A stretch of DNA of 42,255 bases from a bacterium. GTDB taxonomy: Bacteria; Elusimicrobiota; Elusimicrobia; Elusimicrobiales; UBA9959. The notes under the pieces were generated by a model. It was not told where the DNA came from. It worked only from the letters and a program-made list of their open reading frames with translations, and searched no databases. The DNA is taken from NCBI GenBank assembly GCA_021786295.1, contig JAJYNO010000015.1, forward strand, positions 1 to 42,255, written 5' to 3'. The position numbers were made by a program, and so were the translations under genes. Shown here piece by piece: positions 1 through 42,255 of this stretch. Position 1 is the stretch's first letter. Every line of letters begins with the position of its first letter.

Positions 1-341
1 CCGGACTTGTCTATGAATTCGGCTTCCACCAGGACCTCGCGGCCGGGGGCCGGGGCGAACAGCGGGGCCGCCTGGGGGCTAGTGAGGAAAGAGAGCAGGC
101 CGCCCGTCACCCTGGCCTTGTCGAACCGGAAAGGAAAACGCGGGGAAAGCTCGTCGTAGGCGGCGGACACGGCGCCGTCAAGGTCCGCCGGCAGCGCCGC
201 AAGGCGGGCAAGGATGGCGTGCACCAGCTCGCCTTCGGCCACCTCCCTGAAAGTGGCGTAGGTGGGCTTGAGCGCCTCGAAGCGGGCCTCGGGCCGGCCG
301 GCCGGGGCCGCGATCTTATAAAGGTCTGACTTGACGCACAT
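1..341 (-). pseudogene. 5'-truncated duplicate of the AddA-like C-terminal region, cut by window edge
   Basis: Positions 1-316 match 3168-3483 inside the downstream addA-like gene at a constant offset of 3167 with no indels and only about seven base differences. The reading frame is open and in the AddA frame. An in-frame ATG at 341 gives a new short N-terminus (MCVKSDLYK) before the shared IAAPAGRPE segment. Of the differences in the shared part, most are synonymous and the two amino-acid changes are conservative (K to R, F to L). The helicase domains are absent and the PD-(D/E)XK nuclease motifs would lie beyond the left edge. It may be a dead fragment of a duplication, or a stand-alone nuclease-domain ORF still under selection. 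No good ribosome binding site precedes the ATG. An assembly artefact at a contig end is also possible. Confidence 0.6.
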
Positions 342-390
342 TCTTTAATTCCGGACTTTATGCACCTCAGGATTACCCCGCGATGTGATA

Positions 391-2427
391 TCAGTCATCC
401 CAATCACAGACCGTGCGGAGCTCGCTGATGTTCCTTCCCTTCAAAAAATCCTCCCAGTCCCGTTCACCATCGTCAGAGTGCTTTTTTTGAAAAGCTATAT
501 TTAGAGCATTAAACCAGTTGTTTCTAACAAGTTTTTCTCGCTGAGCTGGTGCAGTACTCTTTGAAATCTCAATCAAAAGGTCAGGACAAACTGCATGGGG
601 AGAAATATCACCGACATCAGCTGTCAGCAATGTAAACTTATATGTCTTGAGATATTCCGTCTCCCTATGTTTCACTTCGGAATAAAAGTTGAATTTCCTC
701 CTATAATCGTTGAGCAACGTTTGAAGATCTTTTGGCGAGTTCTTGATCACGTCAGACAAGGAAGCTTCCGCCTTGTCCGGATTATAGAGAAAATTGCTGT
801 ACAGCTCTGTCCATTTATTAGCACGGGGCGAAAGCATAATCCAGTTTTTGAGGTCGCTTTCAGAGATCTTTTGCGCGTCATAGAAGTACTTATAGACGCA
901 AACATTGCGGTAATCATAAGTTGCCGGCTTAATAAACCGGGAAGCCGACTCTTCCTCAAGTTTCTGAAGGGCAAGAGTCGTTTTAGCGACCTGTTTTACA
1001 GCCTTACTGGCCTTAGATGAGTTCAGTATTCGATTACAGAACGTATCCTTTTCCTCTTGGCTATCCGCCGAGGAAAGCAACTCCCTTACAGCCGCCAAAT
1101 CGTAAGTCCCGCCATCGTCGGAACCAGCTTTGCCGGTCCAGACATTTGGAGCCTCTTCAATAATTCGGAATAGATATCCGATCTTTTTAGACCCGTCAGT
1201 TTCTCTATCTGCCAGATATTGTAGAGCTTCAGGACGAGTATTCCCAACCCACCAGCCCCCCCACGCGAACGGCATATCCGGATATTTATACACGAAAGCA
1301 GTAGCCAATTCATCGCTGCGCTCTGATTTTCCGTAAATCCTTATAAGGCTGGCAAACGCGCTGCCTAGAACCGAATAGTTACCACCTATTTCCTGATGTA
1401 TTTCCAGGGTCGGGTCCGGATATTGCTTAATAATCGTTTCGAATTCTTTGGCTGCATCTTCATGCCGTGAAGAAACGCCACTCCCATCATGCCAGTTATT
1501 AAGAAGAGTCCCGAGTAGAAGCCGCGCAACTGGTTCTATAGGCGCTCCCTTGTGGGCGCCATTTATAAAATCGTCAGCAGGGAATTTACTATCTGAAACC
1601 GCCGCTTTCTCTAGAGAATCACATGCCCTCTGCTGTGTACTTATCAGGCTATTGCTTGTCCCCACCAGACGGAGATCACGCTGAGCTGCCAGCAGATATA
1701 AATATGTCTTCCAATCTGCGGATGCAATTTGCGCCGCTGCAATAATTCGCTCCGTTAAATTCTCATACTTTTCAGCGTCAAATTTAAGAATGCCATCTTT
1801 GTATTGCGTCTGCGCCTCGGCAAGCAGTTCCGGAATAGCAGCAGGCGTTTTAGCCTCTACAGACGGAGTCTCAAGCAATGTACCGACCGTCTTGAAATCA
1901 TTAGTCAAAAAGGAGTAATTCCCGCGCCCCTTAACAGGCACGCTATTACCGGTGAAATCCGCAAAATGTTCCTGAATTAGCGCGTATGTCGCTTTAGCAT
2001 CTGTCTGCTCCACAATACTGTGCTGAAGAAGCGCCCCTTTAATGTCCTGCAAAGCATACTGCACCATTCTGATCATAGGAAGTGGTTCCCATGAAGACTG
2101 TCCAGGATGAGGACCATGGAAGTAGTAGATAGTTAACGGCTGGCTTTTTGGCCAGAGGCGCACCATTGCCTCAAAATATTCCCTATAGGCTTTAATTGCT
2201 TCTTTCGCATCACCGTCGACATGAGCTCTATAAGCACGTGTTACGATAGGCTGTATTTCCGAGACTAAAGCCAACGACTCAGGCGGTATCTGAATTCTTT
2301 GCCAGTTACCGTCTGAACCCGGGAAATTGGGGGTTCCCGTATTCTTGAAAATAGCCTGTGGGTTATCAGCAGCGGATACGAACACGAAACTTCCAATAAG
2401 GATAAAGGCAATTGCTATTACGCGCAT
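391..2427 (-). CDS. Secreted helical-repeat-like protein of unknown function (678 aa)
   Basis: No family was recognised. The ATG at 2427 was chosen because it starts a clear Sec signal peptide (MRVIAIAFILIGSFVFVSA) and has a GAAGGG ribosome binding site about 8 nt upstream; the open frame extends to 2733 but that part is low-quality, Arg/Pro-rich and contains the promoter. The mature protein is mostly amphipathic helix-like sequence with segments such as AKEFETIIKQYPD that resemble TPR units, so a periplasmic or surface solenoid scaffold is plausible. Several Trp/Tyr-rich stretches and a few Cys occur. Base composition is visibly AT-richer than the flanking genes, and it sits between two copies of the addA 3' end, which suggests acquisition by transfer. 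No partner gene hints at its role. Confidence 0.75.
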   Translation of the reverse strand: MRVIAIAFILIGSFVFVSAADNPQAIFKNTGTPNFPGSDGNWQRIQIPPESLALVSEIQPIVTRAYRAHVDGDAKEAIKAYREYFEAMVRLWPKSQPLTIYYFHGPHPGQSSWEPLPMIRMVQYALQDIKGALLQHSIVEQTDAKATYALIQEHFADFTGNSVPVKGRGNYSFLTNDFKTVGTLLETPSVEAKTPAAIPELLAEAQTQYKDGILKFDAEKYENLTERIIAAAQIASADWKTYLYLLAAQRDLRLVGTSNSLISTQQRACDSLEKAAVSDSKFPADDFINGAHKGAPIEPVARLLLGTLLNNWHDGSGVSSRHEDAAKEFETIIKQYPDPTLEIHQEIGGNYSVLGSAFASLIRIYGKSERSDELATAFVYKYPDMPFAWGGWWVGNTRPEALQYLADRETDGSKKIGYLFRIIEEAPNVWTGKAGSDDGGTYDLAAVRELLSSADSQEEKDTFCNRILNSSKASKAVKQVAKTTLALQKLEEESASRFIKPATYDYRNVCVYKYFYDAQKISESDLKNWIMLSPRANKWTELYSNFLYNPDKAEASLSDVIKNSPKDLQTLLNDYRRKFNFYSEVKHRETEYLKTYKFTLLTADVGDISPHAVCPDLLIEISKSTAPAQREKLVRNNWFNALNIAFQKKHSDDGERDWEDFLKGRNISELRTVCDWDD

Positions 2428-2511
2428 ACAATTACCCTTCTCATGTGACACCGGCTCACGATCAATTTGACTTTTCATGGATAGAACCGACTCCCCTAAC
2501 GCTGTAATTGA

Positions 2512-2541
2512 ATTATACAGAATCGGACGGGTAGCGGAAAT
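2512..2541 (-). promoter_or_regulatory. Promoter for the secreted helical protein gene
   Basis: On the minus strand a consensus TATAAT lies at 2517-2512, about 85 nt before the ATG at 2427. A weak -35 (TTTCCG) is found 17 nt upstream. The region just beyond it (about 2560-2700) turns abruptly GC-rich. Confidence 0.5.
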
Positions 2542-2702
2542 GGGGAGCAAAAGCGATTTGGCTGGCGGGGGGGATGGGGTTTGAGGGCCGTCGCGGACTG
2601 AAGGCGCTTGCGTAGCGCGCCGAGGGAGTGACGAGCGGCGAGCACGGTGTGCGAGACCGCGTGCCCGAGAACCCCATTCACCCGACAGCCCGCACGGACC
2701 TT

Positions 2703-2969
2703 CTAGTGCTCGGAAAGCTTTTTGCCGTGCCATATCAGATCGCTGTCGATATACGTTTTACCGCGATCGGCAGTGCCTTCCTGGCCGGAGTATTTTATGG
2801 GGATCTCGGATACCGGGACACAGCGGATATACTTCGGGACGAGGTCATTCAAAGAAGCCGGGGGATTGCCGTCGTGGTCTTCCCTGTATATCGTGATGGC
2901 GCTTCTAAAAAGGTTAAGGTAGGCCAACGCTGTCCGAATCTTCTCTTTATCCGCCTCAGTGTATTCCAT
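2703..2969 (-). CDS. Small soluble pilin/pseudopilin-like C-terminal domain protein (88 aa)
   Basis: The sequence LNLFRSAITIYREDHDG followed by NPPASLNDLVPKYI resembles the globular part of type II secretion/type IV pseudopilins, in which a helix is followed by 'yP.sL..L.p.Yl..iP'. The N-terminal methylated prepilin helix and its Gly-Phe-Thr-Leu-type cleavage motif are missing, so it could not assemble as a normal pilin. ATG at 2969 has GAGG 7 nt upstream, inside the end of the addA-like gene; an alternative TTG at 2975 would overlap the addA stop. It is therefore probably co-transcribed with the helicase gene. It may be a stand-alone soluble domain or a decayed pilin gene. Confidence 0.55.
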   Translation of the reverse strand: MEYTEADKEKIRTALAYLNLFRSAITIYREDHDGNPPASLNDLVPKYIRCVPVSEIPIKYSGQEGTADRGKTYIDSDLIWHGKKLSEH

Positions 2970-2971
2970 AA

Positions 2972-5900
2972 TCAAACCTCGACGATCTTCCCTAAATCCG
3001 CATAAGCAAGAAGCCCTTTGGTCGGCTTCCCGTACACTTCGGCGATGATGGAGAGATAATTCTTCATCTGCGCCGTATACTTCTCGGTGTTCTCCTGCCC
3101 CGTTTTGAAGTCTATGACGGTGACGGCATCTGGGTCCACCAGGACGCGGTCCATGCGGAAGAGGGAGCCGGACTTGTCTATGAATTCGGCTTCCACCAGG
3201 ACCTCGCGGCCGGGGGCCGGGGCGAACAGCGGGGCCGCCTGGGGGCTAGTGAGGAAAGAGAGCAGGCCGCCCGTCACCTTGGCCTTGTCGAACCGGAAAG
3301 GAAAACGCGGGGAAAGCTCGTCGTAGGCCGCGGACACGGCGCCGTCAAGGTCCGCCGGCAGCGCCGCGAAGCGGGCAAGGATGGCGTGCACCAGCTCGCC
3401 TTCCGCCACCTCCCTGAAAGTGGCGTAGGTGGGCTTGAGCGCCTCAAAGCGGGCCTCGGGCCGGCCGGCCGGGGCCGCTATCTCCACCGGGGCCGAAGGC
3501 TTGCGGGCGGCAGGCTTCTTTGAAGGCGGCTTGCCGGCCTGGTAGTCAGCAAAAATATCCAGCAGCTTGGGCTCCTTGGCCTCCGTCTTGCGCAGCTTCC
3601 TCACCACCAAATTGTAGAGCTCGTGGCGGGCGCGCGTGGAGATGACGTAGAGCACGTTGAGGTCCTGCACGGACTCGTCGGTGCGGCGGCCCTGGTACAC
3701 CGGGCGCAGCCTGGCGCTCTGGGCGGCAGCCTCCTTGGTGATGTGGTAGACGTGTATCTCGCCGCCACGCTCCTCGAAGTACATCGGGTCCGGCTGGCCC
3801 TTCTCCTCGTACATCAGGTTTATCACCACGGAAAAACCCAGGCCCTTGCTCTTGTGGAAGGTCATAACGCGCACCGCGTCTATGTAGTCCGGCAGGGCTA
3901 TGCTGAACACGGCGGCCTTGTCCTCGTCCTCGCCCGAGGCGTACTCTATGAAAGAGCGCGGGCTGGTGACGCCCTCCGCCTCCAGCGCGCTCACCGCCTC
4001 CAGCAGGCGGCTGAGGAAGGCCGCCTCGTCCGGGAAATTGGCGAACAGCGAAAAGCGCGTATAGACCAAAGACACCAGCTCGTAGAGCGGCAGGTAGCCC
4101 ACCTTGCGGAAGGGCTCGTCCAGGTGGCGCTCCCAGTATTGCTTGTACTTGGGGTGGTTGCGGAAGGCCGCGTAGAGCAGGGCGTCCTTGTCCTGCCTGC
4201 GCGCGCTGAAGATGAAGTCCCGCAGCTCGCCGCGGCCGAGGCCGGTGAGCCGGGTGAAGACGTCGCCCGTGATGAAGTCCGCGAAGGAGAGGTCGTCCGA
4301 GGGCGTCTCCAGGAAGCGCAGGTAGCTGACGAGCTCCGCCACCACGCGGCGCTTGCGGATGTCCAGCGAGCTGAGGGACGCCACCGGTATGCCGGCCTCG
4401 GTGAGCCATTCCACCACGGGCTCTATGCGGCGGTTCTTGGCCACGAGGATGGCTATTTCGCCCAGCGGGTAGCGGCCGCGCGCAGCCGCTATAACGTCCA
4501 GCAGCCACTCGCGGCGGCGGGGCTCGTCGTCCGGGGCGGCGGACTCCAGCACGGTGGTGCGCACGTAGCCTTGCTCCACGCGGGCGGGCTGCACGCGCTG
4601 GTCGTAGGTGGTGAGCTCGGTTATGTCCTCGCCTATCAAGGGCGAGCCTTTGAGCTTCTCCTTGAAGAGCTGGTCCACGTAGCTTAGCACCTGGCCGTCC
4701 GAGCGGTAGTTGACGGGGAGGTTTACGTACTTCAGCTCCCCGCCCAGCGGGGCCAGGTTGAGGTTGGCGGCTTCGGGCTTTTTGCCCTCGGCCTTGTCCA
4801 GGAAGTCGCGCATGATCTTGTAGTCCGCGTTCCTGAACATGTAGATGGCCTGCTTGATGTCCCCCACCACGAACAGCGAGCCCTCCTTGGAGAGCCCCTC
4901 CTCCACCAGCGGGCGGATGACGTCCCACTGCAGGCGGTTGGTGTCCTGGAACTCGTCTATCAGGAAATGGCTGATGCGCTCGCCCAGCTTGAGGTAGATC
5001 TCGGGGACGTTGCTGGTGCTGATGTAGGCGGAGAGCTTTTTGGCTATGTCGTTTATATGGATGACGTCCGTCTTGCCGCGCTTTACGCGCTCGAGCTCGG
5101 CCTTGAAGCGGTCGTAGATGCCCACGTAGGGGTGGTAGTAGGCCTGCGCGTTGAGCTCGGTGAGGGTGATGACGAGGTCGCTCAGGTGGGCGATGTCACG
5201 CTCCCAGCCGGCGGGGAAGTTCTTTTTCCTGGTGCCGTTGAAGATGCCGTAGGTGAAGCTGTAGGCGGCGAGGAAGTCCGTTATGTTGCCGGCGGCGAGC
5301 GCGGCGGCGGCGCTGGCTTTTACGTTGTCCGGGCCGAAGCGCTTGATGAGGGCCTCGGCGTGCTTGGTGACGTCCTTGAACCTGGCCTTTATCTGGGTTT
5401 CGTAGTCCCCGGCGGCGGCGGTGATGGCGCCCTCGGTCTTGCCCTCCTGGTTGAGGAAGCTGTTGAAGTTCTCCTTAACGCGCTGGGCGGGGTTCCACGG
5501 GTAGGAGCCCGTCTTGGGCAGCACGGCGAGGAACTTGTCCACCTCGCTGGCGGGCAGGTCGGCCTTGCCTATGCGCGAGAACATGCTGTAGAGGGCCAGG
5601 TCTATCAGCACGTCGTAGGCCATGGTGATCTCGGCCTTGAGCGGCAGCTTGAGCTCGTCCACGCTGGCGGCCATTACGCGCGCGAGGAAGCTGTCTATGG
5701 TCTGTATGTGGAAGTCCGAATAGTTGGCGATGACGCGCTCTACGAGCTCGCCGGCTTTTTTGTGTATCTCTTCGCGGGACAGCGACACCAACTGCATGGT
5801 CTCCGCCATCTTGGGGGAGTTGGGGTTGAGCGCCAGCTCCTTTAGCCAGGCGAGGATGCGGGCCTTCATCTCCTTGGCGGCGTTGTTGGTGAAGGTGACG

Positions 5901-6079
5901 GCGAGGATGTTGGAGAGGTCGTTGCCGGGGACTTTGTCCGACAGCAGGAACTGCACGTAGCGCTGGGCCAGTGTGTAGGTCTTTCCCGAGCCCGCGCTCG
6001 CGCTGATCAGCAGGGCGTGCGGGAACCTGAGGCTCTTGTCCCCCTCCAGCACGGGCTTTGCGGTTACGGCTTTAGCCAT
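2972..6079 (-). CDS. addA: AddA/RecB-like UvrD-family helicase-nuclease (1035 aa)
   Basis: An ATP-dependent DNA helicase joined to a RecB-type nuclease, expected to process double-strand breaks for recombination. Walker A is ASAGSGKT (residues 27-34), motif II LIDEFQDTN (about 372-380), then KQAIYMFRNADY, VNYRS (about 453) and MTFHKSKGL (about 737), all typical of superfamily 1A. The C-terminus carries the PD-(D/E)XK nuclease: MDRV near 975, VIDFKTGQ near 986 and the QMKNY motif, so the nuclease looks intact. Length is on the short side for AddA, similar to shorter AddA-type proteins. No addB partner is seen in the window. The gene lies 21 bp after a secreted protein gene on the same strand and overlaps or abuts a pilin-like ORF. 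Part of its 3' end is duplicated at the window's left edge. Confidence 0.85.
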   Translation of the reverse strand: MAKAVTAKPVLEGDKSLRFPHALLISASAGSGKTYTLAQRYVQFLLSDKVPGNDLSNILAVTFTNNAAKEMKARILAWLKELALNPNSPKMAETMQLVSLSREEIHKKAGELVERVIANYSDFHIQTIDSFLARVMAASVDELKLPLKAEITMAYDVLIDLALYSMFSRIGKADLPASEVDKFLAVLPKTGSYPWNPAQRVKENFNSFLNQEGKTEGAITAAAGDYETQIKARFKDVTKHAEALIKRFGPDNVKASAAAALAAGNITDFLAAYSFTYGIFNGTRKKNFPAGWERDIAHLSDLVITLTELNAQAYYHPYVGIYDRFKAELERVKRGKTDVIHINDIAKKLSAYISTSNVPEIYLKLGERISHFLIDEFQDTNRLQWDVIRPLVEEGLSKEGSLFVVGDIKQAIYMFRNADYKIMRDFLDKAEGKKPEAANLNLAPLGGELKYVNLPVNYRSDGQVLSYVDQLFKEKLKGSPLIGEDITELTTYDQRVQPARVEQGYVRTTVLESAAPDDEPRRREWLLDVIAAARGRYPLGEIAILVAKNRRIEPVVEWLTEAGIPVASLSSLDIRKRRVVAELVSYLRFLETPSDDLSFADFITGDVFTRLTGLGRGELRDFIFSARRQDKDALLYAAFRNHPKYKQYWERHLDEPFRKVGYLPLYELVSLVYTRFSLFANFPDEAAFLSRLLEAVSALEAEGVTSPRSFIEYASGEDEDKAAVFSIALPDYIDAVRVMTFHKSKGLGFSVVINLMYEEKGQPDPMYFEERGGEIHVYHITKEAAAQSARLRPVYQGRRTDESVQDLNVLYVISTRARHELYNLVVRKLRKTEAKEPKLLDIFADYQAGKPPSKKPAARKPSAPVEIAAPAGRPEARFEALKPTYATFREVAEGELVHAILARFAALPADLDGAVSAAYDELSPRFPFRFDKAKVTGGLLSFLTSPQAAPLFAPAPGREVLVEAEFIDKSGSLFRMDRVLVDPDAVTVIDFKTGQENTEKYTAQMKNYLSIIAEVYGKPTKGLLAYADLGKIVEV
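3168..3483. repeat. Direct repeat, second copy of 1-316
   Basis: This part of the intact addA-like gene is repeated almost exactly at 1-316, same orientation, 3167 bp away. The homology breaks at about 316/3483, between an isoleucine codon and the preceding residue. Between the copies lie the 3' end of the addA-like gene, a pilin-like ORF and an AT-rich gene. Confidence 0.9.
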
Positions 6080-6100
6080 CGTTTTATCTGTGAGCCTTCA

Positions 6101-6967
6101 TCAAAGTCCTTCCATGTCCGGGGGGAGCTCTTCTTTCCTCATGCCGGGTAAGCGGATGGAATATGCGAAGTACATTAGGAACTCTGCTTTAGTTTTGGGA
6201 TTGGACTTGATGTAATCCCTGTACTGTTTACTTTCGTGACCCATCCACTGGAACATCTCGAACGCGGCGAAAGGGTATCCATGGAATCCATGGTCTTCCT
6301 TAGTCCCGAATTTAGGTGCCACGCGCGCAGCGATAAAAGCGTCCCTTTTCAGCTTAATGGACGGGGCCGCGGAGTTATCCCACAAGTTTCCGTAAAACCA
6401 GGTTCCCTTGGGGAGCACACTGTAAACCGCGACATTGGTAGACGAGCCGAGCCCCCAGTTATACATAAGCTCGCAATAGCTGACCCCGTCTTCCCCGTAA
6501 CTGTTGGATGAGGATATGGGGACAACCCTGAACCCGGTACTCCCGGTGGACAGGAGCACTACAAGCCACTCTTTCTTAGTATCGTGCCCGGCGAAGACGA
6601 AGTCGGCGCGGCCGTCCCCGTTGAAATCCCCCGTCCCCTCACCTGGGCCCGTGCGCTGCGGGCGGAACGACCAGTCCAGGCAGTCCTTGAGAGCGTAATC
6701 ACCGGGCTTCCAGACGACGAAGCCGGGGTCCCATTGTTCCAGAGCGGCTGCCGCCGCGCTTGAGATCTGAAGTTTGTCCCCCCGGCAATCCTTCTCCAGG
6801 GCTTTGACCCGCTCCGGCACGCGTTCCGCTTCCGAAACGGCGCTTGCGGTGGCAACGTTCTGTGGAGTATCAACAGAGGACGAGGCATTGCAAACAGACC
6901 GTCCGCCCAACAGCGAAAAGCAGATAAAGACAGATAACAAGAATATATTTTTGATTATTTTCCCCAT
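6101..6967 (-). CDS. Secreted FG-GAP/VCBS-type protein (288 aa)
   Basis: The N-terminus (MGKIIKNIFLLSVFICFSLLG) is a Sec signal peptide. At about residue 115 the segment GDFNGDGRADFVFAG matches the calcium-binding loop and following strand of FG-GAP/VCBS repeats; only one clear repeat is seen. The C-terminal half (HGYPFAAFEMFQWMGHESKQ) was not recognised. The protein is probably periplasmic or surface exposed. It precedes the addA-like gene by 21 bp, so the two may share a transcript although no functional link is obvious. A TATAAT lies exactly 7 nt before the ATG, consistent with a leaderless message. Composition is AT-richer than the surroundings. Confidence 0.7.
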   Translation of the reverse strand: MGKIIKNIFLLSVFICFSLLGGRSVCNASSSVDTPQNVATASAVSEAERVPERVKALEKDCRGDKLQISSAAAAALEQWDPGFVVWKPGDYALKDCLDWSFRPQRTGPGEGTGDFNGDGRADFVFAGHDTKKEWLVVLLSTGSTGFRVVPISSSNSYGEDGVSYCELMYNWGLGSSTNVAVYSVLPKGTWFYGNLWDNSAAPSIKLKRDAFIAARVAPKFGTKEDHGFHGYPFAAFEMFQWMGHESKQYRDYIKSNPKTKAEFLMYFAYSIRLPGMRKEELPPDMEGL

Positions 6968-6974
6968 TGTCCTA

Positions 6975-6980
6975 ATTATA
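6975..6980 (-). promoter_or_regulatory. -10 element giving a leaderless start at 6967
   Basis: A consensus TATAAT on the minus strand is separated by 7 nt from the ATG at 6967, so transcription should begin at or next to the start codon. No convincing -35 is found at 16-18 nt spacing. Confidence 0.5.
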
Positions 6981-7010
6981 AGATATTAGGCCGACAAGGG
7001 GCTGTCGGGC

Positions 7011-7080
7011 AGGGACGCTGCTTCCTATCTTCCTAAGTCAATGTTTTTTAAAAGTTAGGAAGATAGGAAGCAGCGTCCCT
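7011..7080. repeat. Perfect 26-bp inverted repeat (REP/MITE-like palindrome)
   Basis: Arms 7011-7036 and 7055-7080 are perfect reverse complements, separated by an 18-nt AT-rich loop. The outer ends read AGGGACGCTGCTTCC. The element directly abuts the stop codon of the response regulator gene ending at 7084. It could act as a terminator when transcribed, but the arm length and GGGAC ends resemble mobile palindromes associated with Y1/IS200-like (RAYT) transposases. The second palindrome cluster at 14757-14929 also begins with GGGAC. Confidence 0.85.
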
Positions 7081-7083
7081 CTT

Positions 7084-7461
7084 TTACTTTTTGCGGCGGG
7101 CGATGTCCTCGGCCGTGGCGGAAAGGGTGGCCTTGATGAGCTCGAAGTCGTAAGGCTTATGGAGCACCTTTATCTCGGGCGGCAGACCCATGTCCGCGAT
7201 CTCGAAATCGGCGGCGCCGCTGATGATCACCACCGGGACGCCTTCCAGGCCGGGATACGCGTCTATCATCGCTATCATGGAGTTGCCGTTCATGTTGGGC
7301 ATCTGCAGATCGGTGACGATGAGGTCCGGCCTCTCCGCTATGGCCAGCTTCACCAGCTCCGCGCCGTCGCCCACGCCGCGGACCTTGTGGCCCTGCTCGG
7401 TCAGGAAATCCATCAGCAGCTCGCGGGAGGGTTCGTCGTCTTCGGCAACGAGTATGTTCAT
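7084..7461 (-). CDS. Single-domain response regulator (125 aa)
   Basis: A receiver (REC) domain alone, as in CheY/Spo0F-type proteins. Acidic pocket residues are in VAEDDE (residues 5-10), the phospho-acceptor is D51 in VTDLQMPNMNG, the conserved Ser/Thr is in VIISGAA, and Lys in LHKPYD. No output domain follows, so it should act by protein interaction or in a phosphorelay; the hybrid kinase at 7900-9417 is a candidate partner. The start at 7461 (MNILVAEDD) fits the family; the upstream open extension to 7665 is not coding-like. TACAAT at 7474-7469 sits 7 nt before the ATG and there is no ribosome binding site, so the message is probably leaderless. Confidence 0.9.
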   Translation of the reverse strand: MNILVAEDDEPSRELLMDFLTEQGHKVRGVGDGAELVKLAIAERPDLIVTDLQMPNMNGNSMIAMIDAYPGLEGVPVVIISGAADFEIADMGLPPEIKVLHKPYDFELIKATLSATAEDIARRKK

Positions 7462-7548
7462 AATTAGGATTGTAGGAAATAAGCCGGCGCGCTTGCCAAG
7501 TCGGGGGGCAAATGGTAGAAGTATAGTATAGCCCAGAGGAAACCTATC

Positions 7549-7857
7549 ATGATATCCCTTAAACCCGCCTACCTGAAGAAAGTTAAGAAGATACTCTCCG
7601 ACACCGTGCCGGACTGCGGCGTTATGGTGTACGGAGCCAGGGCGCAGGGCAAGGGCGGGCCGCACTCCTACCTGGACCTGGCCGTCATGGGCGACAAGCC
7701 GCTGGCCAAGGCCCTGCTGACCAAGCTGGACGCCGCTTTCAGCGAGGCCAACCTGCCTTTCCGCGTTGAGACGGTGGACTGGACAGCCAGCGGCCCCGCC
7801 TTCCGCAAGGAAATACAGCGCACCGCGGTGATGCTGCAGCCTCCCCCCAAGAACTGA
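7549..7857 (+). CDS. MNT-like nucleotidyltransferase-fold protein, degenerate active site (102 aa)
   Basis: The segment VYGARAQGKGGPHSYLDLAV (from about residue 27) aligns with the G-S-R-A-x-G...S-D-x-D-L motif of minimal DNA-polymerase-beta-type nucleotidyltransferases. The first metal-binding Asp is replaced by Tyr (SYLDL), while the second Asp and a later one in VETVDW are kept. Such proteins normally pair with an adjacent HEPN protein; none is seen here. It could be an orphan or non-catalytic antitoxin-like domain, or use altered chemistry. The start has a GAGG ribosome binding site and a TATAGT -10 just upstream, divergent from the response regulator gene. Confidence 0.7.
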   Translation: MISLKPAYLKKVKKILSDTVPDCGVMVYGARAQGKGGPHSYLDLAVMGDKPLAKALLTKLDAAFSEANLPFRVETVDWTASGPAFRKEIQRTAVMLQPPPKN

Positions 7858-7899
7858 AGTTCGCGGGTCCCGGCCGATCCTAATTCAAGAACTGCGCGT

Positions 7900-9417
7900 T
7901 CAGCGCGCCGGCAGTATTTTGCGCAGGGCGTCTTCCAGCAGTTCTATGGTGAACGGCTTGCGCAGGACGGGCCTGTTCTCGGCTTCCAGCGTGTCTGCCC
8001 GGACGGAGCCGGTGAGGAAGATCCATTTATCCTTGAGCGCGGGCTTGGCCCCGGCCACCCAGGCGTAGAGCTCGGTGCCGGACATGCCCGGCATGCGGTA
8101 GTCGCAGAGCACGGCCGCGTAGTCGAATCTGGAGAGCTTCTCCTTGGCGGCCTGGCCGTCGCGCGCGATGTCGGGCGAGAGCTTCAGGATGCGCAGTATG
8201 CGCACCAGCACGTCCACGATGCAGGGTTCGTCGTCCACTATCAGCACGCGCTCGCCGTTCCACAGCAGGCTGCCGGGCAGCGTCTTCCGGTCTCCGGCGG
8301 CCTCCTCGCCGTTGACCGGCAGTTCTATCACGAACCGGGCGCCGCCCTCCGGGCGGTTGGAGGCCGTGATATTGCCGCCGTGCTCGCTGACGATGCCGAA
8401 CACTATGGCCAGGCCCAGGCCGGTGCCCTTGCCCTCGGGCTTGGTGGTGAAGAACGGGTCGAAGATGGAGTCCAGCGTCCCCTCCTTTATGCCGGGGCCG
8501 TCGTCCTCCACCTCCACTATTATGCGCCCTCCGGAAAAAGAGGTCCTGAAGAGCACCTTGCCGGGGCGGCCGTCGGCGCAGATGGCGTCGCAGGCGTTAA
8601 CCAGCAGGTTCACGAACATCTGCTGCAGCTGGTGGTAGTCGGCCATGGTCTTGGGCAGGTCCGGCTGCAGGTCCAGCTCCACGGTCACGCCGCAGTTCTT
8701 TGAGTAATAGGCGTTCAGCCGCACCACGTCCTGTATCAGGCCGTTGACGCCGAGGTAGGTCTTCTCCGGCTTGTGCTGGCGGGCGAAAGTGGTAAGGGAC
8801 TTAACTATGTTGCGGCAGCGCTCGGCTTCCTTGAAGATGGTCTCTACGTCCTCGCGGTACCGGGTGCTGGCCTGTATGCCCTCGTCGCGCAGCAGCAGTT
8901 GGCAGTAGGCCATTATGCCGGTGAGCGGGTTGTTGAGCTCGTGCGCCACTCCGGAGACGGTCTTGCCGAGCGCGTTGAGCTTGTCGGCCTGCATCAGCTT
9001 CTGCTCGATGGCCCGCTCGCGCTCCTCCAGTTCCTTCTTCTCGGTGATGTCCCTGGAGACCAGCAGCACTTTCTCCGGCTTGCCGCCCGCGTCCTTCACC
9101 ACTATGCCCTGGGATTCTATGTAGCGCACGCTGCCGTCCTTGAGCAGGAAGCGGTAATAGGCGCGCTGGCCTTCGCCGCTGCGGACGGTCTCGGCGAAGA
9201 CGTTCTTTATCCTCTCCCTGTCCTCGGGGTGGATCTCGGCGAAGGAGTCCTTGCCGATGAGCTTCTGCGTGTCGCCCAGGAAGCCGTAGTTGGGCGTGCA
9301 GTAGAGGCGGCGGCCGTCGAGGTCCACCAGCGCCAGCATGTCAGTGAGGTTCTCGGCTATGGTGCGGAAGTGCAGAAAGCTATCGTCCATATCACCCTGC
9401 GCGCGTTCGTCAGCCAT
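7900..9417 (-). CDS. PAS-domain hybrid sensor histidine kinase with C-terminal receiver (505 aa)
   Basis: A soluble kinase without membrane segments. A PAS domain with PAC-type end spans about residues 15-130, then HisKA with GVAHELNNP (phospho-acceptor His near 157), HATPase_c with [19 protein letters not shown] and [10 protein letters not shown], and a receiver domain at about 390-503 with VDDEP, D near 437 in [10 protein letters not shown], and LRKPF. The start ATG at 9417 has an excellent GGAGGAG site. It likely senses a cytoplasmic cue and passes phosphate through its receiver, possibly to the single-domain regulator at 7084. It follows the CsgG-like gene on the same strand after 67 bp. 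Confidence 0.92.
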
Positions 9418-9484
9418 GACTCCTCCGTTGGCGGCCGCCGGCCGCCGCCGGGGATTATGATACCAGATTTGCCGGCGCTGCGGC

Positions 9485-10690
9485 CTAGAAATACCAGGCC
9501 AGGTTCGCCTCGAGCATGTACTTGGGGTAGTCCATCTCCCAGATGGTCACGGTCCTGGTGACGGAGCCGTCGGTCAGGACAGCGTCCCACTTGTACTTCT
9601 CGGCCTTTAGCGGGAAGGTCCCCAGCACGGAGAGGCCGAAGCGCGCCTGCGGCCGCCATTCCAGCCCCAGCGCGGCCAGCGGGGTCATGTAGCGCCCCTG
9701 GCCGAAATCCTGCTCCATGTGCACGCTCCCGCCGGTGGTCAGGGATTGCGGGGCGTAGTAGGTATTTTCAGTGTCGGAAGGGTCCAGTTCGAAGCGCATG
9801 AAGCCCGCGCCGGCGTAAAGATTGAAGACCTGCGAAAGGCCGAAGCGGCGGTTGACCAGCAGCCGCATTATCGAGCCCTCCGCCCGCGCGGCCATGGCGC
9901 CGGGGTTGGAGAGATTGGTGAGCGCGCTCTTCTTGCTGTCGCCTATCTTGTACTTGGGCATGATGGCGAAGTCCGCGTCCCAGTTCCGGAAAGGGAAATA
10001 CTTTATCCCCAGGCCGGCGTAGACGCCAGAGTCCATGTTGAAGCCGGTCTTTACGTTGGCGGGCATGGCGGTGGCCGCGCCGGCGCTCACCGGGCCCAGA
10101 TCGTTCACCGGCATCGGCGCGTGGCCTATGGCCAGGTAGAGGCTGAGCGTCTGCGTGTCCGGCACCAGCACCAGGTAGCGCGCGGCTTCCTCGTCGAACA
10201 CGTCGGCCGGGACCTCGACGATGGAGGCTGAGACCACGTCGGAGGTCTCGGTGTCCACCAGCCTGGCGCTGATCTGGTAGCTGCGGCCCAGGCGGGTCAC
10301 GGAACCCAGCACGGCCAGCCTCACGCCGGCAAGTTTCCCCACCTCCGCCGCGGTGCCGCTGTCCATGGCCCCGCTCAGGCCCAGCCTCTGCTCGCGTAGC
10401 ACGTCGTCCAGGCGGCCGCGCTCCAGCACGCGGAAACGCGGCTCGCGCAGCAGTTTCTCCGTGAGCAGTTCCTCCACCGCCACGTTGACCTTGCGCTTAA
10501 GCAGTTCGCCGTCCGCCGCGAACGGAAAGACGGCCACGGCGGCCGGGTTCAGGTCCGGCAGCCTGGCCGCGGCGTCGGCGGAGAACTGCCTGGAAACGGC
10601 CTCGAAACGCGCGCCCAGCTGGGCCGCGCGCGCGGTCAACGGCAGAGCCGCGCACAGCAGCGCGGCGAAAAGATATTTTCGCTTTTCCAT
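9485..10690 (-). CDS. CsgG-domain protein with C-terminal outer-membrane barrel (401 aa)
   Basis: A signal peptide (MEKRKYLFAALLCAALPLTARA) is followed by a CsgG/LpoB/FlgO-like domain at about 45-175: VAVFPFAADG, EELLTEKLL, FRVLERGRLDDVLREQ, GVRLAVLGSVTRLG and ARLVDTETSDVVSAS. The rest (about 190-401) alternates short amphipathic strands with aromatic residues (VYAGLGIKYFPF, FNLYAGAGFMRFE) and ends in LAWYF, a terminal Phe typical of outer-membrane barrels recognised by the Bam machinery. The likely location is the outer membrane with a periplasmic CsgG-like head; substrate unknown. A TATAAT at 10740-10735 and a poly-G ribosome binding site precede it; it is divergent from the SulP gene. Confidence 0.75.
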   Translation of the reverse strand: MEKRKYLFAALLCAALPLTARAAQLGARFEAVSRQFSADAAARLPDLNPAAVAVFPFAADGELLKRKVNVAVEELLTEKLLREPRFRVLERGRLDDVLREQRLGLSGAMDSGTAAEVGKLAGVRLAVLGSVTRLGRSYQISARLVDTETSDVVSASIVEVPADVFDEEAARYLVLVPDTQTLSLYLAIGHAPMPVNDLGPVSAGAATAMPANVKTGFNMDSGVYAGLGIKYFPFRNWDADFAIMPKYKIGDSKKSALTNLSNPGAMAARAEGSIMRLLVNRRFGLSQVFNLYAGAGFMRFELDPSDTENTYYAPQSLTTGGSVHMEQDFGQGRYMTPLAALGLEWRPQARFGLSVLGTFPLKAEKYKWDAVLTDGSVTRTVTIWEMDYPKYMLEANLAWYF

Positions 10691-10805
10691 ACCCCCCCCT
10701 GGAGCTGGCCCAAGCTGCGGAGCCCGCCCCGGGTATTATATCTTATAGGAGCGCGCTGGCCGCGGATTTTTAGTAATATACTTTCTGCCGCGGAACCCGC
10801 GCGAT

Positions 10806-13034
10806 ATGACAACAGCGAACGCCGCCGAAATAGCGAAACAGAAAAAGTTCGAGCCTTCGGACGTGTGGGGCGGGCTGGCCGCAATGCTGGTGGCCCTGCC
10901 CTCGGCTATAGCCTTCGGCGTGGCCGTGTACGCCCCGCTGGGAGACGCCTACCTGGCGGCCGGCGCCCTGGCCGGGGTGCTCGGGACCATAGCCATGGGG
11001 ATAACGGCTCCGGTCGTGGGCGGCGCCCCGAGACTAATAACCGCTCCCAGCGCTCCGGCGGCCGCGGTGATGGCGGCTCTCTGCGCCCGACTGGCGGCTG
11101 GCGGCATGCCGGCCCACTCGGTCATAGTCTCGCTGCTGCTGGTGGGGCTGCTGTGCGGCGCGTTCGAAGCGCTGTACGGGGCGCTGCGCGGCGGGCGCCT
11201 TATAAAATATATCCCTTATCCGGTGGTGGCGGGCTATATGACCGGAGTGGGGCTGATAGTGATGCTGTCGCAGATAGGCCCCTTCTTCGGCCTGGCGAAG
11301 GGCGTGCGCCCCATGGCCGGGCTCCTGGCGCCGGCCCTGTGGCAGTGGCCCGCGGTCTCGGTGGCCGTGGTCACGGTGCTGGCCGCGCTGGCCGCGCCGC
11401 GCCTCACCAAGCGGGTCCCGGCGACTATAATAGGCATAACGGCCGGCGTGCTGGCCTACCTGGCCTGCTCGCTCAGGCAGCCGCACCTGCTGGACCTCTC
11501 CGGCAATCCGCTGGTGATAGGTTCGCTCTCTGTCAGCCCGGGCGCCATCTTCCGCGACGCCGCGGAGGCCTTCTCCGGGCTGCGCGGGCTGGACAGGAAC
11601 GCCCTGGCCGGGCTGGTCGCCCCGGCGCTGACCCTCTCCATGCTGCTCTCCATAGACACGCTGAAGAGCTGCGTGGTTACGGATTTCCTGGTTGGCGCGC
11701 GCTACGATTCGGACCTGGAGCTGGCGGGACAGGGCGCGGCCAACGCGGTGTCGGCGCTGACTGGCGGCATGCCGGGCTCCGGCGAGATCGGCGCCACGAT
11801 GGTCAGCCTGATGAGCGGCGGCAGGTCCCGCTGGGCCGGCATTCTTGAGGGCCTGTTCGCGCTGGCGGCGGCCTTCGCGCTGGGCGGGGCCATCGGGCAC
11901 ATACCGCTTGCGGCGCTGGCCGGCATCCTGATGGTGGTCGGCGCGCGCATGATAGACCGGCCGAGCCTGAAACTGGCGCTCAACCGCTCCACGCTGCTCG
12001 ACTTCGCCGTGGTGACGATAGTGGCCGGCACATCGGTGGCCTACGACCTGATAGACGCTGCCGCCGTGGGCATAGCCCTTTCTATACTGCTCTTCCTGCG
12101 GGACCAGACGCGCAGCAGCGTGATCCGCCGCAGATCGACAGGGGCCCAGATATCCTCCACCCAGAAACGCCTGCCGGCCGAACGAGCCGCGCTGTTGGAG
12201 CGCGGCCGCGAGACGCTGGTGCTGGAACTGCAGGGCCCGCTCTTCTTCGGCACCACCGACCAGCTGCTGGGCGAAACGGAGAACGACCTGCGCACCTGCA
12301 AACGGCTCATACTCGACATGCGTCGGGTGACCTCGGTGGACCTGACCGCCGTGCGCATGCTGGAGCAGATGGAGCGCATGCTGCGCTCGCGGGGCGGCCG
12401 GCTGGCCTTTTCGCACCTGCCGCCCAACCTGCCCAGCGGGCAGGACCTGCGCGCCTACTTCAGGGCGCTGGGCGTCACTGAGAACGGCGGAGAGGGACAG
12501 ATCTTCGAGACGCTGCACGACGCGCTGGAATGGGCCGAGGCCCAGGCGCTGAAAGAGGCGGGGCTGGAGAGGCCGGCCGATATGCCGCCGCTGGACCTGG
12601 CCGATATCGAGTTCCTGCGCGGGCTGGACGGTGATTCGCTGGACAGGCTGCGGGCGGCCTTCATGAAGCAGCAGGTCAGGGCCGGCGATACGGTTTTCAG
12701 CCGCAAGCAGCCCAGCAGGGAGCTTTTTCTGATACGGCGCGGCCGCGTGCGCATAGTGCTGCCGCTGAAAGGCACCCACCGGCAGCATCACCTGGCCGTG
12801 ATGGGGCCGGGGGATTTTTTCGGGGAGAGCTCTTTCCTGGCGGGGATGCTGCGCACCGCCGACGCCGTGGCGCTGAGCGATGCGGACCTCTACGTGATGG
12901 ACCGCCCGGTCTTCGACGAGCTGACGGCCACCGACCCGGCCGTGGGCGCGGCCTTCTACAGGCGTCTGGCGGCCGTGGAGGCCGAACGCCTCAACAATTC
13001 CGACATGGAACTGCGCCGCCTGCAGGACAGCTGA
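10806..13034 (+). CDS. SulP-family anion transporter fused to STAS and cyclic-nucleotide-binding domains (742 aa)
   Basis: Residues about 20-435 are the hydrophobic SulP/SLC26 transporter core, starting VWGGLAAMLVALPSAIAFG and including AIMGI/GGAPRLITAPSAP-type repeats. A STAS domain follows at about 466-580 (LVLELQGPLFFG, LILDMRRVTSVDLTA). The C-terminus (about 600-720) is a cNMP-binding domain with the phosphate-binding cassette GPGDFFGESSFL...RTA, whose Glu and Arg are kept. It probably exports or imports sulfate, bicarbonate or a dicarboxylate across the inner membrane under nucleotide control; the substrate cannot be read from sequence. A TATACT at 10777-10782 gives a short leader. It stands alone, divergent from the CsgG-like gene. 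Confidence 0.9.
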   Translation: MTTANAAEIAKQKKFEPSDVWGGLAAMLVALPSAIAFGVAVYAPLGDAYLAAGALAGVLGTIAMGITAPVVGGAPRLITAPSAPAAAVMAALCARLAAGGMPAHSVIVSLLLVGLLCGAFEALYGALRGGRLIKYIPYPVVAGYMTGVGLIVMLSQIGPFFGLAKGVRPMAGLLAPALWQWPAVSVAVVTVLAALAAPRLTKRVPATIIGITAGVLAYLACSLRQPHLLDLSGNPLVIGSLSVSPGAIFRDAAEAFSGLRGLDRNALAGLVAPALTLSMLLSIDTLKSCVVTDFLVGARYDSDLELAGQGAANAVSALTGGMPGSGEIGATMVSLMSGGRSRWAGILEGLFALAAAFALGGAIGHIPLAALAGILMVVGARMIDRPSLKLALNRSTLLDFAVVTIVAGTSVAYDLIDAAAVGIALSILLFLRDQTRSSVIRRRSTGAQISSTQKRLPAERAALLERGRETLVLELQGPLFFGTTDQLLGETENDLRTCKRLILDMRRVTSVDLTAVRMLEQMERMLRSRGGRLAFSHLPPNLPSGQDLRAYFRALGVTENGGEGQIFETLHDALEWAEAQALKEAGLERPADMPPLDLADIEFLRGLDGDSLDRLRAAFMKQQVRAGDTVFSRKQPSRELFLIRRGRVRIVLPLKGTHRQHHLAVMGPGDFFGESSFLAGMLRTADAVALSDADLYVMDRPVFDELTATDPAVGAAFYRRLAAVEAERLNNSDMELRRLQDS

Positions 13035-13053
13035 CGTTCCCAGCTCGGACAGG

Positions 13054-13409
13054 GAAAAAAGAGAGCCCCCGTAACGGGGGCTCTTCTTCATCGGCCGAAG
13101 CCGTACTCTAGTTTATACCGCACCGCGACTGCCGCCAAGGGCGCCGGACCGCCGGACGCCGACCCAGGGGTAGGGACACCGCCGCGCCGGGCGGGCCGCC
13201 TCACCAGGAACCCGGACCGCGCCGCCGAAGAGGCGGGGGACGGAACGGGCACTCCCCGGAACGCCGCACCGCCTGGACCGAAGCGGGCGCCGCAAGACGC
13301 CGCGCGAGAGCGGGCCGCGAACCTGGGGGACTCACGCGCCGGGCGGGGCCGAACCCCGACACCGCAACCGAGACCGCAACCGCCGGCGCACTTCAGAGAT
13401 CAAGACTAC
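13054..13409 (-). ncRNA. Candidate structured noncoding RNA of about 355 nt, family not recognised
   Basis: Between a near-consensus promoter (13416-13444) and an intrinsic terminator (13056-13084) on the minus strand lies a very GC-rich stretch with no credible protein: the longest open frame is 60 residues of Arg/Gly/Pro-rich sequence without a start or ribosome site. The RNA strand shows local hairpins including CGGC-UUCG-GCCG close to the 3' end, GGGG-UUCGG-CCCC near the 5' end closed by an outer GCGCCGG/CCGGCGC pairing, and CCGCC-UCUUC-GGCGG in the middle. I looked for RNase P, tmRNA, SRP and 6S hallmarks by eye and did not find them, but divergent members could be missed. This stretch fills most of the long gap between the SulP gene and the gene at 13577. 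Confidence 0.6.
13056..13084 (-). terminator. Rho-independent terminator of the candidate ncRNA
   Basis: A perfect 10-bp stem (13062-13071 with 13075-13084, arm AGAGCCCCCG, loop of 3) is followed on the minus strand by C and six T. On the plus strand it lies 28 bp after the SulP stop, so it may serve both directions, but the U-tract is on the minus side. Confidence 0.85.
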
Positions 13410-13415
13410 ACTTGT

Positions 13416-13444
13416 AATATAACAGACGGAATTTGACTTGTCAA
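13416..13444 (-). promoter_or_regulatory. Strong sigma-70-type promoter for the candidate ncRNA
   Basis: On the minus strand TTGACA (13444-13439), a 17-nt spacer and TATATT (13421-13416) match consensus closely. An A/T-run block at about 13456-13480 lies just upstream in the place of an UP element. The -35 is inside the palindrome TTGACTTGTCAA (13433-13444), which could be an operator. No protein-coding gene follows on this strand for about 370 bp. Confidence 0.8.
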
Positions 13445-13576
13445 GGGGTAAACGCAAAATTTTTTAAAAATATTTTTTTGCCTGATGGTCCTACTCCGAG
13501 CGGGGCCCAAAAACCCCGCCCGCCTGGGACCTGCGTCCGTTCTGTCCCCGGCGGCATTTTCGGTAGAATTGCCTAT

Positions 13577-14746
13577 ATGAAAAAATTCCTCCTGGCCTTC
13601 TCCGCCTTTATCTGCGCCGCGGCGCCGCTCGGAGCGCAGGACACCGCCTTCGGTCAGCTCGCCGGCGGGAACTCCCCGGCTCCTCGGCAGGCCCCCGCGC
13701 CTGTTCCGGCCCCGGTCCCCGGGGGCACGCTCACCATCTACGCCTACCCGCCCTACCGGCCTATCAACTGGGCGACTCCCCGCTCCGCCCTCAAGGGGGT
13801 CGCCGCCACCGTCTTCGACCAGGCCGTCGCCGAAGGCTCCAGGGTGGACTTCGTCTCCGACTTCGGAGAGAGAGGCAGCATGCCGCGCAACTACCGTTCC
13901 AGCATAGGCCACACCATAACCCACGTCAGCTGCGCGCTGCCAGACGGCAAGCAGTACGACGCTTGGACCAGTTTCTCCGGCCAGGACTTCCATCAGGTGG
14001 ACAAAGGCAACCTGCTGGACAAGGAGCTCGGCATGGGCGTGCTGTTCCAGGACTACATCGACGGCCACATCATCAGCGGCGAACAGAACCGCCTGCTCCT
14101 GATCTATTACCAGAACGTGGACGGCGCCAAGCCCCGCTACTGGGAGCAGAGGATAGACGGCCAGGGCTGCGCCCGCGTGCGCGATATGGTGGAGTTCTTC
14201 AAAGGCTTCCACTTCCCCAAGGGCTCCACGCTCGAGCAGTTGGAGGCCAGGCCGGTCCCGCGGACGCTTTACTTCACAAGCAACATAGACCCCTACAGGA
14301 GCTATATGGCCCGCAAACTGGACCCGGAAGCCCGCGTAGGAGGCGGCTGCGCTCCGTACGGGCTGGGGCTGCTGAAGGCCGCCCACAAGTACGACTACAC
14401 GCTGGACGGCGTGCTGACGCTCAAGCTGCAGGTCTCGGAGCGGCTGATAGGCGGCATCCCCGACGGCCATGGCGGCGTGCGCCGCGTTCCGGTCCTGAGC
14501 CTGCTGGGAAGACTGGGCGACAGCTGGACCTGGCCCGGCTACAAGAACCGCGAGTTCCGCAACTACGATCCGTCGCTGATCTGGAAGTTCATCGGCGGCG
14601 TGGACGCCTGCCTGACCGGCGGCGCCGGCTGCACGCCCGAGGCCTCGGCCTGGCTGTCCGCCAACCGCGGCCGCGTCTCCGCCGGCCCGGCCCAAGCCCT
14701 GAACTCCCCCCGCCCCCTCCACCTCCAAGGCATAATAGTCAATTAA
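13577..14746 (+). CDS. Secreted protein of unknown function (389 aa)
   Basis: A Sec signal peptide (MKKFLLAFSAFICAAAPLGAQ) is followed by a Pro/Ala-rich linker (PAPRQAPAPVPAPVP) and a compact domain from about residue 50. Conserved-looking features include GHTITHVSCALPDG, several Cys (four or more, possibly disulfides) and WTWPGYKNREFRNYDPS. I do not recognise a family. The ATG at 13577 was chosen over the longer frame because the signal peptide begins there and because TAGAAT (13564-13569) lies exactly 7 nt upstream, implying a leaderless message. It converges on the deacetylase gene, with nested palindromes between them. Its signal-plus-proline-linker layout resembles the protein at 35864. 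Confidence 0.75.
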   Translation: MKKFLLAFSAFICAAAPLGAQDTAFGQLAGGNSPAPRQAPAPVPAPVPGGTLTIYAYPPYRPINWATPRSALKGVAATVFDQAVAEGSRVDFVSDFGERGSMPRNYRSSIGHTITHVSCALPDGKQYDAWTSFSGQDFHQVDKGNLLDKELGMGVLFQDYIDGHIISGEQNRLLLIYYQNVDGAKPRYWEQRIDGQGCARVRDMVEFFKGFHFPKGSTLEQLEARPVPRTLYFTSNIDPYRSYMARKLDPEARVGGGCAPYGLGLLKAAHKYDYTLDGVLTLKLQVSERLIGGIPDGHGGVRRVPVLSLLGRLGDSWTWPGYKNREFRNYDPSLIWKFIGGVDACLTGGAGCTPEASAWLSANRGRVSAGPAQALNSPRPLHLQGIIVN

Positions 14747-14756
14747 GGAAAAAAGT

Positions 14757-14929
14757 AAAAAGGGGGACAGGCTACTTTTTTGGTAAGTTCTCTCCGACGT
14801 TTTAAAAAAGGGACAGGCTACTTTTTTCCAAAAAGTAGCCTGTCCCTTTTTTTGCCTCAAAAAATCCCATACACTGTAAGCGGGATTTTCTCGATTACAG
14901 CAATAAAAAAGTAGCCTGTCCCCCTTTTT
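14757..14929. repeat. Nested palindromes between convergent genes (REP/MITE-like)
   Basis: Two inverted-repeat pairs are nested. The outer arms 14757-14781 and 14905-14929 are perfect 25-bp complements; the inner arms 14804-14826 and 14830-14852 are perfect 23-bp complements with a 3-nt loop. All four arms share the core GGGACAGGCTAC followed by T-runs. The remaining centre (14853-14904) contains AAAATCCC/GGGATTTT and CTGTAA/TTACAG pairs. The cluster fills the gap between the convergent genes ending at 14746 and 14941 and could terminate both. The form suggests a mobile palindrome inserted into or duplicated within a like element. Confidence 0.85.
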
Positions 14930-14940
14930 TCTTTTTTTTA

Positions 14941-15753
14941 TTAATGAAGGGTGAAGGAGTCGAGGCGGGCGAAGGTGTAGCCGCGCTTGCGCAGGACGGG
15001 GACGGCCAGTTTGAGGGCCTGGACCTCGGGCCACTTAGGATGGTTGGCGTGCATGATCACGATGCCGCCTTCGCGCGCGCCGTTTATGATGTTGCGGCTC
15101 ATCTGCTGCGCCGACTCGCGCATGGCGTCCCCGGAGAGCACGTCGTAGCTGACGACCTCCATACCGAGGCGCTGGGCCACCTTGCGCGAAAGTTCGTCCG
15201 TATAAGCCGTGGCCGAGCGGAAGAAGACCGGCCGGCGGCCGGTGAGCTCCTGTATCTTGCGGGCGTTCAGCTCCATCTCGTCTATCACGCCGCCCAAGCC
15301 CTTGGTGGCCTTAACGCCGTACATGCCGCGGCCGGTGACCGAGCATACCCGGTGCTGCAGGCCGTGGTCCTCTATCTCGAACAGGGGGTCTTTGGCCAGC
15401 TCCATGAAGGCCTGCCTGTTGGCGTCTATCCAGAGGCCGGTGACGAAGATAGTGGCGGGGATCTTCTCGGCCCGCAGGTAGTCTATCAGCGCCTTGTTGT
15501 AGCCGTGACGGCGGGCGTCGCAGGCGTCGAACGTCAGGGCCAGCACTTTCTGCCCGCCCCCCCTGTCCGGCGGACGGCGCCGGATGAACTCGCTGAACTT
15601 GCCGGCCGGGGCGTGCGCGAACTCCTCCATTATCTGCCTCTTCAGCGCCAGGTAGTCGGGCGTGTAATAGTAGGAGGCCGGGTGCCAGGCGGAGGCCCGG
15701 GACGAGCACAGGCACAGCAGCAGGACGGCGGCGCTCTTGGTGTATGTTCTCAT
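14941..15753 (-). CDS. Secreted NodB-type polysaccharide deacetylase (270 aa)
   Basis: A signal peptide (MRTYTKSAAVLLLCLCSSRASA) precedes a carbohydrate esterase 4-like domain. LALTFDACDA (near residue 70) is motif 1 with the catalytic base and metal Asp; the His-containing segment IEDHGLQHR is motif 2; RSATAYTDE is motif 3-like and IVIMHANHP near the C-terminus motif 5. It should remove N-acetyl (or similar) groups from an extracytoplasmic glycan such as peptidoglycan; the substrate is not identifiable. It lies 19 bp after the TldE-like gene on the same strand, forming a three-gene set. The stop codon abuts the palindrome cluster. Confidence 0.85.
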   Translation of the reverse strand: MRTYTKSAAVLLLCLCSSRASAWHPASYYYTPDYLALKRQIMEEFAHAPAGKFSEFIRRRPPDRGGGQKVLALTFDACDARRHGYNKALIDYLRAEKIPATIFVTGLWIDANRQAFMELAKDPLFEIEDHGLQHRVCSVTGRGMYGVKATKGLGGVIDEMELNARKIQELTGRRPVFFRSATAYTDELSRKVAQRLGMEVVSYDVLSGDAMRESAQQMSRNIINGAREGGIVIMHANHPKWPEVQALKLAVPVLRKRGYTFARLDSFTLH

Positions 15754-15772
15754 GATGTGCGGTCGGCGGCCC

Positions 15773-17446
15773 TTAGTCGGAGAAGTACGGGTTCGGGAGA
15801 TAGGGGAGCTTGTCGGGCTTCCGCTCGCTCTTCTTTATCTCCATTTCCTGCACCAGGATGGACGGAGTCACTATGGAGCCGCCGGTGGTCCAGTCCAGGT
15901 CGTAGACGCCGCGTTTTTTTGAGACCGCCACAATATCCCGCAGCGCGCGCAGCGTGACTTCCGTGAATTCTATGCCGTGGACCGGCTCCTCGCGCCCGTC
16001 CAGGTAGACCTTCCAGGCCATGAAGGGGCCGTAAAGGCCGTTGAGGCTGTCGACCCTGACGCAATAGTCCAGTTCCTCGTCCTTACAGAGGTCCAGGAAG
16101 CGCTTCTTCAGGGCCTCGTCGCTCAGCACCTTGGAGGGATTGCCGTCCGGGTCGATGAAGACGTTGGAGGGCGAGCCGTCGGGGTACTCGTCCAGCGCGC
16201 CCAGGCCGTGGCCGTTGGAGACGGTGAAATCGCGGGTGGCGGCGCGCGACATGTAATAGGCGACCAGTTTCCCCCTCCTGACCAGCTCCAGCCTGCGCGC
16301 GGGCACGCCCTCGTTGTCGGCCAGGTAATGGCCGGTCAGCGGACGGCCGTCGTAATAGGAGGCCAGCGGGTCGTCCACGACGTTCAGGAACGGCGACATC
16401 ACGCGCATGCCCAGGCGCTCCACCAGCCGTCCGGCGCGCCGGTAGACCCCGTCGCCGTACCAGCGGTTGGGGTCCGTCCAGATCTCGCGCGGCGAAGAGA
16501 CGTTGCTGACGAGCAGCGAGGAGAAGAAGGCGGCAGCGGCCTGTCGTTCGAAGAGCACAGGACCTATGTAGGCCTTGAGGGTGCCTGACTTGTCCTGCTC
16601 GGTCATCTTCCTGCCCATCTCTTCCGCCTTGGAGATAAGCCTGTCCAGCGGAGGAGCGTCCTTGGCGTCGCAGAAGCTCTCGCTGTAGGAGGAGTGAAGC
16701 CTGAAGCCGTCCGGCGCGAAGCCCACCGCGTCTATGGAGACCGAACCGCCGCACAGCGGCTGCCTGTACGCGGAGCCCTCGCTGTTCAGGAAACGCTCGT
16801 TTCCGGAGGTGAAGTCCAGGCCGACGGCCGAGTAGCGGACGGCGGGGTACTTCCTGAAGACCGCCGAGACCTTGCGCGCGTTCTCTTTCCACAGGGCCTC
16901 GTCCAGGCGCTCCACCGGGGCCGGGAGGTAGAGCTCGTGCACTGGCTCGGTGGAGATGTCAGGATAGAGGTCGGTGATGTTCTTGGACTCGACGAAGGCC
17001 TTCTTCTTGGAATAGGTCTCCAGCGCCTTCTTGTAAGCGCCGTCGGTCAGGCTCCACAGGTCGAAACGCAGCGCGCCGTAGTCGTCCTCCAGCGGGGCGG
17101 AGTTGTCCACGGCCGCGTGGTAGCCGTTCCAGATGTCGGAGGCGTAATGGCTGCTGTCGAAGCTGTAGGTGCCGACGCGCAGGTCCACCCCCAGGCGCCG
17201 GAAGTCGGCGGAGTAGTCCCGCTCGAGCCCGCCGAAACTGGCCGAGACCGAGAAGGTATGCCCGGTCTGCACCCGGTAGGCCATGAAGCACGGCTTGCCG
17301 AGGCCGTCCAGGTCCAGCTTGTCCATCGAGCGGGACATCTCGTCCCGCATGGCGGCGAAGACCTTGTCGCCGGCAGGGAGGGCGGCGGCGGCCGGAGCGG
17401 CAAGGGCCGAGGCCAGCAGCATTATGTTAAGCGCGTTCCTTTTCAT
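15773..17446 (-). CDS. Secreted TldE/PmbA-like protein lacking the zinc motif (557 aa)
   Basis: A signal peptide (MKRNALNIMLLASALAAPAAAA) is followed by a TldD/PmbA fold. Shared family segments with the next gene upstream include GPVLFERQAAAAFFSSLL, MRVMSPFLNVVDDP, DNEGVPARRLELVRRGKLVAYYMSR and SNGHGLG. Where the partner has HEIIGH, this protein has FFSSLLVS, so the metal-binding HExxxH is absent, as in the TldE half of TldD/TldE heterodimers. A GAGG site precedes the ATG, 9 bp after the TldD-like stop. The Sec signal is unusual, since classical TldD/TldE act in the cytoplasm. Likely it complexes with the 17456-19150 product in the periplasm. Confidence 0.85.
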   Translation of the reverse strand: MKRNALNIMLLASALAAPAAAALPAGDKVFAAMRDEMSRSMDKLDLDGLGKPCFMAYRVQTGHTFSVSASFGGLERDYSADFRRLGVDLRVGTYSFDSSHYASDIWNGYHAAVDNSAPLEDDYGALRFDLWSLTDGAYKKALETYSKKKAFVESKNITDLYPDISTEPVHELYLPAPVERLDEALWKENARKVSAVFRKYPAVRYSAVGLDFTSGNERFLNSEGSAYRQPLCGGSVSIDAVGFAPDGFRLHSSYSESFCDAKDAPPLDRLISKAEEMGRKMTEQDKSGTLKAYIGPVLFERQAAAAFFSSLLVSNVSSPREIWTDPNRWYGDGVYRRAGRLVERLGMRVMSPFLNVVDDPLASYYDGRPLTGHYLADNEGVPARRLELVRRGKLVAYYMSRAATRDFTVSNGHGLGALDEYPDGSPSNVFIDPDGNPSKVLSDEALKKRFLDLCKDEELDYCVRVDSLNGLYGPFMAWKVYLDGREEPVHGIEFTEVTLRALRDIVAVSKKRGVYDLDWTTGGSIVTPSILVQEMEIKKSERKPDKLPYLPNPYFSD

Positions 17447-17455
17447 GGCGGCCTC

Positions 17456-19150
17456 TTATTCCTTCCCGTAAGCCTGCGGCGGCGGCAGCACCGGCGGCTT
17501 CTGCTGGGATTTGGGGGCTTTCTCCACCTCTATGTCCCCCAGCAGCACGCTGGGGGAGACGGCGGAGACAGGCACCCAGCCGGACTCCGCGCCGCAGGTG
17601 CCGTTGAAGACCTCCGGGTCGTCGCCGGCGGCCTGGATCTCGGAAAAGCTGGTCAGCGGCGTACCGACGATGTTGACGCCGCGCACCACCTGGTCCGGAC
17701 GGCCGTCGGTGAAGACCTTGTGCACCAGCAGCGGGAACACGTTGAAGGCCTGCGGGCCGCCGCGCTCGGTATTGGTCTCCCCGCCGGAAATGTCGTCGAA
17801 GACCAGGCCGAAGGGTTTGCCCTGCTTCTTGCACTCCTCTATCAGCATCTTCCGCAGTTCGGAATAGGGCACGGTCCTGGAAGCCGTCATGATCGTGTTG
17901 CCCATGCGCGAGACCACCTCGTGGCCGGGCGAGCGCCGGCCGTGGCCGTTGGAGGACGGGAAGCCCCTTATCGGCGAACGGCTCATCAGGAAGCCCTTCA
18001 GCACCCCGTCCTTGACCAGGGTGACGCGCCGCGCCCTGACCCCCTCGTCGTCGAAGCGGTAGTAGCCGCGCAGCGGTATGCCGTCGAACTCCCTGAGCGT
18101 GGGATCGTCGTAGAGCGAAACTATCGGCGAAGTCACCTTCTGCCCGACTTTCCTGGCGAAGGTCTGGCCCGAGTCCTCCAGCTTCTGCCTGTGTCCCTCC
18201 AGCCGGTGGCCGATGATCTCGTGGAAGTAGACGGCGGCCGCCCTCGCCTTCAGGATGGCGGGGCCGCTGTAGGGCTCCACCAGCGGCGCCTCGCGCAGCT
18301 CCCGCAGCTCCTTTATGGAACGGTCCATGTCGGAGAGCACCTTCTTGTCGGAGGGCAGGCCGGCGAAGGAGTCCCCGTTGTACTGCTTGACGCGGGTCAG
18401 GTCCATGCCGTCGGTGGTGCGGCTCATCAGCGAGTAGCCCAGCGTGACGTAGTTATTGCCGGTCTTTACGCGCGTGCCGTCGCTGTTCACGATGTAGCGG
18501 TTGACGTTGTTCCAGGACAGCCACACGCCGGAGCCGTAGACGAAGGGCAGCCCCTCGAACCGGGCCGAGAGGCGGCGCAGGCGCGCGCCCCAGGCCGCCA
18601 CGTCCGGCTGCTGCAGCGTCGCGGTCTCGTAGAAATCCTCGGCCGGCGCGGTAGAGAAGTCGGGGGAGGGGTCCTCCTCGGCCGCGGTCACGGCCTTGTT
18701 CATCTCCACCTTGGTGAAGCGCTCCTCGGCCTCCTTGTAGGCCTTGTCCGTGTACTCCCACAGGCGGGCGCGGATGGCGGCCTCATCGCCGTCCAGCGCC
18801 ACCGGAAAGCTCCGGGATCGGCTGTAGTCTCCCCAGGACATGGAGCCTTTCACCTGGTGCGTGTTGTCCAGCGACATGCCGTTGACGCGCATGTCTATGT
18901 CCAGGACGGCGCTTGGCGTGACGCCGGAGTAGTCCAGCGCGCCCATGTTGGCCGAGATCTGGCCGCGGGTGGAGACGGTCAGCTCGTACTCCATGTAGTA
19001 GAGCGGAACCTTTTCCTTGTGCCTGAGGCCGTCGAAGGAACGGTCCAGTTCCCTGACCATGGCGTCCATCACAGGGTCTTTCGCGGCCTGGCCGGCCCGC
19101 GACGGCGCCGGCAGCGCCAGCAGCAGAAGCGAAAGGTATATTCCGGGCAT
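17456..19150 (-). CDS. Secreted TldD-like metalloprotease with HExxxH motif (564 aa)
   Basis: The start at 19150 gives a signal peptide (MPGIYLSLLLLALPAPSRA) and has GGAGG four to five nt upstream; the longer open frame to 19231 covers the promoter. HEIIGHRLEGH (about residues 309-319) is the TldD zinc-binding signature. Further family segments are KVTSPIVSLYDDPTL, DDEGVRARRVTLVKDGVLKGFLMSR and SNGHGRRSPGHE. TldD proteins with their TldE partner are zinc peptidases acting on unfolded or peptide substrates; here the pair is exported, so the substrate is probably a periplasmic or secreted peptide. A TATACAAT segment about 25 nt before the ATG is a probable -10. Confidence 0.87.
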   Translation of the reverse strand: MPGIYLSLLLLALPAPSRAGQAAKDPVMDAMVRELDRSFDGLRHKEKVPLYYMEYELTVSTRGQISANMGALDYSGVTPSAVLDIDMRVNGMSLDNTHQVKGSMSWGDYSRSRSFPVALDGDEAAIRARLWEYTDKAYKEAEERFTKVEMNKAVTAAEEDPSPDFSTAPAEDFYETATLQQPDVAAWGARLRRLSARFEGLPFVYGSGVWLSWNNVNRYIVNSDGTRVKTGNNYVTLGYSLMSRTTDGMDLTRVKQYNGDSFAGLPSDKKVLSDMDRSIKELRELREAPLVEPYSGPAILKARAAAVYFHEIIGHRLEGHRQKLEDSGQTFARKVGQKVTSPIVSLYDDPTLREFDGIPLRGYYRFDDEGVRARRVTLVKDGVLKGFLMSRSPIRGFPSSNGHGRRSPGHEVVSRMGNTIMTASRTVPYSELRKMLIEECKKQGKPFGLVFDDISGGETNTERGGPQAFNVFPLLVHKVFTDGRPDQVVRGVNIVGTPLTSFSEIQAAGDDPEVFNGTCGAESGWVPVSAVSPSVLLGDIEVEKAPKSQQKPPVLPPPQAYGKE

Positions 19151-19248
19151 CCTTCCTCCGTGAAACTCTACAGTTGAATTGTATAAAAAACCCGTCCCCG
19201 CCGGGGGAATTATCGCGCGGGCGCCGCCCACTGCGGCGCGACAGGCCC

Positions 19249-19276
19249 TTGACGGGTTGGTCTGCTATGCTATCGT
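19249..19276 (+). promoter_or_regulatory. Promoter for the 97-aa protein gene
   Basis: TTGACG (19249-19254), a 16-nt spacer and TATCGT (19271-19276) preceded by TGC as an extended -10. The start codon follows at 19302 with a strong ribosome binding site. Confidence 0.55.
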
Positions 19277-19301
19277 GAGAGGAAACGGCAAGGGGGGCGT
19301 T

Positions 19302-19595
19302 ATGAAATGGAACGTAAAACAGTGGGTAAGCGAAGGGTACAAGGCCAGCAGGGCCGGGCTGCCGGCGGCCTACATCTACCGCTCGCTCAGGTGGCCGGAC
19401 TTCGCCGGCGACTCCGGCGCGGCCTACGAGGTTAAGTACGGCGGGGTCTCGATAGCGCTGATCCGCTTCGAGGGCAAGGGCGCCACGCTCAGGACGCTGG
19501 CGGAGGCGGCGCGCTTTCCGGAGATAGGGGAGCTGGACCTGGTGGAACTGGCGCTCTGGGTGAACAAGCTGAGGACGGCGTCAGGGTTCAACTGA
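19302..19595 (+). CDS. Small conserved-looking protein of unknown function (97 aa)
   Basis: MKWNVKQWVSEGYKASRAG begins a small, probably cytoplasmic protein without membrane segments. It has a mixed alpha/beta-like pattern (AYEVKYGGVSIALIRFEGKG) and ends in helices. I do not recognise the family. The ATG at 19302 has AAGGGGGG a few nt upstream and a promoter at 19249; the longer frame from 19179 is unlikely. Its 3' end overlaps the rhomboid gene on the opposite strand by 15 bp tail to tail. Confidence 0.7.
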   Translation: MKWNVKQWVSEGYKASRAGLPAAYIYRSLRWPDFAGDSGAAYEVKYGGVSIALIRFEGKGATLRTLAEAARFPEIGELDLVELALWVNKLRTASGFN

Positions 19596-20258
19596 GGCGC
19601 GGCCGTCGAAAAGGCGCGACGGGGTGATAAGGCCGAGGATCACCCCGGCGCAGAGGCCGCCCAGGTGGTTCCAGTTGTCGACTATCGGGTCCGTCCAGCC
19701 CAGAAGGACCTGCAGGGCGCCCCAGACCAGCAGCACGGCGCCGATGCGCCTGTCGCGCTCCCGGAACGAGGACCTGTGCCGCGCGAAGAAGACGACAGCC
19801 GCCCCGAGCAGGCCGAAGATGGCCCCAGAGGCGCCCACTGACGGCCTGGGCTGCAGCAGGGCGCTCAGCAGGGAGGCGCTGAGCCCGCTGATGAAGTATA
19901 TCTTGAACGTGCCGAAGCGCCCCCAGGCCTGCTCGGCCACAAGGCCTAGCACGTAGAGGGCCGCGCAGTTGCCTATGATGTGCCCGAAGCCCGCGTGCAG
20001 GAACATCGCCGTCACCAGCCGCCAGCTTTCCCCGGCGAAGACCAGCCTGCCGTAGTCGGCCCCGGCGGCCACTATGGACGAAGCGTCGCGCAGGGCGCCC
20101 ACCGAGAGCTCCCAGGCGAACACCAGGGCGTTGGCGGCTATGATGGTCAGCGCGGAGACCGGCGCGGCCGAGATGTCCTTCTCGAAGTCTATAAAGGAGG
20201 GGTGGAAGGGGTCCGGCGCCAGCATGTCCGGGGTTATGGTCCTGAGCCGTTCCTTCAT
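19581..20258 (-). CDS. Rhomboid-family intramembrane serine protease (225 aa)
   Basis: The protein has about six membrane segments. The family motifs are HAGFGHIIGN (rhomboid HxxxN region), GASGAIFG with catalytic Ser near residue 144, and NWNHLGGLCAG with catalytic His near 197. It should cleave membrane-anchored substrates within the bilayer. The ATG at 20258 overlaps the stop of the upstream zinc-ribbon/LURP-like gene by one base (TGATG), with GGAG upstream, so the two are translationally coupled. It is the last gene of a run starting with the response regulator at 22922. Confidence 0.9.
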   Translation of the reverse strand: MKERLRTITPDMLAPDPFHPSFIDFEKDISAAPVSALTIIAANALVFAWELSVGALRDASSIVAAGADYGRLVFAGESWRLVTAMFLHAGFGHIIGNCAALYVLGLVAEQAWGRFGTFKIYFISGLSASLLSALLQPRPSVGASGAIFGLLGAAVVFFARHRSSFRERDRRIGAVLLVWGALQVLLGWTDPIVDNWNHLGGLCAGVILGLITPSRLFDGRASVEP

Positions 20259-21163
20259 CAGCGGTTCTCCCCCGTGTCCAGCATCACGCCCATGGCGAGC
20301 GCCAGACGCCGGTCCATCGCGCGCAGGCCGTCCGCGCCCAGGTCCAGCACGTAACGGTCGAGCAGCGTGAAGCGGCGGTCGAATTCCCCCAGCACGCGCC
20401 AGTGCGGGCCGTAGATCAGGAAATCGGTGCGCAGCAGGCCGAAAAAGCCCAGCAGGAAGCGGCGCAGCAGCGAGAGGACCATCGAGTCCTCCCGGGCTAT
20501 GAACAGCACCTCGCCGGCCGCGGAGAGGCAATACCACCGCTTGCGCAGGATATTGCGCAGGCGCTGCTTGCGCAGCCTGCCCAGCGCCGCCCCCTTGCCG
20601 TCGTACACGGTGTAGGAGGCGCCGAAAAGCTGCAGGCGCCTGTCCTGAGCTATGCGCAGCAGCGTCTCGCGGCGGGTATCGTCCCTGTAAACCGTCGCGT
20701 CGCGTTTAGGCGGGAAGCTCATGAGGCCGAGGAAGACCACCAGCAGGCTGCCCAGCTTTCCCCAGACGGACACTACGCCCAGCGTGAAGGTATCCACGCC
20801 GCCATGCCGCAGGAAAAAATAGACGAAGCCCGAGAGCAGCAGGTTGGCGGAGCCGGCCGCGACCGCGCCAAGGCCCGCCAGCACGTTGAGCGACAGATAG
20901 GCGGGGCGCTCGACGAACAGCAGCGGCCGGCCGGCCGGGTCCGTCACGTAATATTTTTCGTTAACTCCGAAGTGGCGCTCGTTGAGCAGGAACTTGTCGC
21001 GCGCGAAGACCGGGTCCCCCGGCTGCTCGCGCACTGCCGGGCGCGGCGGCAACCGCGGCGCTTCCACGGCCGCGGCGCAGCGCGGGCAGGCCAGGCGCAG
21101 GCCGGCGTACTCGTCCTTAAGGTAATAGGAGGCGCCGCAGGCGCAGACGGCTTTAACAGGCAT
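20258..21163 (-). CDS. Zinc-ribbon membrane protein with LURP-one/scramblase-like domain (301 aa)
   Basis: The N-terminus is a zinc ribbon: CACG (residues 7-10) and CPRC (about 26-29). It is followed by the beta-rich segment NEKYYVTDPAGRPLLFVERP, two to three membrane segments (about 88-150), then YTVYDGKGAALGRLRKQ, GEVLFIARED and DRRLALAMGVMLD. The repeated 'Y.v.d..G..lg' strands and the final Asp-Arg-Arg plus hydrophobic helix resemble the LURP-one/phospholipid-scramblase (tubby-like) superfamily, here interrupted by membrane helices. The function is not established; membrane-lipid sensing is a possibility. It follows the histidine kinase by 21 bp and is coupled to the rhomboid gene. Confidence 0.65.
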   Translation of the reverse strand: MPVKAVCACGASYYLKDEYAGLRLACPRCAAAVEAPRLPPRPAVREQPGDPVFARDKFLLNERHFGVNEKYYVTDPAGRPLLFVERPAYLSLNVLAGLGAVAAGSANLLLSGFVYFFLRHGGVDTFTLGVVSVWGKLGSLLVVFLGLMSFPPKRDATVYRDDTRRETLLRIAQDRRLQLFGASYTVYDGKGAALGRLRKQRLRNILRKRWYCLSAAGEVLFIAREDSMVLSLLRRFLLGFFGLLRTDFLIYGPHWRVLGEFDRRFTLLDRYVLDLGADGLRAMDRRLALAMGVMLDTGENR

Positions 21164-21184
21164 ACTGGCGGAAGAACGGGCTGG

Positions 21185-22576
21185 TCAGGCCCGCTCGGGT
21201 GGCGGGGACTTGGGCAGCGAGAAGTAGAAAGTGCTGCCCTTTCCCTCCTGGGACTCCACCCAGACCCTGCCCTTGTGGCGGGCCGCGACCTCCCTGGCTA
21301 TCGAAAGTCCGAGGCCGGTGCCGTTGCGCTCGGCGGCCTTGGCGTTGCGGGCGCGGAAGAACTCCTCGAAGATATGCGGCATGTCTTCGGCCGGGACGCC
21401 CATGCCCGTGTCCCTCACGCGTACCAGCACGGACGCCCCCTCGTCGGTTATGTCCATGGAGACCTTCCCTCCCTCCGGCGTGTACTTGACCGCGTTGGCC
21501 AGGAAGTTGGCGATGCTCTCCTCTATGTAGATCTGCGAGCCGTGCATCAGGTCCACGCCAGGCGCTATGCTCCACGACAGCGCTATGTTCTTGGCCTTCG
21601 CGCTGGCCTCCACGTAGCTGACGGCGTTCTCCGCGGTCTTTTTGAGCGAGAAGTCCGCGGTCTCCAGGCCGCGGCTCAGTTTCATGCGCGTTATCTCCAG
21701 CAGGGCCTTGGCGAAAGCGGTCAGCTTGCCGGTGCGCTCGTAGGCGCGGCGGATCAGGCTCTCCTGCCGCGGATCCACCGGGCCCGTCACGCCGGCGAGC
21801 ACCGGGTCCAGGCAGGCCTGGATGGCGGCCAGGTGCTCCTTGATGTCGTGCGTGACGCGCAGCACGTAGTTGCTCTTGATCTTGTCCTTCTCCAGCAGCT
21901 GCAGGTTGGCCTCGCGCAGGCCGGCCTCCTTCTGCCGCAGCTTGGCGGCGATGGAGGAGGCCATATAGACGGAGATGAACAGCGTGCTGGCGAAGGCCGC
22001 GCAGACGCCGGCCAGGTGCAGCAGGTCCCCGCGCAGACAGAGCTGCGGCTGGGAGGCCACGCAGTAGTGGGCCCAGCGGCCGGTGTACTCCATCCCGGCC
22101 ATCAGCAGGAACAGCAGCAGCGCGAAGGTGGCCTGCAGGTAGCTGGCGCGCCTGGACAGCAGGACGCTGGCTATGATCATATGGAAGACGAAATAGTAGC
22201 GGAAGGGGTTCTCTATGCCGCCGGAGAAGTGCAGCAGCGCCGTGAGCGAGACCAGGTCCACCGGGATCTGAGCGTTGGCCAGGCGGTTGGTCAGCTTTTC
22301 CACGCACGGCTCCCGGGTGGCCAGGCAGCGCCTGAAGCGCAGCAGGAACAGCAGGTTGACCGCGCCCAGCGCCGCCGCTATCCCGCAGATCTTCCAGTAG
22401 GGCAGCGCGAGGCGCAGGGCCTTGTCCGCGAAGAGCGCCGCCAGGAAGATGCCGGCCACGGCGAACCAGCGCAGGCGGATGAGCCAGTGAAGGCTCTCCA
22501 CCAGGCTTTCCGCCGTGGCCGTCTCGCCGGGATTATTTCTTTTTAAGGAGGGTTTCGACCTTGACGAGGAGTTCAT
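21185..22576 (-). CDS. Membrane-bound sensor histidine kinase (463 aa)
   Basis: Residues about 30-205 contain roughly six hydrophobic segments forming an integral membrane sensor. A coiled linker leads to HisKA with RVTHDIKEHL (His near 241), then HATPase_c with NFLANAVKYTPEGG, VRDTGMGVP, FEEFFRA and NGTGLGLSIA. The ATG at 22576 lies inside the response regulator gene (44-nt overlap); a GTG at 22501 is an alternative start. The tight overlap marks it as the cognate kinase of the 22533-22922 regulator. It is followed by the LURP-like and rhomboid genes, which suggests an envelope-sensing module. Confidence 0.88.
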   Translation of the reverse strand: MNSSSRSKPSLKRNNPGETATAESLVESLHWLIRLRWFAVAGIFLAALFADKALRLALPYWKICGIAAALGAVNLLFLLRFRRCLATREPCVEKLTNRLANAQIPVDLVSLTALLHFSGGIENPFRYYFVFHMIIASVLLSRRASYLQATFALLLFLLMAGMEYTGRWAHYCVASQPQLCLRGDLLHLAGVCAAFASTLFISVYMASSIAAKLRQKEAGLREANLQLLEKDKIKSNYVLRVTHDIKEHLAAIQACLDPVLAGVTGPVDPRQESLIRRAYERTGKLTAFAKALLEITRMKLSRGLETADFSLKKTAENAVSYVEASAKAKNIALSWSIAPGVDLMHGSQIYIEESIANFLANAVKYTPEGGKVSMDITDEGASVLVRVRDTGMGVPAEDMPHIFEEFFRARNAKAAERNGTGLGLSIAREVAARHKGRVWVESQEGKGSTFYFSLPKSPPPERA

Positions 22577-22922
22577 TGGGCTTCAGCGGCTTCTCGAGAT
22601 AGGCGTCCACCGGCAGCCAGTCCTTGTCGCCGGCCTCGTTCTCGAAATCCAGCCCCGTGCTCTCCTTGATGGCCGTGAGCAGCAGTATCGGGGTGTCCTT
22701 GGCGTCCTTGGTCCCCTTCAGGGCCCGGGCCACTTCGAAGCCCTTGCTCATCGTCTCCATCATCACGTCCAGGATTATCAGGTCCGGCTTGCCGGAAGCG
22801 GCGGCCTTCAGGCCTTCCTCGCCGCTGGCGGCCGTCTTGACCTCGTGCCGGCAGCTCTCGAGGATGATGCGCATGGACTCCACTATATCGGGATCGTCGT
22901 CGATTATAAGTATTTTCGCCAT
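22533..22922 (-). CDS. Single-domain response regulator (129 aa)
   Basis: A receiver domain only: IDDDPD at residues 7-12, phospho-acceptor D52 in IILDVMME, LLTAIKE with the conserved Thr, and LEKPLK with Lys. The start has a GGGGGAGGGA ribosome site. It overlaps the histidine kinase gene by 44 nt, so the two form a two-component pair. There is no DNA-binding output domain, so the response is probably through protein contact. Confidence 0.92.
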   Translation of the reverse strand: MAKILIIDDDPDIVESMRIILESCRHEVKTAASGEEGLKAAASGKPDLIILDVMMETMSKGFEVARALKGTKDAKDTPILLLTAIKESTGLDFENEAGDKDWLPVDAYLEKPLKPNELLVKVETLLKKK

Positions 22923-22950
22923 AGTCCCTCCCCCGAAAGTCTAGCATATT

Positions 22951-22990
22951 AAAAAAGGACTTGCCCGCCCGGGGGTAGCGGGCGGGCAAG
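22951..22990 (-). terminator. Rho-independent terminator after the FMN-binding protein gene
   Basis: A perfect 12-bp GC-rich stem (22960-22971 with 22979-22990, 7-nt loop) is followed on the minus strand by TCC and six T. It closes the flavinylation operon ending at 23011 and separates it from the two-component operon starting at 22922. Confidence 0.9.
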
Positions 22991-23010
22991 CAGGAGGAAA
23001 CGTGCGCCGT

Positions 23011-23583
23011 TTACTTCGAGAGGTAGTAGTGCTGGTAGAGCACCGCCGCCTCTCTGGCCGCGAAGGCCGCCGCGTTGGTGGAGATGGTGGCGCCGGCCAC
23101 CGCGTCCACGTCCTTGCCGACCTCGAAGGGCGCCTTGCTGTCCTTGCCGAAGAACTGCTTGAGGAAGCTGCGCAGCGAGATCGGGCGGCCGCGCTTCTCG
23201 TTCATCGTGGTGACCGCCATGTTGGTGATCTTGCCGGTCGCGGCGTCCAGTCCGATCGCGAAGCCTATCATGCCCCACTTGCCGGGCTGGTGCTCCATCA
23301 CGGCGACTCCGGTCTTCTTGCCGTCCTTCATGCCGATGTAGAAGTCGAACTCCTTCGGGTCCGGCTCCTTATGGCCGTTGGCCGTGAGAGTGCCGCCGAG
23401 CTCCTTCTTTATGGCCGCCAGGTCCTCCGCGGAGGCCTGTTTCACGACCTTGTCGGTGGTGACGGCGCCGGGAAGCATCTCCTTGATGGCCTTCTGGTCC
23501 GACATGAGCCGTTCGGCCCTGGCGGACATGACGCCGCCGACGACCATCATCAGCGAAGCGGCTGCTATCATTGATTTTCTCAT
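23011..23583 (-). CDS. Secreted FMN-binding-domain protein, covalent flavin carrier (190 aa)
   Basis: A signal peptide (MRKSMIAAASLMMVVGGVMS) leads to an FMN_bind domain. DAVAGATIST matches the flavinylation motif of NqrC/RnfG-type proteins, with Thr near 166 expected to carry FMN by a phosphoester bond made by ApbE. Two ATGs six bases apart occur; AAGGAG is 6 nt before the second (23583) and directly touches the first (23589), so 23583 is the better start. It lies 31 bp after apbE at the end of the operon. Its role is probably a one-domain flavin electron carrier outside the cytoplasmic membrane. Confidence 0.9.
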   Translation of the reverse strand: MRKSMIAAASLMMVVGGVMSARAERLMSDQKAIKEMLPGAVTTDKVVKQASAEDLAAIKKELGGTLTANGHKEPDPKEFDFYIGMKDGKKTGVAVMEHQPGKWGMIGFAIGLDAATGKITNMAVTTMNEKRGRPISLRSFLKQFFGKDSKAPFEVGKDVDAVAGATISTNAAAFAAREAAVLYQHYYLSK

Positions 23584-23614
23584 ACGCATCTCCTTTTTCC
23601 TTGACCGCGCTGAA

Positions 23615-24616
23615 TCAGCTCCCGGAGATGTCCCGGGAGCTGAAGATCTTTCCGTTGGAGTCCACGATGATGTAGCCGATGGCCGGGTACTTCTTCAGGA
23701 ACTCGATGGCCTTGCGCGGCCCCATTACGAACAGCGCTGTGGAGAGGGCGTCCGCCTTGGTGGGGTCCGGCAGCATCACGCTGACGCTCATCGTGCCCCT
23801 GGCCGGGTAGCCGTTGGCCGGGTCCATGATGTGATGATAGCGCACGCCGTTCACTATGAAATAGCGCTCGTAGTCGCCTGAGGTGGAGATGCCGTTCTCG
23901 TCCGGGAAAACCAGGCCGGCCATGTAGCCGTCGTGGCGCGGGTTGCGTACCCCGACCTTCCAGTCCTTCCCCGGGGACGGATGGCCGAACACCTGCACCT
24001 GGCCGCCGCCCAGTATCAGGGCCGAAGTCACGCCCTCGGCCTTAAGGACCTTCTCGGCCTCACCTATCGCGTAGCCCTTGGCTATGCCGCCCAGGTCGAG
24101 GCAGACGTTCTTGTCTGTCGCCGTCACTTCACCGTTCCTGACGATTATCTTACGCCAGCCGGTCTTGGCCAGCGCGTCCCTGACAGCCGCCGGGGAGGGC
24201 ACGGTGCCGGAGGATTTGGAGGTGGTATAGAAGCCCCACAGGTCCTCGAGCGGCTCCATCGTAGGGTCGTAGGTGCCGCCGGTGGTGCGGCTGACCTCGA
24301 GGGCCTCCTTGATGACCGCCACCAGCTCGGGGTCGGTTATCGGGGTCCTGTAATGGTTGAATTGATAGAGGGGACTGTCCGGGCTGGTGCAGTTGAACTT
24401 GACGCCTATCTCCGACATCCTGTCCAGCGCCTTGTCTATGGCGGCCTCGGTCCTGGAGGCTCCGAGTTCGTTGGGCGCCTGTATCGTGCAGATGGTGTCC
24501 ATCGTGAAGCGCGAACGCTTGAGGATCTTGCCCTTGGGCGTGAAGATGTCCTCGCGGCGGACGTAGACCGCTGCCGCGGCGGCGAGGACCATCAGTATTA
24601 TAGCTGCTTTCTTCAT
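23615..24616 (-). CDS. apbE: ApbE FAD:protein FMN transferase (333 aa)
   Basis: Transfers FMN from FAD to a Thr of target proteins outside the cytoplasmic membrane. The N-terminus (MKKAAIILMVLAAAAAVYV) is a signal anchor or uncleaved signal. Family motifs are FTMDTICTIQ, TGGTYDPTMEPLEDLWGF, CLDLGGIAKGYAIGEA, ALILGGGQVQVFG, HHIMDPANGYPA and ADALSTALFVMG. The target is almost certainly the neighbouring FMN-binding protein. The ribosome site is weak; a GC-rich hairpin lies between this gene and the porin gene. Confidence 0.95.
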   Translation of the reverse strand: MKKAAIILMVLAAAAAVYVRREDIFTPKGKILKRSRFTMDTICTIQAPNELGASRTEAAIDKALDRMSEIGVKFNCTSPDSPLYQFNHYRTPITDPELVAVIKEALEVSRTTGGTYDPTMEPLEDLWGFYTTSKSSGTVPSPAAVRDALAKTGWRKIIVRNGEVTATDKNVCLDLGGIAKGYAIGEAEKVLKAEGVTSALILGGGQVQVFGHPSPGKDWKVGVRNPRHDGYMAGLVFPDENGISTSGDYERYFIVNGVRYHHIMDPANGYPARGTMSVSVMLPDPTKADALSTALFVMGPRKAIEFLKKYPAIGYIIVDSNGKIFSSRDISGS

Positions 24617-24627
24617 ATTTAAGTTGG

Positions 24628-24655
24628 CCGTCCGGGCGGCCTCCCGCCCGGACGG
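24628..24655. other. Intercistronic hairpin between porin and apbE
   Basis: A perfect 11-bp GC-rich stem (24628-24638 with 24645-24655, 6-nt loop) without a U-tract. It sits just after the porin stop and before apbE, so it may protect the porin mRNA from 3' decay or reduce downstream expression rather than end transcription. Confidence 0.6.
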
Positions 24656-24666
24656 TTATCCGCGCG

Positions 24667-25815
24667 TCAGAACGTCACGCGCACCGCCGTCTCTATCCTG
24701 TGGAACTTCACGTAGTCCTGGACGTCGTCGCGCCAGTTGCCGTACGTGTAGCCCAGCATCAGCGTGGCCGACGGGGCCATGTCGTAGTTCAGGCCGAAGT
24801 AGGTCGTGTCGTATTTCTCCACCTTCGTGCCGGCGCCGTTGACCGCGTTGTCCACGTAGTTGTCGTAGTGCACCATCGCGGTCAGCTTCTCCGGCAGTAT
24901 GGTGTAGAAGCCCTTCAGGTACATACCGTGGTTGTAGGCGTTGGCTCCGCCGTTAAGGAGCTGGCCGTCGTACTTGTTGGCGCCCATCTCTCCGCGCACC
25001 GTGAAGCGCTTGTAGGCGTACTCCGCGCCGAAGGTCCAGCGGTAGAAGGCCTTGTTCTTCTGGCCCGCCTCGGACGAGCCGATCAGCGTGCCGGTGGAGG
25101 AAGCCACCGCGTCGCCCCAGTAGCCGGTGCCGTAGGAGCCGAAGACCTTCACGGGGCCGAACTGCGGCTCCACGTGCAGCATGACCGAGCGGCTGTTGTT
25201 GTTGTCGCGCGCGTCGCTGCCGTCCCCGTTAAGGACGTACAGGTAGGTCGGCAGCGAGTAGTCGCCGAATTCGAAGGCCTTGTAGGCCTCGAGGCCCGAG
25301 TCGTGCCAGGAGCCGCCGTGCAGCGTGTAGTTGCCGCCGTTGAACTCCTCGCCCCAGAACAGCTCGTGGCCGTAGTCCATCGTGAAGTAGGTGGACATGT
25401 AGCCGGCGCGCAGATGCACTCCGGCGTCGGGCAGGTTGTAGTTCACGGTCAGCTCGTGCAGGCTGGGCGTGATGGTGCCGGAGGTGCTCTTCAGGTTAGC
25501 GCCCAGGGCCTTGCCCAGGCTGGGCGTGGCGCCGGCGCCGGAATTGCCGAACTCCGGGTAGGCGTGCACGGACACGTTGTCGCTGATGTCCTTGGAGACG
25601 TACAGTATGAACGCGTGGCTGGTGAAATAGGTGCCGGCCGAATACCCGCCGGAACCCTTCACTCCCTTGACCATGTAGTCGCCCCACACGTTGTCGGTCA
25701 GCACGGGACCCTTCATATGGCCCCCGACCGTGACCAACGAATCATCCGCCATGGACGGCAGCGCGAACGCGGCGCAAAGCGCGGCGCAGCCGGCCAATGT
25801 AGCTAATTTCTTCAT
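24667..25815 (-). CDS. Outer-membrane porin-like beta-barrel protein (382 aa)
   Basis: The signal peptide is MKKLATLAGCAALCAAFALPSMA. The mature part is a run of alternating strands with aromatic girdle residues (FILYVSKDISDNVSVHAYPEFG, GVHLRAGYMSTYFTMDYGHELFWGEEF in pieces, MLGYTYGNWRDD) and it ends in VRVTF, a terminal Phe as in Bam-assembled barrels. An AAGGAG site precedes the start. Its place inside the flavinylation operon suggests it passes electrons' substrates or redox carriers through the outer membrane, but no cargo can be read from the sequence. No haem motifs are present. Confidence 0.85.
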   Translation of the reverse strand: MKKLATLAGCAALCAAFALPSMADDSLVTVGGHMKGPVLTDNVWGDYMVKGVKGSGGYSAGTYFTSHAFILYVSKDISDNVSVHAYPEFGNSGAGATPSLGKALGANLKSTSGTITPSLHELTVNYNLPDAGVHLRAGYMSTYFTMDYGHELFWGEEFNGGNYTLHGGSWHDSGLEAYKAFEFGDYSLPTYLYVLNGDGSDARDNNNSRSVMLHVEPQFGPVKVFGSYGTGYWGDAVASSTGTLIGSSEAGQKNKAFYRWTFGAEYAYKRFTVRGEMGANKYDGQLLNGGANAYNHGMYLKGFYTILPEKLTAMVHYDNYVDNAVNGAGTKVEKYDTTYFGLNYDMAPSATLMLGYTYGNWRDDVQDYVKFHRIETAVRVTF

Positions 25816-25863
25816 TATCCGCTCCTTTTTTTGTATTTTCCCGGGCTTAGGCCCGAAAAGCCT

Positions 25864-26526
25864 CTATTCCCTGCGGTTCGCCGGAGCCTCTTTGGGGGCC
25901 GTCTTTTCGGCCGGAGGTTCGCCTGCCCGCTCCCTGGCCGGCGCCTCGGCGGGTTCTTCGGCCGCGGCCGGCACTTCGCATTCGCACTTGACCAGCCACA
26001 TCTCGTACAGCGGGACCGCGGTCTCGAACATAACGCAGAAGCCCAGCAGCATGCCGGACAGTATCATCAGGTAGGCCGCGTACGGGGTTATATATTTTAT
26101 CGCCCAGAACGAGCCCACCGCGATTATCACGGCCGCGAACGAGTCCACCAGCACGAACTTCTTGAGCCACTCGGGCAGCGTCGCGGTGAACAGGAAAGGC
26201 AGACCCAGGCAGAACACCATCAGACCCATCGCTATGAAATGCGTGTGGCTGGTGGTGGTCATCGTGGGCAGGTCCATGCCCGGGTAGCCTTCCGGGTCCT
26301 TTTCCGAGCCGCGATAGATGTTGACTATGCCCTGCACCGGGCTGCCGCCGAAAGAGAACTGCACCTTCTGCCCTGGGGTATAGGTCTCCTTCACAATGCC
26401 GGTGACGGTGTTGATGTTGACTATGGCCATCAGGTAGCCGCACGTCATGACCACCAGGAACATAGTGAGGTACAGCTTGACGGTCTTGGGGAGCTCCCCC
26501 AGCCTTATAGCCTTGGTAATGTCCAT
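25864..26526 (-). CDS. Four-helix membrane protein with intramembrane His pair, unknown (220 aa)
   Basis: Four hydrophobic helices are seen: about 17-38, 93-115, 127-147 and 149-172, with a 50-residue extracytoplasmic loop between the first two and an Ala/Pro/Glu-rich tail (about 185-220). SHTHFIAMGLMVFCLGL at the start of helix 2 places two His at the membrane edge, a layout seen in b-haem or quinone-binding membrane proteins. I do not recognise a named family. GGAGAG precedes the start. In the operon it lies between the Gx/EcfT fusion and the porin, so a quinol-to-flavin electron entry role is a reasonable but untested guess. Confidence 0.7.
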   Translation of the reverse strand: MDITKAIRLGELPKTVKLYLTMFLVVMTCGYLMAIVNINTVTGIVKETYTPGQKVQFSFGGSPVQGIVNIYRGSEKDPEGYPGMDLPTMTTTSHTHFIAMGLMVFCLGLPFLFTATLPEWLKKFVLVDSFAAVIIAVGSFWAIKYITPYAAYLMILSGMLLGFCVMFETAVPLYEMWLVKCECEVPAAAEEPAEAPARERAGEPPAEKTAPKEAPANRRE

Positions 26527-26547
26527 TTCTCAGCTCTCCTTTTTTGT

Positions 26548-27783
26548 TCAGGCCGCCGCAGTTCCGGCCGCGTCCTGTTCCCCGGGACGGCACATGCGGG
26601 CGACGACGGCGGCCGCCAGCCTTACCAGCCAGCGCAGCGGCTCCCTTCTCCATCCCGCACGCCCGGAGCCCGAGAGGACGGACCTTACCGCCTCCCTGGC
26701 CCTGGAGGAAAAAGCGGGGATCTCGCCCCATGCCAGCGTTATCACGGCGCCTATCCTGTCAGCGGGAAAGCCGAAACGCCTGAACGGGCGGCCCAGCGCG
26801 CTTATGCCGGCCGCTATCTCGGAAGGCGTGGAATAAAGGTTGAGCAGGAAGGCTATCCACCCCATGGCGGCTATGCGCATGGCGAACACGGAACCGGCCG
26901 CCAGCCCGGCCCGGGTCGCCGTGAGCGGCCCGGCCGAGAATATGACCGCGCCGCCCCTGTCGAAGAAAAGCGGGAAGAAGAAGGAGACCGAGGCCAGCCA
27001 GGCGAGCCTGCGCAGCCTTTTAAAAAGCAGGCGGTAGCTGGCCGCCGGCTGGCGGGTGGCCAGCATGACGGCCAGCAGGCCCGAGGCCAGCAGCAGGAAG
27101 CCGCGCGGGCTGCCGGTGAAGACCGCCAGCAGCAGGGCCGCAAGGGCCAGCGCCATCCTGGCGCCGGGAGAGAGCCTGCCGAAGAACGCGCCGGCTGGAG
27201 CCTGGCGCTCCTCCCGGGGAGCAAGGCCGCCCCCGGAAAGCGCGTAAGCGCCGCCGCCGGAGCGTATAACCTCTGCCGCCACCAGGCCGGTGAGCCAGCC
27301 CATGACTACGCCGCTTATCACCAGCCAGGGGACGAAATAGAAGACGCTGGCGTCGCGCATCATTATAAGATAGGCCAGGAAGAGCTGCGAGGCGTTATGG
27401 ACGACGGCGCTGGCCATGCTGATGCCGACTACGCTCGGCCCAAGCGCGGGGAACCGCAGGGAGAACCGCCACAACCCCCACATCACCAGCGTGCTGGCCG
27501 CGGCGCCGCAGAAGCTGAGGATGAAGCCGGGAGTGAGGAAAGTGCCCAGCACCAGGGAGCCCACCACGGTGCGCAGCAGCGCCACCTCTATGGCCGCCGG
27601 CATGCCGAGCTCGGCCAGCGTTACCAGCGTGACCATGTTGGCCAGGCCCAGGCGCACCCCGGGGATAGGATGCGGGAGCAGCGACTCGGCCACCTGCAGC
27701 ACGCAGGCCGAGGCCACCAGCGCCGCGGCGCGGCGCACGTCGCGGGGGCCTCCGGAAAGCCCGTCAATTAACGACGGCGTCAT
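26548..27783 (-). CDS. Gx transporter domain fused to an EcfT/CbiQ-like membrane domain (411 aa)
   Basis: Residues about 15-170 match the Gx family (heptaprenyl diphosphate synthase component I-like, ECF S-component-like): PHPIPGVRLGLANMVTLVTL and LLRTVVGSLVLGTFLTPGFILSF in sections. From about 215 a second membrane region resembles the EcfT/CbiQ energy-coupling transmembrane component, with LLFKRLRRLAWLASVSFFFP and LNLYSTPSEIAAGISALGRP followed by FPADRIGAVITLAWGEIPAF. Such proteins normally are separate. No ATPase (EcfA) is seen nearby. The start overlaps the NusG-II-like gene by 20 nt and has GGAG at good spacing. Gx proteins recur in flavinylation gene clusters; a role in moving flavin or another cofactor is inferred. 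Confidence 0.8.
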   Translation of the reverse strand: MTPSLIDGLSGGPRDVRRAAALVASACVLQVAESLLPHPIPGVRLGLANMVTLVTLAELGMPAAIEVALLRTVVGSLVLGTFLTPGFILSFCGAAASTLVMWGLWRFSLRFPALGPSVVGISMASAVVHNASQLFLAYLIMMRDASVFYFVPWLVISGVVMGWLTGLVAAEVIRSGGGAYALSGGGLAPREERQAPAGAFFGRLSPGARMALALAALLLAVFTGSPRGFLLLASGLLAVMLATRQPAASYRLLFKRLRRLAWLASVSFFFPLFFDRGGAVIFSAGPLTATRAGLAAGSVFAMRIAAMGWIAFLLNLYSTPSEIAAGISALGRPFRRFGFPADRIGAVITLAWGEIPAFSSRAREAVRSVLSGSGRAGWRREPLRWLVRLAAAVVARMCRPGEQDAAGTAAA

Positions 27784-28159
27784 ATTCCGGCTCCCCCCCT
27801 TCTATCTCCACCAGGAACCTGTTGGGCAGGCAGGCGATGGTTTCGCCCGGCCTGTCAATCCAGCCCTCGTGCATGCAGATCTTATTGGGACAATGCGTCT
27901 CCGATATATGTATGCCGCGGCCGGGCCTCACTTCGACCGCTATCTCCCCGGCCTCGAAATTGAACGACCTCGTGGCCGGGGCGTCAAGCGGCAGCTCCCC
28001 CACCGTCCGGCCGTCATGCACGAGCCTGGCGCGCAGTTCGCCGCCGCCGGCCGACGTCGGAGCGGCGAGCCAGGCGACGGAGGCCAGAACGAGGATGGCC
28101 CCCAGAACATAATCCTGGGGCCTTGGACCAAGCAGCTTTTTAGGGACGCTCTCTTCCAT
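27764..28159 (-). CDS. NusG-domain-II-like extracytoplasmic protein (131 aa)
   Basis: One membrane anchor (YVLGAILVLASVAWLAAP, about 17-34) precedes a small beta domain with the conserved signature CPNKICMHEGWI and CLPNRFLVEIEG, typical of the NusG_II superfamily proteins that co-occur with Gx transporters and ApbE/FMN_bind genes. Three Cys are kept (two in CPNKIC, one in ACLPN). Its likely location is the outer face of the cytoplasmic membrane. It is the first gene of the operon, behind a strong promoter; the leader is very short and no clear ribosome site is seen. Confidence 0.85.
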   Translation of the reverse strand: MEESVPKKLLGPRPQDYVLGAILVLASVAWLAAPTSAGGGELRARLVHDGRTVGELPLDAPATRSFNFEAGEIAVEVRPGRGIHISETHCPNKICMHEGWIDRPGETIACLPNRFLVEIEGGEPEYDAVVN

Positions 28160-28167
28160 CGTGGTGT

Positions 28168-28211
28168 ATTATCTTACCGATATTATCCGATTAAACCGGG
28201 TCCTGTGTCAA
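28168..28211 (-). promoter_or_regulatory. Operon promoter with tandem -10 elements and possible Rrf2 operator
   Basis: On the minus strand TTGACA (28211-28206), an 18-nt spacer and GATAAT (28187-28182) form a good promoter for the flavinylation operon. A second GATAAT (28173-28168) lies 8 nt before the NusG-II ATG. The stretch repeats ATCGG followed by GATAAT twice, which could be a binding site for the Rrf2 regulator encoded just upstream. Confidence 0.7.
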
Positions 28212-28248
28212 GGATAAAAGGATAGATATGCTCCGAAATAGAGACATA

Positions 28249-28274
28249 AAGAAAGCCCCCCTTGCGGAGGGCTT
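28249..28274 (-). terminator. Terminator of the Rrf2 regulator gene
   Basis: A 9-bp stem (28253-28261 with 28266-28274, one G-U, GCAA-type loop) followed on the minus strand by TCTTT. It separates the regulator gene from the operon promoter, so the two are separate transcription units. Confidence 0.75.
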
Positions 28275-28293
28275 CCGTCACGGTCCGGGGCTC

Positions 28294-28689
28294 TCAAAGC
28301 TGCGAGAGCTTCCTGGACTCCAGTATCATCTTGATTATCTTGCCCAGGTCCTCCCAGACGCCGTGTATCCGGCAGGTCTTCAGGAAGTTGCAGGGGGAGC
28401 TGGTCTTGTTGCAGACGACGCGCATGACCGTCTCGCAGCCGCAGACGGCCTGCATGATGTTGTAGACGCTTATCTTGTCGGGGTCCCTGGCCAGGATGAA
28501 GCCGCCCTTCTTGCCCTTCTGGGACCTTACCAGGCCGCGCTTTATCATCTTCTGGAGTATCTTGGAGAGGAACGCCGTAGGTATGCGGGCCCCCCTGGAG
28601 ATATCGCCCAGAACCGAGACCTTGCCGGGATTGTTCTTCAGGTAGACCATGCAGCGCACGGCATAGTCGGTTTCAAGGGTTATCTGCAT
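28294..28689 (-). CDS. Rrf2-family regulator with three Fe-S-type cysteines (131 aa)
   Basis: A winged-helix DNA-binding regulator of the IscR/NsrR/RsrR group. The N-terminal helix-turn-helix spans about residues 1-60 (YAVRCMVYL, RIPTAFLSKILQKM), and KGKKGGFILARDP is the wing. C93, C100 and C106 have the spacing of [2Fe-2S] ligands, with two extra Cys at 83 and 85. It probably senses redox state, iron-sulfur status or NO and controls the operon that starts 135 bp downstream. TATAAT (28703-28698) is 8 nt before the ATG, so the message should be leaderless. Confidence 0.92.
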   Translation of the reverse strand: MQITLETDYAVRCMVYLKNNPGKVSVLGDISRGARIPTAFLSKILQKMIKRGLVRSQKGKKGGFILARDPDKISVYNIMQAVCGCETVMRVVCNKTSSPCNFLKTCRIHGVWEDLGKIIKMILESRKLSQL

Positions 28690-28697
28690 ATGCCCAT

Positions 28698-28703
28698 ATT
28701 ATA
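28698..28703 (-). promoter_or_regulatory. -10 element of the Rrf2 gene, near-leaderless start
   Basis: A consensus TATAAT ends 8 nt before the ATG at 28689. No ribosome binding site fits between, and the -35 region is weak. Confidence 0.55.
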
Positions 28704-28722
28704 CAAGAAAAACGGAGTGTTT

Positions 28723-30186
28723 CTACCTGGTTAAACGGCTCTCGGCTCGTCGCTTGATCTCCAGCGCAAGGCCTCGGAACATCCAGGCGTGGGCGGGGTA
28801 CAGCCCGTACCAGTACACGCTGCCGGACAGCCCGTGCGGCTCGAAATACGCGGTAAGGCGCAGCGTGGAGGCCGCCTCGCCTCTGGGGACCGCCTCGAAC
28901 TGCAGCCAGCCCTTGCCCGGCAGGCGCATCTCGGCGCGCAAAAGCAGCATGCGGTCCTCGATCACGCGCTCGACGCGCCACGAGTCCAGCGCCTCCCCCT
29001 GCTGGATCAGGTCCGGATGCCTGCGGCCGCGGCGCATGCCGATGCCGCCCACCAGGCGGTCCTGCAGGGCCTTCAGGTACCAGAGGAACTGGCCGTAGAA
29101 CCAGCCGCGCTTCCCGCCTATCCCGGAGAAGACCCTGTAGACGGCGGAGGCGGGCGCGCCGATATCGATGACATGGGCGTGGCTTATCATGCCTTCCCGG
29201 TCCTCGAACGTGTACGGCCTGGCGTAGGAAGGCGTATAGGCCGCCGTCCAGGAGGTCTCTACCTTGTCCTCGCTCAGGCGCACCAGAGCGTACTTTACGG
29301 CGGTGGCGAAATCGAGCGGTTCCTTTTCCGGGAAGAACTCCCGCGCGGCCGAAGTGTCGCAGGTGACCTCGCAGCGCAGGCTCTCCATGAGCGGCTTGGC
29401 GAAGATCCGGGGGATGGGCGTTATCAGGCCTATCATGGCGCTGCAGAGCCCTGGGTCCCAGTCCTTCAGGTCTATGAACCGGCGCTTAAGCCCGCGTATG
29501 TCCGCGTAGGTCCGCAGCAGGTCCCGGTAGCGGTGGCAGGAAGCGCCGCCGACCTCTATCACCCTCCCGGTGGTCCCGGGCCTGTCCAGGCATTTAGCCA
29601 GGTAGTACAGAACGTCGCGGATGGCCAGAGGCTGGGAGCAGCTGTTCAGGCAGCTGAAGGCGGGGATCACCGGCAGGCGCTCCACCAGGTAGCGGATCAG
29701 TTCGAAAGAGACGCTGCCCGAGCCCACTATCATGCCGGCGCGGAACTCGGTGACCGGCACCCCGGTGGAGGCCAGTATCTTCCCGACCTTATGGCGGGAC
29801 AGCAGGTGGCGTGAGAGTTCGGCCCTGTCGCTCCCCGGCCCGCCGAGGTAAATTATGCGCTTGCAGCCCGCCCCGGCCGCCGCCGCCGCGAAATTGCGGG
29901 CGGACTCCTCCTCCACCGCCTCGAAACCGGGCGTATCGGCCATGGAATGTATCAGGTAGTACGCCGCGTCGACGCCCGCGAGCGCTTCGGAGAGCCCCTC
30001 GTTGCGGTAAACGTCGCCCTTCACGATCTCCGTCATCCGCGCCCAGGGACGTCCGGAAAGCCGCTCCGGGTGGCGCGCAAGGCAGCGCACGCGGTAGCCG
30101 CTTATCACGAGGCGCGGAGCCAGGCGCCCGCCTATGTAGCCGGTGGCGCCGGTGACGAGTATGTTCCTTATCTCAGGCCCAGACAT
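28723..30186 (-). CDS. SDR-family NAD(P)-binding protein with C-terminal DUF2867 domain (487 aa)
   Basis: The N-terminal Rossmann domain opens with ILVTGATGYIGGRLAPRL (glycine-rich GxxGxxG) and resembles atypical NmrA/complex-I-subunit-type SDRs (about 8-300). The second half (about 335-480) fits the DUF2867 family usually fused to such SDRs, with a START-like composition (VIDIGAPASAVYRVFSGIGG, GWFYGQFLWYLKALQDRLVGG in part). Its substrate is unknown. ATG at 30186 has GGGGGA 4-5 nt upstream, making it a better start than the GTG at 30198. It lies 18 bp after the AAA+ gene on the same strand. Confidence 0.85.
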   Translation of the reverse strand: MSGPEIRNILVTGATGYIGGRLAPRLVISGYRVRCLARHPERLSGRPWARMTEIVKGDVYRNEGLSEALAGVDAAYYLIHSMADTPGFEAVEEESARNFAAAAAGAGCKRIIYLGGPGSDRAELSRHLLSRHKVGKILASTGVPVTEFRAGMIVGSGSVSFELIRYLVERLPVIPAFSCLNSCSQPLAIRDVLYYLAKCLDRPGTTGRVIEVGGASCHRYRDLLRTYADIRGLKRRFIDLKDWDPGLCSAMIGLITPIPRIFAKPLMESLRCEVTCDTSAAREFFPEKEPLDFATAVKYALVRLSEDKVETSWTAAYTPSYARPYTFEDREGMISHAHVIDIGAPASAVYRVFSGIGGKRGWFYGQFLWYLKALQDRLVGGIGMRRGRRHPDLIQQGEALDSWRVERVIEDRMLLLRAEMRLPGKGWLQFEAVPRGEAASTLRLTAYFEPHGLSGSVYWYGLYPAHAWMFRGLALEIKRRAESRLTR

Positions 30187-30204
30187 GGCGTCCCCCACGG
30201 CCGC

Positions 30205-31683
30205 CTAGACCGGCAGGATGTCCCTTTCTTTGGCCCAGTTGCGGATGAAATCCACCGCGTCGGCCTTGACCACGGAGAGCGGGCGCGTGAGCCTGAGCTG
30301 CTCCAGCACGTGCGCGGTGGCTATGGGCACCCCGGCTCCGGAGGCGCTGTAGAGGGCCGAGATGACGGCCTGCTCTATCTCCGAGCCGCTGAAGCCCTGG
30401 CTGGCCGCCGCCAGCGCCTTCAGGTCGAACTTCGCCGGATCCAGCCCCCGCTTCTTCAGGTGGATGGAAAGTATCCCCTCGCGGGCGGCCTCGTCCGGCA
30501 GGTCGGCGAAGAAGATCTCGTCGAAGCGGCCCTTGCGCAGCAGCTCGGCCGGCAGGTTCTCTATATCGTTGGAGGTGGCGGCGATGAACGACCGGTCCTT
30601 GCGCTCCTGCATCCAGGTCAGCATCGTGCCCAGCACGCGCTTGGAGACGCCGCCGTCCACGTCGCCCGAGGAGGAGGCGAAGATCTTCTCTATCTCGTCC
30701 ACCCAAAGACAGACCGGCGCCAGGCGCTCCACGGTGGACAGCGCCTTGCGCAGGTTCTCCTCGGTCTCCCCGATGTACTTGGAATAAAGCCTCGTCAGGT
30801 CCAGCCGGTAGAGCGGGATGCCGAGAACTCCGGAGATCACCTTGGCCGCCAGCGACTTGCCGCAGCCCTGCACGCCCAGCAGCAGCGCTCCCTTCGGCGG
30901 CGGCAGCGGGCCGTCGGTGAAGAAGGCGCCGCGGCGGTCGCGCACCCAGCGCTTGAGGCTGTCGAAGCCGGCTATGCTGTCCTCGGATTCCGAGCCGAAG
31001 TACTCCAGTATGCCGTCCCGGTCGAAGGCCTCCTTCTTGAACTTCTCCATTTCCGCGATGTCTGAAGCGTCGAAAACGGCGTCCTTCGTGAGGCACAGGT
31101 TCAGCGCGTTGCGTATCTGCTGGCGCGAGAGCCCCTTGAGGGTCTTCACCATGCGGCGCAGCGCTTCCGGCGGGACGTTCACGCTCAGCGCCGGCGAGGA
31201 GGCGCGGAACTCGGCCACGGCGCGGTTGATCTCGACCAGGATGTCCTTCTCGTCGGGGTAGCCGCCCCGGATGACGGCGGCCAGCGGAGCGATGTCGTCT
31301 GGCAGCTTAGCCCCGTAGGCCAGCAGGACCACCGTGGTGGGAGAACCCTTGATGCGGTCCAGGATGTCCTTGAACAGGCGGGAGGCCGTGTCGTCCTGCA
31401 GGTAGCGCGCGAAATCGCACAGGGCGAAGACCGCGCTGCGCGGCTGTTCCAGCAGGTCGTTGACGATCCGCAGCATCCCCACCGCGTCGTTGGTCTTGTA
31501 GAACGAGTTTTCGCTGTCCCCGACGCGCAGGCCCTTGGTCAGCGACCAGGCGTAGAAGGCGTGCCCCTGCGCGCTGGCCGTCCCGCGCAGCTGGCCCAGC
31601 ACATAGTCCTCGTCGACCGTATCCACCAGCACCAGCGGGTACCGGGACTTTATCAGCAGCGAGATCTCTTCTTCAAAGTTCAT
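30205..31683 (-). CDS. Ycf46-like AAA+ ATPase (492 aa)
   Basis: An N-terminal region (about 1-235) of the type seen in chloroplast/cyanobacterial Ycf46 proteins precedes one AAA+ module. Walker A is GVQGCGKSLAAK, Walker B LWVDEIEKIF, sensor 1 AATSNDIENLP, with the arginine finger region LLRKGRFDEIFF and the sensor-2 helix GFSGSEIEQAVISAL. Its role is not established; Ycf46 is linked to inorganic-carbon use in cyanobacteria, which need not apply here. The ATG at 31683 starts the conserved NFEEEISLLIKSRYPLVLV; the longer frame runs into the tRNA. The tRNA-Arg lies 37 bp upstream. Confidence 0.87.
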   Translation of the reverse strand: MNFEEEISLLIKSRYPLVLVDTVDEDYVLGQLRGTASAQGHAFYAWSLTKGLRVGDSENSFYKTNDAVGMLRIVNDLLEQPRSAVFALCDFARYLQDDTASRLFKDILDRIKGSPTTVVLLAYGAKLPDDIAPLAAVIRGGYPDEKDILVEINRAVAEFRASSPALSVNVPPEALRRMVKTLKGLSRQQIRNALNLCLTKDAVFDASDIAEMEKFKKEAFDRDGILEYFGSESEDSIAGFDSLKRWVRDRRGAFFTDGPLPPPKGALLLGVQGCGKSLAAKVISGVLGIPLYRLDLTRLYSKYIGETEENLRKALSTVERLAPVCLWVDEIEKIFASSSGDVDGGVSKRVLGTMLTWMQERKDRSFIAATSNDIENLPAELLRKGRFDEIFFADLPDEAAREGILSIHLKKRGLDPAKFDLKALAAASQGFSGSEIEQAVISALYSASGAGVPIATAHVLEQLRLTRPLSVVKADAVDFIRNWAKERDILPV

Positions 31684-31719
31684 CGGGAGAGAGGTACGGA
31701 GTACAGGCCGTATAGTGAG

Positions 31720-31791
31720 TGCGCCCGGCAGGAATCGAACCTGCACTTAGAGCTTCGGAGGCTCCCGTGATATCCATTTCACTACGGGCGC
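31720..31791 (-). tRNA. tRNA-Arg (anticodon CCG)
   Basis: Acceptor arms GCGCCCG (31791-31785) and CGGGCGC (31727-31721) pair fully. The D stem is GTGA/TCAC, the anticodon stem GGAGC/GCTCT encloses the loop CTCCGAA giving anticodon CCG, and the T arm CAGG-TTCGATT-CCTG is standard. The 3' CCA is not encoded. It lies between alaS and the AAA+ gene on the same strand. Confidence 0.93.
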
Positions 31792-31836
31792 GCGATACGC
31801 GGAACTAACGGACGCTAATATTATAGCCAATTACGC

Positions 31837-34485
31837 TCATATGTGCTTCTTCGCCAGCTCCACGAGCGTCCTTTCAAAAGCTTCCATGTCCGCCGGCGGC
31901 TCGCCGCCGCCCTGCGCGAAATCCCCGCGGCCGCCGCCCGAGCCGTTGATGGCCGCGGCCACGCCCTTGGCTATGGCCGACGCGTCCGCCTTCACGTCGC
32001 CGGTGTGCGTGACGATGAAGGAGAACTTGCCGCCGGAGCGGGAATAGATGAACAGCAGCGTGGAGCCGAGCCCCTTCTTCACCTGGTCCGAGAAGCCGCG
32101 CAGCTCCTTCATGTCCAGCTCGCCGGCGTCGTAGACCACGAAGCTGGAACCGGAGCCGTCTATGCCGCCGGAGAGCAGCTTCCGCCCCTCGCCCGCCTTG
32201 GCCGCGGGGGCGGCCTTGGCCTTGCCCGACTTCAGCTCCTTGAGATTGTCGATCAGCTGCTGCAGGCGGGCCGGCAGCTCTTCCACCGGCACCGAGAGCT
32301 TTCTGGCGGCGGTCTCCGCCAGCTCGGCGGCGGCGCGCAGATGGTCCACCGCGGCCAGCCCCGCCACGCCCTCTATGCGGCGCACCCCGCGCGAGACGGA
32401 GGAATCCTTGAGCACTTTCACCAGCATCAGCTCGCCCAGCGAGTCTATGTGCGTGCCGCCGCACAGCTCGAGGCTGTAGCGGTCCCCCGCCGCGTCCCAG
32501 CCGCCCTTGTTGATCAGCACGAAGCGCGCGGGGTCCGCGTACTTCTCGCCCAGCAGCGTCGTGGCGCCGAACTTCCCGGCGTCCTTCAGCGGGCGCTCCA
32601 TCTTGAAGACGCGGTAGTTCTCGGTTATGGCCGCGTTGGCTATCGTCTCCACCCTGGCGAGCTCCTCCTTGGTCGGGGCTTTGGTGGTGGTGTAGTCGAA
32701 GCGGAACTTGTCCGGCGTGACGATGGAGCCGGCCTGGCGGGTGCTCTCGCCGAAGACCTGCCTGAGCGCGGCGTTTATCACGTGCACGGCGGTATGGTTG
32801 CAGGCGGTGCGGTAGCGCAGGCTGGAGACCTGGGCCGTCACCTTCTGGCCGGCCTCCAGGCGCTCCACCGCTTTCAAGTGGTGGAAGAAGACCTTGCCTA
32901 CGGGCTTCTGCGTGTCCAGCACCTCGGCCGCGGTCCTGCCTCCGGAGAGGAGCAGCCCCAGGTCGCCCACCTGGCCGCCGGACTCGGCGTAGAAAGGAGT
33001 GCGGTCCAGCGCGGCCCAGCCCTCGAGCCCCTCCTTGAGGGAATCCACGAAGTTGCCGGCGGTGTCCAGCAGACCCACTATCTTCGCTTCCCCCTCCACG
33101 GCCTCGTAGCCGGTGAAGACGGTGGGCGGGAACTTCTCCTCGGCCTTCTGGAACAGGAAAGCGTTCTTCTCGCCGGAATCCTTCCAGCCGGCCTTGGCGG
33201 TCTCCTGCGCGGCCTTGCGGGCGCGCTCGAAGCCCTCCTCGTCCAGCGGGATGTTCCTCTTCAGAGCTATCTCGCGCGTCAGCTCCAGCGGGAAGCCGTA
33301 GGTCTCGTAAAGCTTGAAGGCCTCCTCGCCGGGCACGCCGCGCGGGTTCTTTTCCAGCAGGTCGGCGAGGTACTTCTCGCCGGTCCCGAGCGTCTCGATG
33401 AAGCCCTGCTCCTCGAACCTGAGCGCCTCGCGCACCGTTCTGTCCGCGGAGATTATCTCCGGGTATACGTCCTTGAATATCTCGTGCACGGCGGGCACCA
33501 GCTTGTGCAGGAAGGGGTCCTTGGCGCCCAGCATGCGGCCGTAGCGCGCGGCGCGGCGCACCAGGCGGCGCAGCACGTAGCCGCGGCCCTCGTTGGAAGG
33601 GATGATGCCCTCGGAGAGCAGGAACGTGGAGGCGCGCAGGTGCTCGCTGATGATGCGGAAGGCCTGCACCGCCTCCGGCGAGGAGCCGTACTCCACCTTA
33701 AGCAGCCTGGAGGCGGCCTCGACCACCGGGAAGAACAGCGTGGTCTCGAACGGGTTGTCCTTGCCCTCGACGATGAAGGTCAGGCGCTCGAGGCCCATGC
33801 CCGTGTCGATGTTCTTCTTCGGCAGCGGCTTGAACACGCCGCCGGGCTGCTTGTCGAACTGCGTGAAGACGTGGTTCCAGACCTCTATGTAGCGGTCGCA
33901 GGAACAGGCGCCGGGGCCCTTGCAGCCGGGATGCGAGTGCTTCCCGCCGCGGTCCCAGTAGATCTCGGAGCACGGGCCGGAAGGGCCGGTGTCGCCCATC
34001 GCCCAGAAATTGTCGCCGTCCCCAAGTTCGACGATATGGGAACGCAGCTCCTTCGGCAGCACCTTTTCCCAGATGAGGCGGGCCTCCACGTCCCTCGGGG
34101 CCACGCCGCCCTTGTAGACGGACGGATAGAAGCGCTCCGCCGGCAGACCCATCACCTTCGTCAGGAACTCCCAGCCCCAGGCTATGGACTCCTCCTTGAA
34201 GTAGTCGCCGAACGAGAAGTTGCCCAGCATCTCGAAGAACGTCAGGTGCCGTATCGTGCGGCCGACGTTGTCGATGTCGGTGGTGCGGAAGCTCTTCTGG
34301 CAGGAGGCCGCGCGCTTCATGTCGGTCTTCAGGCCGAGGTAGTACGGCTTGAACTGCACCATGCCGGCCGAGGTGAAGAGGAGCGTAGGGTCCCCTTCCG
34401 GGATCAGGGGGCTGGACTTGACCACCGGGTGGCCGTTCTTCGCGAAGAACTCGAGAAAGCTCTTACGTATCTGATAACTTTGCAT
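31837..34485 (-). CDS. alaS: Alanyl-tRNA synthetase (882 aa)
   Basis: Charges tRNA-Ala. The class II catalytic core carries FFAKNGHPVVKSSPLIP, LFTSAGMVQFKPYYLG and GDNFWAMGDTGPSGPCSEI; a Cys/His cluster (HPGCKGPGACSCDRY) is present. The editing domain has the metal-binding HTAVH and CGGTH motifs, and the C-terminal domain carries GGRGDFAQGGG. Length is normal for the family. The ATG at 34485 (MQSYQIRKSFLEFF) fits the conserved N-terminus; the longer frame to 34575 does not. A TATAAT at 34531-34526 precedes it. tRNA-Arg follows on the same strand. Confidence 0.97.
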   Translation of the reverse strand: MQSYQIRKSFLEFFAKNGHPVVKSSPLIPEGDPTLLFTSAGMVQFKPYYLGLKTDMKRAASCQKSFRTTDIDNVGRTIRHLTFFEMLGNFSFGDYFKEESIAWGWEFLTKVMGLPAERFYPSVYKGGVAPRDVEARLIWEKVLPKELRSHIVELGDGDNFWAMGDTGPSGPCSEIYWDRGGKHSHPGCKGPGACSCDRYIEVWNHVFTQFDKQPGGVFKPLPKKNIDTGMGLERLTFIVEGKDNPFETTLFFPVVEAASRLLKVEYGSSPEAVQAFRIISEHLRASTFLLSEGIIPSNEGRGYVLRRLVRRAARYGRMLGAKDPFLHKLVPAVHEIFKDVYPEIISADRTVREALRFEEQGFIETLGTGEKYLADLLEKNPRGVPGEEAFKLYETYGFPLELTREIALKRNIPLDEEGFERARKAAQETAKAGWKDSGEKNAFLFQKAEEKFPPTVFTGYEAVEGEAKIVGLLDTAGNFVDSLKEGLEGWAALDRTPFYAESGGQVGDLGLLLSGGRTAAEVLDTQKPVGKVFFHHLKAVERLEAGQKVTAQVSSLRYRTACNHTAVHVINAALRQVFGESTRQAGSIVTPDKFRFDYTTTKAPTKEELARVETIANAAITENYRVFKMERPLKDAGKFGATTLLGEKYADPARFVLINKGGWDAAGDRYSLELCGGTHIDSLGELMLVKVLKDSSVSRGVRRIEGVAGLAAVDHLRAAAELAETAARKLSVPVEELPARLQQLIDNLKELKSGKAKAAPAAKAGEGRKLLSGGIDGSGSSFVVYDAGELDMKELRGFSDQVKKGLGSTLLFIYSRSGGKFSFIVTHTGDVKADASAIAKGVAAAINGSGGGRGDFAQGGGEPPADMEAFERTLVELAKKHI

Positions 34486-34525
34486 GGCGCGTGGACATCC
34501 TTTATCCGATATGCGAACGCCTGAA

Positions 34526-34531
34526 ATTATA
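34526..34531 (-). promoter_or_regulatory. -10 element of alaS
   Basis: TATAAT on the minus strand, 40 nt before the alaS ATG, preceded by TTTG. A matching -35 is not clear. Confidence 0.5.
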
Positions 34532-34589
34532 CAAATTTGGCGCGGACGAAGGGCCAAAAAGGCCCAGGCGGACATAGGCCTTTGAGGCC

Positions 34590-34618
34590 TTGCGCAACGG
34601 CGGGGATAAGTTTAGACT
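34590..34618 (+). promoter_or_regulatory. Promoter of the metallo-beta-lactamase-fold gene
   Basis: TTGCGC (34590-34595), 17-nt spacer and TAGACT (34613-34618), giving a leader of about 45 nt before the ATG at 34670. Confidence 0.5.
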
Positions 34619-34669
34619 ATATACATCAGGTAACGGCTTAGCTGGCGGCTGGAGCTGCGCATCACTTAC

Positions 34670-35641
34670 ATGGAAAGAACCACCCCGAAAAGCTCTGACA
34701 GCAAGATCAAGAGGGTCCTGGCCTTCCTCCTTCTCTTTTCGGCGCTCTCGGCCTCCCTGGCTGCGGGGAACCTCCACGCGGGCGCCGCGCTGGACGCGCT
34801 TAACTCGCTGGCTCCTTCCGCGTCCCTCTCCTCGCCGGAGCCCGCGGCAGCGGCGGCCCTGCCGGGTCCGGTAAGGTACGGCAACCCGCTGAACGCCTAT
34901 TTCATAAGCGTCGGCCAGGGGGATTCAGAGTACATCGAGCTCCCCAACGGCAAGAACGTGCTGATAGACGGCGGCCCCAACCCGACCACGTCCCTGGCGC
35001 AGTTCCTCTCCAACCACAACGTCACTCACATAAATTACGTGGTGCTGACGCACCCCCACTCGGACCATTTCGACGGGCTGATCTACGTCTTCAACCACAT
35101 CTCCGTGGACAACTTCTACGACACGCGCGAGGACAACACCGGCTCCTCCACCGTCAAGAAGCTGCGCGAGAAGGTCCAGTCCCTCGGGGTCAACGTCTCC
35201 TATCCCGCAGAGGGCGACTACCTGGACTGGGACCCGGGAGAAGTGCAGGTACGCGTGCTCAACAGCTGCTCGCAGGACGGCGCCAGCAACGCCGGCGCCG
35301 TGCTGAACGACTGTTCGATAGTGCTCAGGGTCACCTACGAGAACACCTCGATACTCTATACCGGCGACATGCAGTCCGACCAGGAGGCCCGCCTGGTCTC
35401 CGCCTACGGCAGCCAGCTGCAGTCGGACGTGCTGAAGGTGGGCCACCACGGCAGCAACACGGCCACCAGTATGGATTTTCTGAACGCGGTGAAGCCCAAG
35501 TACGCCTATATAGAACTGGGCAAGGACAACAAGTTCGGCTTCCCGGCCCCGGTCACGCTCTCCAACCTGCAGGCCGTGGGCGCGACCGTCTACCGGACGG
35601 ACACGGACGGCACGCTGGAATTCAGGATAGGCGGGCAGTGA
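34670..35641 (+). CDS. Secreted ComEC-type metallo-beta-lactamase-fold protein (323 aa)
   Basis: A hydrophobic N-terminal segment (VLAFLLLFSALSASLAAG, about 15-32) directs export. The domain from about 70 begins AYFISVGQGDSEYIELPNG, with LIDGGPN and the metal site THPHSDHFDG near 127, and later ILYTGDM and LKVGHHGSNTAT. These are the marks of the ComEC/Rec2 C-terminal metallo-beta-lactamase-like domain, here stand-alone without the ComEC membrane channel. Possible roles are an extracellular nuclease or phosphodiesterase; the substrate is not known. It is divergent from alaS. Confidence 0.85.
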   Translation: MERTTPKSSDSKIKRVLAFLLLFSALSASLAAGNLHAGAALDALNSLAPSASLSSPEPAAAAALPGPVRYGNPLNAYFISVGQGDSEYIELPNGKNVLIDGGPNPTTSLAQFLSNHNVTHINYVVLTHPHSDHFDGLIYVFNHISVDNFYDTREDNTGSSTVKKLREKVQSLGVNVSYPAEGDYLDWDPGEVQVRVLNSCSQDGASNAGAVLNDCSIVLRVTYENTSILYTGDMQSDQEARLVSAYGSQLQSDVLKVGHHGSNTATSMDFLNAVKPKYAYIELGKDNKFGFPAPVTLSNLQAVGATVYRTDTDGTLEFRIGGQ

Positions 35642-35643
35642 GC

Positions 35644-35672
35644 TTTACAAGGCCCGGGTTCTTTGCTATAAT
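35644..35672 (+). promoter_or_regulatory. Upstream promoter P1 of the 194-aa protein gene
   Basis: TTTACA (35644-35649), a 17-nt spacer and an extended -10 (TGC plus TATAAT at 35667-35672). It starts 3 bp after the stop of the preceding gene and predicts a leader of about 185 nt. Confidence 0.75.
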
Positions 35673-35678
35673 GGTCCT

Positions 35679-35863
35679 GTAGTGGAGTTGCGGTTTCCGT
35701 ATCTTACAAGCCGCGGCGGTATCCTTAAAAGACCTAAGACTACCCCCGTGGTGATGTCCTTCCAGGAACAGTCGGAAGGCGCGTTAAGTTTCCCCTACCT
35801 TACGAAACTTAGCACAAAGTATCGGGAATATAATTCGGAATTATATTTCGGAGGCTTCGTGCT
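35679..35863 (+). promoter_or_regulatory. Structured 5' leader with second promoter and palindrome
   Basis: This 185-nt stretch has no open frame of note but several self-complementary pairs: GCGG/CCGC, CCTTCC/GGAAGG, TAAGTTT/AAACTTA, and a perfect 10-bp AT-rich pair at 35827-35836 and 35838-35847. The last one contains a second TATAAT (35829-35834) and ends 2-3 nt before the GGAGG ribosome site. It may be an operator, an RNA switch or a thermometer-like hairpin. I do not recognise a known riboswitch class. Confidence 0.5.
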
Positions 35864-36448
35864 ATGAACAAGTGCGTTAAATTCGTTTCTTTCGTTTCCC
35901 TATTGGCCATTTCCGGCTCCGCTTTCGCGCAGACCGGCCCTGTTTTCGACTCGCTGGACAACGCCGCCGGCCAGACGTCCAGGCCGCAGGCGCCAGCGGT
36001 CCCGCCCCCGTCGGTCTACGTCCCGGCGGCCGGCCAGGTCGCGCTGCAGGATATAACCGCGAGCTGCACCCGCGACGGGGACGTGGTCTCCGCCTACCCG
36101 GGCGTCTACAAGCTGGTGCACAACGAGGAGAACTCCAGGGTGATGAAGGTCTTCCGCTTCACCGACGCTTCCGGCGCCGAGCGGCGCGTGGAGGTCTACT
36201 ACACCGGCGGCGACTGGATGCAGTACGGCTTCACCTACGTCGCGACGAACGCGGGCGCCCCGGTCGGCCAGGTCAGGATCTATTTCGTGGCCGCCCTCTC
36301 CACCCCGGACCGCGAGGAGGGCGCCGTCCCCCCGCAGGTGGACCCCTTCGACGGCGCCGCCCTGCAGGGCTTCCTCTCCTCCCGCTTCCTCGACGCCGGC
36401 GGCGCCGTGAGGACCGCGTTCCCCGCGGAAGCCTCCCTGACCCGCTGA
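35864..36448 (+). CDS. Secreted protein of unknown function (194 aa)
   Basis: A signal peptide (MNKCVKFVSFVSLLAISGSAFA) and a Pro-rich linker (RPQAPAVPPPSVYVP) precede a small beta-rich domain (VMKVFRFTDASGAERRVEVYYTGG in part, GQVRIYFVAALS). No family is recognised. The ribosome site GGAGG is 9 nt before the ATG. Two promoters and a long structured leader suggest careful control, and a strong terminator follows. The signal-plus-linker layout is like that of the 389-aa protein at 13577. Confidence 0.75.
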   Translation: MNKCVKFVSFVSLLAISGSAFAQTGPVFDSLDNAAGQTSRPQAPAVPPPSVYVPAAGQVALQDITASCTRDGDVVSAYPGVYKLVHNEENSRVMKVFRFTDASGAERRVEVYYTGGDWMQYGFTYVATNAGAPVGQVRIYFVAALSTPDREEGAVPPQVDPFDGAALQGFLSSRFLDAGGAVRTAFPAEASLTR

Positions 36449-36470
36449 CGCCCCGCGCGGCGCGGGACCG

Positions 36471-36500
36471 AAAGACCGGCGCTGTGCGCCGGTCTTTTTT
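36471..36500 (+). terminator. Rho-independent terminator after the 194-aa protein gene
   Basis: A perfect 12-bp stem (36471-36482 with 36486-36497, loop TGT) runs into T-run to 36500 on the plus strand. It also separates this gene from the convergent phoU gene ending at 36518. Confidence 0.92.
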
Positions 36501-36517
36501 CGCCGCGGCGGCAGGCC

Positions 36518-37198
36518 TTAGATCCTCCCGCCGCTCAGTTCCTCCGGGTGGTGCCTCACCACCACGGCCGAAACCATGTAGATGATGTCCTCCGCCATGC
36601 CCACCGCGTGATCGCAGACGCGCTCCAGGTGCCTGGCCGCCAGCAGCAGCGGAACGGCCCGGTCGGAAGTAGTCCCGTCCTTCATCATATAGTCGTAGAT
36701 CAGCTCCTTTTCCACCGCCCGCTTCAGCTCGTCGGCCTCGGGGTCTGTGAGCACCACGCCGCGCGCGAGCTCCGTATCGCCCCTGACGAAGGCCTCTATG
36801 GCGTCACCGGTCATGCGCTTGGCCAGCCCGGCCAGCCTGGGGATATCTATCAGCGGCTTCAGCAGCGGTTTTCCGGCCAGGTCCAGCGCGCGCTGGGCCA
36901 CGTCCACGGCCAGGTCACCTATGCGCTCCAGCTCGGCGTTCAGTTTTATCGCGGTGGTTATGAAGCGCAGGTCCCCGGCCATGGGCTGGTGCAGCGCTAT
37001 AAGGTTGAGGCACTTGTTGTCTATCGCCAGCTCCAGCTCGTCCATCTCCGCGTCCGCCGCTATGACCCGGCGCGCGGCGGCCTCGTCCCCCGACTTCAGC
37101 GCCTCCACCGAGTCGGTTATGGCTTCGCGGGCCATAGCCCCCATGCGGAGAATGTCGTTCTTCAGCCCGCCCAGCTCCTCGTCGAAATGCCTTTGCAT
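36518..37198 (-). CDS. phoU: Phosphate-signalling protein PhoU (226 aa)
   Basis: Two PhoU repeats of three helices: MQRHFDEELGGLKNDILRMG starts the first and MTGDAIEAFVRGD the second, with the family's acidic metal-binding segments (EMDELELAIDNKCL, EADELKRAVEKEL). It dampens the phosphate-starvation response through the PstSCAB transporter and the sensor kinase. It is the last gene of the pst operon, 15 bp after pstB, with a GGGAGGGG site. Confidence 0.95.
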   Translation of the reverse strand: MQRHFDEELGGLKNDILRMGAMAREAITDSVEALKSGDEAAARRVIAADAEMDELELAIDNKCLNLIALHQPMAGDLRFITTAIKLNAELERIGDLAVDVAQRALDLAGKPLLKPLIDIPRLAGLAKRMTGDAIEAFVRGDTELARGVVLTDPEADELKRAVEKELIYDYMMKDGTTSDRAVPLLLAARHLERVCDHAVGMAEDIIYMVSAVVVRHHPEELSGGRI

Positions 37199-37213
37199 GT
37201 CCCCTCCCGGCGG

Positions 37214-38089
37214 CTACCCGAACCGCCCGGTGATATAGTCCTCGGTCCGCCTGTCGCGCGGCGCCTTGAAGATCCGCTCGGTGTCCCCCTCCTCCACCAA
37301 TTCCCCCATCAGGAAGAAGGCCGTCCTGTCCGAGACGCGAGCGGCCTGCTGCATATTATGGGTGACTATCACGATAGTATAGTCCTTTTTCAGCTCCAGG
37401 ATGAGCTCCTCCACCTTGCCGGTGGAGATCGGGTCGAGGCTGGCGCACGGCTCGTCGAAGAGTATCACCTCCGGCTCCACGGCCAGGCAGCGGGCTATGC
37501 AGAGACGCTGCTGCTGGCCGCCGGAAAGCCCCAGCGCGCTGTCCTTCAGGCGGTCCTTCACCTCCCCCCAGAGCGCGGCCTTCTTCAGCGAGTCAACGAC
37601 CTTCTCCTCGATCAGGTTGCGGTCCCTCGCGCCGTTGACCTCCAGGCCGTAGGCTATGTTCTCGTAGATGGTCTTCGGGAAAGGGTTGGGCTTCTGGAAG
37701 ACCATACCGACGCGCTTGCGCAGCTCCGGCGGGTCGCAGGCTGGCGACATGATGTCCATGCCGTCCAGCAGTATCTCCCCTTCCATGCGCGTCCCCGGGA
37801 CCAGCTCCTGCATGCGGTTGAGCAGGCGGATGAACGTGGACTTCCCGCAGCCCGACGGGCCGATGATCGCCGTGACGCGGCGCCGGCTGAAACCTATGCT
37901 TATGCCGCGGAGCGCCTGCTTGGAGCCGTAGTAGAAGTTGACGCCGCGCGCGGTCAGCTTGGGCTCCGGGCCCGGAGGCCGCCGCTCGCGCCCGGGTTCC
38001 GCGTCCGCCCCGGCCGGGCCCCGGACCAGGGAAGGGTGGAAGTTCTCCATCCCCATCTGCCTCTCGTAGTCGATAACGGCGTCATGCAT
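37214..38089 (-). CDS. pstB: Phosphate ABC transporter ATP-binding protein PstB (291 aa)
   Basis: ATPase of the high-affinity phosphate importer. Walker [10 protein letters not shown], signature [16 protein letters not shown], Walker B VILFDEP and the switch His in [11 protein letters not shown] are all present; the [17 protein letters not shown] loop is typical of PstB. An N-terminal extension of about 45 residues precedes the ABC domain, so a later start is possible. The first ATG overlaps the pstA stop by 8 nt. Confidence 0.96.
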
Positions 38090-38990
38090 GGTAGACCTTC
38101 CTTTGCCTCTGGCGTATGAGTATGGCTATCAGCGATACGGACAGCACCAGCGCCAGCAGCAGCAGGCTGCAGCCGTAGGCGATGCGCGTCTGCATCTCCG
38201 GGTGGGTCCCTTCGGTCATGAGGGCGTAGATATGGTAGGGGAGAGCCATCACTTCGGACATGGGGGAATGCGGGAAGCCGCGCACGTAGAACGCCGCCGC
38301 GGTGAAGAGGATCGGCGCGGTCTCGCCGGCCACGCGCCCGACGCTCAATATCACCCCGGTCAGGATGCCCGGCAGCGCCGCCGGCAGCACCACCCTGCGG
38401 ATGGTCCCCCACTGAGTGGCCCCCAGGGCCAGCGAGGCCTCGCGCACGGACTGCGGCACCGCCGTCAGCGCCTCCTGCGAGGCGGAGATGATGACCGGCA
38501 GGGCCAGGATGCCCAGCGTCAGCGAGCCGGACACGATGGAGACCCCGAAGCCGAAGTACTTGACGAAGACGGTCAGCCCGAAAAGGCCGAACACCACGGA
38601 CGGGACGCCGGCCAGGTTGTTGACGCCGACGCGCAGCAGGGCGGAGCTCCAGCCCTTGGGCGAGTACTCCGTAAGGTAGACGGCGCAAGCCACCCCCAGC
38701 GGCAGAGCGAAGAGGACCGCCCCCAGGGTCAGGTAGAGGGTCCCCGCTATGGCCGGGGCCACTCCGCCGGCGGTCATGGAGTCGCGGGGAACCTGCGTCA
38801 GGAACGCCCAGCTTATCGCCCCGAGGCCGCGCGAGGCGATGAAGAAGAGGATGGCGCCGAGGAAGAGGATGTTGGCCGCCATGCACGCGCCCAGGACGGC
38901 GAAACCCAGTTTCTGAGCCAGGGAGCGCCGTTTCGGACGCCCCAGCGCCCGGACGGGCAGAACGGCTCCGGCCGCGCCCGCAGCCGTCAT
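38082..38990 (-). CDS. pstA: Phosphate ABC transporter permease PstA (302 aa)
   Basis: A six-helix permease. The family's EAA-type loop is [28 protein letters not shown] in sections, and [17 protein letters not shown] is diagnostic of PstA. The ATG at 38990 overlaps the pstC stop by 4 nt (ATGA), which fixes the start; the longer open frame to 39983 runs antiparallel through pstC in another frame and is not real. Works with PstC in the inner membrane. Confidence 0.95.
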
Positions 38991-39883
38991 CTCGACAGCC
39001 CCAGCCTCAGCCTGTAGCGGCGGCTCACCAGCTCGGCCGCGATGTTGAACAGGAAGGTTATCAGGAACAGCAGCAGCGCCACGGCGAACAGCGCGTGATA
39101 ATGCGAGCTGCCTACCGGCGCCTCGCCCATCTCCGCGGCGATGGCGGCCGTCATAGGGCGCACCGGGTCGAAGAAGGAGCGCGGGATCATCGCCGAGCCG
39201 CCGGCCACCATCAGCACCGTCATCGTCTCGCCTATCGCCCGGCTCATGCCGAGTATCACGGCCGTGGAGATGCCGGAGCCCGCGGCCGGCATTATCACGC
39301 GCGTCAGCGTCTGCCAGCGGTCGGCGCCTACTGCGAACGAGGCTTCGCGGAACGAGCGCGGCACGTAGCCGAGAGCGTCCTCGGCTATGCTGGCCACGGT
39401 CGGGGAGGCCATCACGCCGAGAATGACGCTGGCAGTCAGCGAGCAGAGGCCTATGGGCAGGGCGAAGGCGTTCTGCAGGAAAGGGGCCAGTACGACCATG
39501 CCGAAAAAGCCGTAGACGATGGAGGGGACGGAAGCCAGGATCTCCAGCACCGGTTTCAGCACGGCGCGCCGGCGCGGTCCGGCCAGCTCGTGCAGATACA
39601 GCGCGCTGCCGACGCCGAGCGGCACGCAGATGAGCAGGGCGCCCGCCGTGACCCACAGCGAGCCCAGCACCAGCGGCAGCGCGCCGAACTCCGGAGGCGA
39701 CGCCGTCGGATACCAGTTCCTGCCGGTCAGGAAGGCCCACGGGCTTACCGTCCTGAAGACCGGCAGCCCCTCCAGGAAAAGCACCAGCACTATCCCGGCC
39801 AGGAACGCCAGCGAGGAGAATGCCAGCGCGGCGAAAAGGTATTTTATCAAGCGCTCCCTGCGGTTCTTCATAGCCACGTCCAT
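38987..39883 (-). CDS. pstC: Phosphate ABC transporter permease PstC (298 aa)
   Basis: A six-helix permease with FREASFAVGADRWQTLTRVI (EAA loop) and SRAIGETMTVLMVAGG, typical of PstC. The ATG at 39883 gives MDVAMKNRRERL; however, a TAGACT -10 abuts this codon, so the second ATG at 39871 (MKNRRERL, 294 aa) may be the true start. It is the first gene of the operon; the binding protein PstS is not in the window and may be upstream or elsewhere. Confidence 0.93.
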   Translation of the reverse strand: MDVAMKNRRERLIKYLFAALAFSSLAFLAGIVLVLFLEGLPVFRTVSPWAFLTGRNWYPTASPPEFGALPLVLGSLWVTAGALLICVPLGVGSALYLHELAGPRRRAVLKPVLEILASVPSIVYGFFGMVVLAPFLQNAFALPIGLCSLTASVILGVMASPTVASIAEDALGYVPRSFREASFAVGADRWQTLTRVIMPAAGSGISTAVILGMSRAIGETMTVLMVAGGSAMIPRSFFDPVRPMTAAIAAEMGEAPVGSSHYHALFAVALLLFLITFLFNIAAELVSRRYRLRLGLSR

Positions 39884-39937
39884 AGTCTACACGCGGCGGG
39901 TCAAAGGGGAATAAAGGCCGTGTAAAATCCGTGTAAA
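39884..39937 (-). promoter_or_regulatory. Pho box (four 11-bp-spaced repeats) and -10 of the pst operon
   Basis: On the minus strand the 7-mers TTTACAC (39937-39931), TTTACAC (39926-39920), TTTATTC (39915-39909) and TTGACCC (39904-39898) are spaced exactly 11 bp apart, followed after 8 nt by TAGACT (39889-39884). This is the layout of PhoB/PhoP response-regulator sites. It implies control by phosphate starvation although no phoB/phoR is in the window. Confidence 0.8.
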
Positions 39938-40091
39938 CGCGTGGAGCCGGCCCATGAAACCAAACAGCGCCCCGCGGCATCATATTATTGTTCCCTCCCT
40001 CGCCGCACCGTAATATTATATTTGCGCCCGCGAAAATAATAGAATATAGGGAGGCGGGACGATATTATCATAAGGAACCAAAGAACAGACC

Positions 40092-40799
40092 ATGAATAAA
40101 AAAACTCTGGATCTCGCGGCGGCGCTGGCGCTGCCTCTGCTTTTGGCCGCGGTGGCGGCAGCCCAGGTACAGTCCGCCGCGCCGGCCGCGTCGTCCGCGC
40201 CGGCGGTCTCCCCCGCGCCGGTCTCTTCCGCGGCCGCGGTTTCCCCGGAAGCCCCCGCCGGCGCCCCCACCCTGGCGGTAGAGGACCTGGTCTCCGCGGC
40301 CAGGCAGTACTCTGACGAGAACGCTAAGGGGATCTCCCCCGAGGAGAAGGCGCGCAGGCTCGCAGCAAAGGACAAGATAAACGGCATTCTGGACCTGCAC
40401 GAGATGGCCCATCTGATCCTGATCAGGAAGTGGGACGCGCTCAAGCCGGCGGACCGCGAGAAGTACGCCGACCTGCTGTCCGCGCTGGTGCAGAAGGTGG
40501 GCTACCCGCAGATCGGCAATTATTTCAACGAGAACCTGGAAGTGAAGTACGACGGCGAGAAGCCGCTGCCGGACGGCAACAGGGAAGTGGCGACCAGCAT
40601 CGTCTACAAGGACGAGGACCTGACCCTCTCCACCGAGTTCCGCCTGCACGATACCCCTAAGGGCTGGCGCATCTACGACGTCGTCACCGACGGGGAGAGC
40701 CTGCTGCTGATCTACCGCAACCAGCACATGGGCATCATCAAGGACAAGGGCTTTCCGGAGCTCATCCGCCTGATGGAGAAGAAGCTCCATGAGAATTGA
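40092..40799 (+). CDS. MlaC/Ttg2D (HpnM)-like periplasmic lipid-binding protein (235 aa)
   Basis: A signal peptide (about 1-24) and an Ala/Pro/Ser-rich linker precede the MlaC/Ttg2 domain from about 65. Typical features are LHEMAHLILIRKWDALKPAD, then beta segments ATSIVYKDEDLTLSTEFRL and GWRIYDVVTDGESLLLIYRNQ. This family carries lipids between the membranes; in hopanoid clusters the member is called HpnM. It overlaps the TolC gene by 11 nt. A plausible -10 (TATTAT at 40063-40068) lies about 24 nt upstream of the ATG. Confidence 0.87.
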   Translation: MNKKTLDLAAALALPLLLAAVAAAQVQSAAPAASSAPAVSPAPVSSAAAVSPEAPAGAPTLAVEDLVSAARQYSDENAKGISPEEKARRLAAKDKINGILDLHEMAHLILIRKWDALKPADREKYADLLSALVQKVGYPQIGNYFNENLEVKYDGEKPLPDGNREVATSIVYKDEDLTLSTEFRLHDTPKGWRIYDVVTDGESLLLIYRNQHMGIIKDKGFPELIRLMEKKLHEN

Positions 40800-42120
40800 G
40801 GCCGCCCTTCTCCCGGCGGCCCTGCTGTGCCTGGCCCCCTGCGCCCGCGCGGGGGAACTCTACACGCTGAAGCAGTGTCAGGATTACGCCGCGGCCAACA
40901 GCCCTGAGGTGCTGGAGACGGCCCTCGGCGGGGCAGTCTACCGAGCCGAGGCGGACCAGGCCCGCGCGGCCCGCAACCCGTCCTTCGATCTGCTGACCTT
41001 CGCCGCGCCGGCCTATAAGGTGACCGGGGACGTCAACGAGTACGAGAACGACTACAGCGTCTGGGGCCCGTACTACCACACCAAGCTGCAGGCCACGATG
41101 CCGCTCTACACATGGGGCAAGATAGACAGCTACATAGACGCTGCCGAGCACGGCGAGAAGGTGGCCAGGAGCGAGACCGCCAAGACGCGCAACGACGTCC
41201 TCTACGACGTGAAGAAGTACTACGACGGGCTGCTGCTGGCGCGCAGGCTGGAGCGCACGGTGGACGACGCCACCAAGGTCCTGACCGGCGCCATAGACAA
41301 GGCGCAGAAGCTCTACGACGAAGGCACCGGCGACGTCAAGGCCAGCGACCTGCAGGAACTGAAGGTCTACCTGGCCGAGGCGGAGAAGAACAAGCACCTG
41401 GCCGTGAAGTCCGAGACGATGGCCCGCCTGGCGCTGATGCAGAAGATGGGCATGACCGAGGACCCGGATTTCGACATAGCCGACAAGCAGCTTAAGCCGG
41501 ACCCCGGCGAGCTGGCCCCGGTGGAGGACTACGTGAAGAAGGCCTTCGCCAACCGCCCCGAATGGAAGATGGTGCACGACGGCATAAAGGCCAGGGAGAA
41601 GCTGGTGCAGGCGCAGCTCGCCGACCGCTACCCGACGCTGTTCCTGGCCGGCGAGGTGGAGTACGACCACACCGGGGTGCGCCAGAACCAGCCCGGCCCC
41701 TGGGCGTACGACCCCTACAACCAGTTCACCGGCGGCGTGGCCGTCGGCGCCAAGTTCGACTTCACCCCCTCCGCGATGAAGGCCAAGACGGCCGAACTGC
41801 AGGCCGAGGTGGACAAGCTCAGGGAGAAGGAGAAGTTCGCCCGCACCGGGATAGAACTGCAGGTCGAGAACGCCTGGCAGAACGCCAGGGAGGCGAAGGA
41901 CAATATAGACAGCGCCAAGCGCGGCCTGGACGCCGCCGAGCGCTGGGTGATGGCCGCCGGACTGGTGTACGGCATAGGCACCGGCGACGCCAAGACGGCC
42001 CTCGAGGGCCTGGCCGCGCAGGCCAAGTCCGAGAAGGACTACTACCAGGCGATCTACGACTACAACATGGCGCGCGCGGACCTGGCCAGGTCCTGCGGCC
42101 TGAAGGACCTGGACGAATGA
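40789..42120 (+). CDS. TolC-family outer-membrane efflux protein (443 aa)
   Basis: A signal peptide (MRIEAALLPAALLCLAPCARA) is followed by two long helical-hairpin repeats of the outer-membrane efflux protein family, beginning YTLKQCQDYAAANSPEV and with the second at about 245-250 (VEDYVKKAFANRPEWKMV). Barrel-strand segments PSFDLLTFAAPAYKV and PTLFLAGEVEYDHTG are placed as expected. It should form the outer-membrane channel for the RND exporter encoded next, whose ATG overlaps this stop (ATGA). Confidence 0.9.
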   Translation: MRIEAALLPAALLCLAPCARAGELYTLKQCQDYAAANSPEVLETALGGAVYRAEADQARAARNPSFDLLTFAAPAYKVTGDVNEYENDYSVWGPYYHTKLQATMPLYTWGKIDSYIDAAEHGEKVARSETAKTRNDVLYDVKKYYDGLLLARRLERTVDDATKVLTGAIDKAQKLYDEGTGDVKASDLQELKVYLAEAEKNKHLAVKSETMARLALMQKMGMTEDPDFDIADKQLKPDPGELAPVEDYVKKAFANRPEWKMVHDGIKAREKLVQAQLADRYPTLFLAGEVEYDHTGVRQNQPGPWAYDPYNQFTGGVAVGAKFDFTPSAMKAKTAELQAEVDKLREKEKFARTGIELQVENAWQNAREAKDNIDSAKRGLDAAERWVMAAGLVYGIGTGDAKTALEGLAAQAKSEKDYYQAIYDYNMARADLARSCGLKDLDE

Positions 42121-42255
42121 TACACCGTTTCGTGGACAGAACGCTGAAGTTCCTGGCCCGCCACTACCTGCTGGTCATAGCCGCCTACGCCGTCCTGACG
42201 GCCGCGGCCGGGTGGTTCTCGTACCACCTCCGGTTCGACTCCAACTTCGAGGACC
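42117..42255 (+). CDS. RND/MMPL-type exporter (HpnN-like), 5' end only
   Basis: Only the first 46 codons are present. MIHRFVDRTLKFLARHYLLV and the following hydrophobic stretch ending FDSNFED match the first membrane helix and the 'l.f..d...' segment found at the start of RND superfamily (MMPL/HpnN-like) exporters. The start overlaps the TolC stop by 3 nt (ATGA), so the three genes are one operon. Lipid or hopanoid export is inferred from the MlaC/HpnM-like neighbour. Confidence 0.75.
   Translation, partial: MIHRFVDRTLKFLARHYLLVIAAYAVLTAAAGWFSYHLRFDSNFED

Follow-up and report, generated by a model that had tools for sequence, protein, structure and literature searches.

The window, a stretch of 42,255 nucleotides from an Elusimicrobiota draft genome (contig JAJYNO010000015.1; genome of 2.3 Mb, 79% complete), contains six minus-strand genes in the order NusG_II/EetA, Gx-EcfT fusion, fourH (a four-helix membrane protein), porin, ApbE, and FMN_bind carrier. 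A regulator gene of the Rrf2 family precedes them and a kinase-receiver pair follows. The features are:

21185..22576, minus strand: histidine kinase with a PilS-like membrane part, conserved neighbour (PF02518 99.2 bits, PF25323 32.4 bits)
22533..22922, minus strand: receiver-domain protein, conserved neighbour (PF00072 70.4 bits)
22959..22991, minus strand: strong terminator closing the operon (13-pair stem)
23011..23589, minus strand: FMN_bind carrier, predicted periplasmic (PF04205 41.2 bits)
23615..24616, minus strand: ApbE, FAD:protein FMN transferase (PF02424 262 bits, cut-off 25.6)
24667..25815, minus strand: outer-membrane general-porin-like barrel with the motif G95-A-T-P in a loop (Foldseek best E 8.5e-11, PorB)
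25864..26526, minus strand: fourH, four-helix membrane protein with H94-x-H96 in helix 2 (model pLDDT 85.1)
26548..27783, minus strand: Gx/Hpre_diP_synt_I (EetB-like) fused to EcfT/CbiQ (FmnA-like) (PF07456 123.5 bits, PF02361 39.8 bits)
27764..28159, minus strand: NusG domain II protein, EetA-like (PF07009 79.6 bits; 20-base overlap with the next gene)
28182..28211, minus strand: promoter TTGACA-18-GATAAT of the six-gene operon (11 of 12 consensus matches)
28251..28276, minus strand: terminator-like hairpin behind Rrf2 (11 pairs)
28294..28689, minus strand: Rrf2-family regulator with an IscR-like C-x6-C-x5-C-x2-H (PF02082 101.3 bits)

All seven open reading frames (Rrf2 and the six operon genes) were found at these positions on the minus strand, in agreement with the sequence-only reading, which had placed six same-strand genes behind Rrf2, bounded by a TTGACA promoter on one side and a strong terminator on the other. 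The TTGACA box is retained in all five same-genus upstream regions. Compared to shuffled sequence, promoter-like sites (3 versus a mean of 1.3) and terminator-like sites (11 versus 4.6) show a mild excess only. The Rrf2 gene has its own terminator downstream and is therefore probably a unit apart from the six-gene operon. It adjoins the operon in five of the eight loci compared, every one of them from the window's genus, and we infer that it controls the operon. The Fe-S-type cysteines attributed to the regulator beforehand are indeed present, the Rrf2 domain being matched and C-x6-C-x5-C-x2-H being kept in 5/5 regulators. Judged by the domain, the three spaced cysteines, and the nearby histidine, Rrf2 would belong to the IscR/NsrR-like Fe-S type with putative cluster binding. 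GGAC-N7-GTCC, located just upstream of the promoter, is a candidate Rrf2 operator. It is exact at three of the five same-genus promoters and occurs twice in L027, while exact copies are missing from the upstream regions of the window and of L129, and about 0.6 copies per 18 kb are expected by chance. The receiver and histidine kinase genes lie beyond the operon terminator. The pair is kept in seven of the eight loci, and none was seen within 15 kb of the G221 locus.

The Pfam assignments of ApbE, FMN_bind, Gx, CbiQ, NusG_II, and Rrf2 are all above the curated cut-offs. Thus, EetA-, EetB- (PF07456), EcfT-type FmnA-, and ApbE-like parts are found together, and the fusion of EetB and FmnA is a candidate for the subunits of a FAD exporter. 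ApbE has relatives in the PDB down to an E-value of 4.5e-50. For the carrier no structural relatives were found in the PDB at E <= 0.1, and its resemblance to RnfG is weak (59.4 bits, cut-off 205). The carrier motif D162-A-V-A-G-A-T168 matches the [S/T/A]GA[S/T] pattern of flavinylation substrates, and the [AS]GAT core is present in all ten aligned carriers. None of the six operon proteins contains a CxxCH motif, as had been noted before for the absence of a CxxCH cytochrome.

The call of an outer-membrane porin is borne out by the predicted fold, which resembles the solved general porins PorB, OprP, and OmpF in Foldseek searches, with a model of modest confidence (pLDDT 59.8, pTM 0.59). The protein does not match any Pfam family above cut-off, DUF3570 included, nor any NCBIfam family. 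Strong full-length matches were found in eight of 340 Elusimicrobiota genomes (G000, G120, G204, G241, G320, G221, G029, and G012), in a single copy each. A profile built from these eight sequences, which recovers the eight by construction, matched 12 of the 340 genomes; five further matches, one of them in G012, are weak and partial. The informative part of this search is that it revealed no further full-length copy among the 340 genomes. All eight porins of the window type have a [GS]A[ST]P motif in the loop, and [AST][GS]A[ST]P is found in one of the 57 porins of the wider family described below. The G-A-T-P of the window porin has the AGAT core in common with the carrier and looks similar to the DUF3570 motif, so that the barrel could hold a second flavin site and the porin may be flavinylated at this conserved loop motif. 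The missing aspartate at position -6 was considered as an argument against porin flavinylation but was dropped, because just two of the ten aligned carriers (window and L026) have this aspartate themselves.

The structure model of fourH consists of four long helices (pLDDT 85.1) and its sole two histidines are His94 and His96, which upholds the description as a four-helix membrane protein with a histidine pair. No Pfam family above cut-off and no NCBIfam family was found, and searches against the flavinylation-linked membrane families NapH, MsrQ, PepSY, DsbD, and DUF4405 gave no Pfam match at E <= 1. For the fold there is nothing in the PDB at E <= 0.001 (best 0.38, mPGES1), and the profile of the wider family has no PDB relative either (best E 0.17). 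The lack of a match between fourH and any of the known families or folds for electron transfer is a point against the explanation preferred below. Of 294 genomes, 23 contain a match to the window fourH, of which five are strong (own genome included) and 18 weak. Plasmid-borne relatives were not found.

As a test set beforehand, the porin and fourH should be kept together with apbE and FMN_bind in related genomes. In all eight genomes with a strong porin match the porin is accompanied by NusG_II, Gx-EcfT, ApbE, and FMN_bind, and in seven of the eight also by fourH. The module idea is thereby strengthened, and likewise by a homologous porin-FMN_bind-fourH triplet that recurs elsewhere. The distribution of the operon is patchy: a Gx-EcfT match was obtained in 19 of the 340 phylum genomes, and within the window's genus at least 20 genomes have none. 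In G029, fourH sits behind FMN_bind and is followed by nuo genes, with NuoD behind fourH, and the cluster includes a polyprenyl-PP synthase. G012 (locus L131) has no fourH match within 16 kb. Directly behind FMN_bind it encodes a ferredoxin-like protein (212.7 bits to DsrO, cut-off 200) together with NrfD (PF03916, E 6.2e-40). NrfD proteins are quinone-side membrane subunits. The presence of ferredoxin and NrfD where fourH is missing lends indirect support to fourH as quinol-side electron entry, and we read the pair as a functional replacement of fourH, in one genome in which Nqr could be the ApbE client. Upstream, G012 encodes a second barrel-like protein, a polyprenyl-PP synthase, a receiver, a kinase, MenA (TIGR00751 110.6, cut-off 102.15), and consecutive genes that can be read as nqrF to nqrA, with NqrB identified by PF03116 and the other subunits by eye. 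The cluster can be read as a full NADH-quinone-flavin line, keeping in mind that Nqr itself needs ApbE.

The weak fourH matches lead to a second arrangement, which in several loci reads Fur-ApbE-porin-FMN_bind-fourH. Among named genomes with this form, a diverged porin-FMN_bind-fourH triplet is found in 62 loci, which according to their records are of Elusimicrobia and eight other lineages, namely KSB1, Ignavibacteria, Nitrospirota, Acidobacteria, Delta- and Gammaproteobacteria, Calditrichota, and Bacteroidetes, as well as in unplaced bacteria. Contig ends truncate many of these loci, and some lie on contigs that are also among the phylum genomes. FMN_bind is present in 61 of the 62 loci, the porin in 57, ApbE in 33, and Fur in 12; in the five loci without a porin the stretch starts at fourH or no more than about 130 bases from FMN_bind. 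Window-type and wider proteins are homologous for both fourH (hhalign probability 96.0, E 3.9e-9) and the porin (probability 92.7, E 4.3e-7). Two wider FMN_bind proteins were tested, and their scores of 18.5 and 17.3 do not reach the Pfam cut-off of 22. According to a simple pattern search, ten of the 61 wider-family carriers are without the [AST]GA[ST] core, which is another observation against the preferred explanation. The fourH alignment comprises 64 rows (58 wider, six window-type), with duplicates and some others left out. H-x-H is present in 58/58 wider rows and in 5/5 close window-type rows, and also in L043, where it is aligned with an offset. A further histidine 13 residues past H-x-H and a glutamate in helix 3 are found in 58/58 wider rows but in 0/5 close window-type rows. 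By its sequence, the window-type fourH is thus a distinct subtype of the wider family, and its lack of that second histidine position also speaks against the preferred explanation.

Concerning haem, both HemA (PF05201) and HemB (PF00490) are present in G000, G120, and G012, the window's own genome having both, and were found neither in G204, G241, G320, G221, nor G029, which are 97, 90, 97, 91, and 99% complete, respectively. The window-type operon therefore seems to occur mostly in organisms not making haem. This agrees with the loss of the third histidine in the window-type fourH and makes haem-free working plausible. Of 17 genomes carrying the wider form, 15 of them with the cluster checked directly, 16 have HemB and G114 lacks it; HemA is found at three of the 62 wider loci. 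The earlier description of the operon as haem-free is plausible with respect to the five of eight genomes without HemA and HemB, but is weakened by the window's genome and by the three invariant histidines of the wider fourH. As for quinones, MqnA/MqnD are found in two of the eight cluster genomes (G000 and G120), the window's genome having them, and in G204, G241, G320, G221, G029, and G012 neither MqnA/MqnD nor MenB above cut-off was found, so that the quinone of these six is uncertain, which is a further point against the preferred explanation. MenB did not exceed the cut-off in any of ten genomes. UbiA is matched in 24 of 25 genomes, and a complex-I-type 49 kDa subunit in 10/10, a match that related hydrogenases also give. 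MenA is above cut-off in G221, G320, and G012 and below in G029 (four genomes tested). The occurrence of MenA where no route to DHNA is apparent suggests that an outside quinone precursor could be used, by analogy with Lactobacillus plantarum, for which the accessible part of the literature reports such use. Of the formerly proposed electron path, entry from quinol is favoured by ferredoxin and NrfD in the place of fourH and by quinone and NADH:quinone genes at two clusters, all of which is indirect.

The flavin-based extracellular electron transfer (EET) locus of Listeria monocytogenes consists of eetA, eetB, fmnA, fmnB, pplA, dmkA/dmkB, and ndh2. According to the accessible text of one study, EetB and FmnA export FAD there for flavinylation by the ApbE-type FmnB (PMC9973259). 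The window shares the EetA-, EetB-, and FmnA-like parts, ApbE, and an FMN_bind carrier with this locus. It differs in having EetB and FmnA as one chain and a single-domain, predicted periplasmic carrier; clusters of its type add porin and fourH, or ferredoxin and NrfD, and ndh2, dmkA, and dmkB are not among the window operon genes. Similar to dmkA/dmkB, MenA and a polyprenyl-PP synthase are encoded in G012, and a polyprenyl-PP synthase in the G029 cluster. Flavin EET in Gram-negatives has already been proposed for Ca. Effluviviacota, whose NUO-DMK-EET-FMN pathway is likewise predicted and comprises EetAB, FmnAB, and Nuo; in the accessible text of that paper the word porin does not occur and no fourH-like partner is named (PMC11323493). 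Locus L134 combines a DUF3570 gene with NusG_II, Gx-EcfT, and ApbE, and its G-A-T-P resembles the window porin motif. In DUF3570/DsbD-type systems DUF3570 itself carries the flavin, as far as the available part of the survey tells, whereas the window has a separate FMN_bind carrier; the same part lists NapH-, MsrQ-, PepSY-, DsbD-, and Nqr/Rnf-like proteins as the membrane classes known with flavinylation (PMC8238504). MsrQ, PepSY, DUF4405/FezC, and NapH-like proteins are membrane partners of a flavinylated carrier, as fourH would be, and FezC also has small histidine-bearing helices. In contrast to these, fourH is without a Pfam match and its window type has H-x-H only. The titles and abstracts of the literature searched, which covers few subscription journals, do not describe the present cluster. 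As far as this literature goes, three features are new: a porin that is locked to such a cluster, fourH as a protein family, and the fusion of EetB and FmnA in such a setting.

What has been observed is the set of genes, their conserved association, the resemblance of the porin model to solved porins, the flavinylation motif, and the homology to the wider triplet. From this we consider it somewhat probable that the operon is a counterpart, in a Gram-negative bacterium, of the Listeria locus for flavin-based electron transfer. By comparison with the known families, Gx-EcfT (EetB and FmnA in one chain) together with EetA/NusG_II would export FAD, from which ApbE would transfer FMN to T168 of the periplasmic carrier. 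Gene context would make fourH an inner-membrane subunit that passes electrons, most likely from quinol, to the carrier, while the porin would admit the soluble partner of the carrier across the outer membrane, this partner most likely being a small oxidant such as a ferric complex. Expression might be adjusted to iron/Fe-S or redox state by Rrf2 and the kinase-receiver pair. A point against this explanation is that no terminal reductase, ECF ATPase, or outer-membrane electron carrier was identified in the searches, which were aimed at other families. Ferric iron as acceptor is a guess, favoured because Fur, DtxR, and Feo adjoin the wider family and Rrf2 is of the Fe-S type, and disfavoured because there is no FeoB at the window-type cluster. 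A bolder version, which we regard as somewhat unlikely, has fourH as a new transmembrane quinol-oxidising subunit, free of haem and iron in the window type, and the porin as perhaps flavinylated and passing electrons at the outer membrane, this last step being the boldest and least supported.

Most steps would also be common to an assimilatory iron reductase, which would serve iron supply and not respiration: the porin would admit ferric complexes, the flavinylated carrier reduce them in the periplasm, and FeoB import Fe(II). This is a possible but doubtful alternative. It gains from iron genes at the wider loci, where in addition to the Fur genes FeoB is matched at eight of 62 (query locus included; four at 26-31% identity), FeoA at three, and DtxR at three, from the Fe-S type of Rrf2, and from surveys that, in their accessible parts, tie flavinylation to iron uptake (PMC8238504). 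However, the window-type clusters contain no FeoB; strong FeoB_N matches are found in seven of the eight genomes, on other contigs or, in G012, about 60 kb from the cluster, and the window's own genome, at 79% completeness, has weak ones only. Moreover, NADH:quinone genes adjoin two clusters (NuoD in G029, NqrB in G012), which looks respiratory. Haem can be scavenged, and fourH could be a b-type cytochrome in an operon that is not haem-free, its haem sites being formed by dimerisation as in FezC, which binds haem as does DUF4405 in the accessible text of PMC11334425. The three histidines in 58/58 wider rows and the HemB genes of the wider-form genomes agree with this, but the third histidine is missing in the five close window-type rows, five of eight window-type genomes (90-99% complete) have neither HemA nor HemB, and G114 has the three-histidine form without HemB, so that we think a cytochrome unlikely. 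Finally, the operon could be a mere flavin-supply and flavinylation kit for an Rnf or Nqr encoded elsewhere, with an incidental porin. The carrier is weakly RnfG-like, the Nqr run lies directly upstream in G012, and eetB colocalises most often with Rnf and EET systems in the available text (PMC9973259). RnfD/NqrB (PF03116) is absent, though, from the window's 79% complete genome and six of the seven others, so that we rejected Rnf or Nqr as the ApbE client outside G012 with its nqrA-F run. Strong matches to the porin were found nowhere but at the cluster, and the porin-FMN_bind-fourH triplet, which does not require Gx-EcfT for its definition, recurs elsewhere. This kit is therefore quite improbable.

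Flavin-based EET is known mainly from Gram-positives, which have no outer membrane to be crossed. A porin that is locked to flavin exporter, ApbE, and carrier, together with a small unannotated membrane family, suggests how flavin EET may be adapted to a cell with two membranes. If the bolder version with a quinol-oxidising, haem-free fourH were true, bacteria with two membranes, most of them not making haem, would have a flavin route that spares iron. The fourH family, present in several lineages and partly beside iron genes, is a candidate electron-entry protein that could be tested in Escherichia coli.

Two features outside the operon itself concern the window and its genome. The gene upstream of the Rrf2 regulator adjoins the operon in six of the eight Elusimicrobiota loci with a strong full-length porin match:

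window:28723-30198, NAD-binding/DUF2867 protein, upstream of Rrf2

The same genome encodes a second, distant ApbE domain (G000:C27:177475-178287, in the stretch L002), whose open frame spans 603 aa.

Two further stretches, L134 (whose neighbourhood was tested) and L139 (read by eye), represent the known DUF3570 type, here with a flavin exporter:

L134:529-5114 and L139:5989-10584, EetA, Gx-EcfT and ApbE adjoining DUF3570

Both also encode a thioredoxin-like protein and a small protein ending in CxC.

In three loci of candidate division KSB1 (L053, L057, L068), the wider, diverged porin-FMN_bind-fourH triplet is flanked on one side by the haem-synthesis genes hemA and hemC and on the opposite side by feoA/feoB. 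In a genome from the window's genus, putative futalosine menaquinone synthesis genes, read by eye as encoding MqnA and radical SAM proteins, lie close to a cluster of this wider type (L030:3088-6073), and another such locus (L073:8101-10572) has NrfD-like (28% identity) and NrfC-like (37% identity) matches on the opposite strand.

A further run of genes was read in G012, one of the eight cluster genomes:

G012:C1 ~351000-369000 (L131 and L177), all on one strand, gene run

It comprises nqrA-F (as read), MenA, a kinase, a receiver and a polyprenyl-PP synthase, together with EetA, EetB-FmnA, two barrels, ApbE, FMN_bind, a ferredoxin and NrfD. This single stretch apparently encodes a line from NADH via quinone to flavin.
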